A stretch of 64,000 nucleotides of DNA from Bacteroidia bacterium (lineage in GTDB: Bacteria > Bacteroidota > Bacteroidia > Chitinophagales > JAUHXS01), in the NCBI GenBank assembly GCA_030426955.1, contig JAUHXS010000003.1, positions 1-64,000 on the forward strand, read 5' to 3'. Position numbers and translations under genes: made by a program. Positions 1-64,000 of this stretch are shown here, one piece after another. Numbering within the stretch: the stretch's first letter is position 1; each line of letters starts with the position of its first letter. Under the pieces are notes generated by a model. It worked only from the letters and a program-made list of their open reading frames with translations, did not search any database and was not told where the DNA came from.

Positions 1-181
1 TTGTCTTGGGAAAGTTGCATAGGATTATAGAGTTTAAGGTTTTGACTCCTCAAAAGTCTATATCTCTTGCCGCTTTCCCTATTTTATTTAATCCCTTTTT
101 TTAACTAGCAACTTGAATTAATTAGAACTAAGTGATTTAATTTTATATAAACTTGTCAATAGACAACTTTAAACAACATTA

Positions 182-850
182 ATGATGATTTACTTTAGTA
201 AAGACTTTCTGAATTTTTTCAAAGAGTTAGAAAAAAATAACACCAAAGAATGGTTTGACATTAATCGAAAAAGATATGAAAAAACGGTTAAAGAGCCATT
301 CAAGGCTTTTTTTAAAGATCTTGTGGAGGAGATGCAAAGGTTTTATCCACAATCAAATCTAGCAGAAAGTTCTTCCATCATTCGAATTAATAGAGACATT
401 CGTTTTAGCAAAGATAAGACACCCTACAAATTGCATACAGGAACAATGATTATGCCTCATGGTAAGAAAAATTATTCCTTACCAGGAATGTTTGTACAAA
501 TGAACCATGAAGATGTGAGAGTATACTCTGGTATGTATAGTATGGAAAAAGAAAAATTATATCGACTTCGATCACATATTGCTGAAAACCTACAAGAATT
601 TGACAAGATAGTTCATGCTAAAGATTTTAAAAGTTTGTTCGGTGAAATACGAGGAGAAAAGAATAAAAGGATAGATAAAGAATTTGTGGATGCTGCTGAA
701 AAGCAACCATTGATTTATAATAAAAGCTTTTATTATTTTTTTAAACTAAAGCCAGAAGCCATTTTAAAGGAAGATTTGATAGAACAGCTAACTACAGGGT
801 TTGAAAAAAGCTTGCCAATTAACCAATTTTTTGAAGAAGCGTTATGTTGA
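182..850 (+). CDS. DUF2461 family protein
   Basis: The protein has 222 residues and matches the DUF2461/TIGR02453 family, usually about 220 residues long and of unknown biochemical role. The N-terminal stretch LEKNNTKEWFDINRKRY and the later RINRDIRFSKDKTPYK are hallmark segments of that family. There is no signal peptide or membrane segment, so it should be cytoplasmic. ATG codons stand at 182 and 185 and either could start translation. The 3' end overlaps the convergent next gene by 9 bp. The family assignment is firm; no function is inferred. Confidence 0.88.
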   Translation: MMIYFSKDFLNFFKELEKNNTKEWFDINRKRYEKTVKEPFKAFFKDLVEEMQRFYPQSNLAESSSIIRINRDIRFSKDKTPYKLHTGTMIMPHGKKNYSLPGMFVQMNHEDVRVYSGMYSMEKEKLYRLRSHIAENLQEFDKIVHAKDFKSLFGEIRGEKNKRIDKEFVDAAEKQPLIYNKSFYYFFKLKPEAILKEDLIEQLTTGFEKSLPINQFFEEALC

Positions 851-2284
851 TGCGATTTTATTATCTACCCACTTTCTATAATTAAAAAAACCTACTGACT
901 TTTCGAAAGAAAAGTCTTGATCTATAATCTTGCTTGCTTTTTTTAATGCATCTTTAATTTTTTGATCTCCAGAGTCCTTTAACCTTAATTGTACCAATGC
1001 TTTCATCATTTTTACAAAAGCTCTTTCCTCGACTCTAAACTTTTGAAATCGATTAACATTTCTAATCAACCTATTTACTAAAGCTTCTAATAATATTAAG
1101 TTGCCTAGTTCATAGTGGATTACCAAGTTTATGATATCGATTATATTTTGCCTATTAACGACAACTTTCTTTAAATGAATTTTAGAAATTTGATTAAACC
1201 ATTTATGTGCTTCATCGTATTTTTTTAAAAAAATATAGAAAGACACAATATGTAAGTTAACAGACAATAAAAGCATTTTGTTAGCATTTTGAGTTGACTT
1301 TTGTATAAAGCCAGACTCCTCTAGAAGAATAGAATCCACCTTTTCTAAGGTATCTGTTCTTTTATAATAGATCAACGTTAACTCTATCCATCTCAGTCGC
1401 ATATTTCTATAAATAGTCGGTAGCTCATTCTTGCATTCATGAAGCTTTACCTCAATTATTTTCAAAAGATTTTCAGCGTAATCAGATCTGCTAATGTTCA
1501 AAGAAAATGAACAAATATTACAAATAGCGATTAGCTCAGCTCCCAAATCAAATGGGAATAACCTGCTTGATTTAATTAAGTCAAACATTCCTATTAAAAT
1601 CATATCTGTTTTTTGCTTACTTAACGGATGTAGCTGTGAGTAAGTCATCAATATAGAATAATAACAATACTTAACGTAGGCGGACTTTCCTTCCACCTTT
1701 TTTTGCATAAGAGGATGTCTTATAAAAGATTGAATTTTACTTTCATTCCTCTTTGTAACGCCCCAAACACTTGCATTTAGCTTAAAATACAAATTGAAAT
1801 AATCAATAATTTCCTTATACTCTTTTAGATAGCTACTATATTCCTCATGCAATTTGTCAAAAACCTCATATTTGCCTGTCTTTTGAGTAAGTTGGATTCT
1901 AATTCTAATTTCCCAATCATAAAAAATAAGCAAATCATTATAGCGCTCCATTTGAAGCAGTTTTTGCTTTGCCTTAAGCAGTTCTTTAAGTGCATACTCG
2001 TATAGATGCTTCTTAAATAGCACCTCTATTCTTGATAATGACTTAAAAAATTTTTGTTGTTCGTTGGTAGAATCAAAACTTAGTTTTTCTATAATCAGGT
2101 TATAGAGTTCAAATTTTTTTTGTGTAAGGTGTTTTAGTTGGACTTTTGGGTCAGGCTGAGAGGCATAAACTTCAAACAGTCTGTTTAAGTCCTTTCTATC
2201 TTTTTCATGAAGTAGAAAACTTCTAATTCCTCTTTTCTCCTTATCGGATAAAGATTGAATTAAAGATGCAATTGCATTTGCCAA
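842..2284 (-). CDS. All-helical TPR-like hypothetical protein, paralogue of the 5675-7201 gene
   Basis: I do not recognise a named family. The 480 residues are almost entirely predicted helix, rich in Leu, Lys and Glu, with the spacing expected of degenerate tetratricopeptide-like repeats. There is no signal peptide. It resembles the 508-residue product of 5675-7201: both begin with a short helix followed by L-x-K-x-E-K-x-x-x-x (LSDKEKRGIR here, LTKNEKGYFK there), and both carry an I-H-x-E-L-G-N-like motif near residue 380 (IHYELGN here, IHIELGN there). It is divergent from the T9SS gene at 2414 across a short AT-rich spacer. A scaffolding role is only a guess from the fold type. Confidence 0.8.
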   Translation of the reverse strand: MANAIASLIQSLSDKEKRGIRSFLLHEKDRKDLNRLFEVYASQPDPKVQLKHLTQKKFELYNLIIEKLSFDSTNEQQKFFKSLSRIEVLFKKHLYEYALKELLKAKQKLLQMERYNDLLIFYDWEIRIRIQLTQKTGKYEVFDKLHEEYSSYLKEYKEIIDYFNLYFKLNASVWGVTKRNESKIQSFIRHPLMQKKVEGKSAYVKYCYYSILMTYSQLHPLSKQKTDMILIGMFDLIKSSRLFPFDLGAELIAICNICSFSLNISRSDYAENLLKIIEVKLHECKNELPTIYRNMRLRWIELTLIYYKRTDTLEKVDSILLEESGFIQKSTQNANKMLLLSVNLHIVSFYIFLKKYDEAHKWFNQISKIHLKKVVVNRQNIIDIINLVIHYELGNLILLEALVNRLIRNVNRFQKFRVEERAFVKMMKALVQLRLKDSGDQKIKDALKKASKIIDQDFSFEKSVGFFNYRKWVDNKIAST

Positions 2285-2311
2285 ATTATTATATACATTT
2301 TAAAACAATCA

Positions 2312-2336
2312 AATAAATGATTTTTAATCATTTATT
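2312..2336. repeat. Perfect 11-bp-arm palindrome in a divergent intergenic region
   Basis: AATAAATGATT and AATCATTTATT are separated by TTT. The element lies between the divergent genes starting at 2284 and 2414. A 12-bp direct repeat AAATAAAGTATT follows at 2351-2362 and 2372-2383. Nothing shows whether these are operators or chance in AT-rich DNA. Confidence 0.4.
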
Positions 2337-2413
2337 AATTAAAAATAAACAAATAAAGTATTATTTTTTTAAAATAAAGTATTGTTTTTTGACTCATAAT
2401 AGATTAACTTGAA

Positions 2414-4330
2414 ATGATGTTAAAAGGTCTCTCAACTTTTTTTATCATTTTATTTTGGTGTAGTTCTATTTGGGCACAGATGGAATACCACAACTGGTAT
2501 TTTGGAAACAAAGCTGCTATAGGCTTTGACATAGATAATAAGCCTTCACCCTTGACAGATAGCGAAATGAGATCTACAGAAGGAGTTGCCTCCATCTCAG
2601 ATAAAGACGGTAATTTATTGTTTTACGCCCATGGTCATAACGCTTGGAACAGAGACCACGATGATATGGAAAATGGTAATGGGTTACTTGGAGGATCTGG
2701 AATGGCTGGAGGATCTGGAACACAGTCTACCCTTATTGTACCTCAACCTAATAGTGATAGTTTATATTACATATTTACCACGACAGATATTGGAGATCCA
2801 GTAGGTTATGTTCATTACTCAATTGTTGATATGTCTTTAGATGGAGGACTTGGTGCCATTAATGCTACCAAAAATGTTCAGCTACAAGATAATATTGGTG
2901 AAAAGACCACTGTAGCTAGGCATTGCAACAAAGAAGATTATTGGATTATATCTCATGGTCGTAATGATGCCAACTTTTATGCTTGGCAACTTAGTGCATC
3001 TGGTTTGGGCACACCCATTATATCTAATGTAGGTAGCATACACGATAATGCATCTATGAATACCAGTATAACAGGATATATGAAAGTTTCCCCCAATAAT
3101 AGATTAATAGCACTGGCAGTTAATGATACTGGAGGTCCAACACCGAATACTGCTAAAGTAGGTTATCTAGAAGTGTTTGACTTTGACCCATCAACTGGGA
3201 TTGTCTCTAATGCTAGGCACATTCCAGATGTTTCTCGACCGTACGGCGTTGAATTTTCTCCAGACCATAGTAGACTATATGCTGGAAGTATCGATGGTGC
3301 TATAGGAGAGCTATATCAGTATGACTTATTAAATAATCTAGGAGAGCCTTTGACAGAGGAACAAATAAAACTTTCTGAATACGTTACACACCCTGGAGGT
3401 GGCTTTGGAGCAATGCAACTCGGACCAGATAGCAATATTTATGTTGTTTCTGGGTTTGGATCGCAGTTTTTGGGGATTATTACCGATCCCAATGGCCTAG
3501 GTCTAGACAGCTATGAAGAGGATGCTATCGATTTACTGACTGGAATTAATTATCTTGGGTTACCAAACTATACAAAAGAGGTCTATATTAAAGCATCTTT
3601 TGAAATAGCTGATGATACGATTTGTGCTGGAGAAAGCATTACTTTTAACAATGTAAGTAAAAATTATCCCGACTCATTTATTTGGCATTTTGGAGATGGA
3701 ACAACTTCTACCAGTAAAACCCCATCACATATATATAATGACTCAGGCTCCTACCAGGTGCTCTTAATTGTATCTTCTTACTGTGAGCCTAATGATACAG
3801 CTATATCAAACATTTTAGTTGAAGCAGGAATAGAAGTGAATGCTTCAGAGGACACTACTATTTATGAAGGCGATACAGCTACACTTCGAATTGAGCTAGG
3901 TGTTGGGAATAACAATGTCAGTTGGTCTCCTGAACAAAGTCTAAGTTGTGATAGTTGCTTAATTACAAAAGCATTTCCTCAGGTTACAACTACATACTAT
4001 ATAACCAGCAGCTACATTGGGTGTTCAAAAACAGACTCTGTAACCGTAACAGTATCGAAAGAGCAAATTTGTGACTTTTATCTACCTAATGCTATTGCCA
4101 CAAACTCCCCAACTAACAATAAGCTAAGCACAAATGGCAATATCTCAACGGGTGTTATAACAATTTATGATAGATTTGGAAAACAAGTATATAAAACCAA
4201 CATTGAAGATAAAGATTACTGGAACGGCATTGCTAATAATGGTGAATTACTTCCGAGTGGTGTGTATATATATCATATTCAAAGTGAGGTATGTTCGTTA
4301 ATAACTGGAAATGTAACTTTAATTAATTAA
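2414..4330 (+). CDS. Secreted PKD-domain protein, T9SS type B sorting signal
   Basis: A signal peptide (residues 1-22, ending SSIWAQ) leads a 638-residue exported protein. Residues ~25-385 look like a beta-propeller of WD/lactonase type (for example SPNNRLIALAVND and FSPDHSRLYAGS). Residues ~395-470 are a PKD domain (FIWHFGDGTTSTSKTPSHIY). The last ~85 residues, with ITIYDRFGKQVYKT, WNGIANNGELLPSGVYIYHI and a final beta strand, are the gliding-motility-type (type B) T9SS sorting domain. It is therefore expected at the cell surface or in the medium. The next cargo gene begins 2 bp after the stop, so the two are probably cotranscribed. The cargo's binding or enzymatic role is unknown. Confidence 0.88.
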   Translation: MMLKGLSTFFIILFWCSSIWAQMEYHNWYFGNKAAIGFDIDNKPSPLTDSEMRSTEGVASISDKDGNLLFYAHGHNAWNRDHDDMENGNGLLGGSGMAGGSGTQSTLIVPQPNSDSLYYIFTTTDIGDPVGYVHYSIVDMSLDGGLGAINATKNVQLQDNIGEKTTVARHCNKEDYWIISHGRNDANFYAWQLSASGLGTPIISNVGSIHDNASMNTSITGYMKVSPNNRLIALAVNDTGGPTPNTAKVGYLEVFDFDPSTGIVSNARHIPDVSRPYGVEFSPDHSRLYAGSIDGAIGELYQYDLLNNLGEPLTEEQIKLSEYVTHPGGGFGAMQLGPDSNIYVVSGFGSQFLGIITDPNGLGLDSYEEDAIDLLTGINYLGLPNYTKEVYIKASFEIADDTICAGESITFNNVSKNYPDSFIWHFGDGTTSTSKTPSHIYNDSGSYQVLLIVSSYCEPNDTAISNILVEAGIEVNASEDTTIYEGDTATLRIELGVGNNNVSWSPEQSLSCDSCLITKAFPQVTTTYYITSSYIGCSKTDSVTVTVSKEQICDFYLPNAIATNSPTNNKLSTNGNISTGVITIYDRFGKQVYKTNIEDKDYWNGIANNGELLPSGVYIYHIQSEVCSLITGNVTLIN

Positions 4331-4332
4331 AA

Positions 4333-5604
4333 ATGCGTTTTATGAAAAAGATTCTACTATTCTCTGCATTTATATTTTTACTGAATCATACTTGGTCGCA
4401 AGTTAAGCTAGTGGAGGTTGATCCAGCCAATCAATCCTTCACTGTAAAGAATTTTAGTGAAAGTGTAGTTAACTTAAAATCCTACAGATTAGCAACAAGT
4501 ACTAAAAATTATGATGACCTTATGAGCTTTACAGTTGAAGAGGGTTCTTTGGAGATTCCTGCTTCTGGAGGTATTGTCAAATTGAGTATTAAAGAGTTTA
4601 TTGTATCTGAAGGTGGTCAAATAGCGCTATTCTTACCCTTTGAGGGAGGAGATAATGAGTTATCGGATCCTAATTTTTTAGTAGATTTCGTACAATGGGG
4701 AAGTGGTGGATATCAATCTGAAGATGTGGCAGATACCAAAGGCATTTGGGAGGCTGGAACGTTTATATCAGGAATAGCACCCTATTCATTTATTGGTGGA
4801 AAATCAGATTATGGAGTAGCGTTTTGGCAAGGCTATGAAGTAACTTTAGATATTAACCTTAGAATAATTAGTGTAGACCCTACCGTAAACCGAGTGACTA
4901 TTAAAAACTTTGGTACAGATTCTGTGGACATTTCAGATTATAGGCTATGCTCTAAAATAGAATATACCAATAACTTAACAAGCCAAACAACAGTTGTCGG
5001 AGACCTTAACTTACAGGGTAATGATACTGTGATAATAGAATTATCAGGCTTTGGTGGAACGCTGTCTGAAATGGATAGTATAGGAGCAGATTTAGCCTTA
5101 TACAAAGACAACAATTTTACTGACACTGCTTCTATGGTTGATTTTGTTCAATGGAAAAGTGCTGGAAATGGAAGAGAATCTGTAGCAGATAGTAAGGGAA
5201 TATGGAGCATAGGAGATTTTTTAAACTTTGATGCACCTTACAGATATATAGGCAATGGCAACCAAAGTGGTTTATCCTTTTGGACAGGTATTCCGATTGA
5301 CTCTTCAGGTGGATCTACATATTCTGATTTCAATCATACACAAAATGACTACAGTGATATTTCAGTATTTCCAAACCCTGGAATGGAAGGACAAGACATT
5401 GTTGTCAATATGGAAAAATCAGCTATGCCAATATATAGCTTGGAAGTGATTGATATACTGGGTGTTAAACATCATTCTTTAATTTTTAGCAAAAGTGCTG
5501 GAAAGGCAAGAATAAGCGATTTGCCTCAGGGGACGTATCATATTGTTTTAAGTGACAAGCTTGGAAATGCTATCAGCAGTAAAGCGCTAATAATAGTACA
5601 ATAG
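4333..5604 (+). CDS. Secreted protein with two lamin-tail-like modules, T9SS type A sorting signal
   Basis: The signal peptide ends near residue 23 (LLNHTWSQ); translation may begin at 4333 or at the ATG at 4342. Two related beta modules (~24-160 and ~178-325) share V-D-P-x-x-x-x-x-T-V/I-K-N-F and V-D-F-V-Q-W-x-S patterns, which fit lamin-tail (LTD) domains common in secreted Bacteroidota proteins. The last ~78 residues, beginning SVFPNPG, form a T9SS type A domain ending in a short strand. The gene starts immediately after the previous cargo gene. LTD domains are usually accessory to other catalytic or adhesive parts; none is visible here. Confidence 0.85.
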   Translation: MRFMKKILLFSAFIFLLNHTWSQVKLVEVDPANQSFTVKNFSESVVNLKSYRLATSTKNYDDLMSFTVEEGSLEIPASGGIVKLSIKEFIVSEGGQIALFLPFEGGDNELSDPNFLVDFVQWGSGGYQSEDVADTKGIWEAGTFISGIAPYSFIGGKSDYGVAFWQGYEVTLDINLRIISVDPTVNRVTIKNFGTDSVDISDYRLCSKIEYTNNLTSQTTVVGDLNLQGNDTVIIELSGFGGTLSEMDSIGADLALYKDNNFTDTASMVDFVQWKSAGNGRESVADSKGIWSIGDFLNFDAPYRYIGNGNQSGLSFWTGIPIDSSGGSTYSDFNHTQNDYSDISVFPNPGMEGQDIVVNMEKSAMPIYSLEVIDILGVKHHSLIFSKSAGKARISDLPQGTYHIVLSDKLGNAISSKALIIVQ

Positions 5605-5613
5605 GTGCTATAA

Positions 5614-5641
5614 ATTGGTTTTGCCATCAAACAAAGCCAAT
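5614..5641. other. Intergenic hairpin
   Basis: ATTGGTTTTG and CAAAGCCAAT pair with one G-U wobble around an 8-base loop, just downstream of a T9SS cargo gene and 34 bp before the next start codon. No U-tract follows, so it is not a canonical terminator; mRNA stabilisation or attenuation is possible. Confidence 0.35.
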
Positions 5642-5674
5642 AAGTCACGGTTTATTGTTAAATTAGGTATTTAG

Positions 5675-7201
5675 ATGCCTAAGACAAGCTCTCAAAATCT
5701 ATATGACCTTATTCATTCTTTAACAAAGAATGAAAAGGGATACTTTAAAAAATATTCTAGTAAACATACATCTAGCAACAACAATGTTTATATAGAGCTA
5801 TTTGATTTAATCAACAAGCAAAAGAAGTATGATGAGACTGAAATAATAGTCCAGCTTGGAGAAAGGGCAAAGCACTTATCAGCTGCAAAAAACTACCTTA
5901 CTAAAACCATTATAGAATCTTTAAAAGCATTTCACTCCGAAGACTCCCCTCAAACAATTATAAATGGATATACACATACTTCTAGGTTATTACTCTCTAA
6001 GGGGCTAAAAAAACAATACAATACGTATTTGGAAAAAGCCAAGTCTATAGCCATAAAGCATGAATACTTTTATGAAGCGATTATAATCAATATGGAGCAA
6101 ATATATCAAGCTCGTAGTGGAAACAAAACATCTGCAAAAGAGCTAGATGTTCTTACAGAAGAGAAAAATCATCTAAATCGCCTGATAGAAAATCGTACTA
6201 TCTATTCTGATCATTATACTGCTATGTATAGGGAATATCTTAGGCCAGGAGATATCAGTAAGTCATTCAAGGAAAAAGCAAACCAAATACTGAATAGTAA
6301 AGATTTTGAAAATATAAATAATGCATTGAGTTTTTCGGCAAAAGTAGATTTTTTAGAAACAAAAACAATTTGCTATTACGCAAAAAGCAATCGTGAAATA
6401 GATATTGAATTGAACATTGAAAAAGTAAACCTATTCAAAGAAAACAAAGAGTTTCTGAAGGAGACAAAGTGGAAACGCTATTACTTTGTTCAACTAGCGA
6501 ATCTAGCCAACAGACAATGTGAGCTGAAAGCCTATGAGGATATGAAAGGCAATTTAGATGAAATTGAAAAACTTGCTTCTAATAATGATCATTTAGACAG
6601 ACATTTAAAAGCCAGAATTTTTGAGGCACATGCTTCAATGACCTTGCAGTATCTTTTTAGAACAGGAAATTTTGAGGGTATTCATGCTTATATTGGCAGC
6701 ATAAGCGATGAGTTGAGTCATCATGAACGACATCTTAACGATTTCAATGTTGTAAGACTGTCATTTTTTTGCATTTTAGCACTATTCGCAGATGGAGATA
6801 ACGAGGCTTGCTTAAATTGGTTTGTGAAAATATCCAACAAGATAATGGCTCATCGTAAAAACCTTGATGTCATCCAAAAAACACTACAGATAATTATTCA
6901 TATAGAACTTGGGAACTACTCTTTAGCAGAATCTCTATTGCGTTCATCAAAGCGACAAATTAGAGATTTATTTCAAGAATCAAAGTCTGTCAACATTATT
7001 TGGCAATACTTAGGGAAAAAGTTATCTGGAAAGTATAAGATGAATGCAGCGTATTACAATAGCCTTATTCATGAACTAAAAGAGTTGCCAGATAAAGAGC
7101 TAGATCGAGATATTTTAAATAATACGCTCATTATACCTTATTTAAAGTCTAAGGTTAATAAAAGTGCTTTTAAACAAGAGCTATATAAATATTTCAACTA
7201 G
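5675..7201 (+). CDS. All-helical TPR-like hypothetical protein, paralogue of the 842-2284 gene
   Basis: This is a 508-residue cytoplasmic-looking protein with no signal peptide, almost wholly helical, with helix pairs such as YNTYLEKAKSIAIKHEYFYE that resemble TPR units. It shares its N-terminal pattern and the IHIELGNYSLAESLL segment with the product of 842-2284. The two paralogues bracket two T9SS cargo genes. A hairpin with a T-tract at 7211-7240 follows the stop codon. I do not recognise a named family. A protein-interaction role is inferred only from the repeat-helix character. Confidence 0.82.
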   Translation: MPKTSSQNLYDLIHSLTKNEKGYFKKYSSKHTSSNNNVYIELFDLINKQKKYDETEIIVQLGERAKHLSAAKNYLTKTIIESLKAFHSEDSPQTIINGYTHTSRLLLSKGLKKQYNTYLEKAKSIAIKHEYFYEAIIINMEQIYQARSGNKTSAKELDVLTEEKNHLNRLIENRTIYSDHYTAMYREYLRPGDISKSFKEKANQILNSKDFENINNALSFSAKVDFLETKTICYYAKSNREIDIELNIEKVNLFKENKEFLKETKWKRYYFVQLANLANRQCELKAYEDMKGNLDEIEKLASNNDHLDRHLKARIFEAHASMTLQYLFRTGNFEGIHAYIGSISDELSHHERHLNDFNVVRLSFFCILALFADGDNEACLNWFVKISNKIMAHRKNLDVIQKTLQIIIHIELGNYSLAESLLRSSKRQIRDLFQESKSVNIIWQYLGKKLSGKYKMNAAYYNSLIHELKELPDKELDRDILNNTLIIPYLKSKVNKSAFKQELYKYFN

Positions 7202-7210
7202 TAATTAAAT

Positions 7211-7240
7211 AAAATACTATCAATTGATAGTGTTTTTTTT
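7211..7240 (+). terminator. Rho-independent terminator
   Basis: The palindrome ACTATCAATTGATAGT (7216-7231) is followed by G and eight T residues, 10-40 bp after the stop at 7201. It should end transcription of the upstream helical-protein gene. Confidence 0.7.
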
Positions 7241-7339
7241 ATAAAAAATTTAATGCCTTTCAATTAATTATTTTATAACACTGTTTGTTGGTTATATTCA
7301 TTATTTGTTAATATGTTGAGTGTGCAAACAAACTGGTGT

Positions 7340-9196
7340 ATGAAAACGATTTACAGAGTCACAATGCTCATTAGTATTTTATTGCTAGTGAAAAACCCTT
7401 TATTAGGACAAGCAAAATGGCAAAAACTATATGTTGGATTGAGAGGCGGAGGACTTCAACAAATTGGTGATGATTATATCATCGTTGGGCACAGCACTAG
7501 TTTAGGATCTGGAGATTTATCAATTGTCAAATTAGATAAAAATGGGAACGAGATTTGGATAAACACCTATGGAATAGGCGGAGTTAATGAAAGTGGTGCA
7601 TCAGTAATAGCAGGGCAAGATGGTGGCTATATTATCGCTGGCACGTATACCAAAACAGGTCCTATTCACAACGAAGGTTATATTCTTAAAATCGACGAAG
7701 ATGGAAATGTTTTATGGTCAAAAAGTTATGATCATACCACTGGTAAGTTTTTTAGATTTATAAGACAAACAATTGACGGAAACTACATCATTGTAGGAAC
7801 ACAATCCCAATCGCTCATTATGCTAAAGCTAGATGTTTCAGGAAACATCATTTGGCAAAACTTATATGATCAAGCTACTCCAACTTCATTGGAGGTTCTT
7901 CCTGATGGAAGCTTTGCTGTTGGCGGTAGCTACCAAGGTTCTGGACAAGGGTTGTACTTCATCAAGGTTGATGCCAACGGTAATAAGCTTTGGGCAAAAG
8001 CATACAGCGCAGGTGGCAGCAACTGGGGAGGTGGAATGGCCGAAGCTTCTGATGGAGGGTTTGTTCTAAACGGTCAAACAAAAGAGGGTATGTCTCTTTC
8101 TGTTAGAACCATTTTAAAAATAGATGCTAATGGTAATATTGAATGGGAGAAAGGTTACGATTGGGATTTTGAACAAGAGGCTGGCTGGAACATGATTTCA
8201 ACTTGCGACGATCACTTTGTAATTTTTGGCGATGAATATAGAGATGGAAGTGAAGATGAAGATTTATTTATGATGAAGTTTGACAACAACGGTGATGTAG
8301 TTTGGTCAAAAAGTTATGGAACAGAATCTGATCATGGAGAAGGTGACGTTCCAGACTGTGTAATTGAGACTAATGATGGTGGTTATATGTTTGCAGGAAC
8401 TAAAATTGGTACTGGGGATAATGGAATGAATATTGTTAAAACAGATGCCGACGGTTCTTGCGGTTGTGAAGAAAGAGATGTCGCATTGGTTAATTATCCA
8501 AGTATTGCGTTTAGTGCAACAGATATTTCAGGGTCTGAAACTACTTTATCGTTAGCAGCTGTCTCTAGAACACCTACTGTGAATGCATTGTCACCTAGCA
8601 TTGGAATTTCATGCCTAGACACTAATGGCACGCCTGGAGCACTGGGACAAATTCAAGCCAGCCCAGACTCTGTTTACTGCACTGGTGATTCGGTATCCTT
8701 AACTGCTCCTAATGGAGGTGAAACATATAGCTGGAGTACAGGAGATACTGCTTTATCGATAACTGTTGAAGTAACAGATTCTATTAGTATTTTCTCTGTA
8801 GAAATTACAACCGATGGCAGTTGCGCTTTAGACTCTTTAACTCGTTCAAAAACAATTTACCTCATTGATACATGTAATCAAGATACGCTTATTACAGATC
8901 CTCCACTTTTGGGAGAAGAAATGGTATGTGTAATTCCATTTATACCTAATGCTTATTCATTAAATAGCTTGAATAATAATGCTTGGTTTTTTCAGGAAAA
9001 CCAATGTGAATTACTTACGCTTGAATTTTATAATAAAAAAGGTAAAAAGCTTTTTGCTTTAGATGGCAACAATTCATGGGATGGAGCCCTATACAACCTT
9101 AGAGCTAATAATCACGTTTTGATCTATCATGCATCTTACCGCAAAGATGATGGAGAGATCATTCACCGTTCTGGGAATATGATTATTCTTGAATAG
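7340..9196 (+). CDS. Secreted repeat (beta-propeller-like) protein, T9SS type B sorting signal
   Basis: I place the start at the ATG at 7340, which gives a standard signal peptide (MKTIYRVTMLISILLL...LLGQ); the frame is open up to an earlier ATG at 7313. Residues ~25-370 hold about six repeats with the pattern GGYIIAGT ... K-x-D-x-x-G-N-x-x-W-x-K-x-Y, typical of surface beta-propellers in Bacteroidota. A Cys-containing Ig-like segment follows (~430-510). The final ~90 residues (VCVIPFIPNAYSLNS ... SGNMIILE) are a T9SS type B domain. mfd follows after 90 bp on the same strand, with a stem-loop between them. Confidence 0.85.
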   Translation: MKTIYRVTMLISILLLVKNPLLGQAKWQKLYVGLRGGGLQQIGDDYIIVGHSTSLGSGDLSIVKLDKNGNEIWINTYGIGGVNESGASVIAGQDGGYIIAGTYTKTGPIHNEGYILKIDEDGNVLWSKSYDHTTGKFFRFIRQTIDGNYIIVGTQSQSLIMLKLDVSGNIIWQNLYDQATPTSLEVLPDGSFAVGGSYQGSGQGLYFIKVDANGNKLWAKAYSAGGSNWGGGMAEASDGGFVLNGQTKEGMSLSVRTILKIDANGNIEWEKGYDWDFEQEAGWNMISTCDDHFVIFGDEYRDGSEDEDLFMMKFDNNGDVVWSKSYGTESDHGEGDVPDCVIETNDGGYMFAGTKIGTGDNGMNIVKTDADGSCGCEERDVALVNYPSIAFSATDISGSETTLSLAAVSRTPTVNALSPSIGISCLDTNGTPGALGQIQASPDSVYCTGDSVSLTAPNGGETYSWSTGDTALSITVEVTDSISIFSVEITTDGSCALDSLTRSKTIYLIDTCNQDTLITDPPLLGEEMVCVIPFIPNAYSLNSLNNNAWFFQENQCELLTLEFYNKKGKKLFALDGNNSWDGALYNLRANNHVLIYHASYRKDDGEIIHRSGNMIILE

Positions 9197-9231
9197 TTAG
9201 CACTAGCTTGTTCAGAAAACCACCCCTGTAT

Positions 9232-9250
9232 CCCCTCCTTTTAGGAGGGG
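9232..9250. repeat. Intergenic palindrome, copy 1 of a dispersed CCCCTCC family
   Basis: CCCCTCCT and AGGAGGGG pair around TTT. The flank ACCACCCCTG at 9220-9229 recurs before the similar palindrome at 33088-33121, so both appear to be members of one dispersed repeat. No T-tract follows on either strand. Confidence 0.6.
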
Positions 9251-9286
9251 AGCGAATTGAACTATTTTGTATCTTCGTAGTCTCTA

Positions 9287-12200
9287 ATGAATTTAGATCA
9301 TTTACTAGATCGGTTCATAGAAGATCCGAGAACCAACACTATTCAAGAAAGACTTAAGGAAAAAAATCCTCAAAAGTTTTATCTAAAGGGAATTTTACGC
9401 TCTGAAGATACCTTTGTATTATCATCTGTTTATAACCAGATTAACGGATATCATTTAGCCATTTTAAATGATAAAGAGGAAGCCGCTTATTTCCAAAACG
9501 ATCTCAAAAGTCTTTCAGGGAAAAAAGATATTTTCTTTTTTCCCGATTCATTTAAAAAGCCAGGAGTTTTTGAAGCAATCAACAGGAATAACGTTTTACT
9601 TAGAACCGAAACACTCAATCGACTAGTCAACAGCGAAAACAAAGGAGAGATAATTATTACCTATCCGGAAGCTATTTTTGAAAAGGTATTTCCTCCAAAA
9701 ACCTTATTAGAAAACACACTATCTATTAAAAATGGGGAGTCGTTAGGTATAGATTTTATGATCGAAGTTCTGAATGACTTGAACTTTGAAAGAACAGATT
9801 TTGTCTATGAACCCGGTCAGTTTTCTATAAGAGGGGATATTATCGACATTTATTCTTTTGGCAATGATTTTCCTTACAGAGTTGAGCTTTTTGGAGATGA
9901 AGTAGAATCCATTAGAACGTTTGACCCTGTTAGCCAATTGTCACAGAAGAAAATTACAAAAGTCACGATTATTCCCAATATTGATAATTCGAAATCAGGC
10001 GATGTCAACAACAAGGTTTCTTTAATTGATTTCTTACCCAAGCACACAACCATTTGGATTAAGAATGAAACCTTACTCCAAGATGCTGTCAAAAATCATT
10101 ATGAGAAACTAGAAACGGTATTGCCTAGCATAAAGACAGAGGAAGAAGAAGCCGATTATTTTAGCGGTAATATTGATCAGCATTTTGTTGAATCAAGTGA
10201 CTTATTGAAAGCGTTGCATCAAAAGCACAACGTACATTTCGGTAATCAAGAAATCGATGGTAATGCAATGGTCTTTAATGGCTTCCCTCAACCACACTTT
10301 AATAAGGATTTTAATTTTCTGATTCAGGATCTTAAGAAGAATTCAGCGAAAGGTTATGAAAACTACATCTTTGCTGAAAACCCTAAACAGTTTGAACGCT
10401 TCCATAACATCTTTGAAGATCGCCAAGCAGAGGTCAGCTTTCGCCCCATTAATAAAGCAATAAGCGAAGGGTTTGTAGATCAGGATTTAAAAATTGCTTG
10501 CTATACCGAGCATCAAATATTTAACAAGTTTCACAAATACCAAATCAAGCAAGGCTTTACCAAAAACCAGTCTTTGCTCATTAAAACACTGAAGGAGCTC
10601 AAGCCTGGAGATTATGTAACGCATATAGACCACGGAGTAGGAAAGTATTCAGGTCTGGAAAAAATAGATGTCGACGGAAAAATGCAAGAAGCCATCCGAT
10701 TGGTTTACGCTAATAATGATCTGCTATACGTTTCCATTAATTCCTTACACAAAGTGTCAAAATATGTCGGAAAGGATGGTACTGCTCCAAGAGTAAATAA
10801 AATTGGTTCGGATGCATGGGAACAGGTTAAACGAAAGGCCAAGAAACAAGTAAAGGATATTGCAAGAGATTTAATCCAGCTGTACGCCAAGCGAAAAGCA
10901 TCTAAAGGGTTTTCTTTTTCTCCTGACACTTACATTCAAAATGCTTTGGAAGCATCATTCATTTATGAAGATACCCCCGACCAGTTTAAAGCAACCCAAG
11001 ATGTCAAAAAAGATATGGAAGCCTCTCACCCGATGGATAGGCTGGTTTGTGGTGATGTAGGTTTTGGGAAAACAGAGGTGGCTATTCGAGCAGCTTTTAA
11101 AGCAGTAAATGACAGCAAACAGGTAGCCGTGCTTGTTCCCACAACTATTCTAGCATTGCAACATTATAAGACGTTTAAAGATAGAATTGGAGATTTACCA
11201 TGTAATGTAGATTATCTAAATCGGTTCAAATCTTCTGCTCAAAAGAAGGAGACACTTCAAAAATTGGAAGAGGGTAAAGTTGATATTCTGATTGGTACAC
11301 ATGCCATTATTGGCAAAAATGTGAAGTTTAAAGACCTTGGTTTACTCATTATAGATGAAGAACAAAAGTTTGGTGTTGCTGCTAAAGAAAAGTTGAGAAC
11401 GCTAAAGCATAATGTTGATACGCTTACACTTACCGCTACTCCTATTCCGAGAACATTGCAGTTTTCTCTAATGGGTTCTAGGGACCTTTCTGTAATCAAT
11501 ACTCCTCCTCCAAATAGACAGCCCATCAATACGGAGATGAATGTTTGGAATGATGAAATAATGCGCGATGCCATTTACTACGAAGTACATCGAGGTGGAC
11601 AAGTTTTCTTTATTCATGACCGTGTGAAAAATATTGAAGAGATTGGTGCTATGCTACAAAAGCTCTGTCCTGATTTAGATATGGCAATAGCCCATGGACA
11701 AATGGATGGAGCAAAGCTGGAAAAAATATTACAAGAATTTGTGGAAGGAAAGTATGATATACTGCTATCCACAACCATAGTAGAGTCTGGTATAGATATT
11801 TCCAACGTAAATACCATTATCATTAATAATGCACATCAATTTGGATTGAGCGACCTACATCAGCTGAGAGGTCGGGTTGGACGATCTAATAAAAAAGCTT
11901 TTTGTTATTTATTTGGACCACCGTTATCTACTCTGACACCAGAGGCACGAAAACGATTACAAACGATAGTGGATTATTCCGACTTAGGCAGTGGGTTTAA
12001 CATTGCCATGCGAGACCTTGATATTAGAGGTGCTGGAAATATTTTAGGGGGTGAACAAAGTGGTTTTATTTCTGAGATTGGCTTTGATATGTATCAGAAA
12101 ATTTTAGATGAAGCCATGCTTGAACTCAAGGAAACTGAGTTTAAAAGTCTTTTTGAAGAAGAAATAAAACACAAACAAGAATTTGTCAAACATTGTCAGC

Positions 12201-12670
12201 TAGAAACTGATTTAGAAATATTGATTCCCGATAACTACATTAGAAATATCAATGAGCGACTTAGTATCTACACGGAACTTAATAACCTCAAAACGGAAGA
12301 AGAATTAGAAACTTTCAAAGAACAACTTATTGACAGATTTGGACCATTGCCAAATCAGGTTTTAGAATTAATAGATGCAATACAGTTGCAGTGGGTAGGT
12401 AAAAAGTTAGGCTTTGAAAAAATTATAATAAAGAAAACTGTTCTCAGAGGTGTCTTCATCGAAAATCAATCTTCCCTATTTTATGAGTCGGATGTTTTTG
12501 GAAGAATTTTAAAATATATACAATTTAACCATCATATCGGCAAGCTAAAACAAACTAATAAATACTTGATGCTCACTAAAGATGGTATTAACAATATTGA
12601 AAAAGCTAAAACTCAGCTAGATGAAATATGGAGCGGTATTGCAAAAACAGAGGTAGTTGCTAGCCATTAA
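9287..12670 (+). CDS. mfd: Transcription-repair coupling factor
   Basis: The product, 1127 residues, is an ATP-driven DNA translocase that displaces RNA polymerase stalled at lesions and recruits the UvrA excision machinery. Residues ~10-230 are UvrB-like. The RNA-polymerase-interaction (CarD/TRCF) domain starts near 437 (LKPGDYVTHIDHGVGKYSGL). The helicase has Walker A GDVGFGKTE near 590, DEEQ near 688, the TATPIPRTL motif and the Q-L-R-G-R-V-G-R motif. The C-terminal TRCF domain begins near 960. Length and motif order are normal for Bacteroidota Mfd. The ATG start aligns with the usual N-terminus. Confidence 0.97.
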   Translation: MNLDHLLDRFIEDPRTNTIQERLKEKNPQKFYLKGILRSEDTFVLSSVYNQINGYHLAILNDKEEAAYFQNDLKSLSGKKDIFFFPDSFKKPGVFEAINRNNVLLRTETLNRLVNSENKGEIIITYPEAIFEKVFPPKTLLENTLSIKNGESLGIDFMIEVLNDLNFERTDFVYEPGQFSIRGDIIDIYSFGNDFPYRVELFGDEVESIRTFDPVSQLSQKKITKVTIIPNIDNSKSGDVNNKVSLIDFLPKHTTIWIKNETLLQDAVKNHYEKLETVLPSIKTEEEEADYFSGNIDQHFVESSDLLKALHQKHNVHFGNQEIDGNAMVFNGFPQPHFNKDFNFLIQDLKKNSAKGYENYIFAENPKQFERFHNIFEDRQAEVSFRPINKAISEGFVDQDLKIACYTEHQIFNKFHKYQIKQGFTKNQSLLIKTLKELKPGDYVTHIDHGVGKYSGLEKIDVDGKMQEAIRLVYANNDLLYVSINSLHKVSKYVGKDGTAPRVNKIGSDAWEQVKRKAKKQVKDIARDLIQLYAKRKASKGFSFSPDTYIQNALEASFIYEDTPDQFKATQDVKKDMEASHPMDRLVCGDVGFGKTEVAIRAAFKAVNDSKQVAVLVPTTILALQHYKTFKDRIGDLPCNVDYLNRFKSSAQKKETLQKLEEGKVDILIGTHAIIGKNVKFKDLGLLIIDEEQKFGVAAKEKLRTLKHNVDTLTLTATPIPRTLQFSLMGSRDLSVINTPPPNRQPINTEMNVWNDEIMRDAIYYEVHRGGQVFFIHDRVKNIEEIGAMLQKLCPDLDMAIAHGQMDGAKLEKILQEFVEGKYDILLSTTIVESGIDISNVNTIIINNAHQFGLSDLHQLRGRVGRSNKKAFCYLFGPPLSTLTPEARKRLQTIVDYSDLGSGFNIAMRDLDIRGAGNILGGEQSGFISEIGFDMYQKILDEAMLELKETEFKSLFEEEIKHKQEFVKHCQLETDLEILIPDNYIRNINERLSIYTELNNLKTEEELETFKEQLIDRFGPLPNQVLELIDAIQLQWVGKKLGFEKIIIKKTVLRGVFIENQSSLFYESDVFGRILKYIQFNHHIGKLKQTNKYLMLTKDGINNIEKAKTQLDEIWSGIAKTEVVASH

Positions 12671-12864
12671 TTAACTTATATTTTTTACAGAAAAAATACC
12701 TACAAATTTATCACACTTATCACAATATTTATTTTCTATGTCGATGATTATCACACGATTGATTGTTTTTAGAATTTTAAAGACTGCTATTAGTATCTCT
12801 TTTGCCTTTTTGGTCTTATTTTATTAGATTTAATAGAGCCTTTTACTTTATCAAGTCGAGCTAT

Positions 12865-15800
12865 ATGAAAAGTATAATACACATCATTGTTTATTTAATA
12901 ATATTCTCTAATTATTTATTTGCCAATAAAGATCTATATTTTGAAGAAAATAAAGGTCAAGTAACCGACGCACAGCATCAAGCTAATGAAGAAGTTTTAT
13001 ATAGATTACATACCTCTGAAGTTAATTTTTATATAACAGACTATGGGTTGACTTGGATACTTTATGAAACGAGAGAAAAAGAAGATTCAAAAACCACAGC
13101 TAATGCTAATAAGCACATTCATGAAACCAATACTGACGATATAGAAATATATTGGAATAGAGTAAACATGAAACTATTGAATGCCGACATTAAAAAGTAC
13201 AATATTAGCACATTTCAACCTTCAGAAAGTATTAACAATTATTATTTAGGACATCATCCCGAAGGAATTGTAAATGTGAAATCATTTGCCAAAATAAAGA
13301 TAGCATCAGTATATCCTGGAATAGATTGGGTTATCTACAGCGAGAATAGTAAAATCAAGTATGAGTTTGTTGTACACCCGAATGCAGATCCAAGTCTTAT
13401 TAAATGGACATATGAAGGCGCTGATAATAGCGCAGCTACAACAGATGGAAGCATAGTACTTGAGTGTAAATTAGGAAAAGTAGAAGAACTAAAGCCATAT
13501 ATATATCAACATACGCAAAGCTCTAAGAAAGAGATTGGCAGTAGCTACATTCAGTCAAATAAAGTTTGGCGATATAATATTGCTTCATATGATAAAGGAC
13601 AGCAGTTGGTAATAGATCCCGAGTTGAGCTGGGGAACATATTTTGGAAAAGAAACAGGTGGGTCCTTTTCAGATGTTAAGTATTATGAACAGGAAGATGC
13701 TTTATATATTGTGGGACGGTCTAGCGATTTTTTTATAGAATCATCAGAGGGTAATACATTTCAAGGAGTACACGCAGGAGGAGGCGATATTGTTGTGATG
13801 AAGTTGCACGATGAGGGTGGTATTATGTGGAGCACCTATTATGGAGGAAGTGCTCTTGAGTTTGTTTATAGCTGTGCAGTAGATTCAGGTGGCAATGTGT
13901 ATGTAGTAGGAGAAACAGAGTCTAATAACTTTCCAGTAGCAGCTCACTCAGGAAGTTGGTATCAAGATACGCGTAATGACTGGCGAGATGGAGTGATATT
14001 TAAACTTGGAAGTACTGGGTTAAGAGATTGGGCGAGTTATTTTGGAGGAAGCGGATTTGTATTTGATCGCATAGACTGCATAGAAATTGACAAAACAACC
14101 AATGACGTTATTTTTTCAGGCTATACTACTTCCGATGATTTATTAGATAGTATAATTTCACCAAGCTCTTACAAAAGTACAACAGGTGCATCTGACAACC
14201 TTTTTATTGTTAAAATCCAACCAGATGGTACTTCTATATGGGGCACGTATTTTGGAACAAATTCTGGCGGGGAAACACTAAGGGGTTCGGCAATAGATGG
14301 TTTTGGGAATACGTTCTTTATAGCTTATGCAGATGCAGCAGGGATACCTTTAGTAGCAGAAACACCACAGTCTTTTCAAAAGTCATATACGCTTGACAAT
14401 GAAAGTTACTTGTTCAAGTTTTCTCCTGATGGCGAGTTGCTATGGTCTACTTATTTTGGCGATAATGTAGATGATAGGGGTATAGATATTAGTATCGGAA
14501 ACTGTAATGAAGTATTTGTTATTGGGGAAATAGAACAAACTACAACTAATTTTCCTTTGCTAGCTACGGGAAATGCGTACTATCAAGATCAAGTCTTAGG
14601 ACCAACTAATTTATACGTTGGTAAGTTTTCAAACACAGGTGAGCAACTATGGACCACATTTTTGGGAGGAACTGGTACATTATACCTTAGTAACGAGTGG
14701 AGAGTAGAAGCTGCGCCCAATGGCAATACTTACATAGTAGGAGGTGTTCAAGGCGGTGACTTCCCTGTAAAGTATAAACCCAATGATTGGAGAGTAGAAA
14801 CTAGATCAGGTCCTACCGATGTGGTATGTGTCCAGTTTGATGCAGAAAACAAGTTGAGGTGGTCAACCTTTATGGGTTCCCCTATGGGCTTCGGAGATTT
14901 CGGTACTGGAATAACTTTTAATGAAGATAATGAGGTGTTTTTTATAGGAGCATGGGCAAGAGCTGGCTCTAATGCATTACAAGATCCTGGCGGCACGGCA
15001 TACTATCAAGCAACAACTGGAGCCACTGGAGATGCGTTTTTAGTGAAATTTTCTCCAATTTGCCCATCTATTACTTACTCTAGCCCTTGTTTGTGCCGGA
15101 AAGACTCTATTGCTGCGGAAATTAATAATGCTACAAGTATCAATTGGAATACTTCGGGATTAACTAACCCAATAGAATATTATCCCAATGAGGATACGAC
15201 AATAATTGCCTATGTTTCTAATGCCTTATGTACTGATACAATTATAATTCCTATTACCGTTTATCTAGAAGATGCCAATGTCAATGGAGATACGATTGTT
15301 TGCCAAGGAGACTCCGTCGCTTTATCAGCAAGTGCTATGGAGGGTGAATTTTTTGTGTGGAGTAATGGAGATAGTGGACTAACAAGCACTTATTTTCCTT
15401 CCTTTGATGATAGTATGGTTATATCCATATTCCCTTTTTATGCAAATTGTAATACCCAATTGCCCTTTAAGCTCTTAGAACAGGATACCATAGGAACAGT
15501 TAGCAATGATACCTCCGTATGTTTCGGTGAGGAGCCACTAATATTGTTAGCCTCAGGAGGTGACGAGTATGAGTGGGGTAGTAGTAATACTGATAGTGTA
15601 GAAGAGGTTTTTGTCTTGACAGACACGGTTTATAGCGTTGTTATAACAGATACGACTACTGGATGTGCAGATACACAATTTGTAAATATTTCAATTATAG
15701 AAAGCAATATGATCTCTATTGAGGGAGATAGTATTGCTTGTATAGGAGATACTATTTCTCTGACTGCTATTGGTACTGATAATCATACATGGAGCACTGG

Positions 15801-16200
15801 TAGTAATAGTTCAACTATCCAGATTGTATTTAGTGGCAACACTACCGTTACCGTAACTACAGAAGATAGTTCAGGCTGTATTGATAGTTCCGCATTTAGT
15901 TTGCTTGAAGACGAAACTGGTATGTGTGAAAAGATAGATACAACGACCATGTTAGATATTTTCATACCAAATGTTTTTGCGTTGAATGGTACAAATAGCC
16001 TTTTTTCAGCGTTAGTAAAAGGTTCGTATCAAAGTTTTAATATGATTATCTATGATCGCTATGGTAATGAGATTTTTTATAGTAATAATCCTAGTGAAAA
16101 ATGGGATGCTTCAAACGGAGAAACACAACAGATATACATTTATAATGTTACATTAAATGGTACTGAAAGATATGTTGGGAACGTTTTGTTGCTAGATTAA
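12865..16200 (+). CDS. Secreted SBBP-repeat protein, T9SS type B sorting signal
   Basis: The start is taken at ATG 12865, which gives a signal peptide (MKSIIHIIVYLIIFSNYLFA); the frame extends upstream only to a TTG at 12802 and would spoil that signal. The mature N-terminus (FEENKGQVTDAQ...) is the domain typical of SBBP proteins. Residues ~258-728 are beta-propeller repeats of form W-x-T-Y-F/Y-G-G/T-N. Then come three Cys-containing Ig-like repeats (D-S-V-A/D-T-I-x-L-x-A-x-G). The last ~80 residues (FIPNVFALNG ... YDRYGNEIFYS) are a T9SS type B domain. It is a 1111-residue surface or secreted protein whose ligand cannot be read from sequence. Confidence 0.87.
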   Translation: MKSIIHIIVYLIIFSNYLFANKDLYFEENKGQVTDAQHQANEEVLYRLHTSEVNFYITDYGLTWILYETREKEDSKTTANANKHIHETNTDDIEIYWNRVNMKLLNADIKKYNISTFQPSESINNYYLGHHPEGIVNVKSFAKIKIASVYPGIDWVIYSENSKIKYEFVVHPNADPSLIKWTYEGADNSAATTDGSIVLECKLGKVEELKPYIYQHTQSSKKEIGSSYIQSNKVWRYNIASYDKGQQLVIDPELSWGTYFGKETGGSFSDVKYYEQEDALYIVGRSSDFFIESSEGNTFQGVHAGGGDIVVMKLHDEGGIMWSTYYGGSALEFVYSCAVDSGGNVYVVGETESNNFPVAAHSGSWYQDTRNDWRDGVIFKLGSTGLRDWASYFGGSGFVFDRIDCIEIDKTTNDVIFSGYTTSDDLLDSIISPSSYKSTTGASDNLFIVKIQPDGTSIWGTYFGTNSGGETLRGSAIDGFGNTFFIAYADAAGIPLVAETPQSFQKSYTLDNESYLFKFSPDGELLWSTYFGDNVDDRGIDISIGNCNEVFVIGEIEQTTTNFPLLATGNAYYQDQVLGPTNLYVGKFSNTGEQLWTTFLGGTGTLYLSNEWRVEAAPNGNTYIVGGVQGGDFPVKYKPNDWRVETRSGPTDVVCVQFDAENKLRWSTFMGSPMGFGDFGTGITFNEDNEVFFIGAWARAGSNALQDPGGTAYYQATTGATGDAFLVKFSPICPSITYSSPCLCRKDSIAAEINNATSINWNTSGLTNPIEYYPNEDTTIIAYVSNALCTDTIIIPITVYLEDANVNGDTIVCQGDSVALSASAMEGEFFVWSNGDSGLTSTYFPSFDDSMVISIFPFYANCNTQLPFKLLEQDTIGTVSNDTSVCFGEEPLILLASGGDEYEWGSSNTDSVEEVFVLTDTVYSVVITDTTTGCADTQFVNISIIESNMISIEGDSIACIGDTISLTAIGTDNHTWSTGSNSSTIQIVFSGNTTVTVTTEDSSGCIDSSAFSLLEDETGMCEKIDTTTMLDIFIPNVFALNGTNSLFSALVKGSYQSFNMIIYDRYGNEIFYSNNPSEKWDASNGETQQIYIYNVTLNGTERYVGNVLLLD

Positions 16201-16300
16201 TCTTTCTCCAGTTATAACATAACTTAAGTACTCAGAGCCTTTTGTTCAATATCACTAGAACGGTCTTTATTTTGATTGGTTTTCCCAAACGGTTGTGGTA

Positions 16301-18892
16301 TTACTCTATTACTGTAATATTACCTGAAGTAGTAAAGTCATCGCCATTTTTTAGCGTACCACTCATTGCATATAGATAAACACCAGCGTTAACTTTTTTG
16401 TTATTCTGATTAGTTGCACCCCAGTTAATATTAAGATCATTAGTAACGTATAGTAGCTTCCCAAATCGATCATAAATGCTTGTTTCCAAAAAATCAAGTG
16501 CGGTAGATTCTATTTTAAAAGTGTTATGAACTCCATTTAAGCTTACAATATTTGGAACAAAGAAGTTGCTATCGCAGTTAACTGGAGTAATTGTAAAAGT
16601 ATCTTCAACCACACAGCCTTTCTTATTGCCATAAATAATATAGCTAGTTTGTTTTTTTTCATCAAATATAAACGCAGGACCAATGCTAAAAATGTTATTG
16701 GGATTATTTAAATGTGCCCATTGGAAGGTGTTTACATTATTTCCTGTTGCAAAAATAACTGTACTTTCATCGTTACAAACCTCTTGATCAGCAACAGCAT
16801 TTAAAGTCAAATCTTCAGAAGAAAGACTTACACTATCCCAGTTGTTATCATAGTTACACTCATATTCGTCAAAGGTACCCCCTGTTTGTGTATTAGGCAT
16901 TAAACTACCATCCTGATTGGCATAAGCAAATAAATCGTAATCACCGAAAGGTAGTTTAAAAACCATAGACTCACAGAAGCCATTATCCAATTTTGAGTAT
17001 ATAGACTTTATTTCTAAAAGAGATCCACTAGTTGTTGGATCACCATTAAATAAAGTTACTTGCATTCCAGCAGCAAAAGAATCTGATCCTACATTGCAAA
17101 TGGAAACTATGATATTGTACTGACAACTATCAAAGCTCACACTATCGATTGTCAACATCGCATCTCCTACATAGCTATGAATTGGATCTCCATTTTGATC
17201 GGTAATAGGTACTTGTTGCAAAAAAGCATTTAACTCTGAAACATTTTTAATATTCTGCTGTTGCACTGGCACCGTTAAATCATCATTGATATTTACGACA
17301 GCATACATTTGTTGATTCATTACCCTTCTTGTAGGAACCCAGTCATTATTTACCCCTTTAAAAGCAACAATCTTTGCACTATTGTCATCGGGCGCAGACA
17401 TTGTTGTTCCGCTAGTCGCATCACAGTAGCAAACTATATTTGCATGTCCATCACTATTAACATCAACTATTGTTGGATATTCAGATACTGTTATCGATCC
17501 ACATTCAAAAGAGGAAAGCACATCTCCTGATGCCCCATCAAATACAAACAAACTATCTTCATCCCTAAAAGCTACTTCAACGGCTCCATCCCCATTAAAA
17601 TCAAAAGCGGAACAGGTTGTTAAATCGGATGATTGATCCTTAGTGATATGTCCCCATTTCTCTGTCATGTCATTGTCAATAACGATTAGAACACTCGCAC
17701 CACCTATTCCTATTTCTAGTTCTCCATCTCCATCAAAATCTGCTACAGAGGGTATTCCGCTTGTTAAAGTATTATTGGGTGTATTACTGCTCATCTCCAT
17801 AACGAAGGTATTGCCTATTTGCTTTTTTGTTCTAGGGTCCCAAACATATATCCTACCACCGTCTCCTGTCAATGAGTCTATTCCTGAATTTACTATAATG
17901 TCCAGCTCTCCATCATTGTTAAAGTCAGCAACAGCTGTGAAACCATCTTGAGCTGGATAGTTTCCTTCAATGCTATCTAATAATTGAGAGGCTATTGACA
18001 CATTACCAGAAATAGGTGAAGTAATGTTAACGCTATACACCATATTACCACAAATAAGTTCTAATCCTGCACAGTCAGCACAATATGAATCATCTAATAT
18101 GTCACAAGCAAAAGGAAAAGCAAAGCCATAACTTTTTTCACCGTTTGGCTTTCTAGAGTTTGAACCAATATTATTACCCATTCCTCCCTGCATCATTTTC
18201 ACTCCTGAGCTAGCATTGTATATTTGATTTCCTGTATAAAGCTCTACAATACCATCAGCATTAAAATCAGCTACTCCTACGGACCAAGATTTTCCAGAAC
18301 CTCCCCAGCCACCATTATTTGGCGGTGGCGGTATATAACCAACAGAGTCTTGACAAGCCCACCTTTCTTGCCACTTTTTGCTTGATTTATTGTACTCGTA
18401 ACATCTTAGTATGCTCCAATAATCTACGTAAAAAATCTCTCCATAACCATCTTTATTAATATCTGCTATAGCCGGTGGACCATTATGGTACCACATGGAA
18501 GGACAGATTACACAATCTTGCACAGCTCCTGTCATACCATCTAAAATGTAAATGGTATCATTATCTCTATAAACGCCTGCAAATGCTTCATATCCTAATA
18601 ACTCTACTATTCCATCATTATCTATATCTCCTGCAGGAACGGTAGCTCGTGAATCAAATAGTGAAGGGCTTTCCCAAAGTTTTTCAATAGTGAAAGGTAT
18701 ATCTGGACAACCTGTCACAGGTGGAATAGCTCCTAAATAAAAATCACTACAGATTGCTTTGTCAATGCAATCTCCGTCAAAACAATCTACCAACCCATCT
18801 CCATCATTGTCAATGCCATCTCCACAAAGTGTTTCTTGCGCTGAAGTCGAAATAGCAATTAGAAATAAAATGTACAATATTGATGCCCTCAT
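16301..18892 (-). CDS. Secreted FG-GAP/VCBS-repeat protein, T9SS type B sorting signal
   Basis: The 863-residue protein has a signal peptide (MRASILYILFLIAISTSAQ). A Cys-rich Asp-loop segment follows (CGDGIDNDGDGLVDCFDGDC), a calcium-binding-like motif common in secreted Bacteroidota proteins. FG-GAP/VCBS propeller blades span ~60-500 with repeated D-x-D/N-x-D-G-x-x-E/D-I/L (for example DFDGDGELEIGIGG and DFNGDGAVEVAF). The last ~85 residues form the T9SS type B domain (TSIYDRFGKLLYVTND). The start codon overlaps the stop codon of the upstream YCF48-like gene by one base (TAATG), so the two are probably translationally coupled. Confidence 0.88.
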   Translation of the reverse strand: MRASILYILFLIAISTSAQETLCGDGIDNDGDGLVDCFDGDCIDKAICSDFYLGAIPPVTGCPDIPFTIEKLWESPSLFDSRATVPAGDIDNDGIVELLGYEAFAGVYRDNDTIYILDGMTGAVQDCVICPSMWYHNGPPAIADINKDGYGEIFYVDYWSILRCYEYNKSSKKWQERWACQDSVGYIPPPPNNGGWGGSGKSWSVGVADFNADGIVELYTGNQIYNASSGVKMMQGGMGNNIGSNSRKPNGEKSYGFAFPFACDILDDSYCADCAGLELICGNMVYSVNITSPISGNVSIASQLLDSIEGNYPAQDGFTAVADFNNDGELDIIVNSGIDSLTGDGGRIYVWDPRTKKQIGNTFVMEMSSNTPNNTLTSGIPSVADFDGDGELEIGIGGASVLIVIDNDMTEKWGHITKDQSSDLTTCSAFDFNGDGAVEVAFRDEDSLFVFDGASGDVLSSFECGSITVSEYPTIVDVNSDGHANIVCYCDATSGTTMSAPDDNSAKIVAFKGVNNDWVPTRRVMNQQMYAVVNINDDLTVPVQQQNIKNVSELNAFLQQVPITDQNGDPIHSYVGDAMLTIDSVSFDSCQYNIIVSICNVGSDSFAAGMQVTLFNGDPTTSGSLLEIKSIYSKLDNGFCESMVFKLPFGDYDLFAYANQDGSLMPNTQTGGTFDEYECNYDNNWDSVSLSSEDLTLNAVADQEVCNDESTVIFATGNNVNTFQWAHLNNPNNIFSIGPAFIFDEKKQTSYIIYGNKKGCVVEDTFTITPVNCDSNFFVPNIVSLNGVHNTFKIESTALDFLETSIYDRFGKLLYVTNDLNINWGATNQNNKKVNAGVYLYAMSGTLKNGDDFTTSGNITVIE

Positions 18893-20643
18893 TACTTAAT
18901 TATTTGAATCTTCTCCTTAAAAACTATCTTTTCTTGATTTGTTAGTTTTAAAAAATAAGCGCCTGATTGCAAAAATGTTAGATCTGCTGTTCTATTATCA
19001 TCAATCAATTCGTTCATAAGTACCTGTCCATTAAGACTCATTACTTTCATATTATATTGTGTAGATTTTGAGAATTCGAAATAGATTATCCCAGATCCAA
19101 TACTTGGGTAAACTCTTGCTACAGCGTTTTCATAATTGTTAATTCCTGAGCAATAATCGATATTAATTGTTTTGAATGTTGAATCTTTACATCCTGTTGA
19201 TGTATCGCATATCTTGAGCTTCACATTAAATTGTCCTGGAAAAAAATAAACATGCTCTGCATCTTCAATATCAATTGATCCCGTGTTGTCTCCAAATTCC
19301 CAGTTGGAGCAACCATAATTTCCTGAAGAGGTATTCTCAAATGAAAAAGAAGCAAAACCATTTTCAAGGCAAGGAGTTGAATCAGTAATAATAAATGAAG
19401 CGTTTGTATTATTTTGTAAAATGGTTACCGAAATGCTGTCTGATAAAGAACAATTCCCTTTAGTGATTTGTACTGAATACGTTCCCGTCGCCATCACAGT
19501 AATAGCATTCGAAGTTTCTGCCGTGCTCCAGAGATAGCTATTTTCGCTACCTCCTGCTTCCAGTAAAGCCTCCGAACACGTTGTAATATCATCTTCCAAA
19601 TTACTTTGCAAATCAGAAATTTCATATGCTTCAGTAGAATCTAAAAACTCACACCCTTTATAGTTTAATATGACCCAATGAGCGCCACTCTCTGTAATTA
19701 CCAATTCACTGTCTACTGAATTATCTGACCAAACATAACTTATAAAATCCCCGTCGGGATTGAGCAATAGAGAGTCACAGTAAATTCCAGCTGATGGCCA
19801 AGTTGGATAATGCAATTCAGTCACATAAATTGAATCGACAGATGTATCGGCTTGACAAACACTATCTGGAACAGATGGGAATGAAGCCTCTAAATAAATA
19901 GTATTAAAGCCTTGTTTATTAATTTGAACCGTAGCTGTCTCAGATGTATCAAACTCATTACCATCAATCCTCCATTTATAATTCCAGCTAAACAATTGGT
20001 CGCAAGTGGATATAGTTTGAAAAATACCAAAATCACCAGGGCACATCGTGTCTTGAAAACTAAAGTTTGCTATTGGACAAAGTTCTGATCCAGAATTTGT
20101 TTTAAATATCCAATGTGGAGATCCACCAACGTATCCTGTTTTATGGTCTGTAAAAAATAGTGTCCTCATGTTCATGTTAAAAAAGTCTAAACAGCCCATT
20201 TTTGAAAAACCATTCCAAGTAACGCCCCCATCATATGTTTTCATTATCAGACCATTATCTCCTGCTATATATCCAATATTCTCATTGACGAAGAATACGG
20301 TCATAATATTATCAGCACCTCCATTATCGTAAAGTTTAGTGCTATCCCAAGAAAGTCCTCCATCAGTTGTCTGATAGTAATACCCATCATTACCTACAAT
20401 GTGACCATTTAAGTCTGATGTAAAGACAATATCATTTAAAATTTTTGTAGTAGGAAAACTTTGCAATGCCCAATTAAAGCCTTGATCTTCTGTTCTCCAT
20501 ACCTCTCCGCCATTGCCCACAATAAAGCCTGTATCATTATTGATAAAAACGACATTATTAATTGGTTTTGTTGTCGGTTGTGAAATTGTCCAAGAAAATC
20601 CTGAGTTAGTTGTTTTGGCAATTTCTCCAGAACCATTGACCAT
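18892..20643 (-). pseudogene. C-terminal part of an amber-interrupted YCF48-like T9SS type A protein
   Basis: From the first internal ATG (20643) this encodes 583 residues with no signal peptide, yet it carries a T9SS type A domain at its end (VYPSIGSGIIYFEF ... IQIIK), which makes no sense for a protein that cannot enter the periplasm. The same frame is open upstream to 20679 and meets the stop at 20680-20682; beyond it lies the signal-peptide part. YCF48/BNR-like blades (T-x-D-x-G-x-x-W) run over ~1-180, then Cys-rich Ig-like and PKD-like regions (CSNWEFGDN). I read it as the larger part of one ~716-codon gene. It is followed without a gap by the FG-GAP gene. A true second start giving a cytoplasmic product is the unlikely alternative. 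Confidence 0.75.
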
Positions 20644-20679
20644 AAATACAGTAGAGTCGTTGACAACTTCTAGACTTAA

Positions 20680-21042
20680 CTAGGCAACAGATATTCCGTC
20701 CACGGTATCATGTATCCAAGATTGTCCGCCATCATCAGACTTCAGCCACTCTCCAAAACGACCACATATATATCCAGTGTTGCCAACAAAATCGATTTTG
20801 TTGAGCACCGTTCCGTTTGAAGGAAGTGTTTTTTCTACCCACGTGTTTCCCGAATCAATCGTTTCCAATAAAAAGCCTGTTCCATTTTGTGAACCTCCAA
20901 CTGCATAGCCCAGCGTGTCATTCATAAAATAGATAGATCTTTTCATCTTAATGCCAGAGGGCAGGTTCAATTGATTCCATTGAGCCATTGTAATGTTTGA
21001 CATCATGAATAAAATGAGAAATGCTTGTAATAAATACTTCAA
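20680..21042 (-). pseudogene. N-terminal part of the same YCF48-like gene, ending at an in-frame TAG
   Basis: The 120 residues start with a clean signal peptide (MKYLLQAFLILFMMSNITMAQ) and two YCF48-like blades (MNDTLGYAVGGSQNGTGFLL; VGNTGYICGRFGEWLKSDDG). Reading halts at TAG (20682-20680) directly after DGISVA. Twelve sense codons in the same frame (LSLEVVNDSTVF) then join the 583-residue part, and the blade periodicity continues unbroken across the stop. This points to a nonsense change (for example CAG to TAG), a consensus error, or stop readthrough. The fragment alone lacks a T9SS sorting signal. Confidence 0.75.
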
Positions 21043-21147
21043 CTTTATGACTTTTGGCTTATGTATTACTTAAATTAGCTACGGAACGGCATTTTAAAAA
21101 GGCTAAATAATAAAAATATTAGGATCCTAAAACAAAACAAATCAAAA

Positions 21148-21660
21148 ATGGCACTTATTAAAGCGGTACAAGGCAATGAGCCTACTTTTGGAGAAAACTG
21201 TTTTTTGGCAGAAAATGCGACTATCGTTGGAGAAGTCACAATGGGAGATGAATGTAGTGTTTGGTTTAATGCAGTCGTTCGTGGTGATGTTCATTCTATC
21301 AATATGGGAGATAAAGTCAATGTGCAAGATGGTGCCGTCATTCATTGCACGTATCAAAAAGCCAAGACTGAAATTGGCAATAACGTTTCCATTGGACACA
21401 ATGCGGTAGTTCACGGTTGTACCATAGAAGACAATGTCTTAATTGGGATGGGTGCGGTTGTGATGGATCACGCAGTAGTAAAAAAGAACTCTATTGTAGC
21501 AGCAGGAGCTGTTGTTTTACAAAACACAATTGTAGAGTCAAATTCTATTTATGCTGGAGTGCCCGCAAAAAAAGTAAAAGATTTGGATGAAAGTGAGTAC
21601 AAAACTTTAATTGGTCGAACAGCCGATCAATATGTGATGTATTCGGAATGGTTTAAATAG
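21148..21660 (+). CDS. Gamma-class carbonic anhydrase family hexapeptide-repeat protein
   Basis: This 170-residue protein belongs to the left-handed beta-helix family that includes YrdA, PaaY, CaiE and gamma carbonic anhydrases. Hexapeptide repeats ([LIV]-G-x-x-x-x) fill residues ~12-140. The three metal-ligand histidines fit H66 (VIHC), H84 and H89 (SIGHNAVVHG). Family members are cytoplasmic trimers binding zinc or iron; not all have carbonic anhydrase activity. It is monocistronic and divergent from the YCF48-like gene. Family confidence is high; the substrate is uncertain. Confidence 0.9.
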   Translation: MALIKAVQGNEPTFGENCFLAENATIVGEVTMGDECSVWFNAVVRGDVHSINMGDKVNVQDGAVIHCTYQKAKTEIGNNVSIGHNAVVHGCTIEDNVLIGMGAVVMDHAVVKKNSIVAAGAVVLQNTIVESNSIYAGVPAKKVKDLDESEYKTLIGRTADQYVMYSEWFK

Positions 21661-21810
21661 TTTTTCGTTTTGGCGCATTTAAATCAATTTTAAGAACGGC
21701 TACTGTTTTTTCAAGCAACGTGTTGGACTTAATGCAGAAAGTTGAAAATTGGAGATTTATAGAGGTCGTTTTTTGAGTGGATCAAGGATTTTTCTTAACA
21801 AACCCTGAAT

Positions 21811-21832
21811 GTCATGCCGAAGTATGAGGCAT
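21811..21832. repeat. Short intergenic stem-loop resembling a dispersed Bacteroidota repeat
   Basis: ATGCC (21814-21818) and GGCAT (21828-21832) form a stem within GTCATGCCGAAGTATGAGGC, between two convergent genes. From memory this resembles a palindromic intergenic sequence often seen in flavobacterial genomes. The rest of the 193-bp gap (21661-21853) shows nothing recognisable. Confidence 0.35.
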
Positions 21833-21853
21833 CTAACTTTACAAGAAAGAAAA

Positions 21854-23512
21854 CTACTTTACCTCCACCGAAATTTCAGTATCCCAATCTGCCCTCATGC
21901 TGATCTCTCCTTTGTAACTAATTATTTTTTCTGGTTGCTTCTTTTCTGAAAATATTCCCGTATCCCATTTCTTGTTCTCATTCAAGTCCTCAATGATTTT
22001 TAAATCATAATTACCAGGATCTAATAATTTATAGGTTAGCTTCTTTGTGTTGGGAATATATTCTTCTCTTACTATCTTATCTTTCGCATCAAATAATTGA
22101 ATATAGTATGGCTTATCGTTCAAGCTATCTATTTTAAACTCTACAAACAAGGTTCCATAGTTCTCTTGTTTTTTACAAACCAACTCGAAAATGGTCGTAT
22201 CATTTTGCAAGCCTAATATATCTGTAAAAGTTTGCTTAGGTATGATTATTTCGTATTTCATCCCTTCTTTCCATGAGTATAGTATATTTAAACTGGTCTT
22301 TAGTAGATCATTTTTAAATACATATTTAGGTTCAATAATATTCTGAGTAGTATCCTCTAAAACAAGTATTTGATTTAGCATACTCCCTGCAACTGGACGA
22401 TTAAAATTGATGTTTAGTTCTTTTCCTAACTCTATATAGTTAGCATTTTTAGTAAAAATAATAAGCGTATCTATATCTTTTATACTTTGAGTATCTCCAA
22501 GGTACTTCATGCTTACTTCAGCAGAATCTATAAAGTTGCTCCCGTCATAAACCTCAAAGAATTTTTCCTTTTCAAAAACATCAGATGTCCAATACACAAC
22601 GGTATCGTTTGTCATTCCATATTCAAAAAGATCTAATGGCTTTCTTCCAGCGACATTAATTTCTTTTATAGTTGGATTTAAAATGGCTTTTGAAAAAGTA
22701 AACTTGACTTCACCTATTCGATCAGACTTTGCCTCCAATAACTTTATCGAGGACTCCTCATCAAATAACGATAAATTGATAGATAAATTTGTATCAGCAG
22801 AAATCTCAATGGCATCATTCAAAAAAGCAATAGACTCATTAGGCAAGTCAAAATAGAGATTGTTGTTTTGGTCTTTTAAGGCATATAAATTATAGTGCCC
22901 TGGAGCCAAATTATCAAACCTAAATTGACCAGATTTATTCGCTCTCACATAATAGTATGGCTTTATTTTGTAAAAAGTTGAGTCGTTTCCTGATAGATAT
23001 AACCCAATTATAGCTTCATCTGTAGACTCATTTGTTTCTGCCACTACACATGAACCGCTTAAACTCAAGGAGTCTATAAAGCTACCTGTCGAGAAGACGT
23101 AAGAAAAGTCCTTTAACGTATTACCCTCATTGTTGTCTTGTATGCCATTTCCGAAATAAAGCGTATATGTTGTATTAGGATTTAGTACCACTTTATCTAG
23201 CGAGATTTCCAACGCTTTCCCTTTCAGGTTAAATTCTAAATCTCCATCTGCACTTGGATAAAGATAGGATTGTGCATTGATATTGTTCAACTTTATGTAC
23301 TCATCAAAATCTAGTGTTATTCTATTCAAGCTGAAATGAATAGACTTATTCGGTGGATTAGCATTTAATAGTTGAGGCGGTGTTGTGTCTTTTTCGCCTC
23401 CTGAAGGGGCAACTACATTGGCACAAGATATAATAGTGACGATATACGAAGTTAGAATTACGAATTTAACTACTCTTAAAACAATCGTCATTCGTAAGTC
23501 GTATTTCGTCAT
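21854..23512 (-). CDS. Ig-like domain lipoprotein
   Basis: The 552-residue protein begins with a hydrophobic stretch ending in a lipobox (TIISC, Cys near residue 29), so it should be a lipid-anchored envelope protein. The mature N-terminus (ANVVAPSGGEKDTTPPQLL) followed by a Big_5/SbsA-like Ig domain (FDEYIKL ... YTLYFGNGIQDNNEG) is a widely conserved Bacteroidota lipoprotein pattern. A carboxypeptidase-regulatory-like module (FDNLAPGHYNLYALKDQNN) follows, and a related segment (LLDPGNYDLKIIEDLNENKKWD) closes the protein. Its ATG overlaps the mnmG stop (ATGA), implying translational coupling. The start codon lies in a dispersed-repeat sequence; ATG 23491 is an alternative start. Confidence 0.85.
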   Translation of the reverse strand: MTKYDLRMTIVLRVVKFVILTSYIVTIISCANVVAPSGGEKDTTPPQLLNANPPNKSIHFSLNRITLDFDEYIKLNNINAQSYLYPSADGDLEFNLKGKALEISLDKVVLNPNTTYTLYFGNGIQDNNEGNTLKDFSYVFSTGSFIDSLSLSGSCVVAETNESTDEAIIGLYLSGNDSTFYKIKPYYYVRANKSGQFRFDNLAPGHYNLYALKDQNNNLYFDLPNESIAFLNDAIEISADTNLSINLSLFDEESSIKLLEAKSDRIGEVKFTFSKAILNPTIKEINVAGRKPLDLFEYGMTNDTVVYWTSDVFEKEKFFEVYDGSNFIDSAEVSMKYLGDTQSIKDIDTLIIFTKNANYIELGKELNINFNRPVAGSMLNQILVLEDTTQNIIEPKYVFKNDLLKTSLNILYSWKEGMKYEIIIPKQTFTDILGLQNDTTIFELVCKKQENYGTLFVEFKIDSLNDKPYYIQLFDAKDKIVREEYIPNTKKLTYKLLDPGNYDLKIIEDLNENKKWDTGIFSEKKQPEKIISYKGEISMRADWDTEISVEVK

Positions 23513-23514
23513 TT
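23482..23514 (-). repeat. Dispersed repeat forming the first codons of the lipoprotein gene
   Basis: On the minus strand the segment starts AAATGACGAAATACGACT and continues with ACGAATGACGATTG. It matches 15 of 18 positions of AAATGACGAAGTACGAAT in the inverted repeat at 60653-60682 next to the four-helix-bundle gene. The lipoprotein start codon lies inside it. Confidence 0.5.
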
Positions 23515-25368
23515 ACTAATATATAGCATTAACACAGAAACATCTGAAGGACTTACTCCACTTATTCTGCTAGCTTGGCCAATCGTTCTCGGCTTAACCT
23601 TAGATAGTTTTTCTACTGCTTCTGCAGAAAGAGAGGGCAACTCAGAGTAGTTAAAACCATCTTTTATTTTAAGGTTTTCCAGACGATTCATTTTGTCCAC
23701 CATTTCCTGTTCCTTTTCAATATAGCCCGAGTATTTTAGTTCAATTTCTGCACAAGAGAGTACTTCATTGTCGTATTTTTCAAAAAATGATTTTACTTCA
23801 CCCAGTTGAGCAATGTCTGAGATATTAATTTGTGGTCTGGACAAAATTGTGTTTAGCTTCACTTTTTGAGACAACACATTTGTTTCCTTAGCTTCCAATA
23901 AGTGGTTAATTTGCTCTGGACTTATACTGGTTTTGTTCAAAAATTTAGTGATTTCTTGAATGCCTAATTTTTTTTCTTCCAATCTATGTTCTCTATCCTC
24001 ACTTATTAAACCTAATTCTTTTCCAATCGGTGTCAATCTTTGATCTGCATTATCTTGTCGTAGCATAATTCTATACTCTGCCCTTGAGGTAAACATACGA
24101 TAAGGTTCTTCAGTGCCTTTGTTTATAAGATCATCAATCAAAACACCGATATAGGCTTCCGATCTTTTTAAAATAAATGGCTCTTCTTCATCAATGTTTT
24201 TAACAGCATTTATGCCTGCAATCATTCCTTGGCAAGCTGCTTCTTCATACCCAGTTGTACCATTTATCTGTCCAGCAAAAAACAAATTCTTTACCAGTTT
24301 TGTTTCTAATGAAAGTTCTAACTGTGTTGGAGGGAAATAATCATATTCTATAGCATAACCTGGTCGAAACATTTTTACATTTTCAAATCCTGGAATCTGA
24401 GTCATGGCTTTATACTGAACCTCTTCTGGCAAAGAGGTTGAAAAACCATTTACATAAATCTCTACTGTATCCCAACCTTCTGGCTCAACAAATAATTGAT
24501 GTCGATCTTTATCGGCAAAACGGTCAATCTTATCTTCTATGGAAGGGCAATACCTAGGTCCTAACCCTCTTATTCTTCCATTAAACATAGGCGATCGATC
24601 AAAGCCCTCACGCAACAAATTATGCACCGTATTGTTGGTATAAGCAATATGACAACTCCTTTGTTTTGCTATTGGGTCGTTCGACAAATAAGAAAATTTC
24701 ACTGGTGTCTGGTCTCCTTCCTGTTCTTCCATTTTTGAATAATCCAGAGATCGTCCATCTACTCTAGGTGGGGTTCCAGTTTTCATCCGGCCACTTTCAA
24801 AGCCAAGCTCAACCAACTGTTCTGTAATTCCAGTTGCTGCTCTTTCGCCTGCTCTTCCTCCTCCAAATTGCTTTTCGCCAATATGAATAATTCCATTTAG
24901 GAAAGTACCATTTGTAAGGACTACTGCCTTGGCAGATATTTCCATGCCCATTCCAGTTTTGACACCAACTACTTTGCCGCCTTTTACCAAAAGGCCGCTC
25001 ACCATGTCCTGCCAAAAATCCAAATTAGGTGTTTGCTCCAGTTTAGTTCTCCAAATCTGAGCAAACAACATCCTATCGTTTTGGGTACGCGGACTCCACA
25101 TAGCTGGTCCTTTGGAGTTGTTCAGCATTCTATATTGTATAGCGGATTGGTCACTAACCATGCCTGAATAGCCACCCAATGCATCAATCTCCCGAACAAT
25201 CTGTCCTTTTGCCACACCACCCATGGCGGGATTGCAAGACATTTGAGCGATTGTCTGCATATTCATAGTGACCAACAATACAGACTTGCCCATATTAGCC
25301 GCCACTGCGGCAGCTTCGCATCCAGCATGCCCTGCCCCAACTACTATTATATCGTATTCTTTGAACAA
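23509..25368 (-). CDS. mnmG: tRNA uridine-5-carboxymethylaminomethyl modification enzyme MnmG (GidA)
   Basis: MnmG is the FAD-dependent partner of MnmE that installs the cmnm5 group on wobble uridine 34 of several tRNAs. The Rossmann motif IIVVGAGHAGCEAA stands at the N-terminus, followed by MSCNPAMGGVAKGQIVREID and later FTSRAEYRIMLRQDNADQRL. I choose the TTG at 25368 as start: it gives 619 residues, the family norm, and sits just downstream of a TAACTTTG -7 box. The frame is open to an ATG at 25452, but that extension runs through a parS-like site and the promoter. The Ig-like lipoprotein gene overlaps its stop codon. Confidence 0.93.
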   Translation of the reverse strand: MFKEYDIIVVGAGHAGCEAAAVAANMGKSVLLVTMNMQTIAQMSCNPAMGGVAKGQIVREIDALGGYSGMVSDQSAIQYRMLNNSKGPAMWSPRTQNDRMLFAQIWRTKLEQTPNLDFWQDMVSGLLVKGGKVVGVKTGMGMEISAKAVVLTNGTFLNGIIHIGEKQFGGGRAGERAATGITEQLVELGFESGRMKTGTPPRVDGRSLDYSKMEEQEGDQTPVKFSYLSNDPIAKQRSCHIAYTNNTVHNLLREGFDRSPMFNGRIRGLGPRYCPSIEDKIDRFADKDRHQLFVEPEGWDTVEIYVNGFSTSLPEEVQYKAMTQIPGFENVKMFRPGYAIEYDYFPPTQLELSLETKLVKNLFFAGQINGTTGYEEAACQGMIAGINAVKNIDEEEPFILKRSEAYIGVLIDDLINKGTEEPYRMFTSRAEYRIMLRQDNADQRLTPIGKELGLISEDREHRLEEKKLGIQEITKFLNKTSISPEQINHLLEAKETNVLSQKVKLNTILSRPQINISDIAQLGEVKSFFEKYDNEVLSCAEIELKYSGYIEKEQEMVDKMNRLENLKIKDGFNYSELPSLSAEAVEKLSKVKPRTIGQASRISGVSPSDVSVLMLYISK

Positions 25369-25388
25369 AATGCCTATTCTTATAAGCC

Positions 25389-25396
25389 CAAAGTTA
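25389..25396 (-). promoter_or_regulatory. Probable mnmG promoter -7 element
   Basis: On the minus strand this reads TAACTTTG, a full match to the Bacteroidota TAnnTTTG element. No convincing -33 TTG lies 19-20 bp upstream. Its place between the upstream ATG (25452) and the TTG at 25368 supports the shorter mnmG. Confidence 0.45.
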
Positions 25397-25422
25397 AGCA
25401 TTTTAGGCTGTATTAAGCATAG

Positions 25423-25438
25423 CGTTCCACGTGGAACA
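25423..25438. promoter_or_regulatory. parS-like ParB-binding palindrome, copy 1
   Basis: The 14-bp palindrome GTTCCACGTGGAAC is the form of parS known from Pseudomonas and a G/C variant of the B. subtilis consensus TGTTNCACGTGAAACA. It lies just upstream of the mnmG promoter. The outer bases are C and A, so the outermost pair does not match. Confidence 0.7.
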
Positions 25439-25460
25439 TTATAGCGAGACATCTGGTTTG

Positions 25461-25476
25461 TGTTCCACGTGGAACA
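25461..25476. promoter_or_regulatory. parS-like ParB-binding palindrome, copy 2
   Basis: TGTTCCACGTGGAACA is a perfect 16-bp palindrome, 22 bp from copy 1. Both lie between divergent mnmG and the OmpA-family gene. No parA or parB gene is in the window. Confidence 0.72.
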
Positions 25477-25480
25477 TTTT

Positions 25481-25511
25481 ATTGTCTAATTGCATATTTT
25501 TTATATATTTG
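25481..25511 (+). promoter_or_regulatory. Bacteroidota-type promoter of the OmpA-family gene
   Basis: TTG (25482-25484), a 19-bp spacer and TATATTTG (25504-25511) match the Bacteroidota sigma-ABfr consensus in sequence and spacing. Transcription should start near 25518, giving a leader of about 15 nt before the ATG at 25533. Confidence 0.7.
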
Positions 25512-25532
25512 ATATAACCTAAATAGATAATT

Positions 25533-26633
25533 ATGAGTAAATTTTTTGCGTTTTTAAGTCTTTCTTTAATACAGTTAGGGCTTTTTGCTCAAGACAATCT
25601 TGAGGATACCATCATTTATCAGCCCAAAGATTGGTATAGTACTGTCGATACTATGAGCTATCACCTCGAAAGAGTGGCAAATGTTTACAATGAGAGTAAG
25701 TTTGGATTTAGGCAACCAAGATCTGGGAGTGCTTACGCTGGAATGACTGTATTCAATCCAACTACAGGCCAAAGAGAATATTTGATCAATGAACTATCCG
25801 ATGCACTAGACCCAGGGCAAGAATATGAAATAACTTATTATGTCTGTTTATCTCAGTATTCTGATCACTGGACGGGAAGTTTGGGCGCACACCTTGCAAA
25901 TAAGTATAAAGAAAATAAAGATGATTTGTACAATAGTTTAAGTCCCCAAGTTAACGTGACAGACCATGAGGTTTTATCTACTTCTACTCGCTGGAAAAAA
26001 GTGACTGGAACATATAAGGCTAATGGTGGAGAAAAGTTTTTATACCTCGGCACTTTTGGTGAACTAGAAGCTAATAAAGATGCAAAGCCTATTAACTTAG
26101 ACTACGCGCACTACTTTATAGAAGATGTTTCTGTGAAAAACGTTAATGGAGGAAAAAATCTAGTGGTAAATGGGAGTTTTGAAGATTATGAGATATATCA
26201 ACCTAAAAAGCTTGAAGAGGAAGAAGATGATTTTGTAGATGTTGAAATTGTAACACTTGCTGATATCAAAGTAGAAGAAATACAAGTGGATCAAAAGATT
26301 GTATTAAATAATATTTTGTTTGAAACAGGGAAGTCGATTTTATTGGCAGAATCTTATCAGGAGTTGGATCATTTAATAGAGGTATTGAATGAAAACCCTA
26401 CTTTACACATTAAAATTACGGGGCACACAGATAACGTGGGTAGTGAAGAGTTCAATCAGCAGCTTTCTGGAGAAAGAGCACTTTCAGTAGTGGACTACTT
26501 GCTAACCAAGGACATTGATACCGATAGATTAGGCTCTGAAGGTCATGGAAGTGCTGAGCCAGTGAGAAGCAACCGAACAGAAGAAGGAAGAAGGTTGAAT
26601 AGAAGGGTGGAATTTACGGTAGTTAAGTTGTAG
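25533..26633 (+). CDS. OmpA-family peptidoglycan-anchoring protein
   Basis: A signal peptide (MSKFFAFLSLSLIQLGLFAQ) precedes a beta-rich region (~25-210) that looks like a carbohydrate-binding-type jelly roll (SAYAGMTVF, VNGSFEDYEIYQPK). The C-terminal OmpA domain spans ~260-366: NNILFETGKS, IKITGHTDNVGSEEFNQQLS and LNRRVEF. Family members bind peptidoglycan non-covalently in the periplasm, with the N-terminal part bound to or exposed from the outer membrane. It has a strong promoter at 25481-25511 and is divergent from mnmG. The ligand of the N-terminal domain is unknown. Confidence 0.9.
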   Translation: MSKFFAFLSLSLIQLGLFAQDNLEDTIIYQPKDWYSTVDTMSYHLERVANVYNESKFGFRQPRSGSAYAGMTVFNPTTGQREYLINELSDALDPGQEYEITYYVCLSQYSDHWTGSLGAHLANKYKENKDDLYNSLSPQVNVTDHEVLSTSTRWKKVTGTYKANGGEKFLYLGTFGELEANKDAKPINLDYAHYFIEDVSVKNVNGGKNLVVNGSFEDYEIYQPKKLEEEEDDFVDVEIVTLADIKVEEIQVDQKIVLNNILFETGKSILLAESYQELDHLIEVLNENPTLHIKITGHTDNVGSEEFNQQLSGERALSVVDYLLTKDIDTDRLGSEGHGSAEPVRSNRTEEGRRLNRRVEFTVVKL

Positions 26634-26700
26634 GTTTTTAGATCCTCTTTTGTTAGCACCTGAGAGCTCTTATCCACACTTTAGACAATTTCTATAACTA

Positions 26701-27220
26701 GTGCCTTACTATGTTCAATTTGAAATAAATGCAGATCTTATAATAGCATTTGTTGCTCTTATTTTTAGTATTTCATATGCAATTTGGAATGAAGTTAGTT
26801 CTCAAAGAAAAAAGACATTAAGCTTGAGACAAGAGTTGTCTTTGACTCAATGTAAAGACTTTGTAAATGACTATGTTAAGGCTTGTTCAGAGTTTGTTTT
26901 TTTCTCCACTCAATACTAAATTTAGTCATGACCACAAAAGAATATCTGAATTAGCACTCAAGCCTTCATTTATAATTTTTCAATATTTTATCTTCTTGAC
27001 TCCTGAAATATTAAAAGTCACTAAAAAGATAGAAAATATATTTGCAGATCGAATTGAAACGTTAAGTTCGACCGAAGCAGAAAAATCTAAAGAAAAACGA
27101 GAAGCACTTAAAGCAAAAATGGCTGAGCAAACTAGCCAATACAAGGAAGAATTAACGGTATTATTAAAGCTAGTTGATGATGTTGTAATGGGCGGAACTC
27201 TGAACGCAAAGTGGGAATAG
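26701..27220 (+). pseudogene. Frameshifted small membrane-anchored coiled-coil protein
   Basis: Two overlapping reading frames look like one gene of about 172 residues. The first (GTG at 26701, stop at 26919) encodes a membrane helix (ADLIIAFVALIFSISYAIW) and a basic linker. The second (open to 27220) encodes a hydrophobic segment and a charged helix (SSTEAEKSKEKREALKAKMA). The frames join smoothly (CSEFVF-SPLNTKFSHD) if the run of seven T at 26897-26903 is read as six. This is a homopolymer slip, real or technical. I do not recognise a family. It precedes a convergent CPBP protease gene. Confidence 0.5.
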
Positions 27221-27232
27221 AACTTTAAAATC

Positions 27233-27787
27233 TTATTCCTTATTCTTCAAATAGAAAAACAACACCACATCAATAATAAAGTGGGCAGCCATAGCAGATA
27301 GTAATCCCACTTCAACAAATAAGTATCCGAAGCCTGCTGAGACAATCACCATAAAAAAACCATAAACACTCATCCGCCAGTTATTGGGGTTTAAGTAACC
27401 GTGTAGGCCAACGAATAAAATTGCTGTCATCCAGATGCCTAACCAAGGCTGAATCGCTGCTCTGAATAAAATCTCTTCACCTACCCCCGCACTAAGTGAA
27501 AAGAAAAGAATGTCGTACCAAGTCAACCCAGCTATCTTGACGATCTCGGAGAAAAAACTTAGGTCGGTTTTGAAGAATGGTCTTGTTATGATTAACAACG
27601 CCAATAAAGCTGATGCTATGCCATAAGCTAAACCATAAGTAAGCTGCTTAGCTACAGATAATTTTGCTTCGAAAATGGATAAAAAAGTCTGTTCGTGAAA
27701 AAAAACAACAATACATCCACCGATGAAACTAAATCCTAGTATAGTCAGTAAGCAAAGATGATATATATTTTCTCTAGAAAGCTTCAA
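27233..27787 (-). CDS. CPBP family intramembrane glutamic endopeptidase
   Basis: The 184-residue polytopic membrane protein has the CPBP (Abi/Rce1-like) signature: E104, E105 and R109 in GEEILFR, H129 in FVGLHG, and H169/D173 in AHFIID. These are the three conserved motifs for catalysis in the membrane. About five hydrophobic helices are visible. It begins one base after the end of hisS (stop at 27789) on the same strand, so cotranscription is likely. Substrates of bacterial CPBP proteases are mostly unknown. Confidence 0.88.
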   Translation of the reverse strand: MKLSRENIYHLCLLTILGFSFIGGCIVVFFHEQTFLSIFEAKLSVAKQLTYGLAYGIASALLALLIITRPFFKTDLSFFSEIVKIAGLTWYDILFFSLSAGVGEEILFRAAIQPWLGIWMTAILFVGLHGYLNPNNWRMSVYGFFMVIVSAGFGYLFVEVGLLSAMAAHFIIDVVLFFYLKNKE

Positions 27788-27788
27788 A

Positions 27789-29147
27789 CTATTTTAAAAT
27801 TGCCTTAGTCAGATCCTCTTTTTTGATAGCTTCCTGATCCCCCGTTACCATATTTTTCAATGTTACTTCTCCCGAAGTCATCTCATCTGAACCTGCCATG
27901 ACAACAAACTTGATGCCCTTACTATCGGCATACTTAAATTGCTTTTTCATCTTGTCTGCATCAGGATATACTTCTGCCTTTATGCTTTCTTCCCTCAGTG
28001 TCTTTAAAATCGGCAAGCTATAAGCAACTGACGCTTCATCAAAGTTGGCAAACATAACCTCTGTTGACTGATTGGTTGATTCTGGAAATAATTTCAGTTC
28101 CTCCATGACATCATAAATTCTATCTGCACCAAATGATATACCAACACCGGATATGTCTGATAAGCCAAACAATCCCGTCAAATCATCATACCTTCCTCCT
28201 CCTCCTATGCTTCCAATGGAAACATTATTTGCTTTTACTTCAAATATCATCCCTGTATAGTAATCTAAACCTCTTGCCAAGGTAGGGTCAAAGACAAAGT
28301 CGTTTGCCAAACCTAGCTGGCTAACGTTTTCTTTTATATACTCCAACTCCTCTACCCCCTTCATGCCAATTGTTGATGCTTTTAGCTCCTCCGACCAATT
28401 AACTTGTTCGGGATTTTTTAAATACTGGCTTAATTTTTCTAATGTTGTTTCTTCAAAGCCTTTTTCTCTTAACTCTTTTAAAACACCCTCTAGGCCAATT
28501 TTATCTAGCTTATCAATAGCGATCACCAAACTTTGGAACTGCTCCTTAATATTTAACACTTCAGCAATTCCAGTTAATATTTTTCTATTATTGACCTTAA
28601 TCGTTACCGGAATATTAAGCTTAGCAAAAACGGTATCATATATTTGAACTAACTCTACTTCGTTTAGCAGGGAATCACTTCCCACCACATCGACATCACA
28701 TTGGTAAAATTCGCGGTATCTTCCTTTTTGCGGTCGATCTGCCCTCCAAACCGGTTGAATTTGATATCGCTTAAATGGAAAAGTGATCTCATTCTGATGC
28801 ATGACTACATATCTAGCAAATGGGATGGTTAGATCATAACGCAAAGCTTTTTCGCAAAGCTCACTGGCCAACTCATTGCTTTTTAAATCGTTAATACTTG
28901 CTTCTTGCCTACTTACTTTAGATAAATAATCTCCCGAATTAAGCACTTTAAAAATCAGACGATCCCCTTCCTCTCCATACTTCCCCGTTAATGTGGATAA
29001 TTTTTCCATTACGGGTGTCTCAATTGGCTGAAAACCATATAGTTCGAACACATTTCGTATCGTGTCAAAAATGTAGTTTCGTTTTCTCAGGATTTCAGGA
29101 GAAAAGTCTCTTGTTCCTTTAGGTATAGAGGGTTGTATTTTCATCAA
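27789..29147 (-). CDS. hisS: Histidine--tRNA ligase
   Basis: This class II aminoacyl-tRNA synthetase (452 residues) charges tRNA-His. Motif 2 is seen in [20 protein letters not shown], the histidine-specific segment in [14 protein letters not shown], and motif 3 in [15 protein letters not shown]. The C-terminal anticodon-binding domain begins near 355. ATG codons stand at 29147 and 29144. A TAAATTTG -7 box at 29162-29169 lies just upstream, so the gene appears to have its own promoter despite being downstream of cdsA. Confidence 0.97.
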
Positions 29148-29161
29148 TCGTAAATTCTACA

Positions 29162-29169
29162 CAAATTTA
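29162..29169 (-). promoter_or_regulatory. Probable hisS promoter -7 element
   Basis: On the minus strand this is TAAATTTG, a full match to TAnnTTTG, with TTTT in place of the -33 TTTG 19 bp upstream. It predicts a leader shorter than 10 nt. Confidence 0.4.
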
Positions 29170-29186
29170 CACTTATTTGCCGTAGG

Positions 29187-29990
29187 CTAAAACCGAACAT
29201 ACTGTAGATAAAACACTACGAAAGGTATCACAAAAAGAAATGCATCAAAACGATCAAGTAATCCACCATGTCCAGGCATGATATTCCCTGAGTCCTTTAC
29301 TCCAAAAGATCGTTTTAGTTTAGATTCAAACAAATCACCATAAATACCTGCAATACTAATAACTGCTGCTAAAAGCATAGATGAAATTGGTGATAACCCT
29401 ATTTCTAAAAAAGTGGGTACAAAAAAACCTAGCCCTCCCGAAAACAAAATCCCTCCGATAGCCCCTTCCCATGTTTTCTTAGGGGAGATGGATTCAAAGA
29501 GTTTATTTTTTCCAAGCAACAAACCACAGACATAAGCCATTGTATCGCTTGTCCAGATAATCATCAAAATAAATAAAACAAAGACATAACTATATGTTCC
29601 ACCCGATAAAACCAATTGATTCAATAAAGACAATGGAACGGTGATGTACATAATCCCTGTTGGTAACGATCTATATACGGCACTTCCCATGGTATAAAGG
29701 GTGTATAAGAAATACAAAAAGATAATTAATATTAAGACACTAGAATAGCTGCCAAACATTCGATTTCCGAAATAAAAAGATAGGATATAAATGCCTACCC
29801 CCAATATTACCAGGCTTACGATATTTGCCTTACTAATTCCAGGTTGACTTATCTTATAATACTCCCAAAGGCAAACCACATTGATTACTCCAAACAAGAC
29901 TAGATAACTATATGCGTTATACAAAACCCCTGCTAGCATAATGGTTATGAAAACAATTCCTGAAAGACTCCTTACAATTGTTGAGTTCAT
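29187..29990 (-). CDS. cdsA: Phosphatidate cytidylyltransferase
   Basis: CdsA makes CDP-diacylglycerol from phosphatidic acid and CTP at the inner membrane, the branch point for phospholipid synthesis. The 267-residue protein has about seven membrane helices and the signature SKLKRSFGVKDSGNIMPGHG followed by GLLDRFD. Its start codon overlaps the stop of the upstream DUF2007 gene by 4 bp, so the pair is probably translationally coupled. Length and signature are normal. Confidence 0.95.
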   Translation of the reverse strand: MNSTIVRSLSGIVFITIMLAGVLYNAYSYLVLFGVINVVCLWEYYKISQPGISKANIVSLVILGVGIYILSFYFGNRMFGSYSSVLILIIFLYFLYTLYTMGSAVYRSLPTGIMYITVPLSLLNQLVLSGGTYSYVFVLFILMIIWTSDTMAYVCGLLLGKNKLFESISPKKTWEGAIGGILFSGGLGFFVPTFLEIGLSPISSMLLAAVISIAGIYGDLFESKLKRSFGVKDSGNIMPGHGGLLDRFDAFLFVIPFVVFYLQYVRF

Positions 29991-30193
29991 AAGTCTGCTT
30001 TGCTTATTACATTAGTTGCTAGTAATACATTGTCACGTTGTACATAAACTTCCACTTCACCAAAGGTACCATAGGTTGAGTCTTTTTTATCGATTAGCAC
30101 ACAGTTGATGTGTTTCTGATCTAAAATCCCCTTTACAATCTCCGCCTTAAAGCGATCTGCTGTGCTAAATACTTTGCCCCAATCTTTTTCCAT
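29987..30193 (-). CDS. DUF2007 domain protein
   Basis: This 68-residue soluble protein matches DUF2007, a small alpha/beta fold of unknown function often encoded beside cdsA in Bacteroidota. Typical features are the N-terminal KVFSTADRFKAEIVKGILD and the later INCVLIDKKDSTYGTFGEVE. It overlaps cdsA by 4 bp. The family name suggests a signal-transducing role, but no mechanism is established. Confidence 0.88.
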   Translation of the reverse strand: MEKDWGKVFSTADRFKAEIVKGILDQKHINCVLIDKKDSTYGTFGEVEVYVQRDNVLLATNVISKADL

Positions 30194-30221
30194 TATAAAG
30201 CACGGATATGATAATAATCTG

Positions 30222-33038
30222 CTAGTCTTTCATCACTTTATAATATCCTTTTTTGCCGGCTGACCACACCTCAATCATATACAAGCCTGATTTGAGGATG
30301 GATAAATCTAGTGAAGTATTATTTTCTTGAGCGTAAACATTCATCACTTCTCTTCCTGATAGATCGCGAACGATCACATCAAACTGTCCTTCATTGTTGT
30401 TGATAATGTTTAACGCATCTGTCGTTGGATTTGGGAATAACGTCAAACTCTTGTCAAATTCGTATTCTTCTAAATTTGTTGAAATAGTAACCATTTCGCA
30501 ATTGGAAGTATCAACACAACCATCTAAATCAACTTCGACTGCATAATTCCCACTTACTGTTGCCGTGTAGTTTTGACTAGTTTCTCCACTGATATCAGAA
30601 AAATTATCATCGCAATCTAACCATTGGTAGGCAACACCTGTTGTAGTTTCTTCTGAGCTTAACACTTCATTGGAGACCGTTACAGTATTCAATGGCAGTG
30701 CTTTTATGTTTGCAACAACCTTCGTTCTAGTAGCACTAGCGCAACTATTATCTTCTGTTTCAGCATAAAAAGAGGTAGTTGATAATAAATTATTTATAGT
30801 TAAGCTATCTCCACTCAGGCTATAATTTCCGCCATCCGTAATAACACTTCCGCCTGTTAAAGAATCAAACCAGATAACATCTCCTTCGCTTGATGTAGCA
30901 GAAAATACAATCAACCCACCTCCACAACGAGAAACAGAATCATCAGCAATAGGTGCTGATGGAAGTGATTTTATCTCTGCCACAATCGCTGTTCTAGAAG
31001 AACTAGCACAACCACTATCGTCCGCTCCTGCATAAAATGAGGTAGTTGACGACAAATTATTAATCGTTAAGCTATCTCCGTTTAGACTATAGTTTCCACC
31101 GTCTAGTATTGTATCTCCACCTGATAATGAATCATACCAAATGATATTGCCTGCACTTGATGTTGCCAATAATGTAATTTCACCATTGCCACAACGAGCA
31201 ACAGAATCATTAGCAACAGAAATTTTGGGCCTATCACAGGCTCCAAACTCATAGGCGCCTATATCCGTTAATACATCTCGCTCAAATCCTCTTTGATCAT
31301 TTTCAGGAGCATTAGCCGTATAACCAGCATCAATCGCTGGGCTTCCAGCCATTACAGCAACGGTGTAAGAGATTCCGTCATTATCTCTTAATGAATCTAA
31401 AAGTGGGTCAGAACTAGAGTTTAAGGTGTCTAACCCAGTTATATTGACACCATTAAATGCATCAGCATCTTGATAAATGGTATTTCTAACATTCAAAGTA
31501 CTACCAACTGGACCATAGTTGTAAAAATCTTTTCCTTCTATCCCACTATTTCCATAAATGATGCTATTTTCTATTGTAATAGTGCTCGTTGAACTATAAG
31601 GATTAAGGACAACCGCCCCTCCTCTTTTCTCGCCTGTCCCAAATGTATCTGTGCTGTTACTCGTAAACGTACAGTTTCTTATTATACCAGTTTTTCCTCC
31701 CCCAACATCAACATATAATGCCCCTGCATATCTATAGCCATTGTCTGTACTTAAGAGTCTATTGTTATAAAAAGTTGTATTTTCTATTAGCTTTTCATCG
31801 CTACCACCTATATACGCTGCACCTCCTCGACTTCCTGCGGATGCACTTCTTATCAAGTTGTTGTTGAATAGGCAATTTTTAATTGTTGTTTTCGAATGAA
31901 CATACAATGCGCCACCGCTCAGCGAACTAGGACCACCCATACCGTCAACAATGTTATCCTCAAAAATAACGTTGACAAGTTTTATTGGAGAATTTGCCAA
32001 AATCCCAGCGCCTCCCAAGAAAGTCACTTTTCCATTTTTCAGAGTTAAATCAGAAATTTCAATTTCTTCCATAATACCACCATTAATAGAGAAGATTCTA
32101 CCACTTGCTGCATCATAGTCATCATGTGCTTTTATGACCGTATTTCTAGCACCAGCACCTATTATACGTAGTGTTTTGTCAATAAAAATATCGTTTTCTA
32201 CAAAAGTTTCACCCATGATACGAATGATATCAAAGTTTTCCGCTGCTGTAACGGCAGAATCAATCTTAGCAAAATCTCCGGTTGATCCAACGGTATGTTC
32301 TTCAATAAACTCAATGGCAATGTTACTAATGGTATCTGCTCTGTTTTCTACTGCAGTATATTTTGTAAATGCACTGTCGGTAAAGACTAAGGTGATGTTA
32401 TCGACATCATCTATATTTTTATGATTTGTTGCACTACCCTCTAAACTAAATATTAGAGTAGAGTCATTGGATTTGATGACCTTTCCCGTCAAGCCAGTAG
32501 GAAGATTAGCCAAACTAATCTTGTTAGAAACTATAAAGTCTTCTCCATTAGACCCATTAAATTTTTCTTGATCGTATCTACTGTGCGATACGCTAACGGC
32601 TTTGTCGGGAACTAAAGTTCCATCATTTAAGTCTCTATTTTCCAGAAAAGAGCCACTGTATGTTACTTCCAGGCAGTTGAAGGTAATATCATAGCTAAAA
32701 ATGTCGAAATTATTGCTACAGTTTTTGTCTTCAAAAAAGTGTAGGCGATATGTTCCTGGAGAAGCAAATACATAGCTAAAATCTGTTGAGTCGTGCGTTA
32801 AAACATTATTGAAAGTATCGGTTAAGGTGATATGGTATATTCCCAGTTGAATATCTATTGTTCCCAATCTTTCTATATTAAGCTCTGTGTAACTATCTAT
32901 AAGCCCTGTAGCATTTATTGATTGGCCATTAGAGTTTAATGTAATTGTTTCTAGGTAGCTAGTAGAAATACATTGTGCATTGCCCTGGTGCGCTATTAAA
33001 GTCGTCGCTAAAAAAAGTAAAATGGATAGGTGTTTCAT
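30222..33038 (-). CDS. Secreted parallel beta-helix protein, T9SS type A sorting signal
   Basis: The 938-residue protein has a signal peptide (MKHLSILLFLATTLIAHQGNAQ). Residues ~260-590 are a right-handed beta-helix of the choice-of-anchor-Q/polymorphic-outer-membrane type, with repeated N-N-x-F and GGA-x-Y/L-V motifs and the end signature SPAIDAGYT ... DQRGFERDVLTDIGAYEFGA. Two tandem Ig-like repeats (~605-775) follow, sharing SVxRCGxGxIxxxATSSxG. The C-terminal type A sorting domain (LFPNPTTDALNIINN) is nearly identical in DNA to that of the neighbouring 1927-residue gene. It is probably a surface adhesin or polysaccharide-binding protein, from the fold alone. Confidence 0.88.
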   Translation of the reverse strand: MKHLSILLFLATTLIAHQGNAQCISTSYLETITLNSNGQSINATGLIDSYTELNIERLGTIDIQLGIYHITLTDTFNNVLTHDSTDFSYVFASPGTYRLHFFEDKNCSNNFDIFSYDITFNCLEVTYSGSFLENRDLNDGTLVPDKAVSVSHSRYDQEKFNGSNGEDFIVSNKISLANLPTGLTGKVIKSNDSTLIFSLEGSATNHKNIDDVDNITLVFTDSAFTKYTAVENRADTISNIAIEFIEEHTVGSTGDFAKIDSAVTAAENFDIIRIMGETFVENDIFIDKTLRIIGAGARNTVIKAHDDYDAASGRIFSINGGIMEEIEISDLTLKNGKVTFLGGAGILANSPIKLVNVIFEDNIVDGMGGPSSLSGGALYVHSKTTIKNCLFNNNLIRSASAGSRGGAAYIGGSDEKLIENTTFYNNRLLSTDNGYRYAGALYVDVGGGKTGIIRNCTFTSNSTDTFGTGEKRGGAVVLNPYSSTSTITIENSIIYGNSGIEGKDFYNYGPVGSTLNVRNTIYQDADAFNGVNITGLDTLNSSSDPLLDSLRDNDGISYTVAVMAGSPAIDAGYTANAPENDQRGFERDVLTDIGAYEFGACDRPKISVANDSVARCGNGEITLLATSSAGNIIWYDSLSGGDTILDGGNYSLNGDSLTINNLSSTTSFYAGADDSGCASSSRTAIVAEIKSLPSAPIADDSVSRCGGGLIVFSATSSEGDVIWFDSLTGGSVITDGGNYSLSGDSLTINNLLSTTSFYAETEDNSCASATRTKVVANIKALPLNTVTVSNEVLSSEETTTGVAYQWLDCDDNFSDISGETSQNYTATVSGNYAVEVDLDGCVDTSNCEMVTISTNLEEYEFDKSLTLFPNPTTDALNIINNNEGQFDVIVRDLSGREVMNVYAQENNTSLDLSILKSGLYMIEVWSAGKKGYYKVMKD
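30226..30419 (-). repeat. 194-bp near-identical T9SS C-terminal coding repeat, copy A
   Basis: It matches 33136-33329 with five mismatches over 194 aligned positions and no gaps (about 97% identity). Both copies encode the end of a T9SS type A sorting domain. The genes are otherwise unrelated in DNA. Confidence 0.9.
30720..31210 (-). repeat. Two tandem Ig-like repeat units inside the beta-helix protein gene
   Basis: Two units of roughly 250 bp lie head to tail, both encoding ...RCGxG...SSxGxxIWxDSLxGG...DGGNYSLxGDSLTINNL. They are similar in DNA, pointing to a relatively recent internal duplication. Boundaries are approximate. Confidence 0.65.
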
Positions 33039-33087
33039 GTTTTGTTTAGTTTGAGGATGGCACTTGGTTCTACTTTACCACCCCTGG

Positions 33088-33121
33088 CCCCTCCTATCCC
33101 GATAGCTATCGGGAGGAGGGG
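33088..33121. repeat. Intergenic palindrome, copy 2 of the CCCCTCC family
   Basis: CCCCTCC and GGAGGGG enclose the perfect palindrome CCCGATAGCTATCGGG (33098-33113). The flank ACCACCCCTG matches that of the palindrome at 9232-9250. It lies between two same-strand T9SS genes and has no T-tract. Confidence 0.6.
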
Positions 33122-33131
33122 AGGTTCATAA

Positions 33132-36100
33132 TCAATCTTTCATCACTTTATAATATCCTTTTTTGCCGGCTGACCACACCTCAATCATATACAAGCCTGA
33201 TTTGAGGATGGATAAATCTAGTGAAGTATTATTTTCTTGAGCGTAAATATTCATCACTTCTCTTCCTGATAGGTCACGAACGATCACATCAAACTGTCCT
33301 TGGTTGTTGTTGATAATGTTTAACGCATCGGTTGTTGGGTTAGGAAAGAGATTGAATGATAAGGTTTGTCCTCCAGCAGATGGGCTTTCTTTGATACCCA
33401 CAGATGGATCGTCACTTCCTTCTGTTTGGTCAATTGTTTTGATGCTTAGTGGTCCGTTAGTTTTGCCCGTTATATTCAATGTTGCACAGAAGGTGTCTGT
33501 ACAATTGGTATTGGACACGATTAAGCACAGCTCATAGGAACCTGTAGAGGCATAGGTATGCTCTGGTAACTTCAAAGTAGAAGTATTGCCATCACCAAAA
33601 TCCCATAGGTAGGTTTTGTTATTTCCTTTGGCTTTGTTGACAATGATTGCTCCTACATCTTCGCCTGCAGGTGGATTGTAGTCGATTGTAAAGTCGGCAG
33701 TCAAACTATCAATTATTAAATTAACCGTGATAATGCTGTCATGTCCTCCTGGGGCGGTAACGGTATCTCTATAATCTCCACTGGTAGTCCAAGTATATTT
33801 ACCACTTGGGGAGGTAAATTCGTTACAAGCTGTTAAAGACATACATGAGCTGGTAAATAAGCGACTTTTATTTTCATAAATAACTGGGGCATTTAACCCG
33901 TAATAAGACCCTTGATATCCATTACTGTGAAATTGAAATGATATAATATCTGGTTTATTGTCATCATTTACATCACTAACTAATAGTGGTGAACGAGCAA
34001 TTGCATCCCAACCAGGTACATCTGATTGCTCAAAAACGCCCCCGCCATAGTTTTTATAGAGTTTTATCTCACTTCTACCTTTAGAATAGTCATATACAGT
34101 TATTAAAATGTCTGGCAGATTATCCCCGTCTAAGTCGCTTATTGCAGCTATAGGCTTATATCCATTTGCTGAAAAGTCAAGGCTAATATCGAATTGTGGG
34201 AAAGGCGTAAAGCTGCCTCCTCCATCATTTCTATATAGTTTTATTTCATTGCCAGACGAAGTACTTCCTACAAATAAAATATCTGGCTTATTGTCTGCAT
34301 TTACATCTTGAACAACTATGGTTCCAGTATAAAAGTCTAAGAAACTAGCAGGCGTGATATCTGTAAAACTCCCTCCTCCATTGTTTTTATACAGCTTTGT
34401 AACCGCTTGAAAGCTGTTATTACTACCCAACATCATTATGTCTGGCTTATTATCCGCATCTATATCCGCAATTGCGACATCCCCATGGGCAATAGAATCA
34501 AGTGTTAATCCTGGAAATTCTGTAAAGGTGCCATCTCCGTTATTTTTGTAGAGCTTTGTTACACGCCAATTGCTACTGTTACTCTCATATACGCGACATG
34601 AAATCAGTATATCTGCCAAGTTATCATCATCTACATCTGCAATAGCTGTAGCACCACTTCCCTCTGAAACAGCTGGGAATATAGCAGACGCCATCACTGA
34701 GAAAGTCCCATTGCCATTGTTTTTATATAGCCTTGTTTCTTCACTACCATTACCTTTTCCAGTAACATAGTCATATCCCTCATAGCCAGCCACTAAAATG
34801 TCTGCAAAGTTGTCATTGTCGATATCACCAACGGTAATAGAGCCTTCGTAGAATCCTGTAAGCCCTGTTCCTGTCAACTCTGTAAAATTACCGTCTCCAG
34901 CATTTTGATAGATATGAAAAGGATATTGCTCATCATCTGCATATATGGTTCCAGTATATAAAATATCTGGCTTGTCATCATTATTGATATCAGCAACAGT
35001 TGCCGCTTGGAAGCCTAAGGGTTTAAAGTTATTGCCACTAAACTCAGAGAAATTAAATGCACTGGTTTTTTCTGCACTACTGATGTTTAGGGTAATCACC
35101 CAAATACTGTCACAACCATGATGGTTGGTCACAGAGAGAGTATCGTAATACGTACCGCTAGTATAGACTACCTTTCCACTTGGCAAAGAAAAACTATCAC
35201 AAGCTACTTCTGGCACTATGTGATACGTTCTCAGAATATCAAGTGTTACCAAATAAAGTGTATCGTTATCTCCAGGGTTGTCAATAGTATCTCCGTAAAC
35301 ACCATCTTCTGTCCAAGTATAAGCACCAGTTGGTGAGGTATAGCTTGCACAATCAAAAGTATCAATCAAGATGGTGGTACCTTTGATGTGTAGGTCAATT
35401 GTAATAACGCTATCACAGCCAACACTATTGATTATAGTATCCATATAAGTACCGCTAGTATACCATTCTTGACCCGAAGGTGAGTTATATACAAAGTCAG
35501 CAGTATCTGCAAACATGGTATCTGTTGCAGGATTAATGGTTAGATCAATAGTTATGACACTGTCACATCCTGCAGCATTGGCAATAGTATCGGTGTAAAT
35601 ATCTGTACTATCCCAGATATAATTACCACTTGGAGAAGTGTAAGCTTCGCAACGGGTTACAGTAATGCCTGAAAATGAAGTCTCTAACTCTGTTACTTCA
35701 ATACTGTCTCTAGTGGTACAGCCATTATTCGTAATATCTACATAGTAGATACCAGATTTGTATACAAATAAGCTATCGGATGCAGACTCTGTAGCCGTTT
35801 CAAGGCTCATGACAGTTGCCTTACCTCCATTGGCATTATCTTTATAACCTACATATAGTTTTCCGTTTTCTGAATCTAAACTTATACTTTCGGTCGATCC
35901 CTCAGAAAAGCCAGCAGTGCCTACAACGGTCCAGATGCCTCCCTCATATTTCATTACCACTACTTTATCACCTTCAAGGTTATCTTTGTAGGCTACATAC
36001 GGCACGCCATTCTCGACTACTAAACTCAAATAACCTACTACACCCTTAGAGAACCCTGTGTTGCCAACAGAATCCCAAACGCCTCCCTCATATTTCATTA

Positions 36101-38915
36101 CAGTAGCTTTTCCACCATTTGCCGCATCATGAAAAGCTACGTAAGGAGTACCATTATCAATCGCTAGGCTGTGATCGATTGAATAACCTGGAGAAAAGCC
36201 TCTATTGCCAACAGAATCCCAAGTACCTCCTTCGTATTTCATTACGGTAGCCCCTCCACTGTTTGCATTGTCTTGAAATGCTACATAGGGAACAGTTCCA
36301 TTAAAATCAAGATTTATGTGATTTGCACCTCCCCCAGAGAATGAAGTCGTTCCAACAACACTCCACATACCTGATTCATATTTCATTACCGTAATTCCAT
36401 AACCGTTCTGATGATCTTGAAAAGCCAAATAAGGCACTCCTCCTAATACATACATACTTTGAGACCCGACGTCTCCTGGAGAAAAAGCAGGCGTCCCTAC
36501 ATGTACCCATGAAGCACCGTTAAACTTCATCATTGTTGCGCCACCATTAATGTTATCTTTGTATGACACGTAAATCGTATCATTATCATCAATAAAAAGA
36601 CGCTGAAATGCAGTTTGAAGGGACGAAAACCTTGCGTTTCCAACAGTATCCCAAATACCTGCCTCATATTTCATCACTGTTGTTTGAGAACCTCCACTTA
36701 CACCCTCCGCAAAAGCCAAATATGGAATGCCATTTTTAACGATCAAATCAGTAAAGCCAGCACTCGCTTTTGAAAAACCTGCATTACCTACCGTATCCCA
36801 TTCTCCTCCTTTTATGCTCCAATCGTATGTATTACTACTACCTCCTCCACTAGCCAGCAATAACAATGAATCACTGTCACAAAACTCAGTGCTTGCAGGA
36901 TCTATAATGCCATCATTTGGAGATGAATTAATTACTAGCTCCAATTGATAGATGCTATCACAAACACCTCCTATGGCATTAAAGCTAGTATCATAATAAG
37001 TGCCAGATGAAGTATAATTCATGTTATTTTGTGCCCAGGTATAGCTTTCGCAAGCGGTATCAGCTAGGGTATCATAAACAGGTTCATAAATAGTTAGGTT
37101 GATCGTGATAATACTATCACAGCCATTTGTATTAGGTATTGTATCATTAAATGTCTCACTAGCTGTTTTTATTTTGCCACTAGGAGAGGTGTAGCTTTCG
37201 CAAGCAGAAGGCGATATGTTACCGGTTGAAGGTTGGTTGATGGTCAAGTCAATGCTATAAACGATACTATCACAGCTAGATAAAGCATATCGTAATGTAT
37301 CATTAAATAGCTCACTTACTGTCTTTACCTTGCCACTTGGAGAGGTATAGGTTTCACAAGCAGAAGGAGATATATTTTGTGTTGTTACACCGTCAATGGT
37401 TAGATCAATAGTAATGACACTATCACAAAGTGCTGCGTTGGGAATGGTATCATTAAACAACTCACTTACCGTCTTTATTTTACCACTAGGAGAGGTATAG
37501 GTATTGCAAGCAACTGGAGCAATACTTGAAGTCGTTGAATTCTTAATCGTCAGGTCTAAGGTCACAACACTATCACAACCTAGTGCATTTGCTCCAAATA
37601 GCGTATCATGATGTGTTCCAGACGTCGTGTAGGTTTGGCTGTTTTGTGCCCAAGTATAGCTATCGCAAGCTGTTTCGGATAAGCTGGAAGAGGTATTACA
37701 CGTGCCAAAGAAAAAAGCTCTGATATGTCCATCTCCCATGCTATGTGTTGGTGAACTAGCAGCTAGATATTTTCCACTATCTGATAAGGCAACTGCAAAT
37801 CCAAAATCATCAAAATTACTTGCTCCAGTAATGCTATCTCCTCTCTTTTCCCAAGATGAGGTATTCCACTCATAAACGGTCACTCTACCACTGTCATTTC
37901 CTGGAACTGGAGCCGTAGCTCCTATTGCAATAAAATCACCCTCTCCTGATAAACTAATCGACCTGCCAAAAGCATCATTGCTAACGGGAGAAACAATACT
38001 TCCTCCCTTTGGCGTCCAGTTGCTTCCACCCCATTCATAAACGTTCACGTAACCAATTCCACCTCCAAAATCTCTAGGAGCTCCAACTGCTAAGGTATTG
38101 CCATCACTAGAAATACTAACTGAGGCGCCAAACTGGTCTTCTGTACTTCCAGAATCTACCAGTTGTCTCATCCAGGTACCTGCCGAGTATTCATACACAT
38201 ATGTTTTTCCAGAAGCAAAACCATTCCCACCATCATAAAAATCTGCTCCAACTGCTAGTCTATTGCCTGATTCACTAAAGCTAATCTTAGCTCCAAAACT
38301 ACTTGCATCTTCTTCTCCATTCATAGTATCTCCATAGGGTGTCCAATCGGGGTCATTCCATTGAAAGACTCTAACATTTCCTTTATCTGTCCCGCCTCCA
38401 GGACTAAAGGGTGCTCCAACAGCAACTAAACTACCGTTTGCTGAAAGAGAGACAGCTTCCCCAAAGCTTTCTTCTGGTGACATTCCTTTGAGCGTGTCAC
38501 CTCTTTGTATCCAAGTTACTCCATTCCAGGCGTAAATATTTACAATTCCAGCTCTTGCAAATGCATAAAAATCACCTGAATCTGATGGAGCACTAACTGC
38601 AATTATATCACCGCTTGTATCAATACTAACGGATACTCCGAATTGCGCACCGTCTTCTGTACCCAAAAGATCTCCTCCTCTTTGTACCCAACTAGAGCCA
38701 CTCCAATCATAGATTCTTGCTGCGCCTTTACTAAATCCGGCACTTGGCACTCCGACAATCATGGTATTGCCATTAGGAGTCATATCTATAGATACTCCTA
38801 AATTCTCTGATGTACCAATTGCTCCATCTATATCTGGTCCGCGTTTAATCCACTCCTGACCAAAAGTGTTTGCTGAAATAATTAGTCCTAGTAGTAATGT
38901 GATTATTTTTTGCAT
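33132..38915 (-). CDS. Giant multi-repeat secreted protein, T9SS type A sorting signal
   Basis: At 1927 residues this is the largest product here. After a signal peptide (MQKIITLLLGLIISANTFGQ), residues ~20-400 are FG-GAP-like propeller blades (SLSANGSLVAVGAPFS). Residues ~405-690 hold about five Cys-containing units (ACE-S/T-YTSPSGKxKTxSExFNDT ... CDSIxxIxLTI). Residues ~700-1080 are about seven propeller units (VMKYEGGxWDSVGNxGFS). More SPSG units follow, then VCBS/FG-GAP blades (~1370-1690; DINNDDKPDILYTG), a PKD domain (~1735-1810; YLWDFGDGNTST) and the type A sorting domain. A Bacteroidota promoter lies upstream. It is probably a surface adhesin or stalk-like protein, inferred from architecture only. 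Confidence 0.88.
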   Translation of the reverse strand: MQKIITLLLGLIISANTFGQEWIKRGPDIDGAIGTSENLGVSIDMTPNGNTMIVGVPSAGFSKGAARIYDWSGSSWVQRGGDLLGTEDGAQFGVSVSIDTSGDIIAVSAPSDSGDFYAFARAGIVNIYAWNGVTWIQRGDTLKGMSPEESFGEAVSLSANGSLVAVGAPFSPGGGTDKGNVRVFQWNDPDWTPYGDTMNGEEDASSFGAKISFSESGNRLAVGADFYDGGNGFASGKTYVYEYSAGTWMRQLVDSGSTEDQFGASVSISSDGNTLAVGAPRDFGGGIGYVNVYEWGGSNWTPKGGSIVSPVSNDAFGRSISLSGEGDFIAIGATAPVPGNDSGRVTVYEWNTSSWEKRGDSITGASNFDDFGFAVALSDSGKYLAASSPTHSMGDGHIRAFFFGTCNTSSSLSETACDSYTWAQNSQTYTTSGTHHDTLFGANALGCDSVVTLDLTIKNSTTSSIAPVACNTYTSPSGKIKTVSELFNDTIPNAALCDSVITIDLTIDGVTTQNISPSACETYTSPSGKVKTVSELFNDTLRYALSSCDSIVYSIDLTINQPSTGNISPSACESYTSPSGKIKTASETFNDTIPNTNGCDSIITINLTIYEPVYDTLADTACESYTWAQNNMNYTSSGTYYDTSFNAIGGVCDSIYQLELVINSSPNDGIIDPASTEFCDSDSLLLLASGGGSSNTYDWSIKGGEWDTVGNAGFSKASAGFTDLIVKNGIPYLAFAEGVSGGSQTTVMKYEAGIWDTVGNARFSSLQTAFQRLFIDDNDTIYVSYKDNINGGATMMKFNGASWVHVGTPAFSPGDVGSQSMYVLGGVPYLAFQDHQNGYGITVMKYESGMWSVVGTTSFSGGGANHINLDFNGTVPYVAFQDNANSGGATVMKYEGGTWDSVGNRGFSPGYSIDHSLAIDNGTPYVAFHDAANGGKATVMKYEGGVWDSVGNTGFSKGVVGYLSLVVENGVPYVAYKDNLEGDKVVVMKYEGGIWTVVGTAGFSEGSTESISLDSENGKLYVGYKDNANGGKATVMSLETATESASDSLFVYKSGIYYVDITNNGCTTRDSIEVTELETSFSGITVTRCEAYTSPSGNYIWDSTDIYTDTIANAAGCDSVITIDLTINPATDTMFADTADFVYNSPSGQEWYTSGTYMDTIINSVGCDSVITIDLHIKGTTILIDTFDCASYTSPTGAYTWTEDGVYGDTIDNPGDNDTLYLVTLDILRTYHIVPEVACDSFSLPSGKVVYTSGTYYDTLSVTNHHGCDSIWVITLNISSAEKTSAFNFSEFSGNNFKPLGFQAATVADINNDDKPDILYTGTIYADDEQYPFHIYQNAGDGNFTELTGTGLTGFYEGSITVGDIDNDNFADILVAGYEGYDYVTGKGNGSEETRLYKNNGNGTFSVMASAIFPAVSEGSGATAIADVDDDNLADILISCRVYESNSSNWRVTKLYKNNGDGTFTEFPGLTLDSIAHGDVAIADIDADNKPDIMMLGSNNSFQAVTKLYKNNGGGSFTDITPASFLDFYTGTIVVQDVNADNKPDILFVGSTSSGNEIKLYRNDGGGSFTPFPQFDISLDFSANGYKPIAAISDLDGDNLPDILITVYDYSKGRSEIKLYKNYGGGVFEQSDVPGWDAIARSPLLVSDVNDDNKPDIISFQFHSNGYQGSYYGLNAPVIYENKSRLFTSSCMSLTACNEFTSPSGKYTWTTSGDYRDTVTAPGGHDSIITVNLIIDSLTADFTIDYNPPAGEDVGAIIVNKAKGNNKTYLWDFGDGNTSTLKLPEHTYASTGSYELCLIVSNTNCTDTFCATLNITGKTNGPLSIKTIDQTEGSDDPSVGIKESPSAGGQTLSFNLFPNPTTDALNIINNNQGQFDVIVRDLSGREVMNIYAQENNTSLDLSILKSGLYMIEVWSAGKKGYYKVMKD
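33136..33329 (-). repeat. 194-bp near-identical T9SS C-terminal coding repeat, copy B
   Basis: This is the partner of copy A at 30226-30419, in direct orientation and offset by 2910 bp. It encodes the last ~65 residues of the 1927-residue protein. Confidence 0.9.
35910..36800 (-). repeat. Propeller-unit coding repeats
   Basis: About six to seven units spaced roughly 141-147 bp encode VMKYE-x-G-x-W-x-x-V-G-x-x-x-F-S. The DNA of the CATATTTCATTAC portion recurs nearly unchanged in several units. Boundaries are approximate. Confidence 0.7.
37050..37570 (-). repeat. SPSG-unit coding repeats
   Basis: At least three well-aligned units of about 150 bp encode A-C-x-x-Y-T-S-P-S-G-K-x-K-T-x-S-E. Related but more diverged units recur near 35100-35650 and 33700-33830 in the same gene. 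Confidence 0.7.
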
Positions 38916-38968
38916 ATCGCTAGATTAAATAAAGTAAAATCTGTTTACTTGGGTTAAATACTTTGGTG

Positions 38969-38999
38969 CAAAGGTATTGACATATTTTCTTTTAGTCAA
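38969..38999 (-). promoter_or_regulatory. Bacteroidota-type promoter of the 1927-residue gene
   Basis: On the minus strand TTG (38999-38997), a 20-bp spacer and TACCTTTG (38976-38969) match the TTG/TAnnTTTG consensus. The predicted leader is about 45 nt. TATTGAC (38975-38981) and GTCAATA (38995-39001) form an inverted repeat across the spacer, so a dimeric regulator could bind there. Confidence 0.6.
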
Positions 39000-39082
39000 T
39001 ACTTCGGGTAGCCCGATAAGACATATTTTTTTGACGATAGGCGATTAAAATAAAAATAACGTAACAGGAATATCATTATAGC

Positions 39083-39727
39083 CTACTTTAGAATGCCATA
39101 CTTGTAACTCTTATGCACCATATCAACAGAGTTTTTGGCATCTAGTTTTTTAAGCAGGTTTCTTCTATGGGTATCAACTGTTCTAACGCTCAGAAACAAA
39201 GCATCTGCGACCTCTTTATTTGTTAGGCCTTGTGCAATATGCTCTAAAACTTCCTGTTCTCTTTCTGAAATTTGATAGGCTGATTCCTTCTTGCCTGCAT
39301 CATCATTAACAACCTTTTGAACCATTGTGTTAGAAACCTCCTGGCTAAAATAGGGCTTGGAATCTAAAGTAGTCTTTATCGCTTTGATCAGTTCTTGTTG
39401 ATCTGAACTTTTTAATAAATAGCTATTCGCTCCAGCCTTTAACATCTTTTCTATATAGGAATAGTCACTTTGCATGGTTAGAGCGATGATCCTTAATTCT
39501 GGTTTGTCTCTTTTTATCAACTTTGTCGCTTCGATACCGTTCATCTCAGGCATATCAATGTCCATTAGTACAATATCTAGTTTCTTAGTTAGAGCCAGCC
39601 CTAATGCAATTTGTCCGTTTTCTGCCTCACCCACTACTTCAAGCTCACTATCTGTTCCCAACATTGCCTTAATGCCATCTCGAATGATTTTATGATCATC
39701 TACAACTAAAATTTTAACTTTATCCAT
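39083..39727 (-). CDS. NarL/FixJ-type response regulator
   Basis: I start at ATG 39727, which gives a canonical N-terminus (MDKVKILVVDDHKIIRDG); the frame is open ten codons further. Receiver residues are D10, D11, the phospho-acceptor D56 (VLMDIDMP), T84 and K106. A LuxR-type helix-turn-helix follows (SEREQEVLEHIAQGLTNKEV and SVRTVDTHRRNLLKKL). The start overlaps the 3' end of the kinase gene by 8 bp, so the two form a cotranscribed two-component pair. It should bind DNA after phosphorylation; its targets are not evident. Confidence 0.93.
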   Translation of the reverse strand: MDKVKILVVDDHKIIRDGIKAMLGTDSELEVVGEAENGQIALGLALTKKLDIVLMDIDMPEMNGIEATKLIKRDKPELRIIALTMQSDYSYIEKMLKAGANSYLLKSSDQQELIKAIKTTLDSKPYFSQEVSNTMVQKVVNDDAGKKESAYQISEREQEVLEHIAQGLTNKEVADALFLSVRTVDTHRRNLLKKLDAKNSVDMVHKSYKYGILK

Positions 39728-40769
39728 TATGTATTGGTATTTGGATTTTTGCAACAAAGCCTTTTCCTAAGGCATCTTCCACTTCAAAACTTCCTCTTAA
39801 GGACTCTACCCTAGTTTTTATTCCTTTAAAACCTATTCCTACGGAAACAGTATTAAAATCTTTGCTCAAGCCGACTCCATTATCTTGGTAAAAGCAATCC
39901 AAGCGTGAGCCTTCTTTATTTAGGTCGATTTTGATCTCACTTGCATTTGAATGTTTTATGGAATTATTGATCATTTCTTGAATTATTCTGAAAACATTAA
40001 TTTCTACTTCATCTTTAAATCGACCTTCTTTAATAGTACTATTAAACTTTATTTTAATACCATTTGTAGCATTTATTTTTTCTATCATATCGTTTATGCT
40101 ACCCACAACTCCGTGCTTGATCAAAGCCGGAGGCATCAGTCCGTGGGATATATTACGAGTTGCTATAACCGCTTCATCTGTTAACTTTATTGCTGTTTGT
40201 AGTAATTTTTTAGCATCTTGTTGTTTTTTAGATAAAGAGTGAGTAGAGGCAGTAATATTCATTTTTACAGCTGCTAGAAGTTGTCCTAAGCTATCATGGA
40301 GGTCTTGTGCAAATCGCTTTCGCTCTTTTTCCTGCATAGAAACTATCGCCTGCAACATTTGATATTCCATTTCCTTTTTGTCTTGAATCATTTTTTTTCG
40401 CTCAAGGGAATAAACGATTGCCTTGTGCAGCAGCTTTTCATCATATTCCCCTTTAGTAAGATAGTCTTGTGCTCCCAGTTTTATATATTTTGAAGCCACT
40501 TCTACATCATCTAATTCCGTTAATATTATGATGGGAAGCTCAGGGAACTTCCTAGCAATAAGTCTAAACCCCCTACCTTCAATACTATCAGGAAGGGAAA
40601 GGTCTAAGAATAATATATCGGGAGTTTGTTGCTCTACCTGCTTTATGCCTTCCTGCAACGTTTTGGCAAGGGTTACGTTAGAATTCAATGGAACATCTTG
40701 TATGTATTCCTTAAACAAATTTCTGTCATCAGGATTAGCTTCTATTAATAGTATTGTGACCGACTTCAT
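39720..40769 (-). CDS. Soluble receiver-histidine kinase hybrid (HisKA_3 type)
   Basis: The 349-residue protein has a receiver domain at its N-terminus (D14, D15, phospho-acceptor D56 in LFLDLSLPD, T84, K106) and a NarX/DesK-like kinase behind it. The HisKA_3 phosphorylation site is H158 (ERKRFAQDLHDSLGQLL), the ATPase N-box is EMINNSIKHSNA, and the G-boxes are DNGVGL and GIGFKGI. There is no membrane segment or sensory domain, so it must receive its signal through the receiver or a partner. The downstream regulator overlaps it by 8 bp. Its ATG overlaps the end of a decayed sensor fragment upstream. Confidence 0.92.
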   Translation of the reverse strand: MKSVTILLIEANPDDRNLFKEYIQDVPLNSNVTLAKTLQEGIKQVEQQTPDILFLDLSLPDSIEGRGFRLIARKFPELPIIILTELDDVEVASKYIKLGAQDYLTKGEYDEKLLHKAIVYSLERKKMIQDKKEMEYQMLQAIVSMQEKERKRFAQDLHDSLGQLLAAVKMNITASTHSLSKKQQDAKKLLQTAIKLTDEAVIATRNISHGLMPPALIKHGVVGSINDMIEKINATNGIKIKFNSTIKEGRFKDEVEINVFRIIQEMINNSIKHSNASEIKIDLNKEGSRLDCFYQDNGVGLSKDFNTVSVGIGFKGIKTRVESLRGSFEVEDALGKGFVAKIQIPIHNG

Positions 40770-40996
40770 TCCTTACTTAATTCTTGAGTGGAAGCGTTGC
40801 CAATGTAAATCATATAATGATGGCAGGAATGATAAAATATGCCAGCCAAATAGAATTGCCACTGAATAATATTGTAGAACCAACCATGAAGCCCCGACCA
40901 TTTAGCGCATATCCATCGTGGAGGCCAATCTGAAATATTAAACATTTTAATGATAAAGTGTACTGCCTGATCCATCATACTGTTATTGTATTCCAA
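40766..40996 (-). pseudogene. Remnant of a membrane sensor N-terminus (ethylene-receptor-like type)
   Basis: The open frame (TTG 40996, ATG 40978) encodes FNISDWPPRWICAKWSGLHG, which matches from memory the N-terminus of Bacteroidota sensor kinases with an ethylene-receptor-like membrane region. The family continues with ...IIWLAYFxIP...; that continuation (SIWLAYFIIPAIII) is present here in the +1 frame and then hits TGA. So a frameshift near 40870 and a truncation have left only the first helix. The 76-codon frame read straight through is Trp/His-rich and meaningless after WFY. It ends in ATGA overlap with the kinase gene. Alternatively it is a small unrelated membrane peptide. Confidence 0.5.
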
Positions 40997-41282
40997 TACC
41001 TGCTTTACTAAAGATACGCAATATGAGGACGCAAAAATGGGGGGAATTAAAAAATACGACTTTTACCTAAGTAAAACCCCTAGCCTTTAATTGGTAGTCA
41101 CTAAGCAAAAGCCAATTGCTTAGAGTTTCTAATTTTTAATGGAGATAGCCACAATGAAATAGATAATGGTATCTTGAAACACAACTAACGATTTGTAACT
41201 CTAGTTCTAAGTTTTAGTTTCACGTTTCTGACTTCGAGTCTTTAATTTCTTGTCCCTCTACCTGATTTCTGACATCCCAATC
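40997..41282. other. 286-bp intergenic region without a recognised gene
   Basis: An inverted repeat CTAAGCAA (41101-41108) / TTGCTTAG (41116-41123) is the only clear structure. It follows the permease gene in the minus direction but lacks a T-tract. I see no coding signal or full-consensus promoter. Confidence 0.4.
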
Positions 41283-42518
41283 CTAGTAATTAATCTTAGT
41301 TTTGATGTCTAGTGCGTCTCTAAAACCATTTCCAAGCACGTAGAAAGCAAGAACTAAAATCATAATTGCGAAACCTGGAACGATGGCCAAAAATATTTGA
41401 TTAGATATGAGGTATGCTCTATGCTCACTAATCATCATTCCCCAAGAAGGGGTGGGTGGTTGCACGCCTAACCCAAGAAAACTCAGTCCTGCTTCTATTA
41501 AAATTGCAGAAGCAAAATTAGCGGCAGCAATTACCATAACTGGGCCAAGTACATTGGGCAAAATATGCCTAATGATAATTCTGGAATTGCCATAGCCCAG
41601 CGACTTTGAGGCTTCAATAAATTCCACTTCTCTGATGCTAATCACTTGCCCCCTAATAATTCTGGCTACTTCTACCCACATAGTTAAGCCAACTGCAATA
41701 AATATTTGAATAAATCCCTTCCCTAATACCAATGTAATCGCAAATATTAACAATAAAGTAGGAATAGACCATATCACATTGATCATCCACATCAAAAAAT
41801 CATCTACTTTTCCTCTATAATATCCAGCCATCGCACCTACTGAGATACCTATTACTAGAGAGATTAATACTGCTATAAAACCCACAGAAAGCGAAATTCT
41901 GACGCCTATTATCATCCTACTTAGCAAATCTCTACCAAATTTATCCGTCCCTAACAAATAGGTATTGATAACAATATTGTTTTCTTCTATCTCTTTTTGC
42001 AAGTCCCTAATAGACCTAGAGTGCTGCTTATCTGCATAATCATAAAATGTCAAATTATCTCCTTCCGCATTTATAATGGGTTGATTGATTGACCTAGCAT
42101 AAACTACATCAACCAAAGCAATTTTATCACTGCTACCCATGGTTTGTTCGCCCATGTACTCTTCGATAATGATATATTCATCTTCAAATTTGTAAGAATT
42201 AAAGGGAATAAACTTATAGCTGCTTTCCTGTCCTTTAAACATTTTTGTCACAAAGGATACTTTCTCTACTTTCTTGTTCCTTTTAACCTTAAGCATCTGC
42301 ATGGAAAACCCAGGAGGCTTTGTTCCAATCTGTAAAATCATGTTATTAGCATCTGGCGTTGGATCTGGCGTTATGGTATAACCGAGGATGGCAATTATAA
42401 AAGCAATTGCAATTACAATCATACCAAGAACGGCAGGTTTGTTTTTGAGCAACCTTTTCCAGGCACGCATTGAAGGGCTTACAATTCCAGGGTCCTTATT
42501 TTCTTGAACACTACTCAC
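41283..42518 (-). CDS. Peptide/nickel-type ABC transporter permease (DppC/OppC family)
   Basis: This inner-membrane permease has the N-terminal OppC_N helix (PAVLGMIVIAIAFIIAILGY), five more helices and the EAA loop (EFIEASKSLGYGNSRIIIRH) that contacts the ATPase. The LGTDKFGRDLLSR signature before the second helix is typical of DppC/OppC. It is longer than usual (411 residues against about 300): ~110 extra residues lie between helix 1 and that signature and should face the periplasm. No partner permease, ATPase or binding protein gene is adjacent, so the substrate cannot be inferred. Confidence 0.88.
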   Translation of the reverse strand: MSSVQENKDPGIVSPSMRAWKRLLKNKPAVLGMIVIAIAFIIAILGYTITPDPTPDANNMILQIGTKPPGFSMQMLKVKRNKKVEKVSFVTKMFKGQESSYKFIPFNSYKFEDEYIIIEEYMGEQTMGSSDKIALVDVVYARSINQPIINAEGDNLTFYDYADKQHSRSIRDLQKEIEENNIVINTYLLGTDKFGRDLLSRMIIGVRISLSVGFIAVLISLVIGISVGAMAGYYRGKVDDFLMWMINVIWSIPTLLLIFAITLVLGKGFIQIFIAVGLTMWVEVARIIRGQVISIREVEFIEASKSLGYGNSRIIIRHILPNVLGPVMVIAAANFASAILIEAGLSFLGLGVQPPTPSWGMMISEHRAYLISNQIFLAIVPGFAIMILVLAFYVLGNGFRDALDIKTKINY

Positions 42519-42531
42519 TTAGATACCTATG

Positions 42532-43671
42532 CTAGAGACTTCGTCCTTTCCATTTAGGGCTTACAAAGTTACTACAAATACCGATGACTGCAATATAAAA
42601 AATATGAATTATCTCAATGATTAAGAAAGTCGACAAATATAGTTTTTGTTTGAAGTGTTGATTGATTGTTTTGATGAAAATGAGGTCAAGAAGGATCTTG
42701 GTTAGTAGCCAATAGCCGATAGCTATTAGCCGATAGCTATTAGCCGATAGCCAATGGCTGATGATTAAGAAAATGGGAACTAAATTGAAAGACAAGGTGA
42801 CAATGGCGATAGCTCTATTAGGCATTGATGAGTTACTTTTTGCTTTTCCTCCCCATCTGACTCTTTGGTAAAATAGTTTTTTCCAAGATTTTAGAGGTCT
42901 TGTATAAACGGTTGCTTTGTTTGAGATTAAGAGGTGTATTTTGTTAGGAAATCTTTTGCCAAAGGTGTTCAACAAGTGTACATCATCTCCTGAGGCAATA
43001 TTTTTAGATGTTTTATACCCGCCAACTTCTTTAAAAGCACTTTTTTCATAAGCTAAGTTTGCTCCATTGCACATAATAGGCTGTTTATTGTTTATCAAAG
43101 CTCCTGATACTCCAGCCATAACTAAAAAATCAAGTTTTTGAAACTGTTGAACTAACGATTGATTTGCTTCGCATAAAACACTGCCGCAGATCATTTTAGG
43201 TTTGTATTTTTCATAATAAGATACGATTGTTGACACCCAAGACTTGCCCATCATGCAATCTGCATCTGTAGTAATAATTAGCTCACCATCAGCATTATCA
43301 ACTGCAATTTCAATTCCCCTTTTCTTAAACGCAACCAAATTAGGGTCTAAGTCATGTTCTGATAATGGTATTCCCTTTATTTTATGACCATATGACCTAA
43401 TTATCTCTGCAGTATTATCTTCTGAATGATCGTCCACGACAATTATTTCATATAGATTCTTCTGATAGTCTTGTTGTAAAAGTGCTTCAAGGCAATCAGC
43501 AATATTATCCGCTTCATTCCTAGCTACAATTATTACGGAAACCGATGTTGTTGAGTTTTGATTTGTTTTAAGCTCGAACTTCGATTTTCTGATCCAGCCA
43601 AAAAGTAAATATATGATCAGATAAGCATATAAAGCAGTTATAACCAATACTATGACAAATGTGAAAATCAT
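42532..43671 (-). CDS. Membrane-anchored family 2 glycosyltransferase
   Basis: A membrane helix (residues 1-25) leads a GT-A catalytic domain: SVSVIIVARNEADNI, IIVVDDHSEDNTAEII, the metal-binding TTDADCMMG and the Q-R-V-R-W motif near 275. Two or three membrane helices follow to residue 379. Such enzymes transfer sugars from nucleotide donors at the inner membrane, often to lipid or polysaccharide acceptors. A 14-bp tandem repeat (42713-42754) encodes part of residues ~305-321 (SANSYRLIAIGYWLLT), and its length makes the reading frame copy-number dependent. The gene is divergent from carB. Confidence 0.88.
   Translation of the reverse strand: MIFTFVIVLVITALYAYLIIYLLFGWIRKSKFELKTNQNSTTSVSVIIVARNEADNIADCLEALLQQDYQKNLYEIIVVDDHSEDNTAEIIRSYGHKIKGIPLSEHDLDPNLVAFKKRGIEIAVDNADGELIITTDADCMMGKSWVSTIVSYYEKYKPKMICGSVLCEANQSLVQQFQKLDFLVMAGVSGALINNKQPIMCNGANLAYEKSAFKEVGGYKTSKNIASGDDVHLLNTFGKRFPNKIHLLISNKATVYTRPLKSWKKLFYQRVRWGGKAKSNSSMPNRAIAIVTLSFNLVPIFLIISHWLSANSYRLIAIGYWLLTKILLDLIFIKTINQHFKQKLYLSTFLIIEIIHIFYIAVIGICSNFVSPKWKGRSL
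42706..42754. repeat. 14-bp tandem repeat inside the glycosyltransferase gene
   Basis: Three copies of TAGCCGATAGCTAT (42713-42726, 42727-42740, 42741-42754; the last ends in CCAA) follow a partial TAGCCAA at 42706-42712. Fourteen is not a multiple of three, so gain or loss of one unit shifts the frame of the C-terminal membrane region. Confidence 0.85.
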
Positions 43672-43727
43672 ACCGCTATTTGTTAAGAAATAGTAACTTC
43701 TAGTTTATGGTTTTTGGTTAAATCATC

Positions 43728-43735
43728 TAACTTTG
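43728..43735 (+). promoter_or_regulatory. Probable carB promoter -7 element
   Basis: TAACTTTG matches TAnnTTTG, 24 bp before the ATG at 43759. No good -33 TTG lies at the standard spacing. Confidence 0.4.
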
Positions 43736-43758
43736 CACTACACAAAAAAATACAAGCT

Positions 43759-46578
43759 ATGCCTAAAGATAATTCAATAAAGTCGGTATTAATTATAGGA
43801 AGTGGCCCGATTATTATTGGACAGGCATGTGAGTTTGACTATTCAGGATCTCAAGCAGCAAGGTCTTTAAGGGAAGAAGGAATCGAAGTCTCCTTGGTTA
43901 ATTCTAATCCTGCCACTATTATGACTGACCCAGTCACGGCAGATCACATTTACTTACTGCCTCTAACAACTGATTCACTTGTAAAAATTTTAGAAGAACA
44001 ACAAATCGATGCCGTACTACCAACAATGGGTGGACAAACAGCCCTAAACCTCTGTATCGAAGCTGACGAATTGGGCATTTGGGAAAAATATAATGTCCGT
44101 ATCATTGGTGTAGATATTGATGCAATAGAAAAAACAGAAAATAGAGAAGAATTTAGAAAGTTGATGATCGATATTGGTATTGGGGTAGCTCCCTCTCAAA
44201 TTGCCAATTCATTTCTTGAGGGGAAAGATATTGCGCAAAAAATAGGATTCCCTTTAGTTATTAGACCATCTTATACGCTCGGCGGATATGGAGGCGGTTT
44301 TGTACATGATAAAACGGAACTAGATGATGCGTTAAAAAGAGGCTTGACCGCTTCCCCAACTCATGAAGTATTAGTTGAAAAAGCTGTACTAGGATGGAAG
44401 GAATATGAGTTAGAGCTTTTAAGAGATGCCAATGATAACATTGTTATTATTTGTGCGATCGAAAACTTCGATCCGATGGGTATTCATACTGGAGACTCTA
44501 TAACAGTAGCACCAACCATGACACTTTCTGATCCAGCTTATCAGAAAATGAGGAATATGGCAATGCACATGATGCGTTCCATCGGAACATTTGCAGGCGG
44601 TTGTAATGTCCAATTTTCTGTTGATCCAGTTACAGAAGATATCATTGCCATAGAAATCAATCCAAGGGTATCCCGTTCATCAGCATTAGCATCAAAAGCT
44701 ACTGGTTACCCAATTGCGAAGATAGCGGCTAAACTAGCAATTGGCTATCATTTGGATGAAGTCAAAAATCAAATTACAAAAACAACCTCTGCTTATTTTG
44801 AACCAGCATTAGACTATGTCATTGTTAAAATCCCTCGATGGAACTTTGATAAGTTTAAAGGTTGTGACTACACACTTGGTCTACAGATGAAGTCCGTAGG
44901 AGAGGCGATGGGAATTGGAAGAAATTTCCTTGAGGCACTCCAAAAAGCTTGCCAATCGCTAGAGAACAATAGAATGGGATTAGGAGCAGATGGAAAAGAA
45001 TGGCGTCAACTAGAAGGCGTTATTGAAGGGCTTGAAAAACCATCTTGGGATCGATTATTTAGAATCAAGGACGCATTAATGCTGGGTGTTCCTCAAAAGT
45101 CAATAGAAAAAATCACAAAAATTGACCACTGGTTTATTGCCCAAATACAGCAGTTAGTTGACATAGAAAAGAAAGTAAAAAACATAGCTCTTGAAGATAT
45201 CTCAAAAGAGTTTATGTTAAAGCTAAAGCAAACTGGGTACTCCGACTACCAAATTGCCTATTTAGTCAGAAACGATGTTGAGGAAGATGATGTATATGAA
45301 TATCGAAAAAAGTTAGAAGTATCTAGAGTTTACAAATTAGTTGATACTTGTGCTGCTGAGTTTGAAGCTCAAACACCTTATTATTACTCAACCTTTGATA
45401 CAGAAAACGAAAGTACAGTCTCTGATAAGAAAAAAATCATTGTATTAGGTTCAGGGCCAAATAGAATTGGACAAGGTATCGAGTTTGATTACTGTTGCGT
45501 GCATGGTATTAAGGCAATTAAAGAGGAAGGGTATGAAGCAATCATGATTAATTGCAACCCTGAAACAGTTTCGACAGACTTTGACATTGCTGATAAGCTA
45601 TACTTTGAGCCTATCTTTTGGGAACACATTTATGAAATCATTGAGCTCGAAAAACCAGAAGGAGTGATCGTTCAGTTGGGAGGGCAGACGGCATTAAAGC
45701 TTGCTGAAAGATTAAAAGAAAAGGGCATTAAAATTATTGGAACTTCTTTTGAAAATATGGATTTAGCTGAAGACAGAGGCAGGTTTTCAGACTTGTTAAA
45801 AGAACTTAAAGTTCCATATCCAGATTATGGTGCTGCTACTACTGCCGACGAAGCGCTTGAAGTTGCTAATAGAGTTGGATACCCTGTGTTGGTAAGGCCT
45901 TCTTACGTGCTTGGGGGACAAAGAATGCGTATTGTCATCAACGACGAAGAATGCGAAAAACACGTTATCGGTATTCTAAAACACATTCCGAATAATAGAA
46001 TATTAATAGATCACTTCCTAGATAGGGCAGAAGAAGCAGAAATAGACGCTATATGTGATGGAGAAGATGTTGTGATCATGGGTGTGATGGAACATATTGA
46101 ACCTGCCGGAATTCACTCAGGTGACTCCAGCGCAGTACTACCTCCTTTCAGCTTATCGGAAAAGGTGATCAAAGATATGGAGGAATATGCCAAGAAGATT
46201 GCATTGGCGCTTAAAGTAAAAGGTTTGCTGAATATACAGTTTGCCATCAAAGATGAGAAGGTATATATAATAGAAGCAAACCCTAGAGCTTCTCGAACGA
46301 GTCCTTTCATTTGTAAAGCTTACCAAGTGCCTTTCTTGAATATGGCAACTAAAATCATGATGGGAACACACAAGTTGAAAGATTTTAAGTTTGAGAAAAA
46401 GCTGAATGGTTACGCGATTAAAGAACCTGTGTTCTCATTCAATAAATTCCCGAATGTCAACAAAGAGTTAGGCCCTGAAATGAAATCTACGGGAGAAGCA
46501 ATTCGTTTTATAGAAAACCTTCAAGATCCATTTTTCAGACATTTGAAGAGTGAAAAGTCGATGTACTTGAGTAAGTGA
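43759..46578 (+). CDS. carB: Carbamoyl-phosphate synthase large chain, lacking the C-terminal regulatory domain
   Basis: CarB combines bicarbonate, ammonia from CarA and two ATP into carbamoyl phosphate for pyrimidines and arginine. The start is ATG 43759 (MPKDNSIKSVLIIGSGPIII); upstream only a TTG at 43714 is in frame. Both synthetase halves are present: half 1 with RPSYTLGGYGGGF and EINPRVSRSSALASKATGYP, half 2 from ~557 with LGSGPNRIGQGIEFDYCC, RPSYVLGGQRMRI and EANPRASRTSPFICKA. At 939 residues it stops after the second ATP-grasp region and lacks the ~130-residue methylglyoxal-synthase-like domain that binds UMP and ornithine in E. coli CarB. carA is not in the window. A terminator follows at 46628-46647. 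Confidence 0.96.
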   Translation: MPKDNSIKSVLIIGSGPIIIGQACEFDYSGSQAARSLREEGIEVSLVNSNPATIMTDPVTADHIYLLPLTTDSLVKILEEQQIDAVLPTMGGQTALNLCIEADELGIWEKYNVRIIGVDIDAIEKTENREEFRKLMIDIGIGVAPSQIANSFLEGKDIAQKIGFPLVIRPSYTLGGYGGGFVHDKTELDDALKRGLTASPTHEVLVEKAVLGWKEYELELLRDANDNIVIICAIENFDPMGIHTGDSITVAPTMTLSDPAYQKMRNMAMHMMRSIGTFAGGCNVQFSVDPVTEDIIAIEINPRVSRSSALASKATGYPIAKIAAKLAIGYHLDEVKNQITKTTSAYFEPALDYVIVKIPRWNFDKFKGCDYTLGLQMKSVGEAMGIGRNFLEALQKACQSLENNRMGLGADGKEWRQLEGVIEGLEKPSWDRLFRIKDALMLGVPQKSIEKITKIDHWFIAQIQQLVDIEKKVKNIALEDISKEFMLKLKQTGYSDYQIAYLVRNDVEEDDVYEYRKKLEVSRVYKLVDTCAAEFEAQTPYYYSTFDTENESTVSDKKKIIVLGSGPNRIGQGIEFDYCCVHGIKAIKEEGYEAIMINCNPETVSTDFDIADKLYFEPIFWEHIYEIIELEKPEGVIVQLGGQTALKLAERLKEKGIKIIGTSFENMDLAEDRGRFSDLLKELKVPYPDYGAATTADEALEVANRVGYPVLVRPSYVLGGQRMRIVINDEECEKHVIGILKHIPNNRILIDHFLDRAEEAEIDAICDGEDVVIMGVMEHIEPAGIHSGDSSAVLPPFSLSEKVIKDMEEYAKKIALALKVKGLLNIQFAIKDEKVYIIEANPRASRTSPFICKAYQVPFLNMATKIMMGTHKLKDFKFEKKLNGYAIKEPVFSFNKFPNVNKELGPEMKSTGEAIRFIENLQDPFFRHLKSEKSMYLSK

Positions 46579-46627
46579 CCTGCTATTAATATAGGCGTTC
46601 TCGCAAGTACAAATATTCTTTTTTTAT

Positions 46628-46647
46628 AAGCATTTTAGATGCTTTTT
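46628..46647 (+). terminator. Rho-independent terminator of carB
   Basis: AAGCAT (46628-46633) and ATGCTT (46639-46644) pair around TTTAG and run into a stretch of T (46643-46647). It is 50 bp past the carB stop. The rest of the convergent gap to kdsA (46579-46757) holds nothing recognisable. Confidence 0.6.
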
Positions 46648-46757
46648 AAGTTTAAGAACTCCCTCAAGAGAGCAGAGCCTCCCTTGGGTCGATATTCTAA
46701 AATAAAAAACACTCTATTTGAAGAAATGCGCCTAATTAAAAGCGATAGATCAGTGGA

Positions 46758-47561
46758 TCAAGCAAGAACCTTCTTAATTTTCACTAAATCTTCCAACAAT
46801 CTTTCTAGCAGATTTAATTGAAGCATATTTGCTCCATCTGACTTTGCATTGGCAGGATCAGGATGCGTTTCAATAAAGATGCCATCAGCACCCGATGCAA
46901 TGCCTGCTTTGGCAATAGTTGAAATCATTTCTGGCTGTCCACCCGTTACACCTGAACTTTGGTTGGGTTGTTGTAATGAATGCGTACAGTCTAATACAAC
47001 TGGCACATCAAACTTTTTCATAATGGGAATATTTCGAAAGTCCACTATTAAATCTTGATAGCCAAAAGTTGTTCCGCGTTCCGTTAAAACCACTTGATTA
47101 TTTCCTTCATTTTTGACTTTCTCAACTGCAAACTGCATCGAAGCTCCAGATAAAAATTGACCTTTTTTAATATTGACAACCTTACCAGTTTTTGCAGCTG
47201 CAACTAAAAGATCTGTCTGGCGACATAGAAAAGCTGGTATTTGTAGGATATCGACATACTTCGCAGCCATTGATGCCTCTTCAGGAGAGTGAATGTCAGT
47301 CGTTATTGGCACATTTAGCTCTTTTTTAATTCTAGCTAGAATCTCTAGAGATTCTTTATCTCCAATTCCTGTAAAAGAATCTGCTTTGGATCTATTGGCT
47401 TTTCTGTAAGATGCCTTAAAAACAAAGGGAATGTTTAGCTTTTCTGTTATTGATTTTACATATTGAGCGACTTGAAAAGTAGTTTCTTCATTTTCGACAA
47501 CACATGGTCCAGCAATGAGAAAAAACTGACTGTTACTTGGTTGAAGGATGGTATTGATCAT
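46758..47561 (-). CDS. kdsA: 3-deoxy-8-phosphooctulonate synthase (KDO-8-phosphate synthase)
   Basis: KdsA condenses arabinose 5-phosphate with phosphoenolpyruvate to KDO-8-phosphate, the precursor of the lipopolysaccharide inner core. The 267-residue TIM-barrel protein has the family start FFLIAGPCVVENEE, the substrate segments FKASYRKANRSKADSF and TTDIHSPEEA, LTERGTTFGY, and the C-terminal GIFIETHPDPANAKSDG. Length is normal. The REP-like palindrome at 47583-47605 begins 21 bp upstream of its start. Confidence 0.96.
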   Translation of the reverse strand: MINTILQPSNSQFFLIAGPCVVENEETTFQVAQYVKSITEKLNIPFVFKASYRKANRSKADSFTGIGDKESLEILARIKKELNVPITTDIHSPEEASMAAKYVDILQIPAFLCRQTDLLVAAAKTGKVVNIKKGQFLSGASMQFAVEKVKNEGNNQVVLTERGTTFGYQDLIVDFRNIPIMKKFDVPVVLDCTHSLQQPNQSSGVTGGQPEMISTIAKAGIASGADGIFIETHPDPANAKSDGANMLQLNLLERLLEDLVKIKKVLA

Positions 47562-47582
47562 AATATAAAAAACCTTATTGCT

Positions 47583-47605
47583 ATTCGTAGCTTGTAGCTA
47601 CGAAT
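47583..47605. repeat. REP-like palindrome, left of the transposase gene
   Basis: Arms ATTCGTAGCT and AGCTACGAAT surround TGT, a perfect 10-bp stem. The 23-bp element is the exact reverse complement of the one at 48249-48271, so the two are in inverted orientation around the transposase gene. Confidence 0.85.
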
Positions 47606-47632
47606 GTAAATATATTTTCTGTTGCTGATCAC

Positions 47633-47649
47633 AGCTTATAACTACGAAT
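47633..47649. repeat. Degenerate REP-like half copy
   Basis: AGCTTATAACTACGAAT matches the right part of the palindrome at 47583-47605 (AGCTTGTAGCTACGAAT) with two changes. It stands just past the transposase stop. Confidence 0.5.
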
Positions 47650-47659
47650 AAACATAACA

Positions 47660-48205
47660 TTATTCAATGATATCAATTTTCAATAAACTCAACATGTCAC
47701 TATACGCTCTTGCACTTGAGTAAATATAGTCATAATCATTATCAACAACACGTGCTCTTATTGGATTGTTGTGAATATAATCTAACTTTTGATCTATGAA
47801 TGCATTACTAATTAGTTCTTTGGGTTGATTTTCGTGTGTCCAAAGTTGATATTTTGTATTACGTTTATGCTTTGTTGCTGCCCTTTCAAACATAAATAAT
47901 AACCACTCTTTTCGACTCTCTCTTCCCTCTTTTATCGCTTTTATAATTTGTTTGCTCGTATACGTTTTAAACTCTTTTATTAAAGTGCTTAAATCTGTCA
48001 TTTCTGATGATAAGATACAGTGCACATGGTTGCTCATTATTACATAGGCATGTATTCGCAGCCCTTTTTCTCTTTGACAATATCTGAAGCTATCTATGAT
48101 AATATCTCTATAAGTGCTACGACTAAATATATCTATCCAATAAACCACTTGAAATGTCAGGTAATACATTCCATGCTGATTGTCTATCTTATAGCCTCCA
48201 GACAT
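47660..48205 (-). CDS. REP-associated tyrosine transposase (RAYT, Y1 HUH family)
   Basis: This single-strand DNA-cutting enzyme of the Transposase_17/IS200-like type is 181 residues long. The HUH metal site is H60 and H62 (MSNHVHCIL), and the likely nucleophile is Y143 (QKLDYIHNNPIRARVV). RAYTs are domesticated relatives of IS200/IS605 transposases that act on REP palindromes. Consistent with that, an identical 23-bp palindrome stands on each side in inverted orientation (47583-47605 and 48249-48271), plus a degenerate copy next to the stop. All catalytic motifs look intact. Confidence 0.92.
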   Translation of the reverse strand: MSGGYKIDNQHGMYYLTFQVVYWIDIFSRSTYRDIIIDSFRYCQREKGLRIHAYVIMSNHVHCILSSEMTDLSTLIKEFKTYTSKQIIKAIKEGRESRKEWLLFMFERAATKHKRNTKYQLWTHENQPKELISNAFIDQKLDYIHNNPIRARVVDNDYDYIYSSARAYSDMLSLLKIDIIE

Positions 48206-48248
48206 AATTGCTAATTTAATTATTTAGACTTGATTGCTGGTAGTTATT

Positions 48249-48271
48249 ATTCGTAGCTACAAGCTACGAAT
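48249..48271. repeat. REP-like palindrome, right of the transposase gene
   Basis: Arms ATTCGTAGCT and AGCTACGAAT surround ACA. It lies between the transposase gene start and the end of the upstream secreted-protein gene, and mirrors the left copy base for base. Confidence 0.85.
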
Positions 48272-48282
48272 AGCGTGGGGTA

Positions 48283-48840
48283 TTATTCATCATACCTTGA
48301 AAAAACTCCCACAATAACATCATTCTCAGTCTTGAATACTATGTCTAATCCAATTCGCTTATTATCCTTAAAGACGATTAGTTTAAAAAAATCTTCACCT
48401 TTTAAATTATCCGTATAACTATCGTATGATTTCTTAAATGTACTTTTAAACATTTCAATATTACTTCCCAGCCTAATAGTTCTAGAATTGATCTCAAGAG
48501 AGAGTGAAGAGTCCTTATATAAGGAAAATTCTTTTAGCAAATATTTATTGCTTTCAGGGTTTAATATAAAAGAAGTGTAATTTGTCATATTCTTATCATA
48601 AAAATATATTTTAAACTGTTCACCGGTCAGTTCATCGATTCCCTCGTTTATTTTCATTGATTTCAATGTCACTTTTTTATCTTCCTTACTGCCTATCGAT
48701 AAACCCATAAGCTTTAATGAATCAATTTGTATTACATCATATGAAATGGAATCTATATTATTTCCGTAATAGTTAAAATCCTGAGCAAAAGCAATGCTGA
48801 ATAATAAACATGAGAATAAACTAGTTAGCCAAGTTGCCAT
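48283..48840 (-). CDS. Small secreted hypothetical protein, paralogue of the 48930-49445 product
   Basis: I start at ATG 48840, which gives a signal peptide (MATWLTSLFSCLLFSIAFAQ); a GTG at 48876 is in frame but would add a polar stretch. The mature protein (~165 residues) is beta-rich with no family I know. It shares with the next gene the pattern Y-x-V-I-x-I-D-S-L-x-x-x-G-L near the mature N-terminus. It is the last gene of the row descending from the mre operon before the transposase. The function is unknown; periplasmic or surface location is likely. Confidence 0.75.
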   Translation of the reverse strand: MATWLTSLFSCLLFSIAFAQDFNYYGNNIDSISYDVIQIDSLKLMGLSIGSKEDKKVTLKSMKINEGIDELTGEQFKIYFYDKNMTNYTSFILNPESNKYLLKEFSLYKDSSLSLEINSRTIRLGSNIEMFKSTFKKSYDSYTDNLKGEDFFKLIVFKDNKRIGLDIVFKTENDVIVGVFSRYDE

Positions 48841-48929
48841 TTGAATCAAATTTAGTTTTGAAGAATGGAAGAACACTAACCCTTGAAGTTAAAATTAGTG
48901 CAGACTCCTATCATACCTTGTAATTAAGG

Positions 48930-49445
48930 TCACTCATCAATGAGATTAATACTTTTAATCTTAGCATCTGACATTGTAATTCGCACCTCTATTGAGTACC
49001 CTGAATAGCTTTGCTCTTGTGTAATTAAGGGAATTGAAATTGCTTTTACACTATCTTCACCACTTTTATATTTATAAAGCTTATTGAAAGAAAGAGGGTA
49101 ATTTTTTTTGACTTTCTCCTCCTGGTCACCTACTATAAGATTTAAAGGCTCGACCGAGAGCGTAGTATCTCGATTTGAGAAAGTTGTTATCATATCATTT
49201 TCAAAATAAAAATCTATATTCTCAAACTTTAGATACTTTATTGTACCACCATCTATTTCATTATCAATGGTCTTCTCCTCTATGGGTTTCCCAAGAATCT
49301 TTACAAATTTTTTAGGACTGGATTTTAACAGAAGACCAGAAATTGTCAAGGAATCTATATTAATTACGTTGTAACCTTCCTGAGCCCTAATAAAAGATTC
49401 TGATGATAGAAAGCAAATTAAAAAAAGGATATTAAATGTTCTCAT
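48930..49445 (-). CDS. Small secreted hypothetical protein
   Basis: The 171-residue product has a signal peptide (MRTFNILFLICFLSSESFIRAQ) and a beta-rich mature part beginning EGYNVINIDSLTISGLLL, similar to the 48283-48840 product. No known family is recognised. It starts 8 bp after the M23 peptidase gene stop (49454), which suggests cotranscription. Small secreted pairs beside a peptidase may be inhibitors, receptors or accessory factors, but nothing in the sequence decides this. Confidence 0.75.
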   Translation of the reverse strand: MRTFNILFLICFLSSESFIRAQEGYNVINIDSLTISGLLLKSSPKKFVKILGKPIEEKTIDNEIDGGTIKYLKFENIDFYFENDMITTFSNRDTTLSVEPLNLIVGDQEEKVKKNYPLSFNKLYKYKSGEDSVKAISIPLITQEQSYSGYSIEVRITMSDAKIKSINLIDE

Positions 49446-49453
49446 ATGATTTA

Positions 49454-50071
49454 TTAATTAATAACATTTCCTTGAAGATCAAATTGAGTCTTAAGGTATT
49501 GCATAGGATCAACTCTAGTTTCTGCCGAAAAGAATTTACCACCTACGGAAAACTCTATGTGGACATGAGTTCTAGATGGATTTTTGTTATTTGCAGCATT
49601 CCCAGTTGAACCAAGCTCTCCAATATAATCACCACCATTAATCTCTTTCCCCTGATCATCTTGTTTGAAATATATTTTGTCTAGGTGACAATATTTTAAA
49701 TAAACATCATTTCCAGTTTTTAGACGAGTTTTAATAACTACATAATTTCCTAAACTTCCCTTTAAATATTGACCTGGAGAAAAAGTGTTTCTTATTTCGA
49801 CCAACTTGCCTTTATAGATTGATTTTATCTTAGATTTCAAAGGTGCATGGATATCTACACCTGTATGTCTCTGAACACCATTGACATTATTACATCTTTT
49901 TTGAGAATTATTTCTAGTACAACCGAAAGTTCCTCCTGTATAATTGCCATAGTTGTTTGAAGGAGCAATTTTAGGATTTTCAACTACATCTACAGGACCA
50001 AAAATTTTAGCTTCTCTCAATATCCTATCCAACTCATCTAATAAGTCATTCATTACTTCCTCTAAGGGCAT
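49454..50071 (-). CDS. M23 family metallopeptidase domain, probably the C-terminal part of a split gene
   Basis: M23 peptidases cut peptidoglycan cross-bridges or stem peptides outside the cytoplasm using zinc. The conserved zinc ligands are H69 and D73 (RHTGVD) and H171 within THVHIEF; LKYCHLDKI is the usual accessory His segment. From ATG 50071 the 205 residues have no signal peptide, which is odd for this family. The frame continues upstream without stops for ten codons (EKKSYSSIED) to the TAG that ends the 50102-50584 product, whose N-terminus is a signal peptide. I infer one ~376-codon gene cut by that TAG. A separate T9SS- or effector-type cytosolic M23 is less likely. Confidence 0.85.
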   Translation of the reverse strand: MPLEEVMNDLLDELDRILREAKIFGPVDVVENPKIAPSNNYGNYTGGTFGCTRNNSQKRCNNVNGVQRHTGVDIHAPLKSKIKSIYKGKLVEIRNTFSPGQYLKGSLGNYVVIKTRLKTGNDVYLKYCHLDKIYFKQDDQGKEINGGDYIGELGSTGNAANNKNPSRTHVHIEFSVGGKFFSAETRVDPMQYLKTQFDLQGNVIN

Positions 50072-50101
50072 ATCTTCAATACTTGAATAGCTCTTCTTTT
50101 C

Positions 50102-50584
50102 CTATAAAGGGTAATTTAGAACACCATTGTTCAACATATCCAATGTTTCTTTATCGAAGATAGTACTTAATCCATCTTCCACCCATACCTCTCCAGTTGC
50201 TGTGTATGATGTAGGCTTCTCGGCTGTTCCTTCATAAGTATAGTTAATCTTAATCCCAATAGTTCTTTTTACGGATTGTGACTTATAAAGTGCTAAGCCT
50301 TCAGCAAATACATTTTTTAAAAAAGTACACATATGAAATACCTCTTCTTCTATATAGCCATTGACTAAAAGCAAGACTTCATGATCTGCTTCAAGCTTTT
50401 TCATTTTATCTGTAAGGTTACTTGTTTTCTCTTTGAAATGATCATCAATAATATCACAATGTCTTTTCTCAAGCCATTCTCCCTTTTCCTTATCACTCAT
50501 ATCATTACTTTGAGCAAAAACCATACCAAACTGCATGATTAGTAATACAAAAAAGAAATACCTTATGTGCCTCAATTTCATCAA
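50102..50584 (-). CDS. Secreted hypothetical protein, probably the N-terminal part of the M23 peptidase gene
   Basis: The 160 residues begin with a signal peptide (IRYFFFVLLIMQFGMVFAQ) and continue with a charged helical region and a beta-rich end (IGIKINYTYEGTAEKP...GEVWVEDGLS). No family is recognised. It starts 15 bp after the rodA stop. It ends in TAG (50104-50102), and the same frame continues into the M23 domain. If read through, it would supply the export signal and an N-terminal domain for that peptidase. If the stop is genuine it is a stand-alone periplasmic protein. Confidence 0.75.
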   Translation of the reverse strand: MMKLRHIRYFFFVLLIMQFGMVFAQSNDMSDKEKGEWLEKRHCDIIDDHFKEKTSNLTDKMKKLEADHEVLLLVNGYIEEEVFHMCTFLKNVFAEGLALYKSQSVKRTIGIKINYTYEGTAEKPTSYTATGEVWVEDGLSTIFDKETLDMLNNGVLNYPL

Positions 50585-50599
50585 GTTCTAAATTAAGCA

Positions 50600-51865
50600 T
50601 TAAGAAGCTAAAAACTCTTTTCTATCGGCATCCAATTTTAATAGAATAAAAAGTAAAATAGTAAACCCAAACATGGACGAACCGCCATAGCTCATTAAAG
50701 GACAAGGGATGCCAATCACAGGAGCAAGTCCAATGGTCATGCCAATGTTTATGGTTATATGAATAAATATGATGCCAGCAACTCCATAGGCATAAATACG
50801 ACTATACTGTTGCCGTTGTCTTTCTGCGATGAAAACAATACGCAGTAGTAGCGCAGTAAATAGTCCTAAAACAAATAGGCTCCCAATAAAACCTTGCTCT
50901 TCTCCAATAGTGCAAAAGATAAAATCTGTGCTTTGTTCTGGTACAAAGTTGAACTTTGTTTGGGTACCATTCATAAAGCCTTTTCCAGAAAAGCCACCCG
51001 ACCCAATAGCTATTTTAGATTGATTGACATTATAGGCGGCTCCATAAGGGTCTACTTTTTTACCTAATAATACGTTTACACGTTCTCTTTGATAAGGCTT
51101 TAGGACATTGTTAAATGCATAGTCAATACTAAACGCAAAAGCAGATGCCACAATAAATCCGATGACGGCAAAGTATATCGCTTGTTTATTTTTCCTTAAG
51201 TAGTAAATAAAGATTGCAGTTAAGGCAAACAAGCTTCCAATAAGGATAAACTTATCAACTAGTAAAGCAATGACTGATATAATGGCAATTGCCAGAGCTA
51301 GAGCCAGTTGATAAGCTGGCCAAGCCTCTCGATAAGCCGCAATCATAAGTGCTGTAAATACTAATGCCGACCCAGTATCTCCTTGAAGAATGATTAAAGC
51401 CGTAGGCGTAAAAATTATAGCTAGAACTATTAATCGATCTTTTAGTGACTTGGCAATATTTACATTGAAAGTGCTTATAAACTTTGCCAATGCCAACGTA
51501 GCACCAAATTTAGCAAATTCAGAAGGCTGGATTCTTATCGGACCAAGTTCAAACCAAGAGGTAGAGCCTGCTACTTTTTTTCCAATGAGTAAAACTAGTA
51601 TGAGTAGTCCTATTGAGATTCCATAAATAAGATACGAAAATGTAATATAAAGCTTACTATCAATGAATAAAATACCTGTTGCAATCAATAGTGAGATGAC
51701 GATCCATATAAACTGTTTGCCATAGCTCTGAGAATATTCAAAAATACTAGGATAGTCCTCTGAGTATGCTGCAGAGTAAATTGTAAGCCATCCAGTAACA
51801 GCAAGCATTAGGTATATTAATACCGTAATCCAATCTATTTCCTTAAAAGGGTTACTCCTTCTCAT
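50600..51865 (-). CDS. rodA: Rod shape-determining peptidoglycan glycosyltransferase RodA
   Basis: RodA is a SEDS-family membrane polymerase that builds lateral-wall glycan strands with PBP2. The protein (421 residues from ATG 51865) has about ten membrane helices and the SEDS segments PIRIQPSEFAKFG, ILQGDTGSALVF and the long loop ending FVPEQSTDFIFCTIGEEQGF, then PCPLMSYGGSSM. Its start overlaps the 3' end of mrdA by 14 bp, which supports translational coupling. Confidence 0.96.
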   Translation of the reverse strand: MRRSNPFKEIDWITVLIYLMLAVTGWLTIYSAAYSEDYPSIFEYSQSYGKQFIWIVISLLIATGILFIDSKLYITFSYLIYGISIGLLILVLLIGKKVAGSTSWFELGPIRIQPSEFAKFGATLALAKFISTFNVNIAKSLKDRLIVLAIIFTPTALIILQGDTGSALVFTALMIAAYREAWPAYQLALALAIAIISVIALLVDKFILIGSLFALTAIFIYYLRKNKQAIYFAVIGFIVASAFAFSIDYAFNNVLKPYQRERVNVLLGKKVDPYGAAYNVNQSKIAIGSGGFSGKGFMNGTQTKFNFVPEQSTDFIFCTIGEEQGFIGSLFVLGLFTALLLRIVFIAERQRQQYSRIYAYGVAGIIFIHITINIGMTIGLAPVIGIPCPLMSYGGSSMFGFTILLFILLKLDADRKEFLAS

Positions 51866-53693
51866 AGGCAACGTTTAATAGATTTGCATTTAAGACCCTG
51901 TCTTCTAGCCACTTTCTTCTGCGAGTTATTTTATTAGTTAAGTATTTTTCAATCATAAAGCTAGCTATGGGTGCTGCCCATGTTGCACCATATCCTGCAT
52001 TTTCAACAATTACGGCAATCGCAATTTGAGGGTTTTCCTTTGGCGCAAAACATGCAAAAACAGAATGGTCTGCTCCATGAGGATTTTCGACTGTTCCTGT
52101 TTTGCCACAAATTTTTATACTATCCAGTCTTGCAATTCTGGCAGTACCTCTTTCTACTACCTCTTCCATAGCATCAATTACAATGTCAAAATTTTTGCTT
52201 TGAATATCAATGCTATGTGTTTGACGAAATTGGCTCAATATGGAATCATTGTCCTCAATGTTTTTAACCAGATGAGGTGTTTTAAAATAGCCCCTATTAG
52301 CAAAAGCGGCCATCATATTAGCAATTTGTAGCGGTGTAGTCAGTAATTCTCCCTGGCCAATACTGAGAGAAATAATTGTAGGTGCTTTCCACGCTCCTTT
52401 TCCGTAAACTTTGTTATAATATTCTGTTGTGGGCGTGAGTCCTTTCACCTCGTTTGGAATATCAATACCTAGTTTTTGCCCCATACCAAACTGATCTAAA
52501 TAAGTTTTCCATTTTTCAAATGCACTTTCAACTGACTCATATTTCTTTTGATTTAAAATTTTATCCAATAAATAACAGAAATAAGCATTGCTGGATAGCT
52601 GTATGGCCCTGCTTACATTGTAATTACCTGCAGGTGCATGATCCCCAACTCTTAATCCACTAGTGTAATAAGCGCCTTTGCTATAATAAATGGAGTTTTG
52701 GGTTATCACGCCTTCTTCTAGACCAATAAGTCCCATGACGGTTTTAAAAACAGATCCAGGGGAGTATTGTGCCATAATGGGCCGATTGTATAGCGGTATT
52801 AAAGTGTCTTGTATTAGGGCCTTATAATGATCCCCTTTATCTCTTCCAGACAAGATATTTGGGTCGTACGAAGGGCTGCTTACTAGTGCTAGAATTTCTC
52901 CTGTTGAAGGCTCAATGGCAACAATAGAGCCTTTCTTGTTTTGCATGAGCGTTTCCCCATATTCCTGAAGCAGAATATCAATAGTAGAAGTAATGTTTTT
53001 ACCACCTATGGGAATTTTGCTTTCCTCTCCGTCATCCTCAAAGACGCCTTGTTCTCTACCATGTACATCTACCATTAGGTATTTTTTTCCTCTTTTTCCA
53101 CGAAGAAACGTTTCATACTCATTTTCTATTCCTGTTATACCGATATAGTCACCAGGCTGATAATATTTATTTGAAGCCTTAATTTGGCGATCGTTTACTT
53201 CTCCAATGTATCCTAGAAGATTAGAACCCGCTTCAATAGGATAGCGTCTTACAGTCCTTTTTCGCACATAAAATCCAGAATATTTATGTAAATGCTCTTG
53301 AAAATTGGCATAAGTACGAGCTGAAATTTGCTTGATTAATACAGATGGTTTATAACGAGAGTAGCGTTTAGCTTTTTGAAGCCCTTTTTCAATCTCTTCT
53401 TTTTCTACTTCCAATATATTAGATAAAGCTTCAAGATCGAGATCTTTGCTGACTTTTCCTGGAGTAACCATAATGTCATAAGCGGCTTCATTATAAACCA
53501 TTAATTTTCCATTCCTATCATAAATAAGCCCTCGTGAGGGATAGACTGTAACCTCTCGAATAACATTATTCTTAGCTAACTTTTTATAATCGCTATTTAT
53601 AACTTGAATGGAAAAAAGCTTTGAGAGAAATATGACAGGAATTAGAACAAAAATTCCAATAATAATGGCTTGTCTTCCTTGAGAAGATTCCAT
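51852..53693 (-). CDS. mrdA: Penicillin-binding protein 2
   Basis: PBP2 is the transpeptidase partner of RodA. The 613-residue protein has an N-terminal membrane anchor (IIIGIFVLIPVIFLSKLF), a pedestal/dimerisation domain and the transpeptidase domain with SPGSVFK (catalytic Ser near 312), SSN (SSNAYFCYLLD) and KTGT (KTGTVENPHG near 531). The gene abuts mreD without a gap and overlaps rodA. Length and motif order are typical. Confidence 0.96.
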   Translation of the reverse strand: MESSQGRQAIIIGIFVLIPVIFLSKLFSIQVINSDYKKLAKNNVIREVTVYPSRGLIYDRNGKLMVYNEAAYDIMVTPGKVSKDLDLEALSNILEVEKEEIEKGLQKAKRYSRYKPSVLIKQISARTYANFQEHLHKYSGFYVRKRTVRRYPIEAGSNLLGYIGEVNDRQIKASNKYYQPGDYIGITGIENEYETFLRGKRGKKYLMVDVHGREQGVFEDDGEESKIPIGGKNITSTIDILLQEYGETLMQNKKGSIVAIEPSTGEILALVSSPSYDPNILSGRDKGDHYKALIQDTLIPLYNRPIMAQYSPGSVFKTVMGLIGLEEGVITQNSIYYSKGAYYTSGLRVGDHAPAGNYNVSRAIQLSSNAYFCYLLDKILNQKKYESVESAFEKWKTYLDQFGMGQKLGIDIPNEVKGLTPTTEYYNKVYGKGAWKAPTIISLSIGQGELLTTPLQIANMMAAFANRGYFKTPHLVKNIEDNDSILSQFRQTHSIDIQSKNFDIVIDAMEEVVERGTARIARLDSIKICGKTGTVENPHGADHSVFACFAPKENPQIAIAVIVENAGYGATWAAPIASFMIEKYLTNKITRRRKWLEDRVLNANLLNVAYEKE

Positions 53694-54209
53694 CTATCGC
53701 CTTTTATTTGATGAAGTGAATAAGCTAAAAGCAAACATACAAGCTACACTGTAAATGGTGCTGAAGAAGATTTTTGAAAAAAGATAAAGTGGATATTGAA
53801 AGCTCATAATTTCTAGTCCAAATAATATGATATGATGAATTAGTACAATTATTGTTAGGTAAAAAACAAACCATCCATATCCTTGAGAGAAAGGACTTAT
53901 TGGTGCATCATCATCATAGCCAATGCTTGGTGCGATTGCTTTTAATATACTTGGTCTTAAAAAGGCGATAAAAGTGGTTGCCGCGGCATGGATGCCAGCA
54001 TCGTTCGTAAAAGCACCAACTGATAACCCTAGAAAAAAACCTGAAAAAATAATGATCCAATGAGGTAGATTTACAGGAAGCAACAATAGAGTTAGCAAGT
54101 ATGCGTATGGTGTGATATACCCAAGAATACTCATATTATTAAGTATGCCCACTTGCAAAAACAATAGAATAAAGAATCTTATTATAGGAATGGCTGTTCT
54201 TTTATTCAT
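53694..54209 (-). CDS. mreD: Rod shape-determining protein MreD
   Basis: This 171-residue inner-membrane protein has about five hydrophobic helices. Primary sequence in this family is poorly conserved, so the call rests mainly on size, topology (LLFLQVGILNNMSILGYITP start) and its place between mreC and mrdA. It overlaps mreC by 8 bp. MreD links MreC to the elongasome. Confidence 0.88.
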   Translation of the reverse strand: MNKRTAIPIIRFFILLFLQVGILNNMSILGYITPYAYLLTLLLLPVNLPHWIIIFSGFFLGLSVGAFTNDAGIHAAATTFIAFLRPSILKAIAPSIGYDDDAPISPFSQGYGWFVFYLTIIVLIHHIILFGLEIMSFQYPLYLFSKIFFSTIYSVACMFAFSLFTSSNKRR

Positions 54210-55032
54210 TCTCCTCTTTAGATGAGAGTTCCTCCAACTCTTCTTTCTTTAAATGGTTTACAATATAGATGTATTCGATACTTTGGAGGTCAGCAAACAA
54301 TTGCACATCAATATCATAAAAGTTCGTGCCCTCAATTAATTCAAAATTTGAAACAGCGCCAATTGGAATATCTGCAGGAAAAAAGGTAGAGTAACCACTA
54401 GTTACAATAGTATCTCCTACTTGTATGTTAACATGCTGAGGAATATCATGCAGCTGAACTATAGTATGCTTTTTACCATTCCATTCAACTGAGCCGAAGT
54501 AGTTGTTTTTCTTGAATTTGGCACTTACTTTTAAATCTTTATGAAGAAGAGAGATTACAGATGTATAATGATTGGAGACCGTCTTGGTCAGTCCGATAAT
54601 CCCTTTATCACAGATTACACCCATTTCTGCCTTGACCTCCTGAATACTGCCCTTGTCTAGGGTTAGATAATTCGTTAAGCTACTAATAGAGTTGTTAATT
54701 ACTTTTGCGGGAATAAACGTATATAGCTGTTCCGAAGCGACATTTCGAACAAGACCTACTTTAAAACTTTTATTATAATGAGCACTTTTTAAAGCAGCTT
54801 TGAGTTTAGCATTTTCTGACAATAGTTGTTCATTAGCCTCTTTAAGCTGAAAATAGTCTGCAATGTCGCTCGTGGAGTTATAGAAATTGCCTATTAAGTA
54901 ATTTGCGGAAGAGAAGAAAGATGCTCTGTGAAAATTGCTTTCAGTACTGATGATCAGCCCACAAAAAACCTCTAATACAACGAATAAGAAAAAGCCGTAA
55001 AATCTTACAATAAATCGTAAAAGACTTTGCAT
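54202..55032 (-). CDS. mreC: Rod shape-determining protein MreC
   Basis: MreC has one N-terminal membrane helix (FYGFFLFVVLEVFCGLII), a coiled coil (~62-82) and a periplasmic two-barrel domain with GVICDKGIIGLTKTVSNHYT and GDTIVTSGYSTFFPADIPIG, both diagnostic. It organises MreB, PBP2 and RodA from the periplasm. The 276-residue length is normal. It lies 7 bp downstream of mreB. Confidence 0.95.
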   Translation of the reverse strand: MQSLLRFIVRFYGFFLFVVLEVFCGLIISTESNFHRASFFSSANYLIGNFYNSTSDIADYFQLKEANEQLLSENAKLKAALKSAHYNKSFKVGLVRNVASEQLYTFIPAKVINNSISSLTNYLTLDKGSIQEVKAEMGVICDKGIIGLTKTVSNHYTSVISLLHKDLKVSAKFKKNNYFGSVEWNGKKHTIVQLHDIPQHVNIQVGDTIVTSGYSTFFPADIPIGAVSNFELIEGTNFYDIDVQLFADLQSIEYIYIVNHLKKEELEELSSKEENE

Positions 55033-55039
55033 TTATGGC

Positions 55040-56062
55040 TTAACTCATTAAGAATGGGAACTTCTTAATATTTTTTAGTGCGATTCCAGTGCCTCTTACA
55101 ACTGCTCTGAGCGGGTCATCAGCGATATGAACAGGTAGTTTTGTCTTTTGGGAGATTCGTTTATCTAAACCCTTTAGTAAAGCCCCTCCTCCTGTTAAGT
55201 AAAGCCCAGTTTTGTAAATATCAGCAGCTAGTTCTGGAGGCGTTGTCTCCAATGCTTTTAGGACAGCTTCTTCAATTTTTGAAATAGACTTGTCTAATGC
55301 ATGAGCAATCTCTGTATAAGCCAATGTGATTTGTTTTGGAATACCAGTCATCAAGTCTCTTCCGTTTACTGGCATATCCTCAGGCGGATTTTCCAATTCG
55401 GTAAGTGCTGAACCTATCGTTATTTTGATGTTCTCAGCAGTACGTTCGCCAACTAAAATATTATGTTGTCTTCTAACATAATCAATAATATTAGCGGTAA
55501 ACTCATCACCAGCAATTCTTATGGACTGGTTGCATACAATTCCTGATAATGCAATCACAGCAATATCAGTAGTTCCTCCACCTATGTCAATGATTAAGTT
55601 ACCCATCGGTTCTTCGACATCGAGTCCAATACCAATAGCTGCAGCCATAGGCTCATAAATTAAGTATACTTCGCTTGCTCTTGCATGTTCAGCGGAATCT
55701 CTAACCGCCCTTTTTTCTACTTCAGTGATATTAGATGGAATGCATACTACCATTTTGATAGAAGGAGAGAAAAACTTATTACCGAAGTCAATCATTTTGA
55801 TCATTCCCCGGATCATGTTTTCTGCTGCGTCGAAGTCTGCTATTACGCCATCTTTTAAAGGGCGAATGGTTTTGATGTTTTCATGTGTTTTTTCATGCAT
55901 CTGCATCGCCTTACGACCTACAGCAATCATCTTGCCAGTATTTTTTTCCATTGCAACAATAGACGGCTCATCGACAATTACCTTGTCTTTGTGTATAATC
56001 AAGGTATTAGCAGTCCCTAAATCGATTGCAATTTCTTCATTTAAAAAGCTAAATATTCCCAT
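55040..56062 (-). CDS. mreB: Rod shape-determining protein MreB
   Basis: MreB is the bacterial actin that guides lateral wall synthesis along the inner membrane. The 340-residue protein has phosphate-1 motif IDLGTANTLI, phosphate-2 IIDIGGGTTDIAVI and the adenosine motif LTGGGALLKGLDKRI. The N-terminal MGIFSFLNEE is the usual amphipathic membrane-binding helix. It is first in the mreB-mreC-mreD-mrdA-rodA operon, with a structured 290-bp region upstream. Confidence 0.97.
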   Translation of the reverse strand: MGIFSFLNEEIAIDLGTANTLIIHKDKVIVDEPSIVAMEKNTGKMIAVGRKAMQMHEKTHENIKTIRPLKDGVIADFDAAENMIRGMIKMIDFGNKFFSPSIKMVVCIPSNITEVEKRAVRDSAEHARASEVYLIYEPMAAAIGIGLDVEEPMGNLIIDIGGGTTDIAVIALSGIVCNQSIRIAGDEFTANIIDYVRRQHNILVGERTAENIKITIGSALTELENPPEDMPVNGRDLMTGIPKQITLAYTEIAHALDKSISKIEEAVLKALETTPPELAADIYKTGLYLTGGGALLKGLDKRISQKTKLPVHIADDPLRAVVRGTGIALKNIKKFPFLMS

Positions 56063-56198
56063 CTGCTAGTTAATATTTATCCCAATTTACGCAATAGAAA
56101 GACACGAAGTGTCTAAACTATAGTGTTAGTTGGAGTAATCCCGATTTAAGGTTTGTTAGAAAATACGCTGAGTGTATTGACTTACAAACTTTTAATCG

Positions 56199-56221
56199 AT
56201 TAAGCATTTCTAATGCTTAAT
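56199..56221. promoter_or_regulatory. Hairpin in the probable mre operon leader
   Basis: ATTAAGCATT and AATGCTTAAT pair perfectly around TCT, about 140 bp upstream of mreB. AGACAC/GTGTCT (56100-56114) forms a second hairpin closer to the gene. No T-tract follows the first in the minus direction. Confidence 0.4.
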
Positions 56222-56232
56222 TTAGGTTTATG

Positions 56233-56240
56233 CAAATATA
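56233..56240 (-). promoter_or_regulatory. Candidate mre operon -7 element
   Basis: On the minus strand this reads TATATTTG, a full TAnnTTTG match, but no -33 TTG is found at 19-20 bp. If used, it gives a leader of about 165 nt that contains the hairpins at 56199-56221 and 56100-56114. Confidence 0.3.
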
Positions 56241-56354
56241 GCTAAATAAATGTAGTTGTTTTGTATTGAGTATTAATAGCTAGCAAATGCTCCAGCTCAA
56301 AATGTATTGGAAGGCTATTAAACTTGCAATAAAAATCCTGAGTTGATTTTGAGG

Positions 56355-57770
56355 CTATTCGAAAGTTAGCGCTTTCCCAAGATAAAAATCGATGATTTTA
56401 GACTTGAATATATAATCGTACTTTGATTGAAGTACGTTCGACTCCGCTGTAGTCAACTTATTTTTAGCATCTACAAAATCAATAGACGTGATCAACTTTT
56501 GGTTGTAACGCTCTTGTGCGTAGAAAAATGCTTTATCATTAGCTTCTTTACTTTTAAGTGCTGCAGCATATTTTTGCTCTGCAGCTCTTACATTAGTTAA
56601 TGCTTGCTCAACTTCTTTTCTCAATTGGTTTTTAGCTTGCTCATTTTGACTTTTATTTGTTAAATATTGAATTTTTGAGCGCTGAACACTCTCTCTACTT
56701 TGAAGTCCGTTGAATATAGGAATGCTTAAGTTAAAACCAACCGATTGACTCAAGTTAGTATTCAGCTGATCTCCAAATGGTGTTTCTTGAAGTACTGGCG
56801 CACTACCATCTGCCAAAACAAGCTCTGACGCATCACTAGCTAGGTAGCCAATTGGCGTAGTGAATGAAGTACTACCTACAACTTCTTGACCAATACTTGA
56901 GTATCTTGTATTAATGCTTGCCCCAACTGATAAGGTGGGTTGCAAACCACTTTTAGCAATTTCAACATCATATTGACTGCTCATTAATTGTACTTCTGAG
57001 CTTTTTATTCCTGGATGCTGGTCAAGAACATTTTGATAAAAAGATCCATAATCAATAGAGTCTCCACTTTCATTTACTGACAATACAGGTTCTTGAATTT
57101 CAATTTGTCTTGAGGCCTCTATATTTAAGAGCTGTTTCAAATCCAAATAAGATAATTCCAATCTGTTTTTCGCATCAACTAGCTGGACTTGTTCATTTGC
57201 CAACTGCGCTTCAAGGTTAAACAATTCACCTTCTACCAAAACACCAGCTTCAACCAATGCGGATGTACGTTCAATTAACTTTGAAGTTACCTCCAATTGG
57301 TTTTGACTATTCTCAACGTTTTCTCGGTCAAATAAAATTTGCAGATATGATGTTAGAATAGCTAATGTAATATCGTTACGAGTTTGCTCTGCATTGTATT
57401 TAGCTGCATCTAAATTCGTTTGAGTCTTCTTTATGGTATTATTTCTTTGAAAGCCATCAAAAAGCACAAGATTTGCATTGATACCAAAAAAATTACTTTG
57501 AATCGTATTATTTACGAAGTCGTTTGTAGTTGGGTCTACTGAACGTCCAAAGTTATACGAATGACTAGCTGATCCATTAACGGTTGGATATCGGCTGAGT
57601 TTACTCTGTTTTAACCAAGATTCGTTAGTTTTTACGCTTAAGTCGCTTTGCTCAACTTGTAAGTTATTTTCCAATGCATGATCAATACATTTTTGCAAGG
57701 TCCAAACCTCTTGAGCAAAAGAAGTTTGCATCAAAAGAGGTACTAATAAAAGGGCTGTTAAGTTTCTCAT
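56355..57770 (-). CDS. TolC-family outer-membrane efflux channel
   Basis: The 471-residue protein has a signal peptide (MRNLTALLLVPLLMQTSFAQ) and the TolC repeat architecture: a WTLQKCIDHALENNLQVEQS start and two long helical halves. FNLSIPIFNGLQSRESVQRS marks the strand of the second half. It should form the trimeric outer-membrane duct for the adaptor and permease encoded just upstream on the same strand, in the order ATPase, permease, adaptor, TolC. Confidence 0.92.
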   Translation of the reverse strand: MRNLTALLLVPLLMQTSFAQEVWTLQKCIDHALENNLQVEQSDLSVKTNESWLKQSKLSRYPTVNGSASHSYNFGRSVDPTTNDFVNNTIQSNFFGINANLVLFDGFQRNNTIKKTQTNLDAAKYNAEQTRNDITLAILTSYLQILFDRENVENSQNQLEVTSKLIERTSALVEAGVLVEGELFNLEAQLANEQVQLVDAKNRLELSYLDLKQLLNIEASRQIEIQEPVLSVNESGDSIDYGSFYQNVLDQHPGIKSSEVQLMSSQYDVEIAKSGLQPTLSVGASINTRYSSIGQEVVGSTSFTTPIGYLASDASELVLADGSAPVLQETPFGDQLNTNLSQSVGFNLSIPIFNGLQSRESVQRSKIQYLTNKSQNEQAKNQLRKEVEQALTNVRAAEQKYAAALKSKEANDKAFFYAQERYNQKLITSIDFVDAKNKLTTAESNVLQSKYDYIFKSKIIDFYLGKALTFE

Positions 57771-57846
57771 ACTTTCTAAAGTTAGTAATAATAATTGTTC
57801 ATTATAATCGGTTAAAAGTTAAGTTATTTATAAGTTTATTTTCCTT

Positions 57847-58965
57847 TTAAAAACTAATATTTACCTCATTTCCTAGCCTTTCATTCGATTTAAATTTATC
57901 CTCTTTTGACAACCCTGAAAGGACTTCTGTATAGATTCCATCTGAGACGCCAAGTTCGATATTTCTTTCTTCAGTTTTATTTCCGTTAAGTACCTCAACA
58001 AAGGCAGAGTCATTTCTAAAAGTAACATCACGCTCTTGTATTGACAATACACTATCTGCTCTCGCCAATACAATTTCTGCATTAGCACTATATCCCGATC
58101 TTATGATATATCCTTCTTTCTGTTGAACGAGTGCCTGAACTTCAAACTTTACCGCTCCACCATTTGCATCTGCTTCTCCCTCTGGAGCAATATAACCCAA
58201 TCGTGCATTAAACTTCTTGTCTTCGATTGCACCGATAGTTAAGGAAAGGTTCATATCTATTTCTAGCTTTCCAACATCAGACTCACTGATTTCTCCCCTA
58301 AAAATCAGCTTATTCATATCTGCAACAACAACAATAGGCGAGCCCTCCTGAAATGAGCTTCTTCCGATTACAGAGGCGCCTTCTTTAGCATAAATACCCA
58401 ATACCGTTCCATCGGTAGTTGAGTAGATAATATTTGACGTTTGGTTCGCTTTTTGAGAAATACCATCTTTTAACAATTGAACTGTTGCCTGAGCAGATTT
58501 AACCTCTTCTTGGCGAATTTTATAAGTTGCCATTGAGGCATTATAATCTACTTCTGAAATTATCTTACCCTCATATAACTTTTGTTGTCGTTCAAACTCT
58601 TTTCGAGCTTCTTCTAAGTTGATCTTAGAAATTCTAAGAGATGATTCTGCTGAAGTAAGGCTTTGAGGATCTGGCACCAACGTTACCTTTGCTACTTTAT
58701 CTCCCTTTCTTATCTTTTGCCCAGTACCAACGTAGATTTCTTCTACGATACCAGAGATTTGTGACTTTATTTCTACTTTTCTTGCAGGACCAATTGTACC
58801 AGAAGCATATATTTTTTGCTCTATTGTTCTTATCTCAGACTGAGTTGTATTTAAACCTTCTGTTTTACTCCCACTGTTAATTTTAATGTTGTCTTTTGCT
58901 AATATTAAGACAACTACTAGAGCAACTAGAACGGCTGCAATAATTAAGAATTTCTTATTCTTCAT
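57847..58965 (-). CDS. Periplasmic adaptor subunit of a MacAB-like exporter
   Basis: This membrane-fusion protein (372 residues) has an N-terminal membrane anchor (FLIIAAVLVALVVVLILA). A lipoyl-like half follows (RKVEIKSQISGIVEEIYVGTGQKIRKGD), then a helical hairpin (~95-165), the second lipoyl half (STTDGTVLGIYAKEGASV) and beta-barrel and membrane-proximal domains. It bridges the MacB-type permease and the TolC channel. The order of domains fits MacA/HlyD. Confidence 0.9.
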   Translation of the reverse strand: MKNKKFLIIAAVLVALVVVLILAKDNIKINSGSKTEGLNTTQSEIRTIEQKIYASGTIGPARKVEIKSQISGIVEEIYVGTGQKIRKGDKVAKVTLVPDPQSLTSAESSLRISKINLEEARKEFERQQKLYEGKIISEVDYNASMATYKIRQEEVKSAQATVQLLKDGISQKANQTSNIIYSTTDGTVLGIYAKEGASVIGRSSFQEGSPIVVVADMNKLIFRGEISESDVGKLEIDMNLSLTIGAIEDKKFNARLGYIAPEGEADANGGAVKFEVQALVQQKEGYIIRSGYSANAEIVLARADSVLSIQERDVTFRNDSAFVEVLNGNKTEERNIELGVSDGIYTEVLSGLSKEDKFKSNERLGNEVNISF

Positions 58966-59006
58966 TTTTTAATTTTTAAACCTTTTAATCTTCAAAATCT
59001 TTTAAC

Positions 59007-60257
59007 CTACTCATACCTCAACGCCTCTATCGGATCAACCTTTGCTGCCTGTCTAGACGGAATCCATCCTGCTAGCGCTCCAAATGCTACCAATAATATC
59101 ATTGCAGATAAGGTTATTCCTAAATCTATTTGCGGATCGATAAAAAAACTCATTCCAGAACTAGGCATTTTATCCATGATAAATCCTATTCCAAATAACA
59201 CACCGCTTCCTAGTAAAATACCAACAAAGCCCGCCAAAACCGTTATAAAAATAGACTCTAATAATATCTGAGATACAACTGCTCTTGGAGTGGCTCCTAG
59301 AGCTTTCCTAATTCCAATTTCTCTTGTCCGTTCTTTTACAGCGATAAACATGATATTACCTACTCCAACGATACCACCTAAAAGGGTTCCTAATCCTACT
59401 CCCCAGAGAAATATGGAAATTCCAGAAAATAATGAGTTAAATTGCTTAAACTGCTCTTCAATATTTGAAATCCAAAGTGCCCTTCTATCTGTTGGGTCAA
59501 ATTGACAAAGGTTGGCCATGAATTGTCGGATCTTATTTTCCACTACTTTAGAAGAAATACCTTCTTTGGGAATCAAAATAAACTGTCTGATCTCATCCTT
59601 TTGACTGTAAGTTTGTTGCATGGTAGATGCGGGAATCAAAATATGTGATTCGTAATTCATGAACCCTGATGCATCCTTATCAAAAACGCCAATGACTTTG
59701 AAAGTTTCACCACTAATCTGTATTTGCTCACCTATTGGATTTTTATTATCAAATAGCTGCTCTAATGATTTTTTCCCTATAATAGCTACTTTTCTGCTCT
59801 TAGCCTCATCTCTACTATTGATAAGTCTACCCGCTTTAATATCAAATTGCTCTATTTTGAATAAATCATCCGTTACCCCCTCAACGGAATAGGAACCACT
59901 CTGATCTTTATAATTAACACTTCCTCCAGCAGTTAGTTGAATTTTAGGTGATAGTAATTTAATTTCAGGAATCTGATTTCGTAAAATTTGAAGATCTCTC
60001 GAGGATGGCGCTACTGACCTTCCGGTACCTAGCCCTTTATATGACTTTGTTGTTACACCACCATAAACAGCTATGGTGTTACTAGCATACCCACTAAAGT
60101 TTGAAAGTATTCCTTTCTCTAATCCTTGGCCACTACCTAATAAAATGACCAACATAAAAATACCCCAAGCCACGCCAAATCCTGTTAAAAAGGTTCGAAG
60201 CTTGTGCCTTTTTAGTGATTGGAAAATCTCTTGTAACTTGTCAGCGTCCAGTATCAT
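59007..60257 (-). CDS. MacB-type ABC transporter permease
   Basis: The 416-residue protein has the MacB_PCD/FtsX plan: one N-terminal helix (FLTGFGVAWGIFMLVILLGS), a periplasmic domain (~45-270) and three C-terminal helices. FIAVKERTREIGIRKALGAT is the conserved loop before helix 3, and DPIEALRYE closes the protein as in most MacB/LolC relatives. Unlike E. coli MacB, the ATPase is encoded separately at 60692-61351. Substrate is unknown; relatives export peptides, lipoproteins or macrolides. Confidence 0.92.
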   Translation of the reverse strand: MILDADKLQEIFQSLKRHKLRTFLTGFGVAWGIFMLVILLGSGQGLEKGILSNFSGYASNTIAVYGGVTTKSYKGLGTGRSVAPSSRDLQILRNQIPEIKLLSPKIQLTAGGSVNYKDQSGSYSVEGVTDDLFKIEQFDIKAGRLINSRDEAKSRKVAIIGKKSLEQLFDNKNPIGEQIQISGETFKVIGVFDKDASGFMNYESHILIPASTMQQTYSQKDEIRQFILIPKEGISSKVVENKIRQFMANLCQFDPTDRRALWISNIEEQFKQFNSLFSGISIFLWGVGLGTLLGGIVGVGNIMFIAVKERTREIGIRKALGATPRAVVSQILLESIFITVLAGFVGILLGSGVLFGIGFIMDKMPSSGMSFFIDPQIDLGITLSAMILLVAFGALAGWIPSRQAAKVDPIEALRYE

Positions 60258-60263
60258 ATATAA

Positions 60264-60293
60264 ATTACGATTGACGATTTTGGAATGACGAAT
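60264..60293. repeat. Imperfect inverted repeat at the end of the four-helix-bundle gene
   Basis: The + strand starts ATTACGATTGACGATT and ends GGAATGACGAAT. It is similar to the reverse complement of 60653-60682. It overlaps the last codons and stop of the 60265-60651 gene, so the repeat itself supplies the C-terminus. Confidence 0.55.
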
Positions 60294-60651
60294 TATTTTT
60301 ATTCAATCGTGCCCTTGCAGTTTTAATGGAGGCAACAATAATTGCAAGAATCTCATTGCCCTCATTCGTTAGTGTTTTTATTTTACTCTCATTTTCATTA
60401 GTAACTTCACGGAGCAATTCCAAAAAGTAAATACTCTCGTCTGCTTCCTCTTCTACTATCTTTAATTTGTTAATGAAGTCTTTTGCTGATTTGGCTCTGC
60501 AGGCAGCTCTGTAATTTGCACCGACACTTGAGGACGAACGAATCAATTGGTTAACGAAAGGTTTAAGATTTGTCTTATTGCTTAATTCATTGCAAAAGAA
60601 AAAAACGTTAATTGCAAATTGTTTTGTCCTATTTTGTAAATCTTCTTTCAT
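60265..60651 (-). CDS. Four-helix-bundle (S23/IVP-type) protein
   Basis: The 128-residue protein matches the four-helix-bundle family first noted in 23S rRNA intervening sequences: NRTKQFAINVFFFCNELSNK, then QLIRSSSSVGANYRAACRAK, KIVEEEADESIYFLELL and a final helix. Its role is unknown. It stands between a MacB-type permease and its ATPase, genes that normally adjoin. Imperfect inverted repeats of about 30 bp lie at each end (60264-60293, overlapping its stop, and 60653-60682, next to its ATG). The arrangement looks like an inserted unit. Confidence 0.9.
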   Translation of the reverse strand: MKEDLQNRTKQFAINVFFFCNELSNKTNLKPFVNQLIRSSSSVGANYRAACRAKSAKDFINKLKIVEEEADESIYFLELLREVTNENESKIKTLTNEGNEILAIIVASIKTARARLNKNNSSFQNRQS

Positions 60652-60652
60652 G

Positions 60653-60682
60653 ATTCGTACTTCGTCATTTGTAAATCGTAAT
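60653..60682. repeat. Imperfect inverted repeat at the start of the four-helix-bundle gene
   Basis: On the minus strand it reads ATTACGATTTACAAATGACG followed by AAGTACGAAT, directly upstream of the ATG at 60651. It shares a segment with the start of the lipoprotein gene at 23482-23514. Confidence 0.55.
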
Positions 60683-60691
60683 TAACCTTCA

Positions 60692-61351
60692 TTAAACAAT
60701 AACCCCGTCTTTAATTCTAATTACTCTATTTGTTTTTTCTGCAATATCATCTTCATGTGTAACAATCACGATAGTTTTGCCTTGTTTGTTGATTTGGTGA
60801 AAGATATCCATTACTTCATAGGAAGTAGCAGTATCTAAGTTTCCTGTTGGTTCATCTGCTAAAATCATTTTGGGCTCATTAATCAGCGCTCTAGCAATTG
60901 CTACTCTTTGCTTTTGCCCTCCAGACATTTCGTTAGGTAAATGGTGTGCCCACTCCTTTAGTCCGAACATATCCAGATATTCTAATGCCTTTTTATTTCT
61001 TTCTTTTCTATTTACACCCTGATAATAAAGTGGAAGCGCTACATTTTCCATTGCATTTTTAAAAGGTAAAAGGTTATACGCCTGAAAAATAAACCCTAAT
61101 AATTTGTTCCTGAAGTAAGCCGCTTTTGCCTCTGAAAGTTTATGAATAAAGGTATCGGCTAAATAGTACTCTCCAGAATCATAACTATCTAAAATCCCAA
61201 GGATATTTAATAATGTTGACTTTCCGGATCCAGAGTGCCCCATGATGGAAACCAACTCTCCCTCTTTGATGTGCATATTTATGCCTTTTAAAACATGGAG
61301 ACTATTAGATCCCATTTTATAAGACTTATTAATATCTGTTAGTCTGATCAT
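60692..61351 (-). CDS. LolD/MacB-type ABC transporter ATP-binding protein
   Basis: I start at ATG 61351 (MIRLTDINKSYKMGSNSLHV); a TTG three codons upstream is in frame. Walker A is GHSGSGKST (38-46), the signature is MSGGQKQRVAIARAL, Walker B is MILADEPTGNLD, and the switch His is in VIVTHEDD. It should energise the MacB-type permease at 59007-60257. The four-helix-bundle gene sits between the two. Confidence 0.94.
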   Translation of the reverse strand: MIRLTDINKSYKMGSNSLHVLKGINMHIKEGELVSIMGHSGSGKSTLLNILGILDSYDSGEYYLADTFIHKLSEAKAAYFRNKLLGFIFQAYNLLPFKNAMENVALPLYYQGVNRKERNKKALEYLDMFGLKEWAHHLPNEMSGGQKQRVAIARALINEPKMILADEPTGNLDTATSYEVMDIFHQINKQGKTIVIVTHEDDIAEKTNRVIRIKDGVIV

Positions 61352-61417
61352 ACCACACAATATAATTGAATAAGCAAAGCGCTTATATTAATTTAAATTA
61401 AAGAATGTTAAATAAGG

Positions 61418-63025
61418 TTAATTAACACAGCTACTGCAAACCAACCCCTTGTTTGTCATCACCCAATAGTTATTAATTACCTCTTCAGGATCATACGTCG
61501 GAAATTGTCTAAAGTCGTCAATGATGTATTCCATGTTACGAGAAAGATATATTGTTTTACCAATTGGTAGGATAAGTTTTAGGTCGACTTGTTGACCTCT
61601 CCACTTCGAGTCTTTATTAAATACTACTTGATCATCAATCGTAAGCTTATTACGCTCGATTGACATTTTAAAATTGATATTTTCTGCATACTCTTTGGCA
61701 CTGCTCAACCTTCCTCCTCTGGAGTATAAGGATGTTTGCAAAGTTATGATACTATCTTCCGTTTGATCAAAACTTAAATTAACTGCACTCATTTTCAATA
61801 CATCTCCATTCTTATCAATATAATTTATTCCTCCTCTTGAGAAATCAGGACACTGCATAGTAAAGTTGTTTGTACCTCCAAAGTGAAAATTAGCATTGTC
61901 TGGATTCCTATCCGTATTAGGGTTTGTGATTTTTAAAGTATCTGAAGTCGTATAAATAACCTGCGTTGTTTCTGCCTCGTAATATTCCCTAAAGTCTAAT
62001 GAAACCCAAAAGACACTACCAACCAATGCAAACAAGGCTACCAACCAAAGCAACGCCAACCCTCCTAGCGCACCTAAGTTCACTTTTTTCTTTGTCCCAA
62101 TTAGTTTTGAAACAGCATATATCAATATAATGAGTGGCATAAATGCAACTGCAAGTGTAGAAAATGTAAAAACAGTTCCTTCAACTCCAGAGGTAAAGAC
62201 AATACTTTGTAATGAATTTAAGATAGCATATGTACTCACTCCTCCAAAGCAGATGGCAATAATGAGACTAAAAAACACCAATGCTGCAATTATTGATATG
62301 ATTACACTCGCAAAGCGAACAAAAATATTTCCTATTCTTAATATAATTTCACCTACTGCACTTAATAATTGCGTAAGCCCATTATGCCATTTACTTTTTT
62401 CTGGGTCTGCGTTAAATTTTTTTTTAATATTGTCGACTTCTTCCTTTACTGTCTTTTCAATATTAGAAAGGTTGATGGGCTCTCCTTTCATTTCCATCTT
62501 TTGAGCAGTCGTTTTAGCCTCTGGCATAGCTATCCAAAGAATAATGTATAAGATAAAGCCACTTCCAAAGAAGATAAAAGACAACAAAAAGGCTAATCTT
62601 AACCATAGTGGCTCTCCAATTCCAAAATATGCGGTTAACCCAGAGCAAACTCCACCTAATATTCGATCATCTACATTTCTATACAGCCTTTTAGTAGTGT
62701 AGCTTTGCTCACCACTTGATGTGTACTCTTGATTCTGACTAGTTGAGTTAGTAGTTTCTTCCTCATTACCAATATCTTCCGGACGTCCCATCTGATTGAT
62801 AATATCATCTACATCTTTATCATTGATTACTTGCTTTTTACCATCGAGTTTTTCTTGCAACATCTCAGCAATCCTTGCCTCGATGTCTTCAACAATCTCC
62901 TGACTACCGTTAATATTACTAAATCGGCTTTTGATCGCATCTAAGTATCTTTTTAAAACACCAAATGCATCTTCTTCAATATGAAATATAAAACCACCAA
63001 TATTGGCACTTACAGTTTTGTTCAT
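61418..63025 (-). CDS. PspC-domain envelope protein
   Basis: The 535-residue protein opens with a soluble region containing a conserved helix (ISANIGGFIFHIEEDAFGVL variant, DIEARIAEMLQEKL). A PspC domain follows (LYRNVDDRILGGVCSGLTAYFGIG, then FILYIILWIAMPEA), then four to five more membrane helices and a beta-rich C-terminal domain (~350-535). PspC proteins sense or mitigate membrane stress; this extended form is common in Bacteroidota beside a PadR gene. The gene is 10 bp downstream of that PadR gene. Confidence 0.9.
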   Translation of the reverse strand: MNKTVSANIGGFIFHIEEDAFGVLKRYLDAIKSRFSNINGSQEIVEDIEARIAEMLQEKLDGKKQVINDKDVDDIINQMGRPEDIGNEEETTNSTSQNQEYTSSGEQSYTTKRLYRNVDDRILGGVCSGLTAYFGIGEPLWLRLAFLLSFIFFGSGFILYIILWIAMPEAKTTAQKMEMKGEPINLSNIEKTVKEEVDNIKKKFNADPEKSKWHNGLTQLLSAVGEIILRIGNIFVRFASVIISIIAALVFFSLIIAICFGGVSTYAILNSLQSIVFTSGVEGTVFTFSTLAVAFMPLIILIYAVSKLIGTKKKVNLGALGGLALLWLVALFALVGSVFWVSLDFREYYEAETTQVIYTTSDTLKITNPNTDRNPDNANFHFGGTNNFTMQCPDFSRGGINYIDKNGDVLKMSAVNLSFDQTEDSIITLQTSLYSRGGRLSSAKEYAENINFKMSIERNKLTIDDQVVFNKDSKWRGQQVDLKLILPIGKTIYLSRNMEYIIDDFRQFPTYDPEEVINNYWVMTNKGLVCSSCVN

Positions 63026-63035
63026 CTCTTTTAGT

Positions 63036-63365
63036 TTACTGTTTTTTAGTTGTTAGTTCTACTGCATAATTCAAATCCTTCCACGTTTTGTGAAGCTCAT
63101 CGACAAAGAATTTTCCTTGCTCTGTCAACTGATAATATTTTCTAGGAGGACCAGATGTTGACTCTTTCCACTCATAACTTAAAAGACCCGCATTTTTAAG
63201 TCTTGTTAACAATGGATATAGTGTCCCTTCTACTACTAGCATTTTTGCCTCTTTCAGTGTTGCCAATATATCAGAGGCATATACCTCCCCTCTGGCGATA
63301 ATGGATAGAATACAATATTCCAAGACGCCTTTTTTCATTTGTACTTTTGTATTCTCTAAATTCAT
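63036..63365 (-). CDS. PadR-family transcriptional regulator
   Basis: The 109-residue protein is a winged-helix regulator of the short PadR type: MKKGVLEYCILSIIARGEVYASDI, the wing segment VEGTLYPLLTRLKNAGLL, and ESTSGPPRKYYQLTEQGK. It likely binds an operator for its own operon (PspC and exporter genes downstream), as PadR proteins often do. It lies 2 bp past the upstream gene stop at 63368, so it may be cotranscribed with it. Confidence 0.93.
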   Translation of the reverse strand: MNLENTKVQMKKGVLEYCILSIIARGEVYASDILATLKEAKMLVVEGTLYPLLTRLKNAGLLSYEWKESTSGPPRKYYQLTEQGKFFVDELHKTWKDLNYAVELTTKKQ

Positions 63366-63367
63366 AT

Positions 63368-64000
63368 TTAGTATTTTACATCTGCTGTTATTCCTATTCC
63401 TTTCATTATTAGCCTATCTTGCAACTTCCATGGGGCATGACTTGCATATCTTGAATAGGTTTTCCCTTTTATTAAACTTGTTGAAAAACCAATGTCTGAG
63501 CTTGGCAAAGTTCCAAGTTTCTGATAATACTCCAGACCAACAAAAAAGTCTCCGTCAATCCTAATATTGTATTCTTCTATGTTTATTGTGTTTCTTCCAA
63601 CCCCCACAGTCCTAACAATAATTGGTTTGGTTAAAATATTTTTATCAGGCATACCGTTTAAAGCATCATAAATATTTACTCTAAAGTACAGCGTATCATA
63701 CGGTGAAGTAGCAATACAAAAGCTAATATTTGAGATTACTGCATTCTTTAAATCATTTTCAATTAACAAGGCTACTTCGGCGCCCAATTCACTGGATCCC
63801 AAGCCAAACCATACTGATTGACTGCAAGCTTTAACGCCTAATGTCTTTGATTTGATCTTTTTTCTGGCTTTAACATCAATCGTTTCTAATTCAAATGACT
63901 TTGCCTTTAAGTAAACCACCCCGTTATTGTTATTAAGTGTGTTAATTAGATTATTTACTTCCAATTCAAATATCTCATAACCAATCATTGAAAATTTTAT
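63368..64000 (-). CDS. Carboxypeptidase-regulatory-like secreted protein, N-terminus beyond the window
   Basis: The frame is open to the window edge and continues past it. The internal ATG at 63988 is probably not the start, because the codons before it (IKFSMIGYE) belong to the end of a carboxypeptidase-regulatory-like beta domain (usually ...FSYIGYE). The ~200 residues here include KIKSKTLGVKACSQSVWFGL, ISFCIATSPYDTLYFRVNIY and IRIDGDFFVGLEYYQKLG, a pattern I know from Bacteroidota proteins with that domain. The complete protein should be exported. Function is unknown. Confidence 0.75.
   Translation of the reverse strand: MKFSMIGYEIFELEVNNLINTLNNNNGVVYLKAKSFELETIDVKARKKIKSKTLGVKACSQSVWFGLGSSELGAEVALLIENDLKNAVISNISFCIATSPYDTLYFRVNIYDALNGMPDKNILTKPIIVRTVGVGRNTINIEEYNIRIDGDFFVGLEYYQKLGTLPSSDIGFSTSLIKGKTYSRYASHAPWKLQDRLIMKGIGITADVKY

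Follow-up and report, generated by a model that had tools for sequence, protein, structure and literature searches.

What is the compact element that stands between kdsA and a putative secreted-protein gene in this Bacteroidia genome, and has it acted on the DNA around it? Within the 64,000-nucleotide stretch that we analyzed (the window), a 695-bp unit (47580..48274, no strand assigned) holds a RAYT (TnpAREP) gene on the minus strand (47660..48205) that encodes a protein of 181 amino acids with an HUH motif (H60-V-H62), a catalytic tyrosine (Y143), and a YIHNNP motif. On the 3' side of the gene lies a perfect palindrome on the plus strand (47583..47605) that reads ATTCGTAGCT TGT AGCTACGAAT, with 10-bp arms and a 3-nt loop, and on the 5' side its exact reverse complement, likewise a perfect 23-bp palindrome, occupies positions 48249..48271 on the minus strand. 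An outer GCT, shared by both hairpins, extends the inverted identity across the gene from 23 to 26 nt (47580-47605 and 48249-48274; 26 of 26 positions identical). With up to three mismatches allowed, the palindrome pattern matched twice in the window and never in 100 shuffles, and the predicted folding energies of the two hairpins as single-stranded DNA were -9.3 and -9.7 kcal/mol (z of about -5; none of 200 shuffles as good). We consider it very probable that the unit is a REPtron, an HUH/Y1 RAYT gene set between inverted copies of the hairpin that its enzyme most likely recognizes.

A third, decayed hairpin copy (about 47622..47656, plus strand) adjoins the gene in the same orientation as the copy at 47583-47605. 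It has lost its 5' arm, keeps a nearly whole 3' arm together with the outer TTGCT, AGCTT, and CTACGAAT, and no longer forms this hairpin (-3.5 kcal/mol, equaled or bettered by 9 of 200 shuffles). The original prediction, made from the letters alone, had described an intact RAYT with H60, H62, and Y143, a perfect 23-bp palindrome on each side with the two copies mutual reverse complements, a degenerate half copy at 47633, and a position between kdsA and a secreted-protein gene. All of this was borne out, with the shared repeat extended to 26 nt, the half copy recovered as the decayed third copy, and the open reading frame scoring above the model cut-offs reported below. kdsA (46758-47561) was confirmed as one neighbor, and the other (48283-48876) has a signal-peptide-like start, as read from its translation, and no match in Pfam or NCBIfam. 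The unit nearly fills the intergenic gap, with 18 bp separating it from the kdsA start codon and 8 bp from the stop codon of the gene on the other side. Base composition gave no evidence that the unit arrived recently, as the third-position GC of the RAYT gene (0.286) lies inside the range of five neighbors (0.209-0.290). Separately, C runs, reading towards the hairpin, were frequent a few bases outside several RAYT hairpins, for example at 48275-48281 of the window.

Family searches placed the protein among the RAYTs. It scored 96.1 bits against the NCBIfam RAYT model NF047646 (cut-off, 80) and 33.2 against Pfam Y1_Tnp (cut-off, 23), and H60, H62, and Y143 were invariant columns among 26 aligned homologues. 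A PDB search with profile A1 gave a solved TnpAREP, 4er8, as the top match (E of 5.8e-8 for the whole chain, with no single stretch significant by itself). The same Pfam domain is shared by classical insertion sequences of the IS200/IS605 family, and copies of whole units occur in relatives, as set out below, which would fit an element moving by the ordinary IS608-type pathway. Hairpins at both ends of IS200/IS605 elements lie on the same strand. The ends of the window unit are inverted hairpins, and the protein reached only 26.5 bits against the NCBIfam IS200/IS605 transposase model (cut-off, 55) while exceeding the cut-off of the RAYT model, so that we regard a classical insertion sequence as very unlikely.

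Within the RAYTs, this REPtron comes closest to subclass 2.6 of Quentin (2018, PMC6006769), which corresponds to Bertels group 5 and, in the part of that paper available, has a listed length of 179 amino acids, a mostly Bacteroidetes distribution, and "atypical secondary structures" beside the gene. The subclass motifs NH[LIV]H and YIH[QN]NP are present in the window RAYT as NHVH and YIHNNP, and the W-Q given between them is absent, with W122-T in its place; W122 was invariant in 26 sequences, and the residue after it was Q, T, or R. Among named genomes, the best matches to the protein came from Maribacter and Tenacibaculum, with a Clostridia metagenome-assembled genome third at 27% identity. 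Five plasmid records matched, all below 60% identity and including Persicobacter, Bernardetia, and Salinivibrio. Phage records held no match to the protein, viral contigs held none to the palindrome pattern, and the PADLOC defense library contained no family for the unit. In gene as in layout, the window unit is an ordinary member of a known family.

We searched the genome of the window (G000; 3.41 Mb in 23 contigs, 97.4% complete) for further copies of the palindrome and found none elsewhere with up to three mismatches, with a variable-loop pattern, or with a shorter-stem pattern. A covariance model (R1) was built from nine hairpins of this genome and two relatives; 95.6% of their cells were paired and their covariation score was reached by none of 500 shuffles. 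Two other measures stayed within chance, namely pairs altered on both sides (matched or exceeded in 99 of 500 shuffles) and additional pair types (459 of 500). At E ≤ 1, a level at which some places are expected by chance, R1 found three places in G000, all within the unit and none beyond it, with 101 of 101 candidates scored. The same model at the same threshold found at least 20 places in G047 (five at its RAYT) and 20 in G011 (two at its RAYT), whose hairpins had been part of R1, and at least 21 in G005, at least six in G009, and seven in G013, whose hairpins had not. These places were counted by eye, with both strands of one place taken as one, and the figures for G047, G005, and G009 are lower bounds from the first 150 candidates.

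Because no further hairpin copy was found in G000, we see no sign of the window enzyme having acted in this genome. Such a picture could arise if the unit were a decaying relic, with a gene no longer acting and its dispersed hairpins lost so that only the flanking two remain; the lack of dispersed copies and the visibly decayed copy adjoining the gene are consistent with this. Against it, the gene is intact with its invariant residues present, and the flanking hairpins are identical at 26 of 26 positions, which is unexpected under long neutral decay. We therefore judge an inactive relic to be improbable and favor an intact, unamplified REPtron present once.

Besides the window RAYT, G000 contains two RAYT genes whose frames are open and whose identity to it is 46% and 42%, as well as a weak RAYT fragment at C5:547642. 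The second of these siblings, RAYT-3, scored below the cut-off of NF047646 (74.1 bits; cut-off, 80). RAYT-2 and RAYT-3 are each flanked on both sides by a hairpin of their own, other than that of the window RAYT. With up to one mismatch, the RAYT-2 hairpin core occurred at 12 places, six within 1.1 kb of the gene and six elsewhere. The RAYT-3 core occurred at seven places, of which the unit itself accounts for two, a stretch about 0.6 kb upstream of it for two more, and other contigs for three; backward-read control patterns gave no match for either core. Among these sibling hairpin places, the surroundings of 13 of 19 were read, and nine lay outside longer open reading frames while four overlapped one. 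Thus, the window RAYT is the only one of the three in G000 without further hairpin copies, and a genome with three RAYTs, two with such copies and one without, offers a natural test bed for the onset of amplification. One dispersed RAYT-2 hairpin lies outside longer open reading frames just past the end of the window (G000:C18:64331-64346, locus L084). It is lengthened by CACTATT/AATAGTG into a larger palindrome, and the same extension was seen at loci L081, L082, and L083.

To relate hairpin and enzyme more widely, we used RAYT loci from relatives. A RAYT match was found in 62 of 99 genomes (that of the window and 98 others of its order), and 72 loci were taken: that of the window RAYT, those of its two siblings, and 69 from the best remaining matches rather than from all matches. 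Three of these (L050, L054, and L076) had a flank shorter than 80 bases and were left out. An inverted pair with a score of at least 13 spanned the gene at 54 of the remaining 69 loci, and a control with the downstream flank reversed reached that score at 0 of 69 (top score, 11); at 15 loci no clear inverted pair was present. In a cross-locus control, the 95% value was 11, whereas the 99% value (26) and the maximum (29) were raised by pairings between near-identical loci; 19 of the 69 loci exceeded the 99% value. After six of the 54 loci were set aside for having no hairpin under the script rule, 48 were left for comparing protein with hairpin. Protein similarity and hairpin similarity were correlated across these loci (Mantel rho of 0.22, n = 48; 0 of 2,000 permutations as high) and also among 34 proteins less than 60% identical (rho of 0.14; 9 of 2,000).

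The closest homologue found among 395 genomes of the class is 62% identical to the window RAYT and belongs to another order (G266, locus L124). About 1 kb downstream of that RAYT, an array contains two hairpins, ATTCGTAGCT-TGC-AGCTACGAAT, whose arms are those of the window hairpin, and the flanks of the RAYT itself carry variants of the hairpin, with three mismatches on the 5' side and with a longer loop on the 3' side. Across nine genomes searched for the palindrome with up to three mismatches, G266 held 14 places, the window genome two, G465 two, G388 one (with its backward control also giving one), and five genomes none. By the simple flank score, 7 of 13 new class-level loci fell below 13, L124 included; the hairpin model at E ≤ 0.1 found at least one match in 9 of the 13, including all seven that fell below that score. 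On the basis of the same-arm hairpins of the closest homologue and the 14 related places in its genome, the window hairpin is the inherited partner of its enzyme, and this copy has simply not been amplified.

These comparisons also bear on whether the hairpins instead serve kdsA and the upstream gene as transcription terminators or mRNA hairpins, with no relation to the transposase. Both hairpins do stand at gene borders, just past one stop codon and just before the kdsA start, and the four of six distant RAYT-2 hairpins whose surroundings were read all lay outside longer open reading frames, two of them between convergent ones. An exact 26-nt inverted identity that spans the RAYT gene, inverted pairs at most of the related loci, and hairpins with identical arms near the closest homologue, which belongs to another order, all speak against such an origin; the homologues largely refute it, and we hold it to be highly improbable. 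The REPtron reading also fits the expectation in the original prediction that palindromes would accompany RAYT genes in relatives, which they did, both as pairs at 54 of 69 loci and as same-arm hairpins by the closest homologue. The prediction had also named a lack of other copies in the genome as an outcome that would count against it, and, taken literally, this is what the three-mismatch and covariance searches returned. Of its term "REP/RAYT unit," the RAYT unit therefore stands, given the inverted pairs of relatives, and the word "repetitive" does not hold for this hairpin in G000.

By analogy with the wider family, we infer that the window hairpin would be bound, cleaved, and moved by its enzyme. 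The hairpin would fold when the DNA is single-stranded and the enzyme would bind it; Tyr143 would then cleave beside the foot of the hairpin, most likely at the CT just outside both hairpins, which is part of the shared outer GCT, and joining of the ends could allow the hairpins or the unit to move or multiply. We looked for such a CT at 42 distinct stems drawn from the 48 loci. At the outer foot, a CT within 2 nt was present on both hairpins in 13 of the 42 (5.6 expected; 0 of 1,000 permutations). At the inner foot, it was present on both in four (3.9 expected) and on at least one in 19 (13.9 expected; 20 of 1,000). The stem ends were uncertain by 1 to 3 nt. With a 3-nt window at the outer foot, CT occurred on both hairpins in 17 stems (10.9 expected; 11 of 1,000), and GC and TG were enriched at least as strongly as CT. 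With GC and TG enriched too, these counts moderately support a rule of CT at the foot.

Comparison with described systems points to the same assignment and to several differences. The REPtrons of Nunvar (2010, PMC2817692), in the part of the paper available, likewise consist of an HUH/Y1 gene and two inverted palindromes with coevolution of protein and palindrome. Their REPs carry a GT(A/G)G head; the window palindromes have none at their 5' foot, GTAG occurring only within the palindrome and GCT lying outside both hairpins. Stenotrophomonas REPs are given there as 37 to 427 perfect copies per genome, in contrast to the window hairpin, for which no further copies were found. In the accessible text of Corneloup (2021, PMC8266576), the TnpAREP proteins of Escherichia coli, Stenotrophomonas, and Marinomonas belong to groups 2 and 3 and act on a single-stranded hairpin with cleavage at an adjoining CT; cleavage is shown there, whereas the CT beside the window hairpins is seen in sequence only, and the GTAG motif central to those systems is missing outside the window hairpins. 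That paper uses neither the term "group 5" nor the term "Bacteroidetes." Members of subclass 2.6 are described, in the available part of PMC6006769, as having hairpin copies elsewhere in the genome; we found such copies for both sibling RAYTs of G000 and for five relatives but not for the window unit. TIRYT genes in TIRtrons (PMC3733652, seen in part) also lie between inverted repeats, as in the window unit. Most TIRs share GGGG[AT][CG]A[CG] according to the text available from PMC6006769, and this motif was absent, as read by eye, at both borders of the window unit. REPtrons without a corresponding repeat family have already been published (PMC3733652, same excerpt), and abundant palindromes are not required. 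The window hairpins also do not take the REPIN or BIME form of a short spacer without a gene, as their spacer is 643 nt and contains the gene.

The accessible parts of PMC6006769 and PMC8266576 portray RAYTs as domesticated genes, mostly present in one copy and passed on vertically, whose units are immobile, and REPtrons in general apparently do not transpose as a unit (PMC6006769). We nevertheless observed copies of whole units in relatives. In G002, two units on one contig (C4; L035 and L060) lie 4.8 kb apart between unrelated flanks and share 99.87% identity across 752 bp. G052 carries two copies (92.8% over 684 bp) and G023 carries three (92-94% over 654-684 bp), again with unrelated flanks. 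The identity of the units ended about 3-10 nt beyond the hairpin foot in G002 and G052; the boundaries were less sharp in G023, and in both G082 and G095 similarity continued into further hairpins. Codon 6 is a stop in both G002 copies, and stops also interrupt two of the three copies in G023, so that, of these three best cases, only the G052 pair has both copies intact.

RAYT units at the same place with conserved flanks were found in two species each for L065/L066 (G034 and G070) and L031/L032 (G045 and G058), and these represent vertical inheritance. At one site of G034, a 1.5-kb RAYT-bearing stretch is absent in the sister species G070 and G081, and at another a 3.3-kb RAYT-bearing stretch is absent in G070, with both flanks 91-95% identical in each case. 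G088 and G020 have other sequence at the first site, with no blastn match to the RAYT gene, and hairpins are still present at this site. The absence of the RAYT-bearing stretches at orthologous sites may reflect either gain or loss. For the window unit itself, no empty site was available, as none of the genomes compared was of the same genus or family.

Short elements with two hairpins were found both in G000 and by the closest homologue. In G000, C9:94467-94575 (L080:968-1076) and C5:218994-219070 (L087:995-1071) each combine the 5' and 3' hairpins of RAYT-3 with a piece of its leader between them, and one retains the first codons of RAYT-3. The stretch before the 3' hairpin is imperfect in both, which indicates that they derive from a related unit and not from this very copy. 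In G266 (C225; L124:3016-3305), the array downstream of the RAYT is made of two tandem two-hairpin elements with a period of 151 bp, which match the 5' end of the unit at 86-88% over 58 bp and its 3' hairpin at 94-95% over 36-37 bp. Judged by their sequences, the RAYT-3-type and G266 elements look like internally deleted units in REPIN form. In the relatives of this subfamily, a unit may be copied whole between its hairpins, and loss of the intervening gene could then leave short two-hairpin derivatives.

Near-identical units of relatives that end at or near their hairpins, along with the short hairpin pairs, may be read as signs of whole-unit mobility. These observations raise the possibility that RAYT units of this Bacteroidota subfamily are, beyond being domesticated genes, live and compact mobile elements that move whole between their two inverted hairpins, that REPIN-like repeats are their internally deleted copies, and that the window unit is a minimal one that has not yet been amplified; we put this forward tentatively and somewhat doubtfully because some copies are broken and some units are inherited vertically. 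In the literature searched, which included few subscription papers and several sources available in part, we found no account of whole-unit copying or deletion derivatives for Bacteroidota RAYTs, and the novelty of either is unproven. If the reading is true, the Bacteroidota branch would be a place to watch REP-type repeats arise from a transposable element. As a separate observation on locus structure, the Maribacter arenosus locus (L077) contains two RAYT-like stretches (1739-2240 and 2980-3502) that share one orientation and lie about 1.3 kb from each other.
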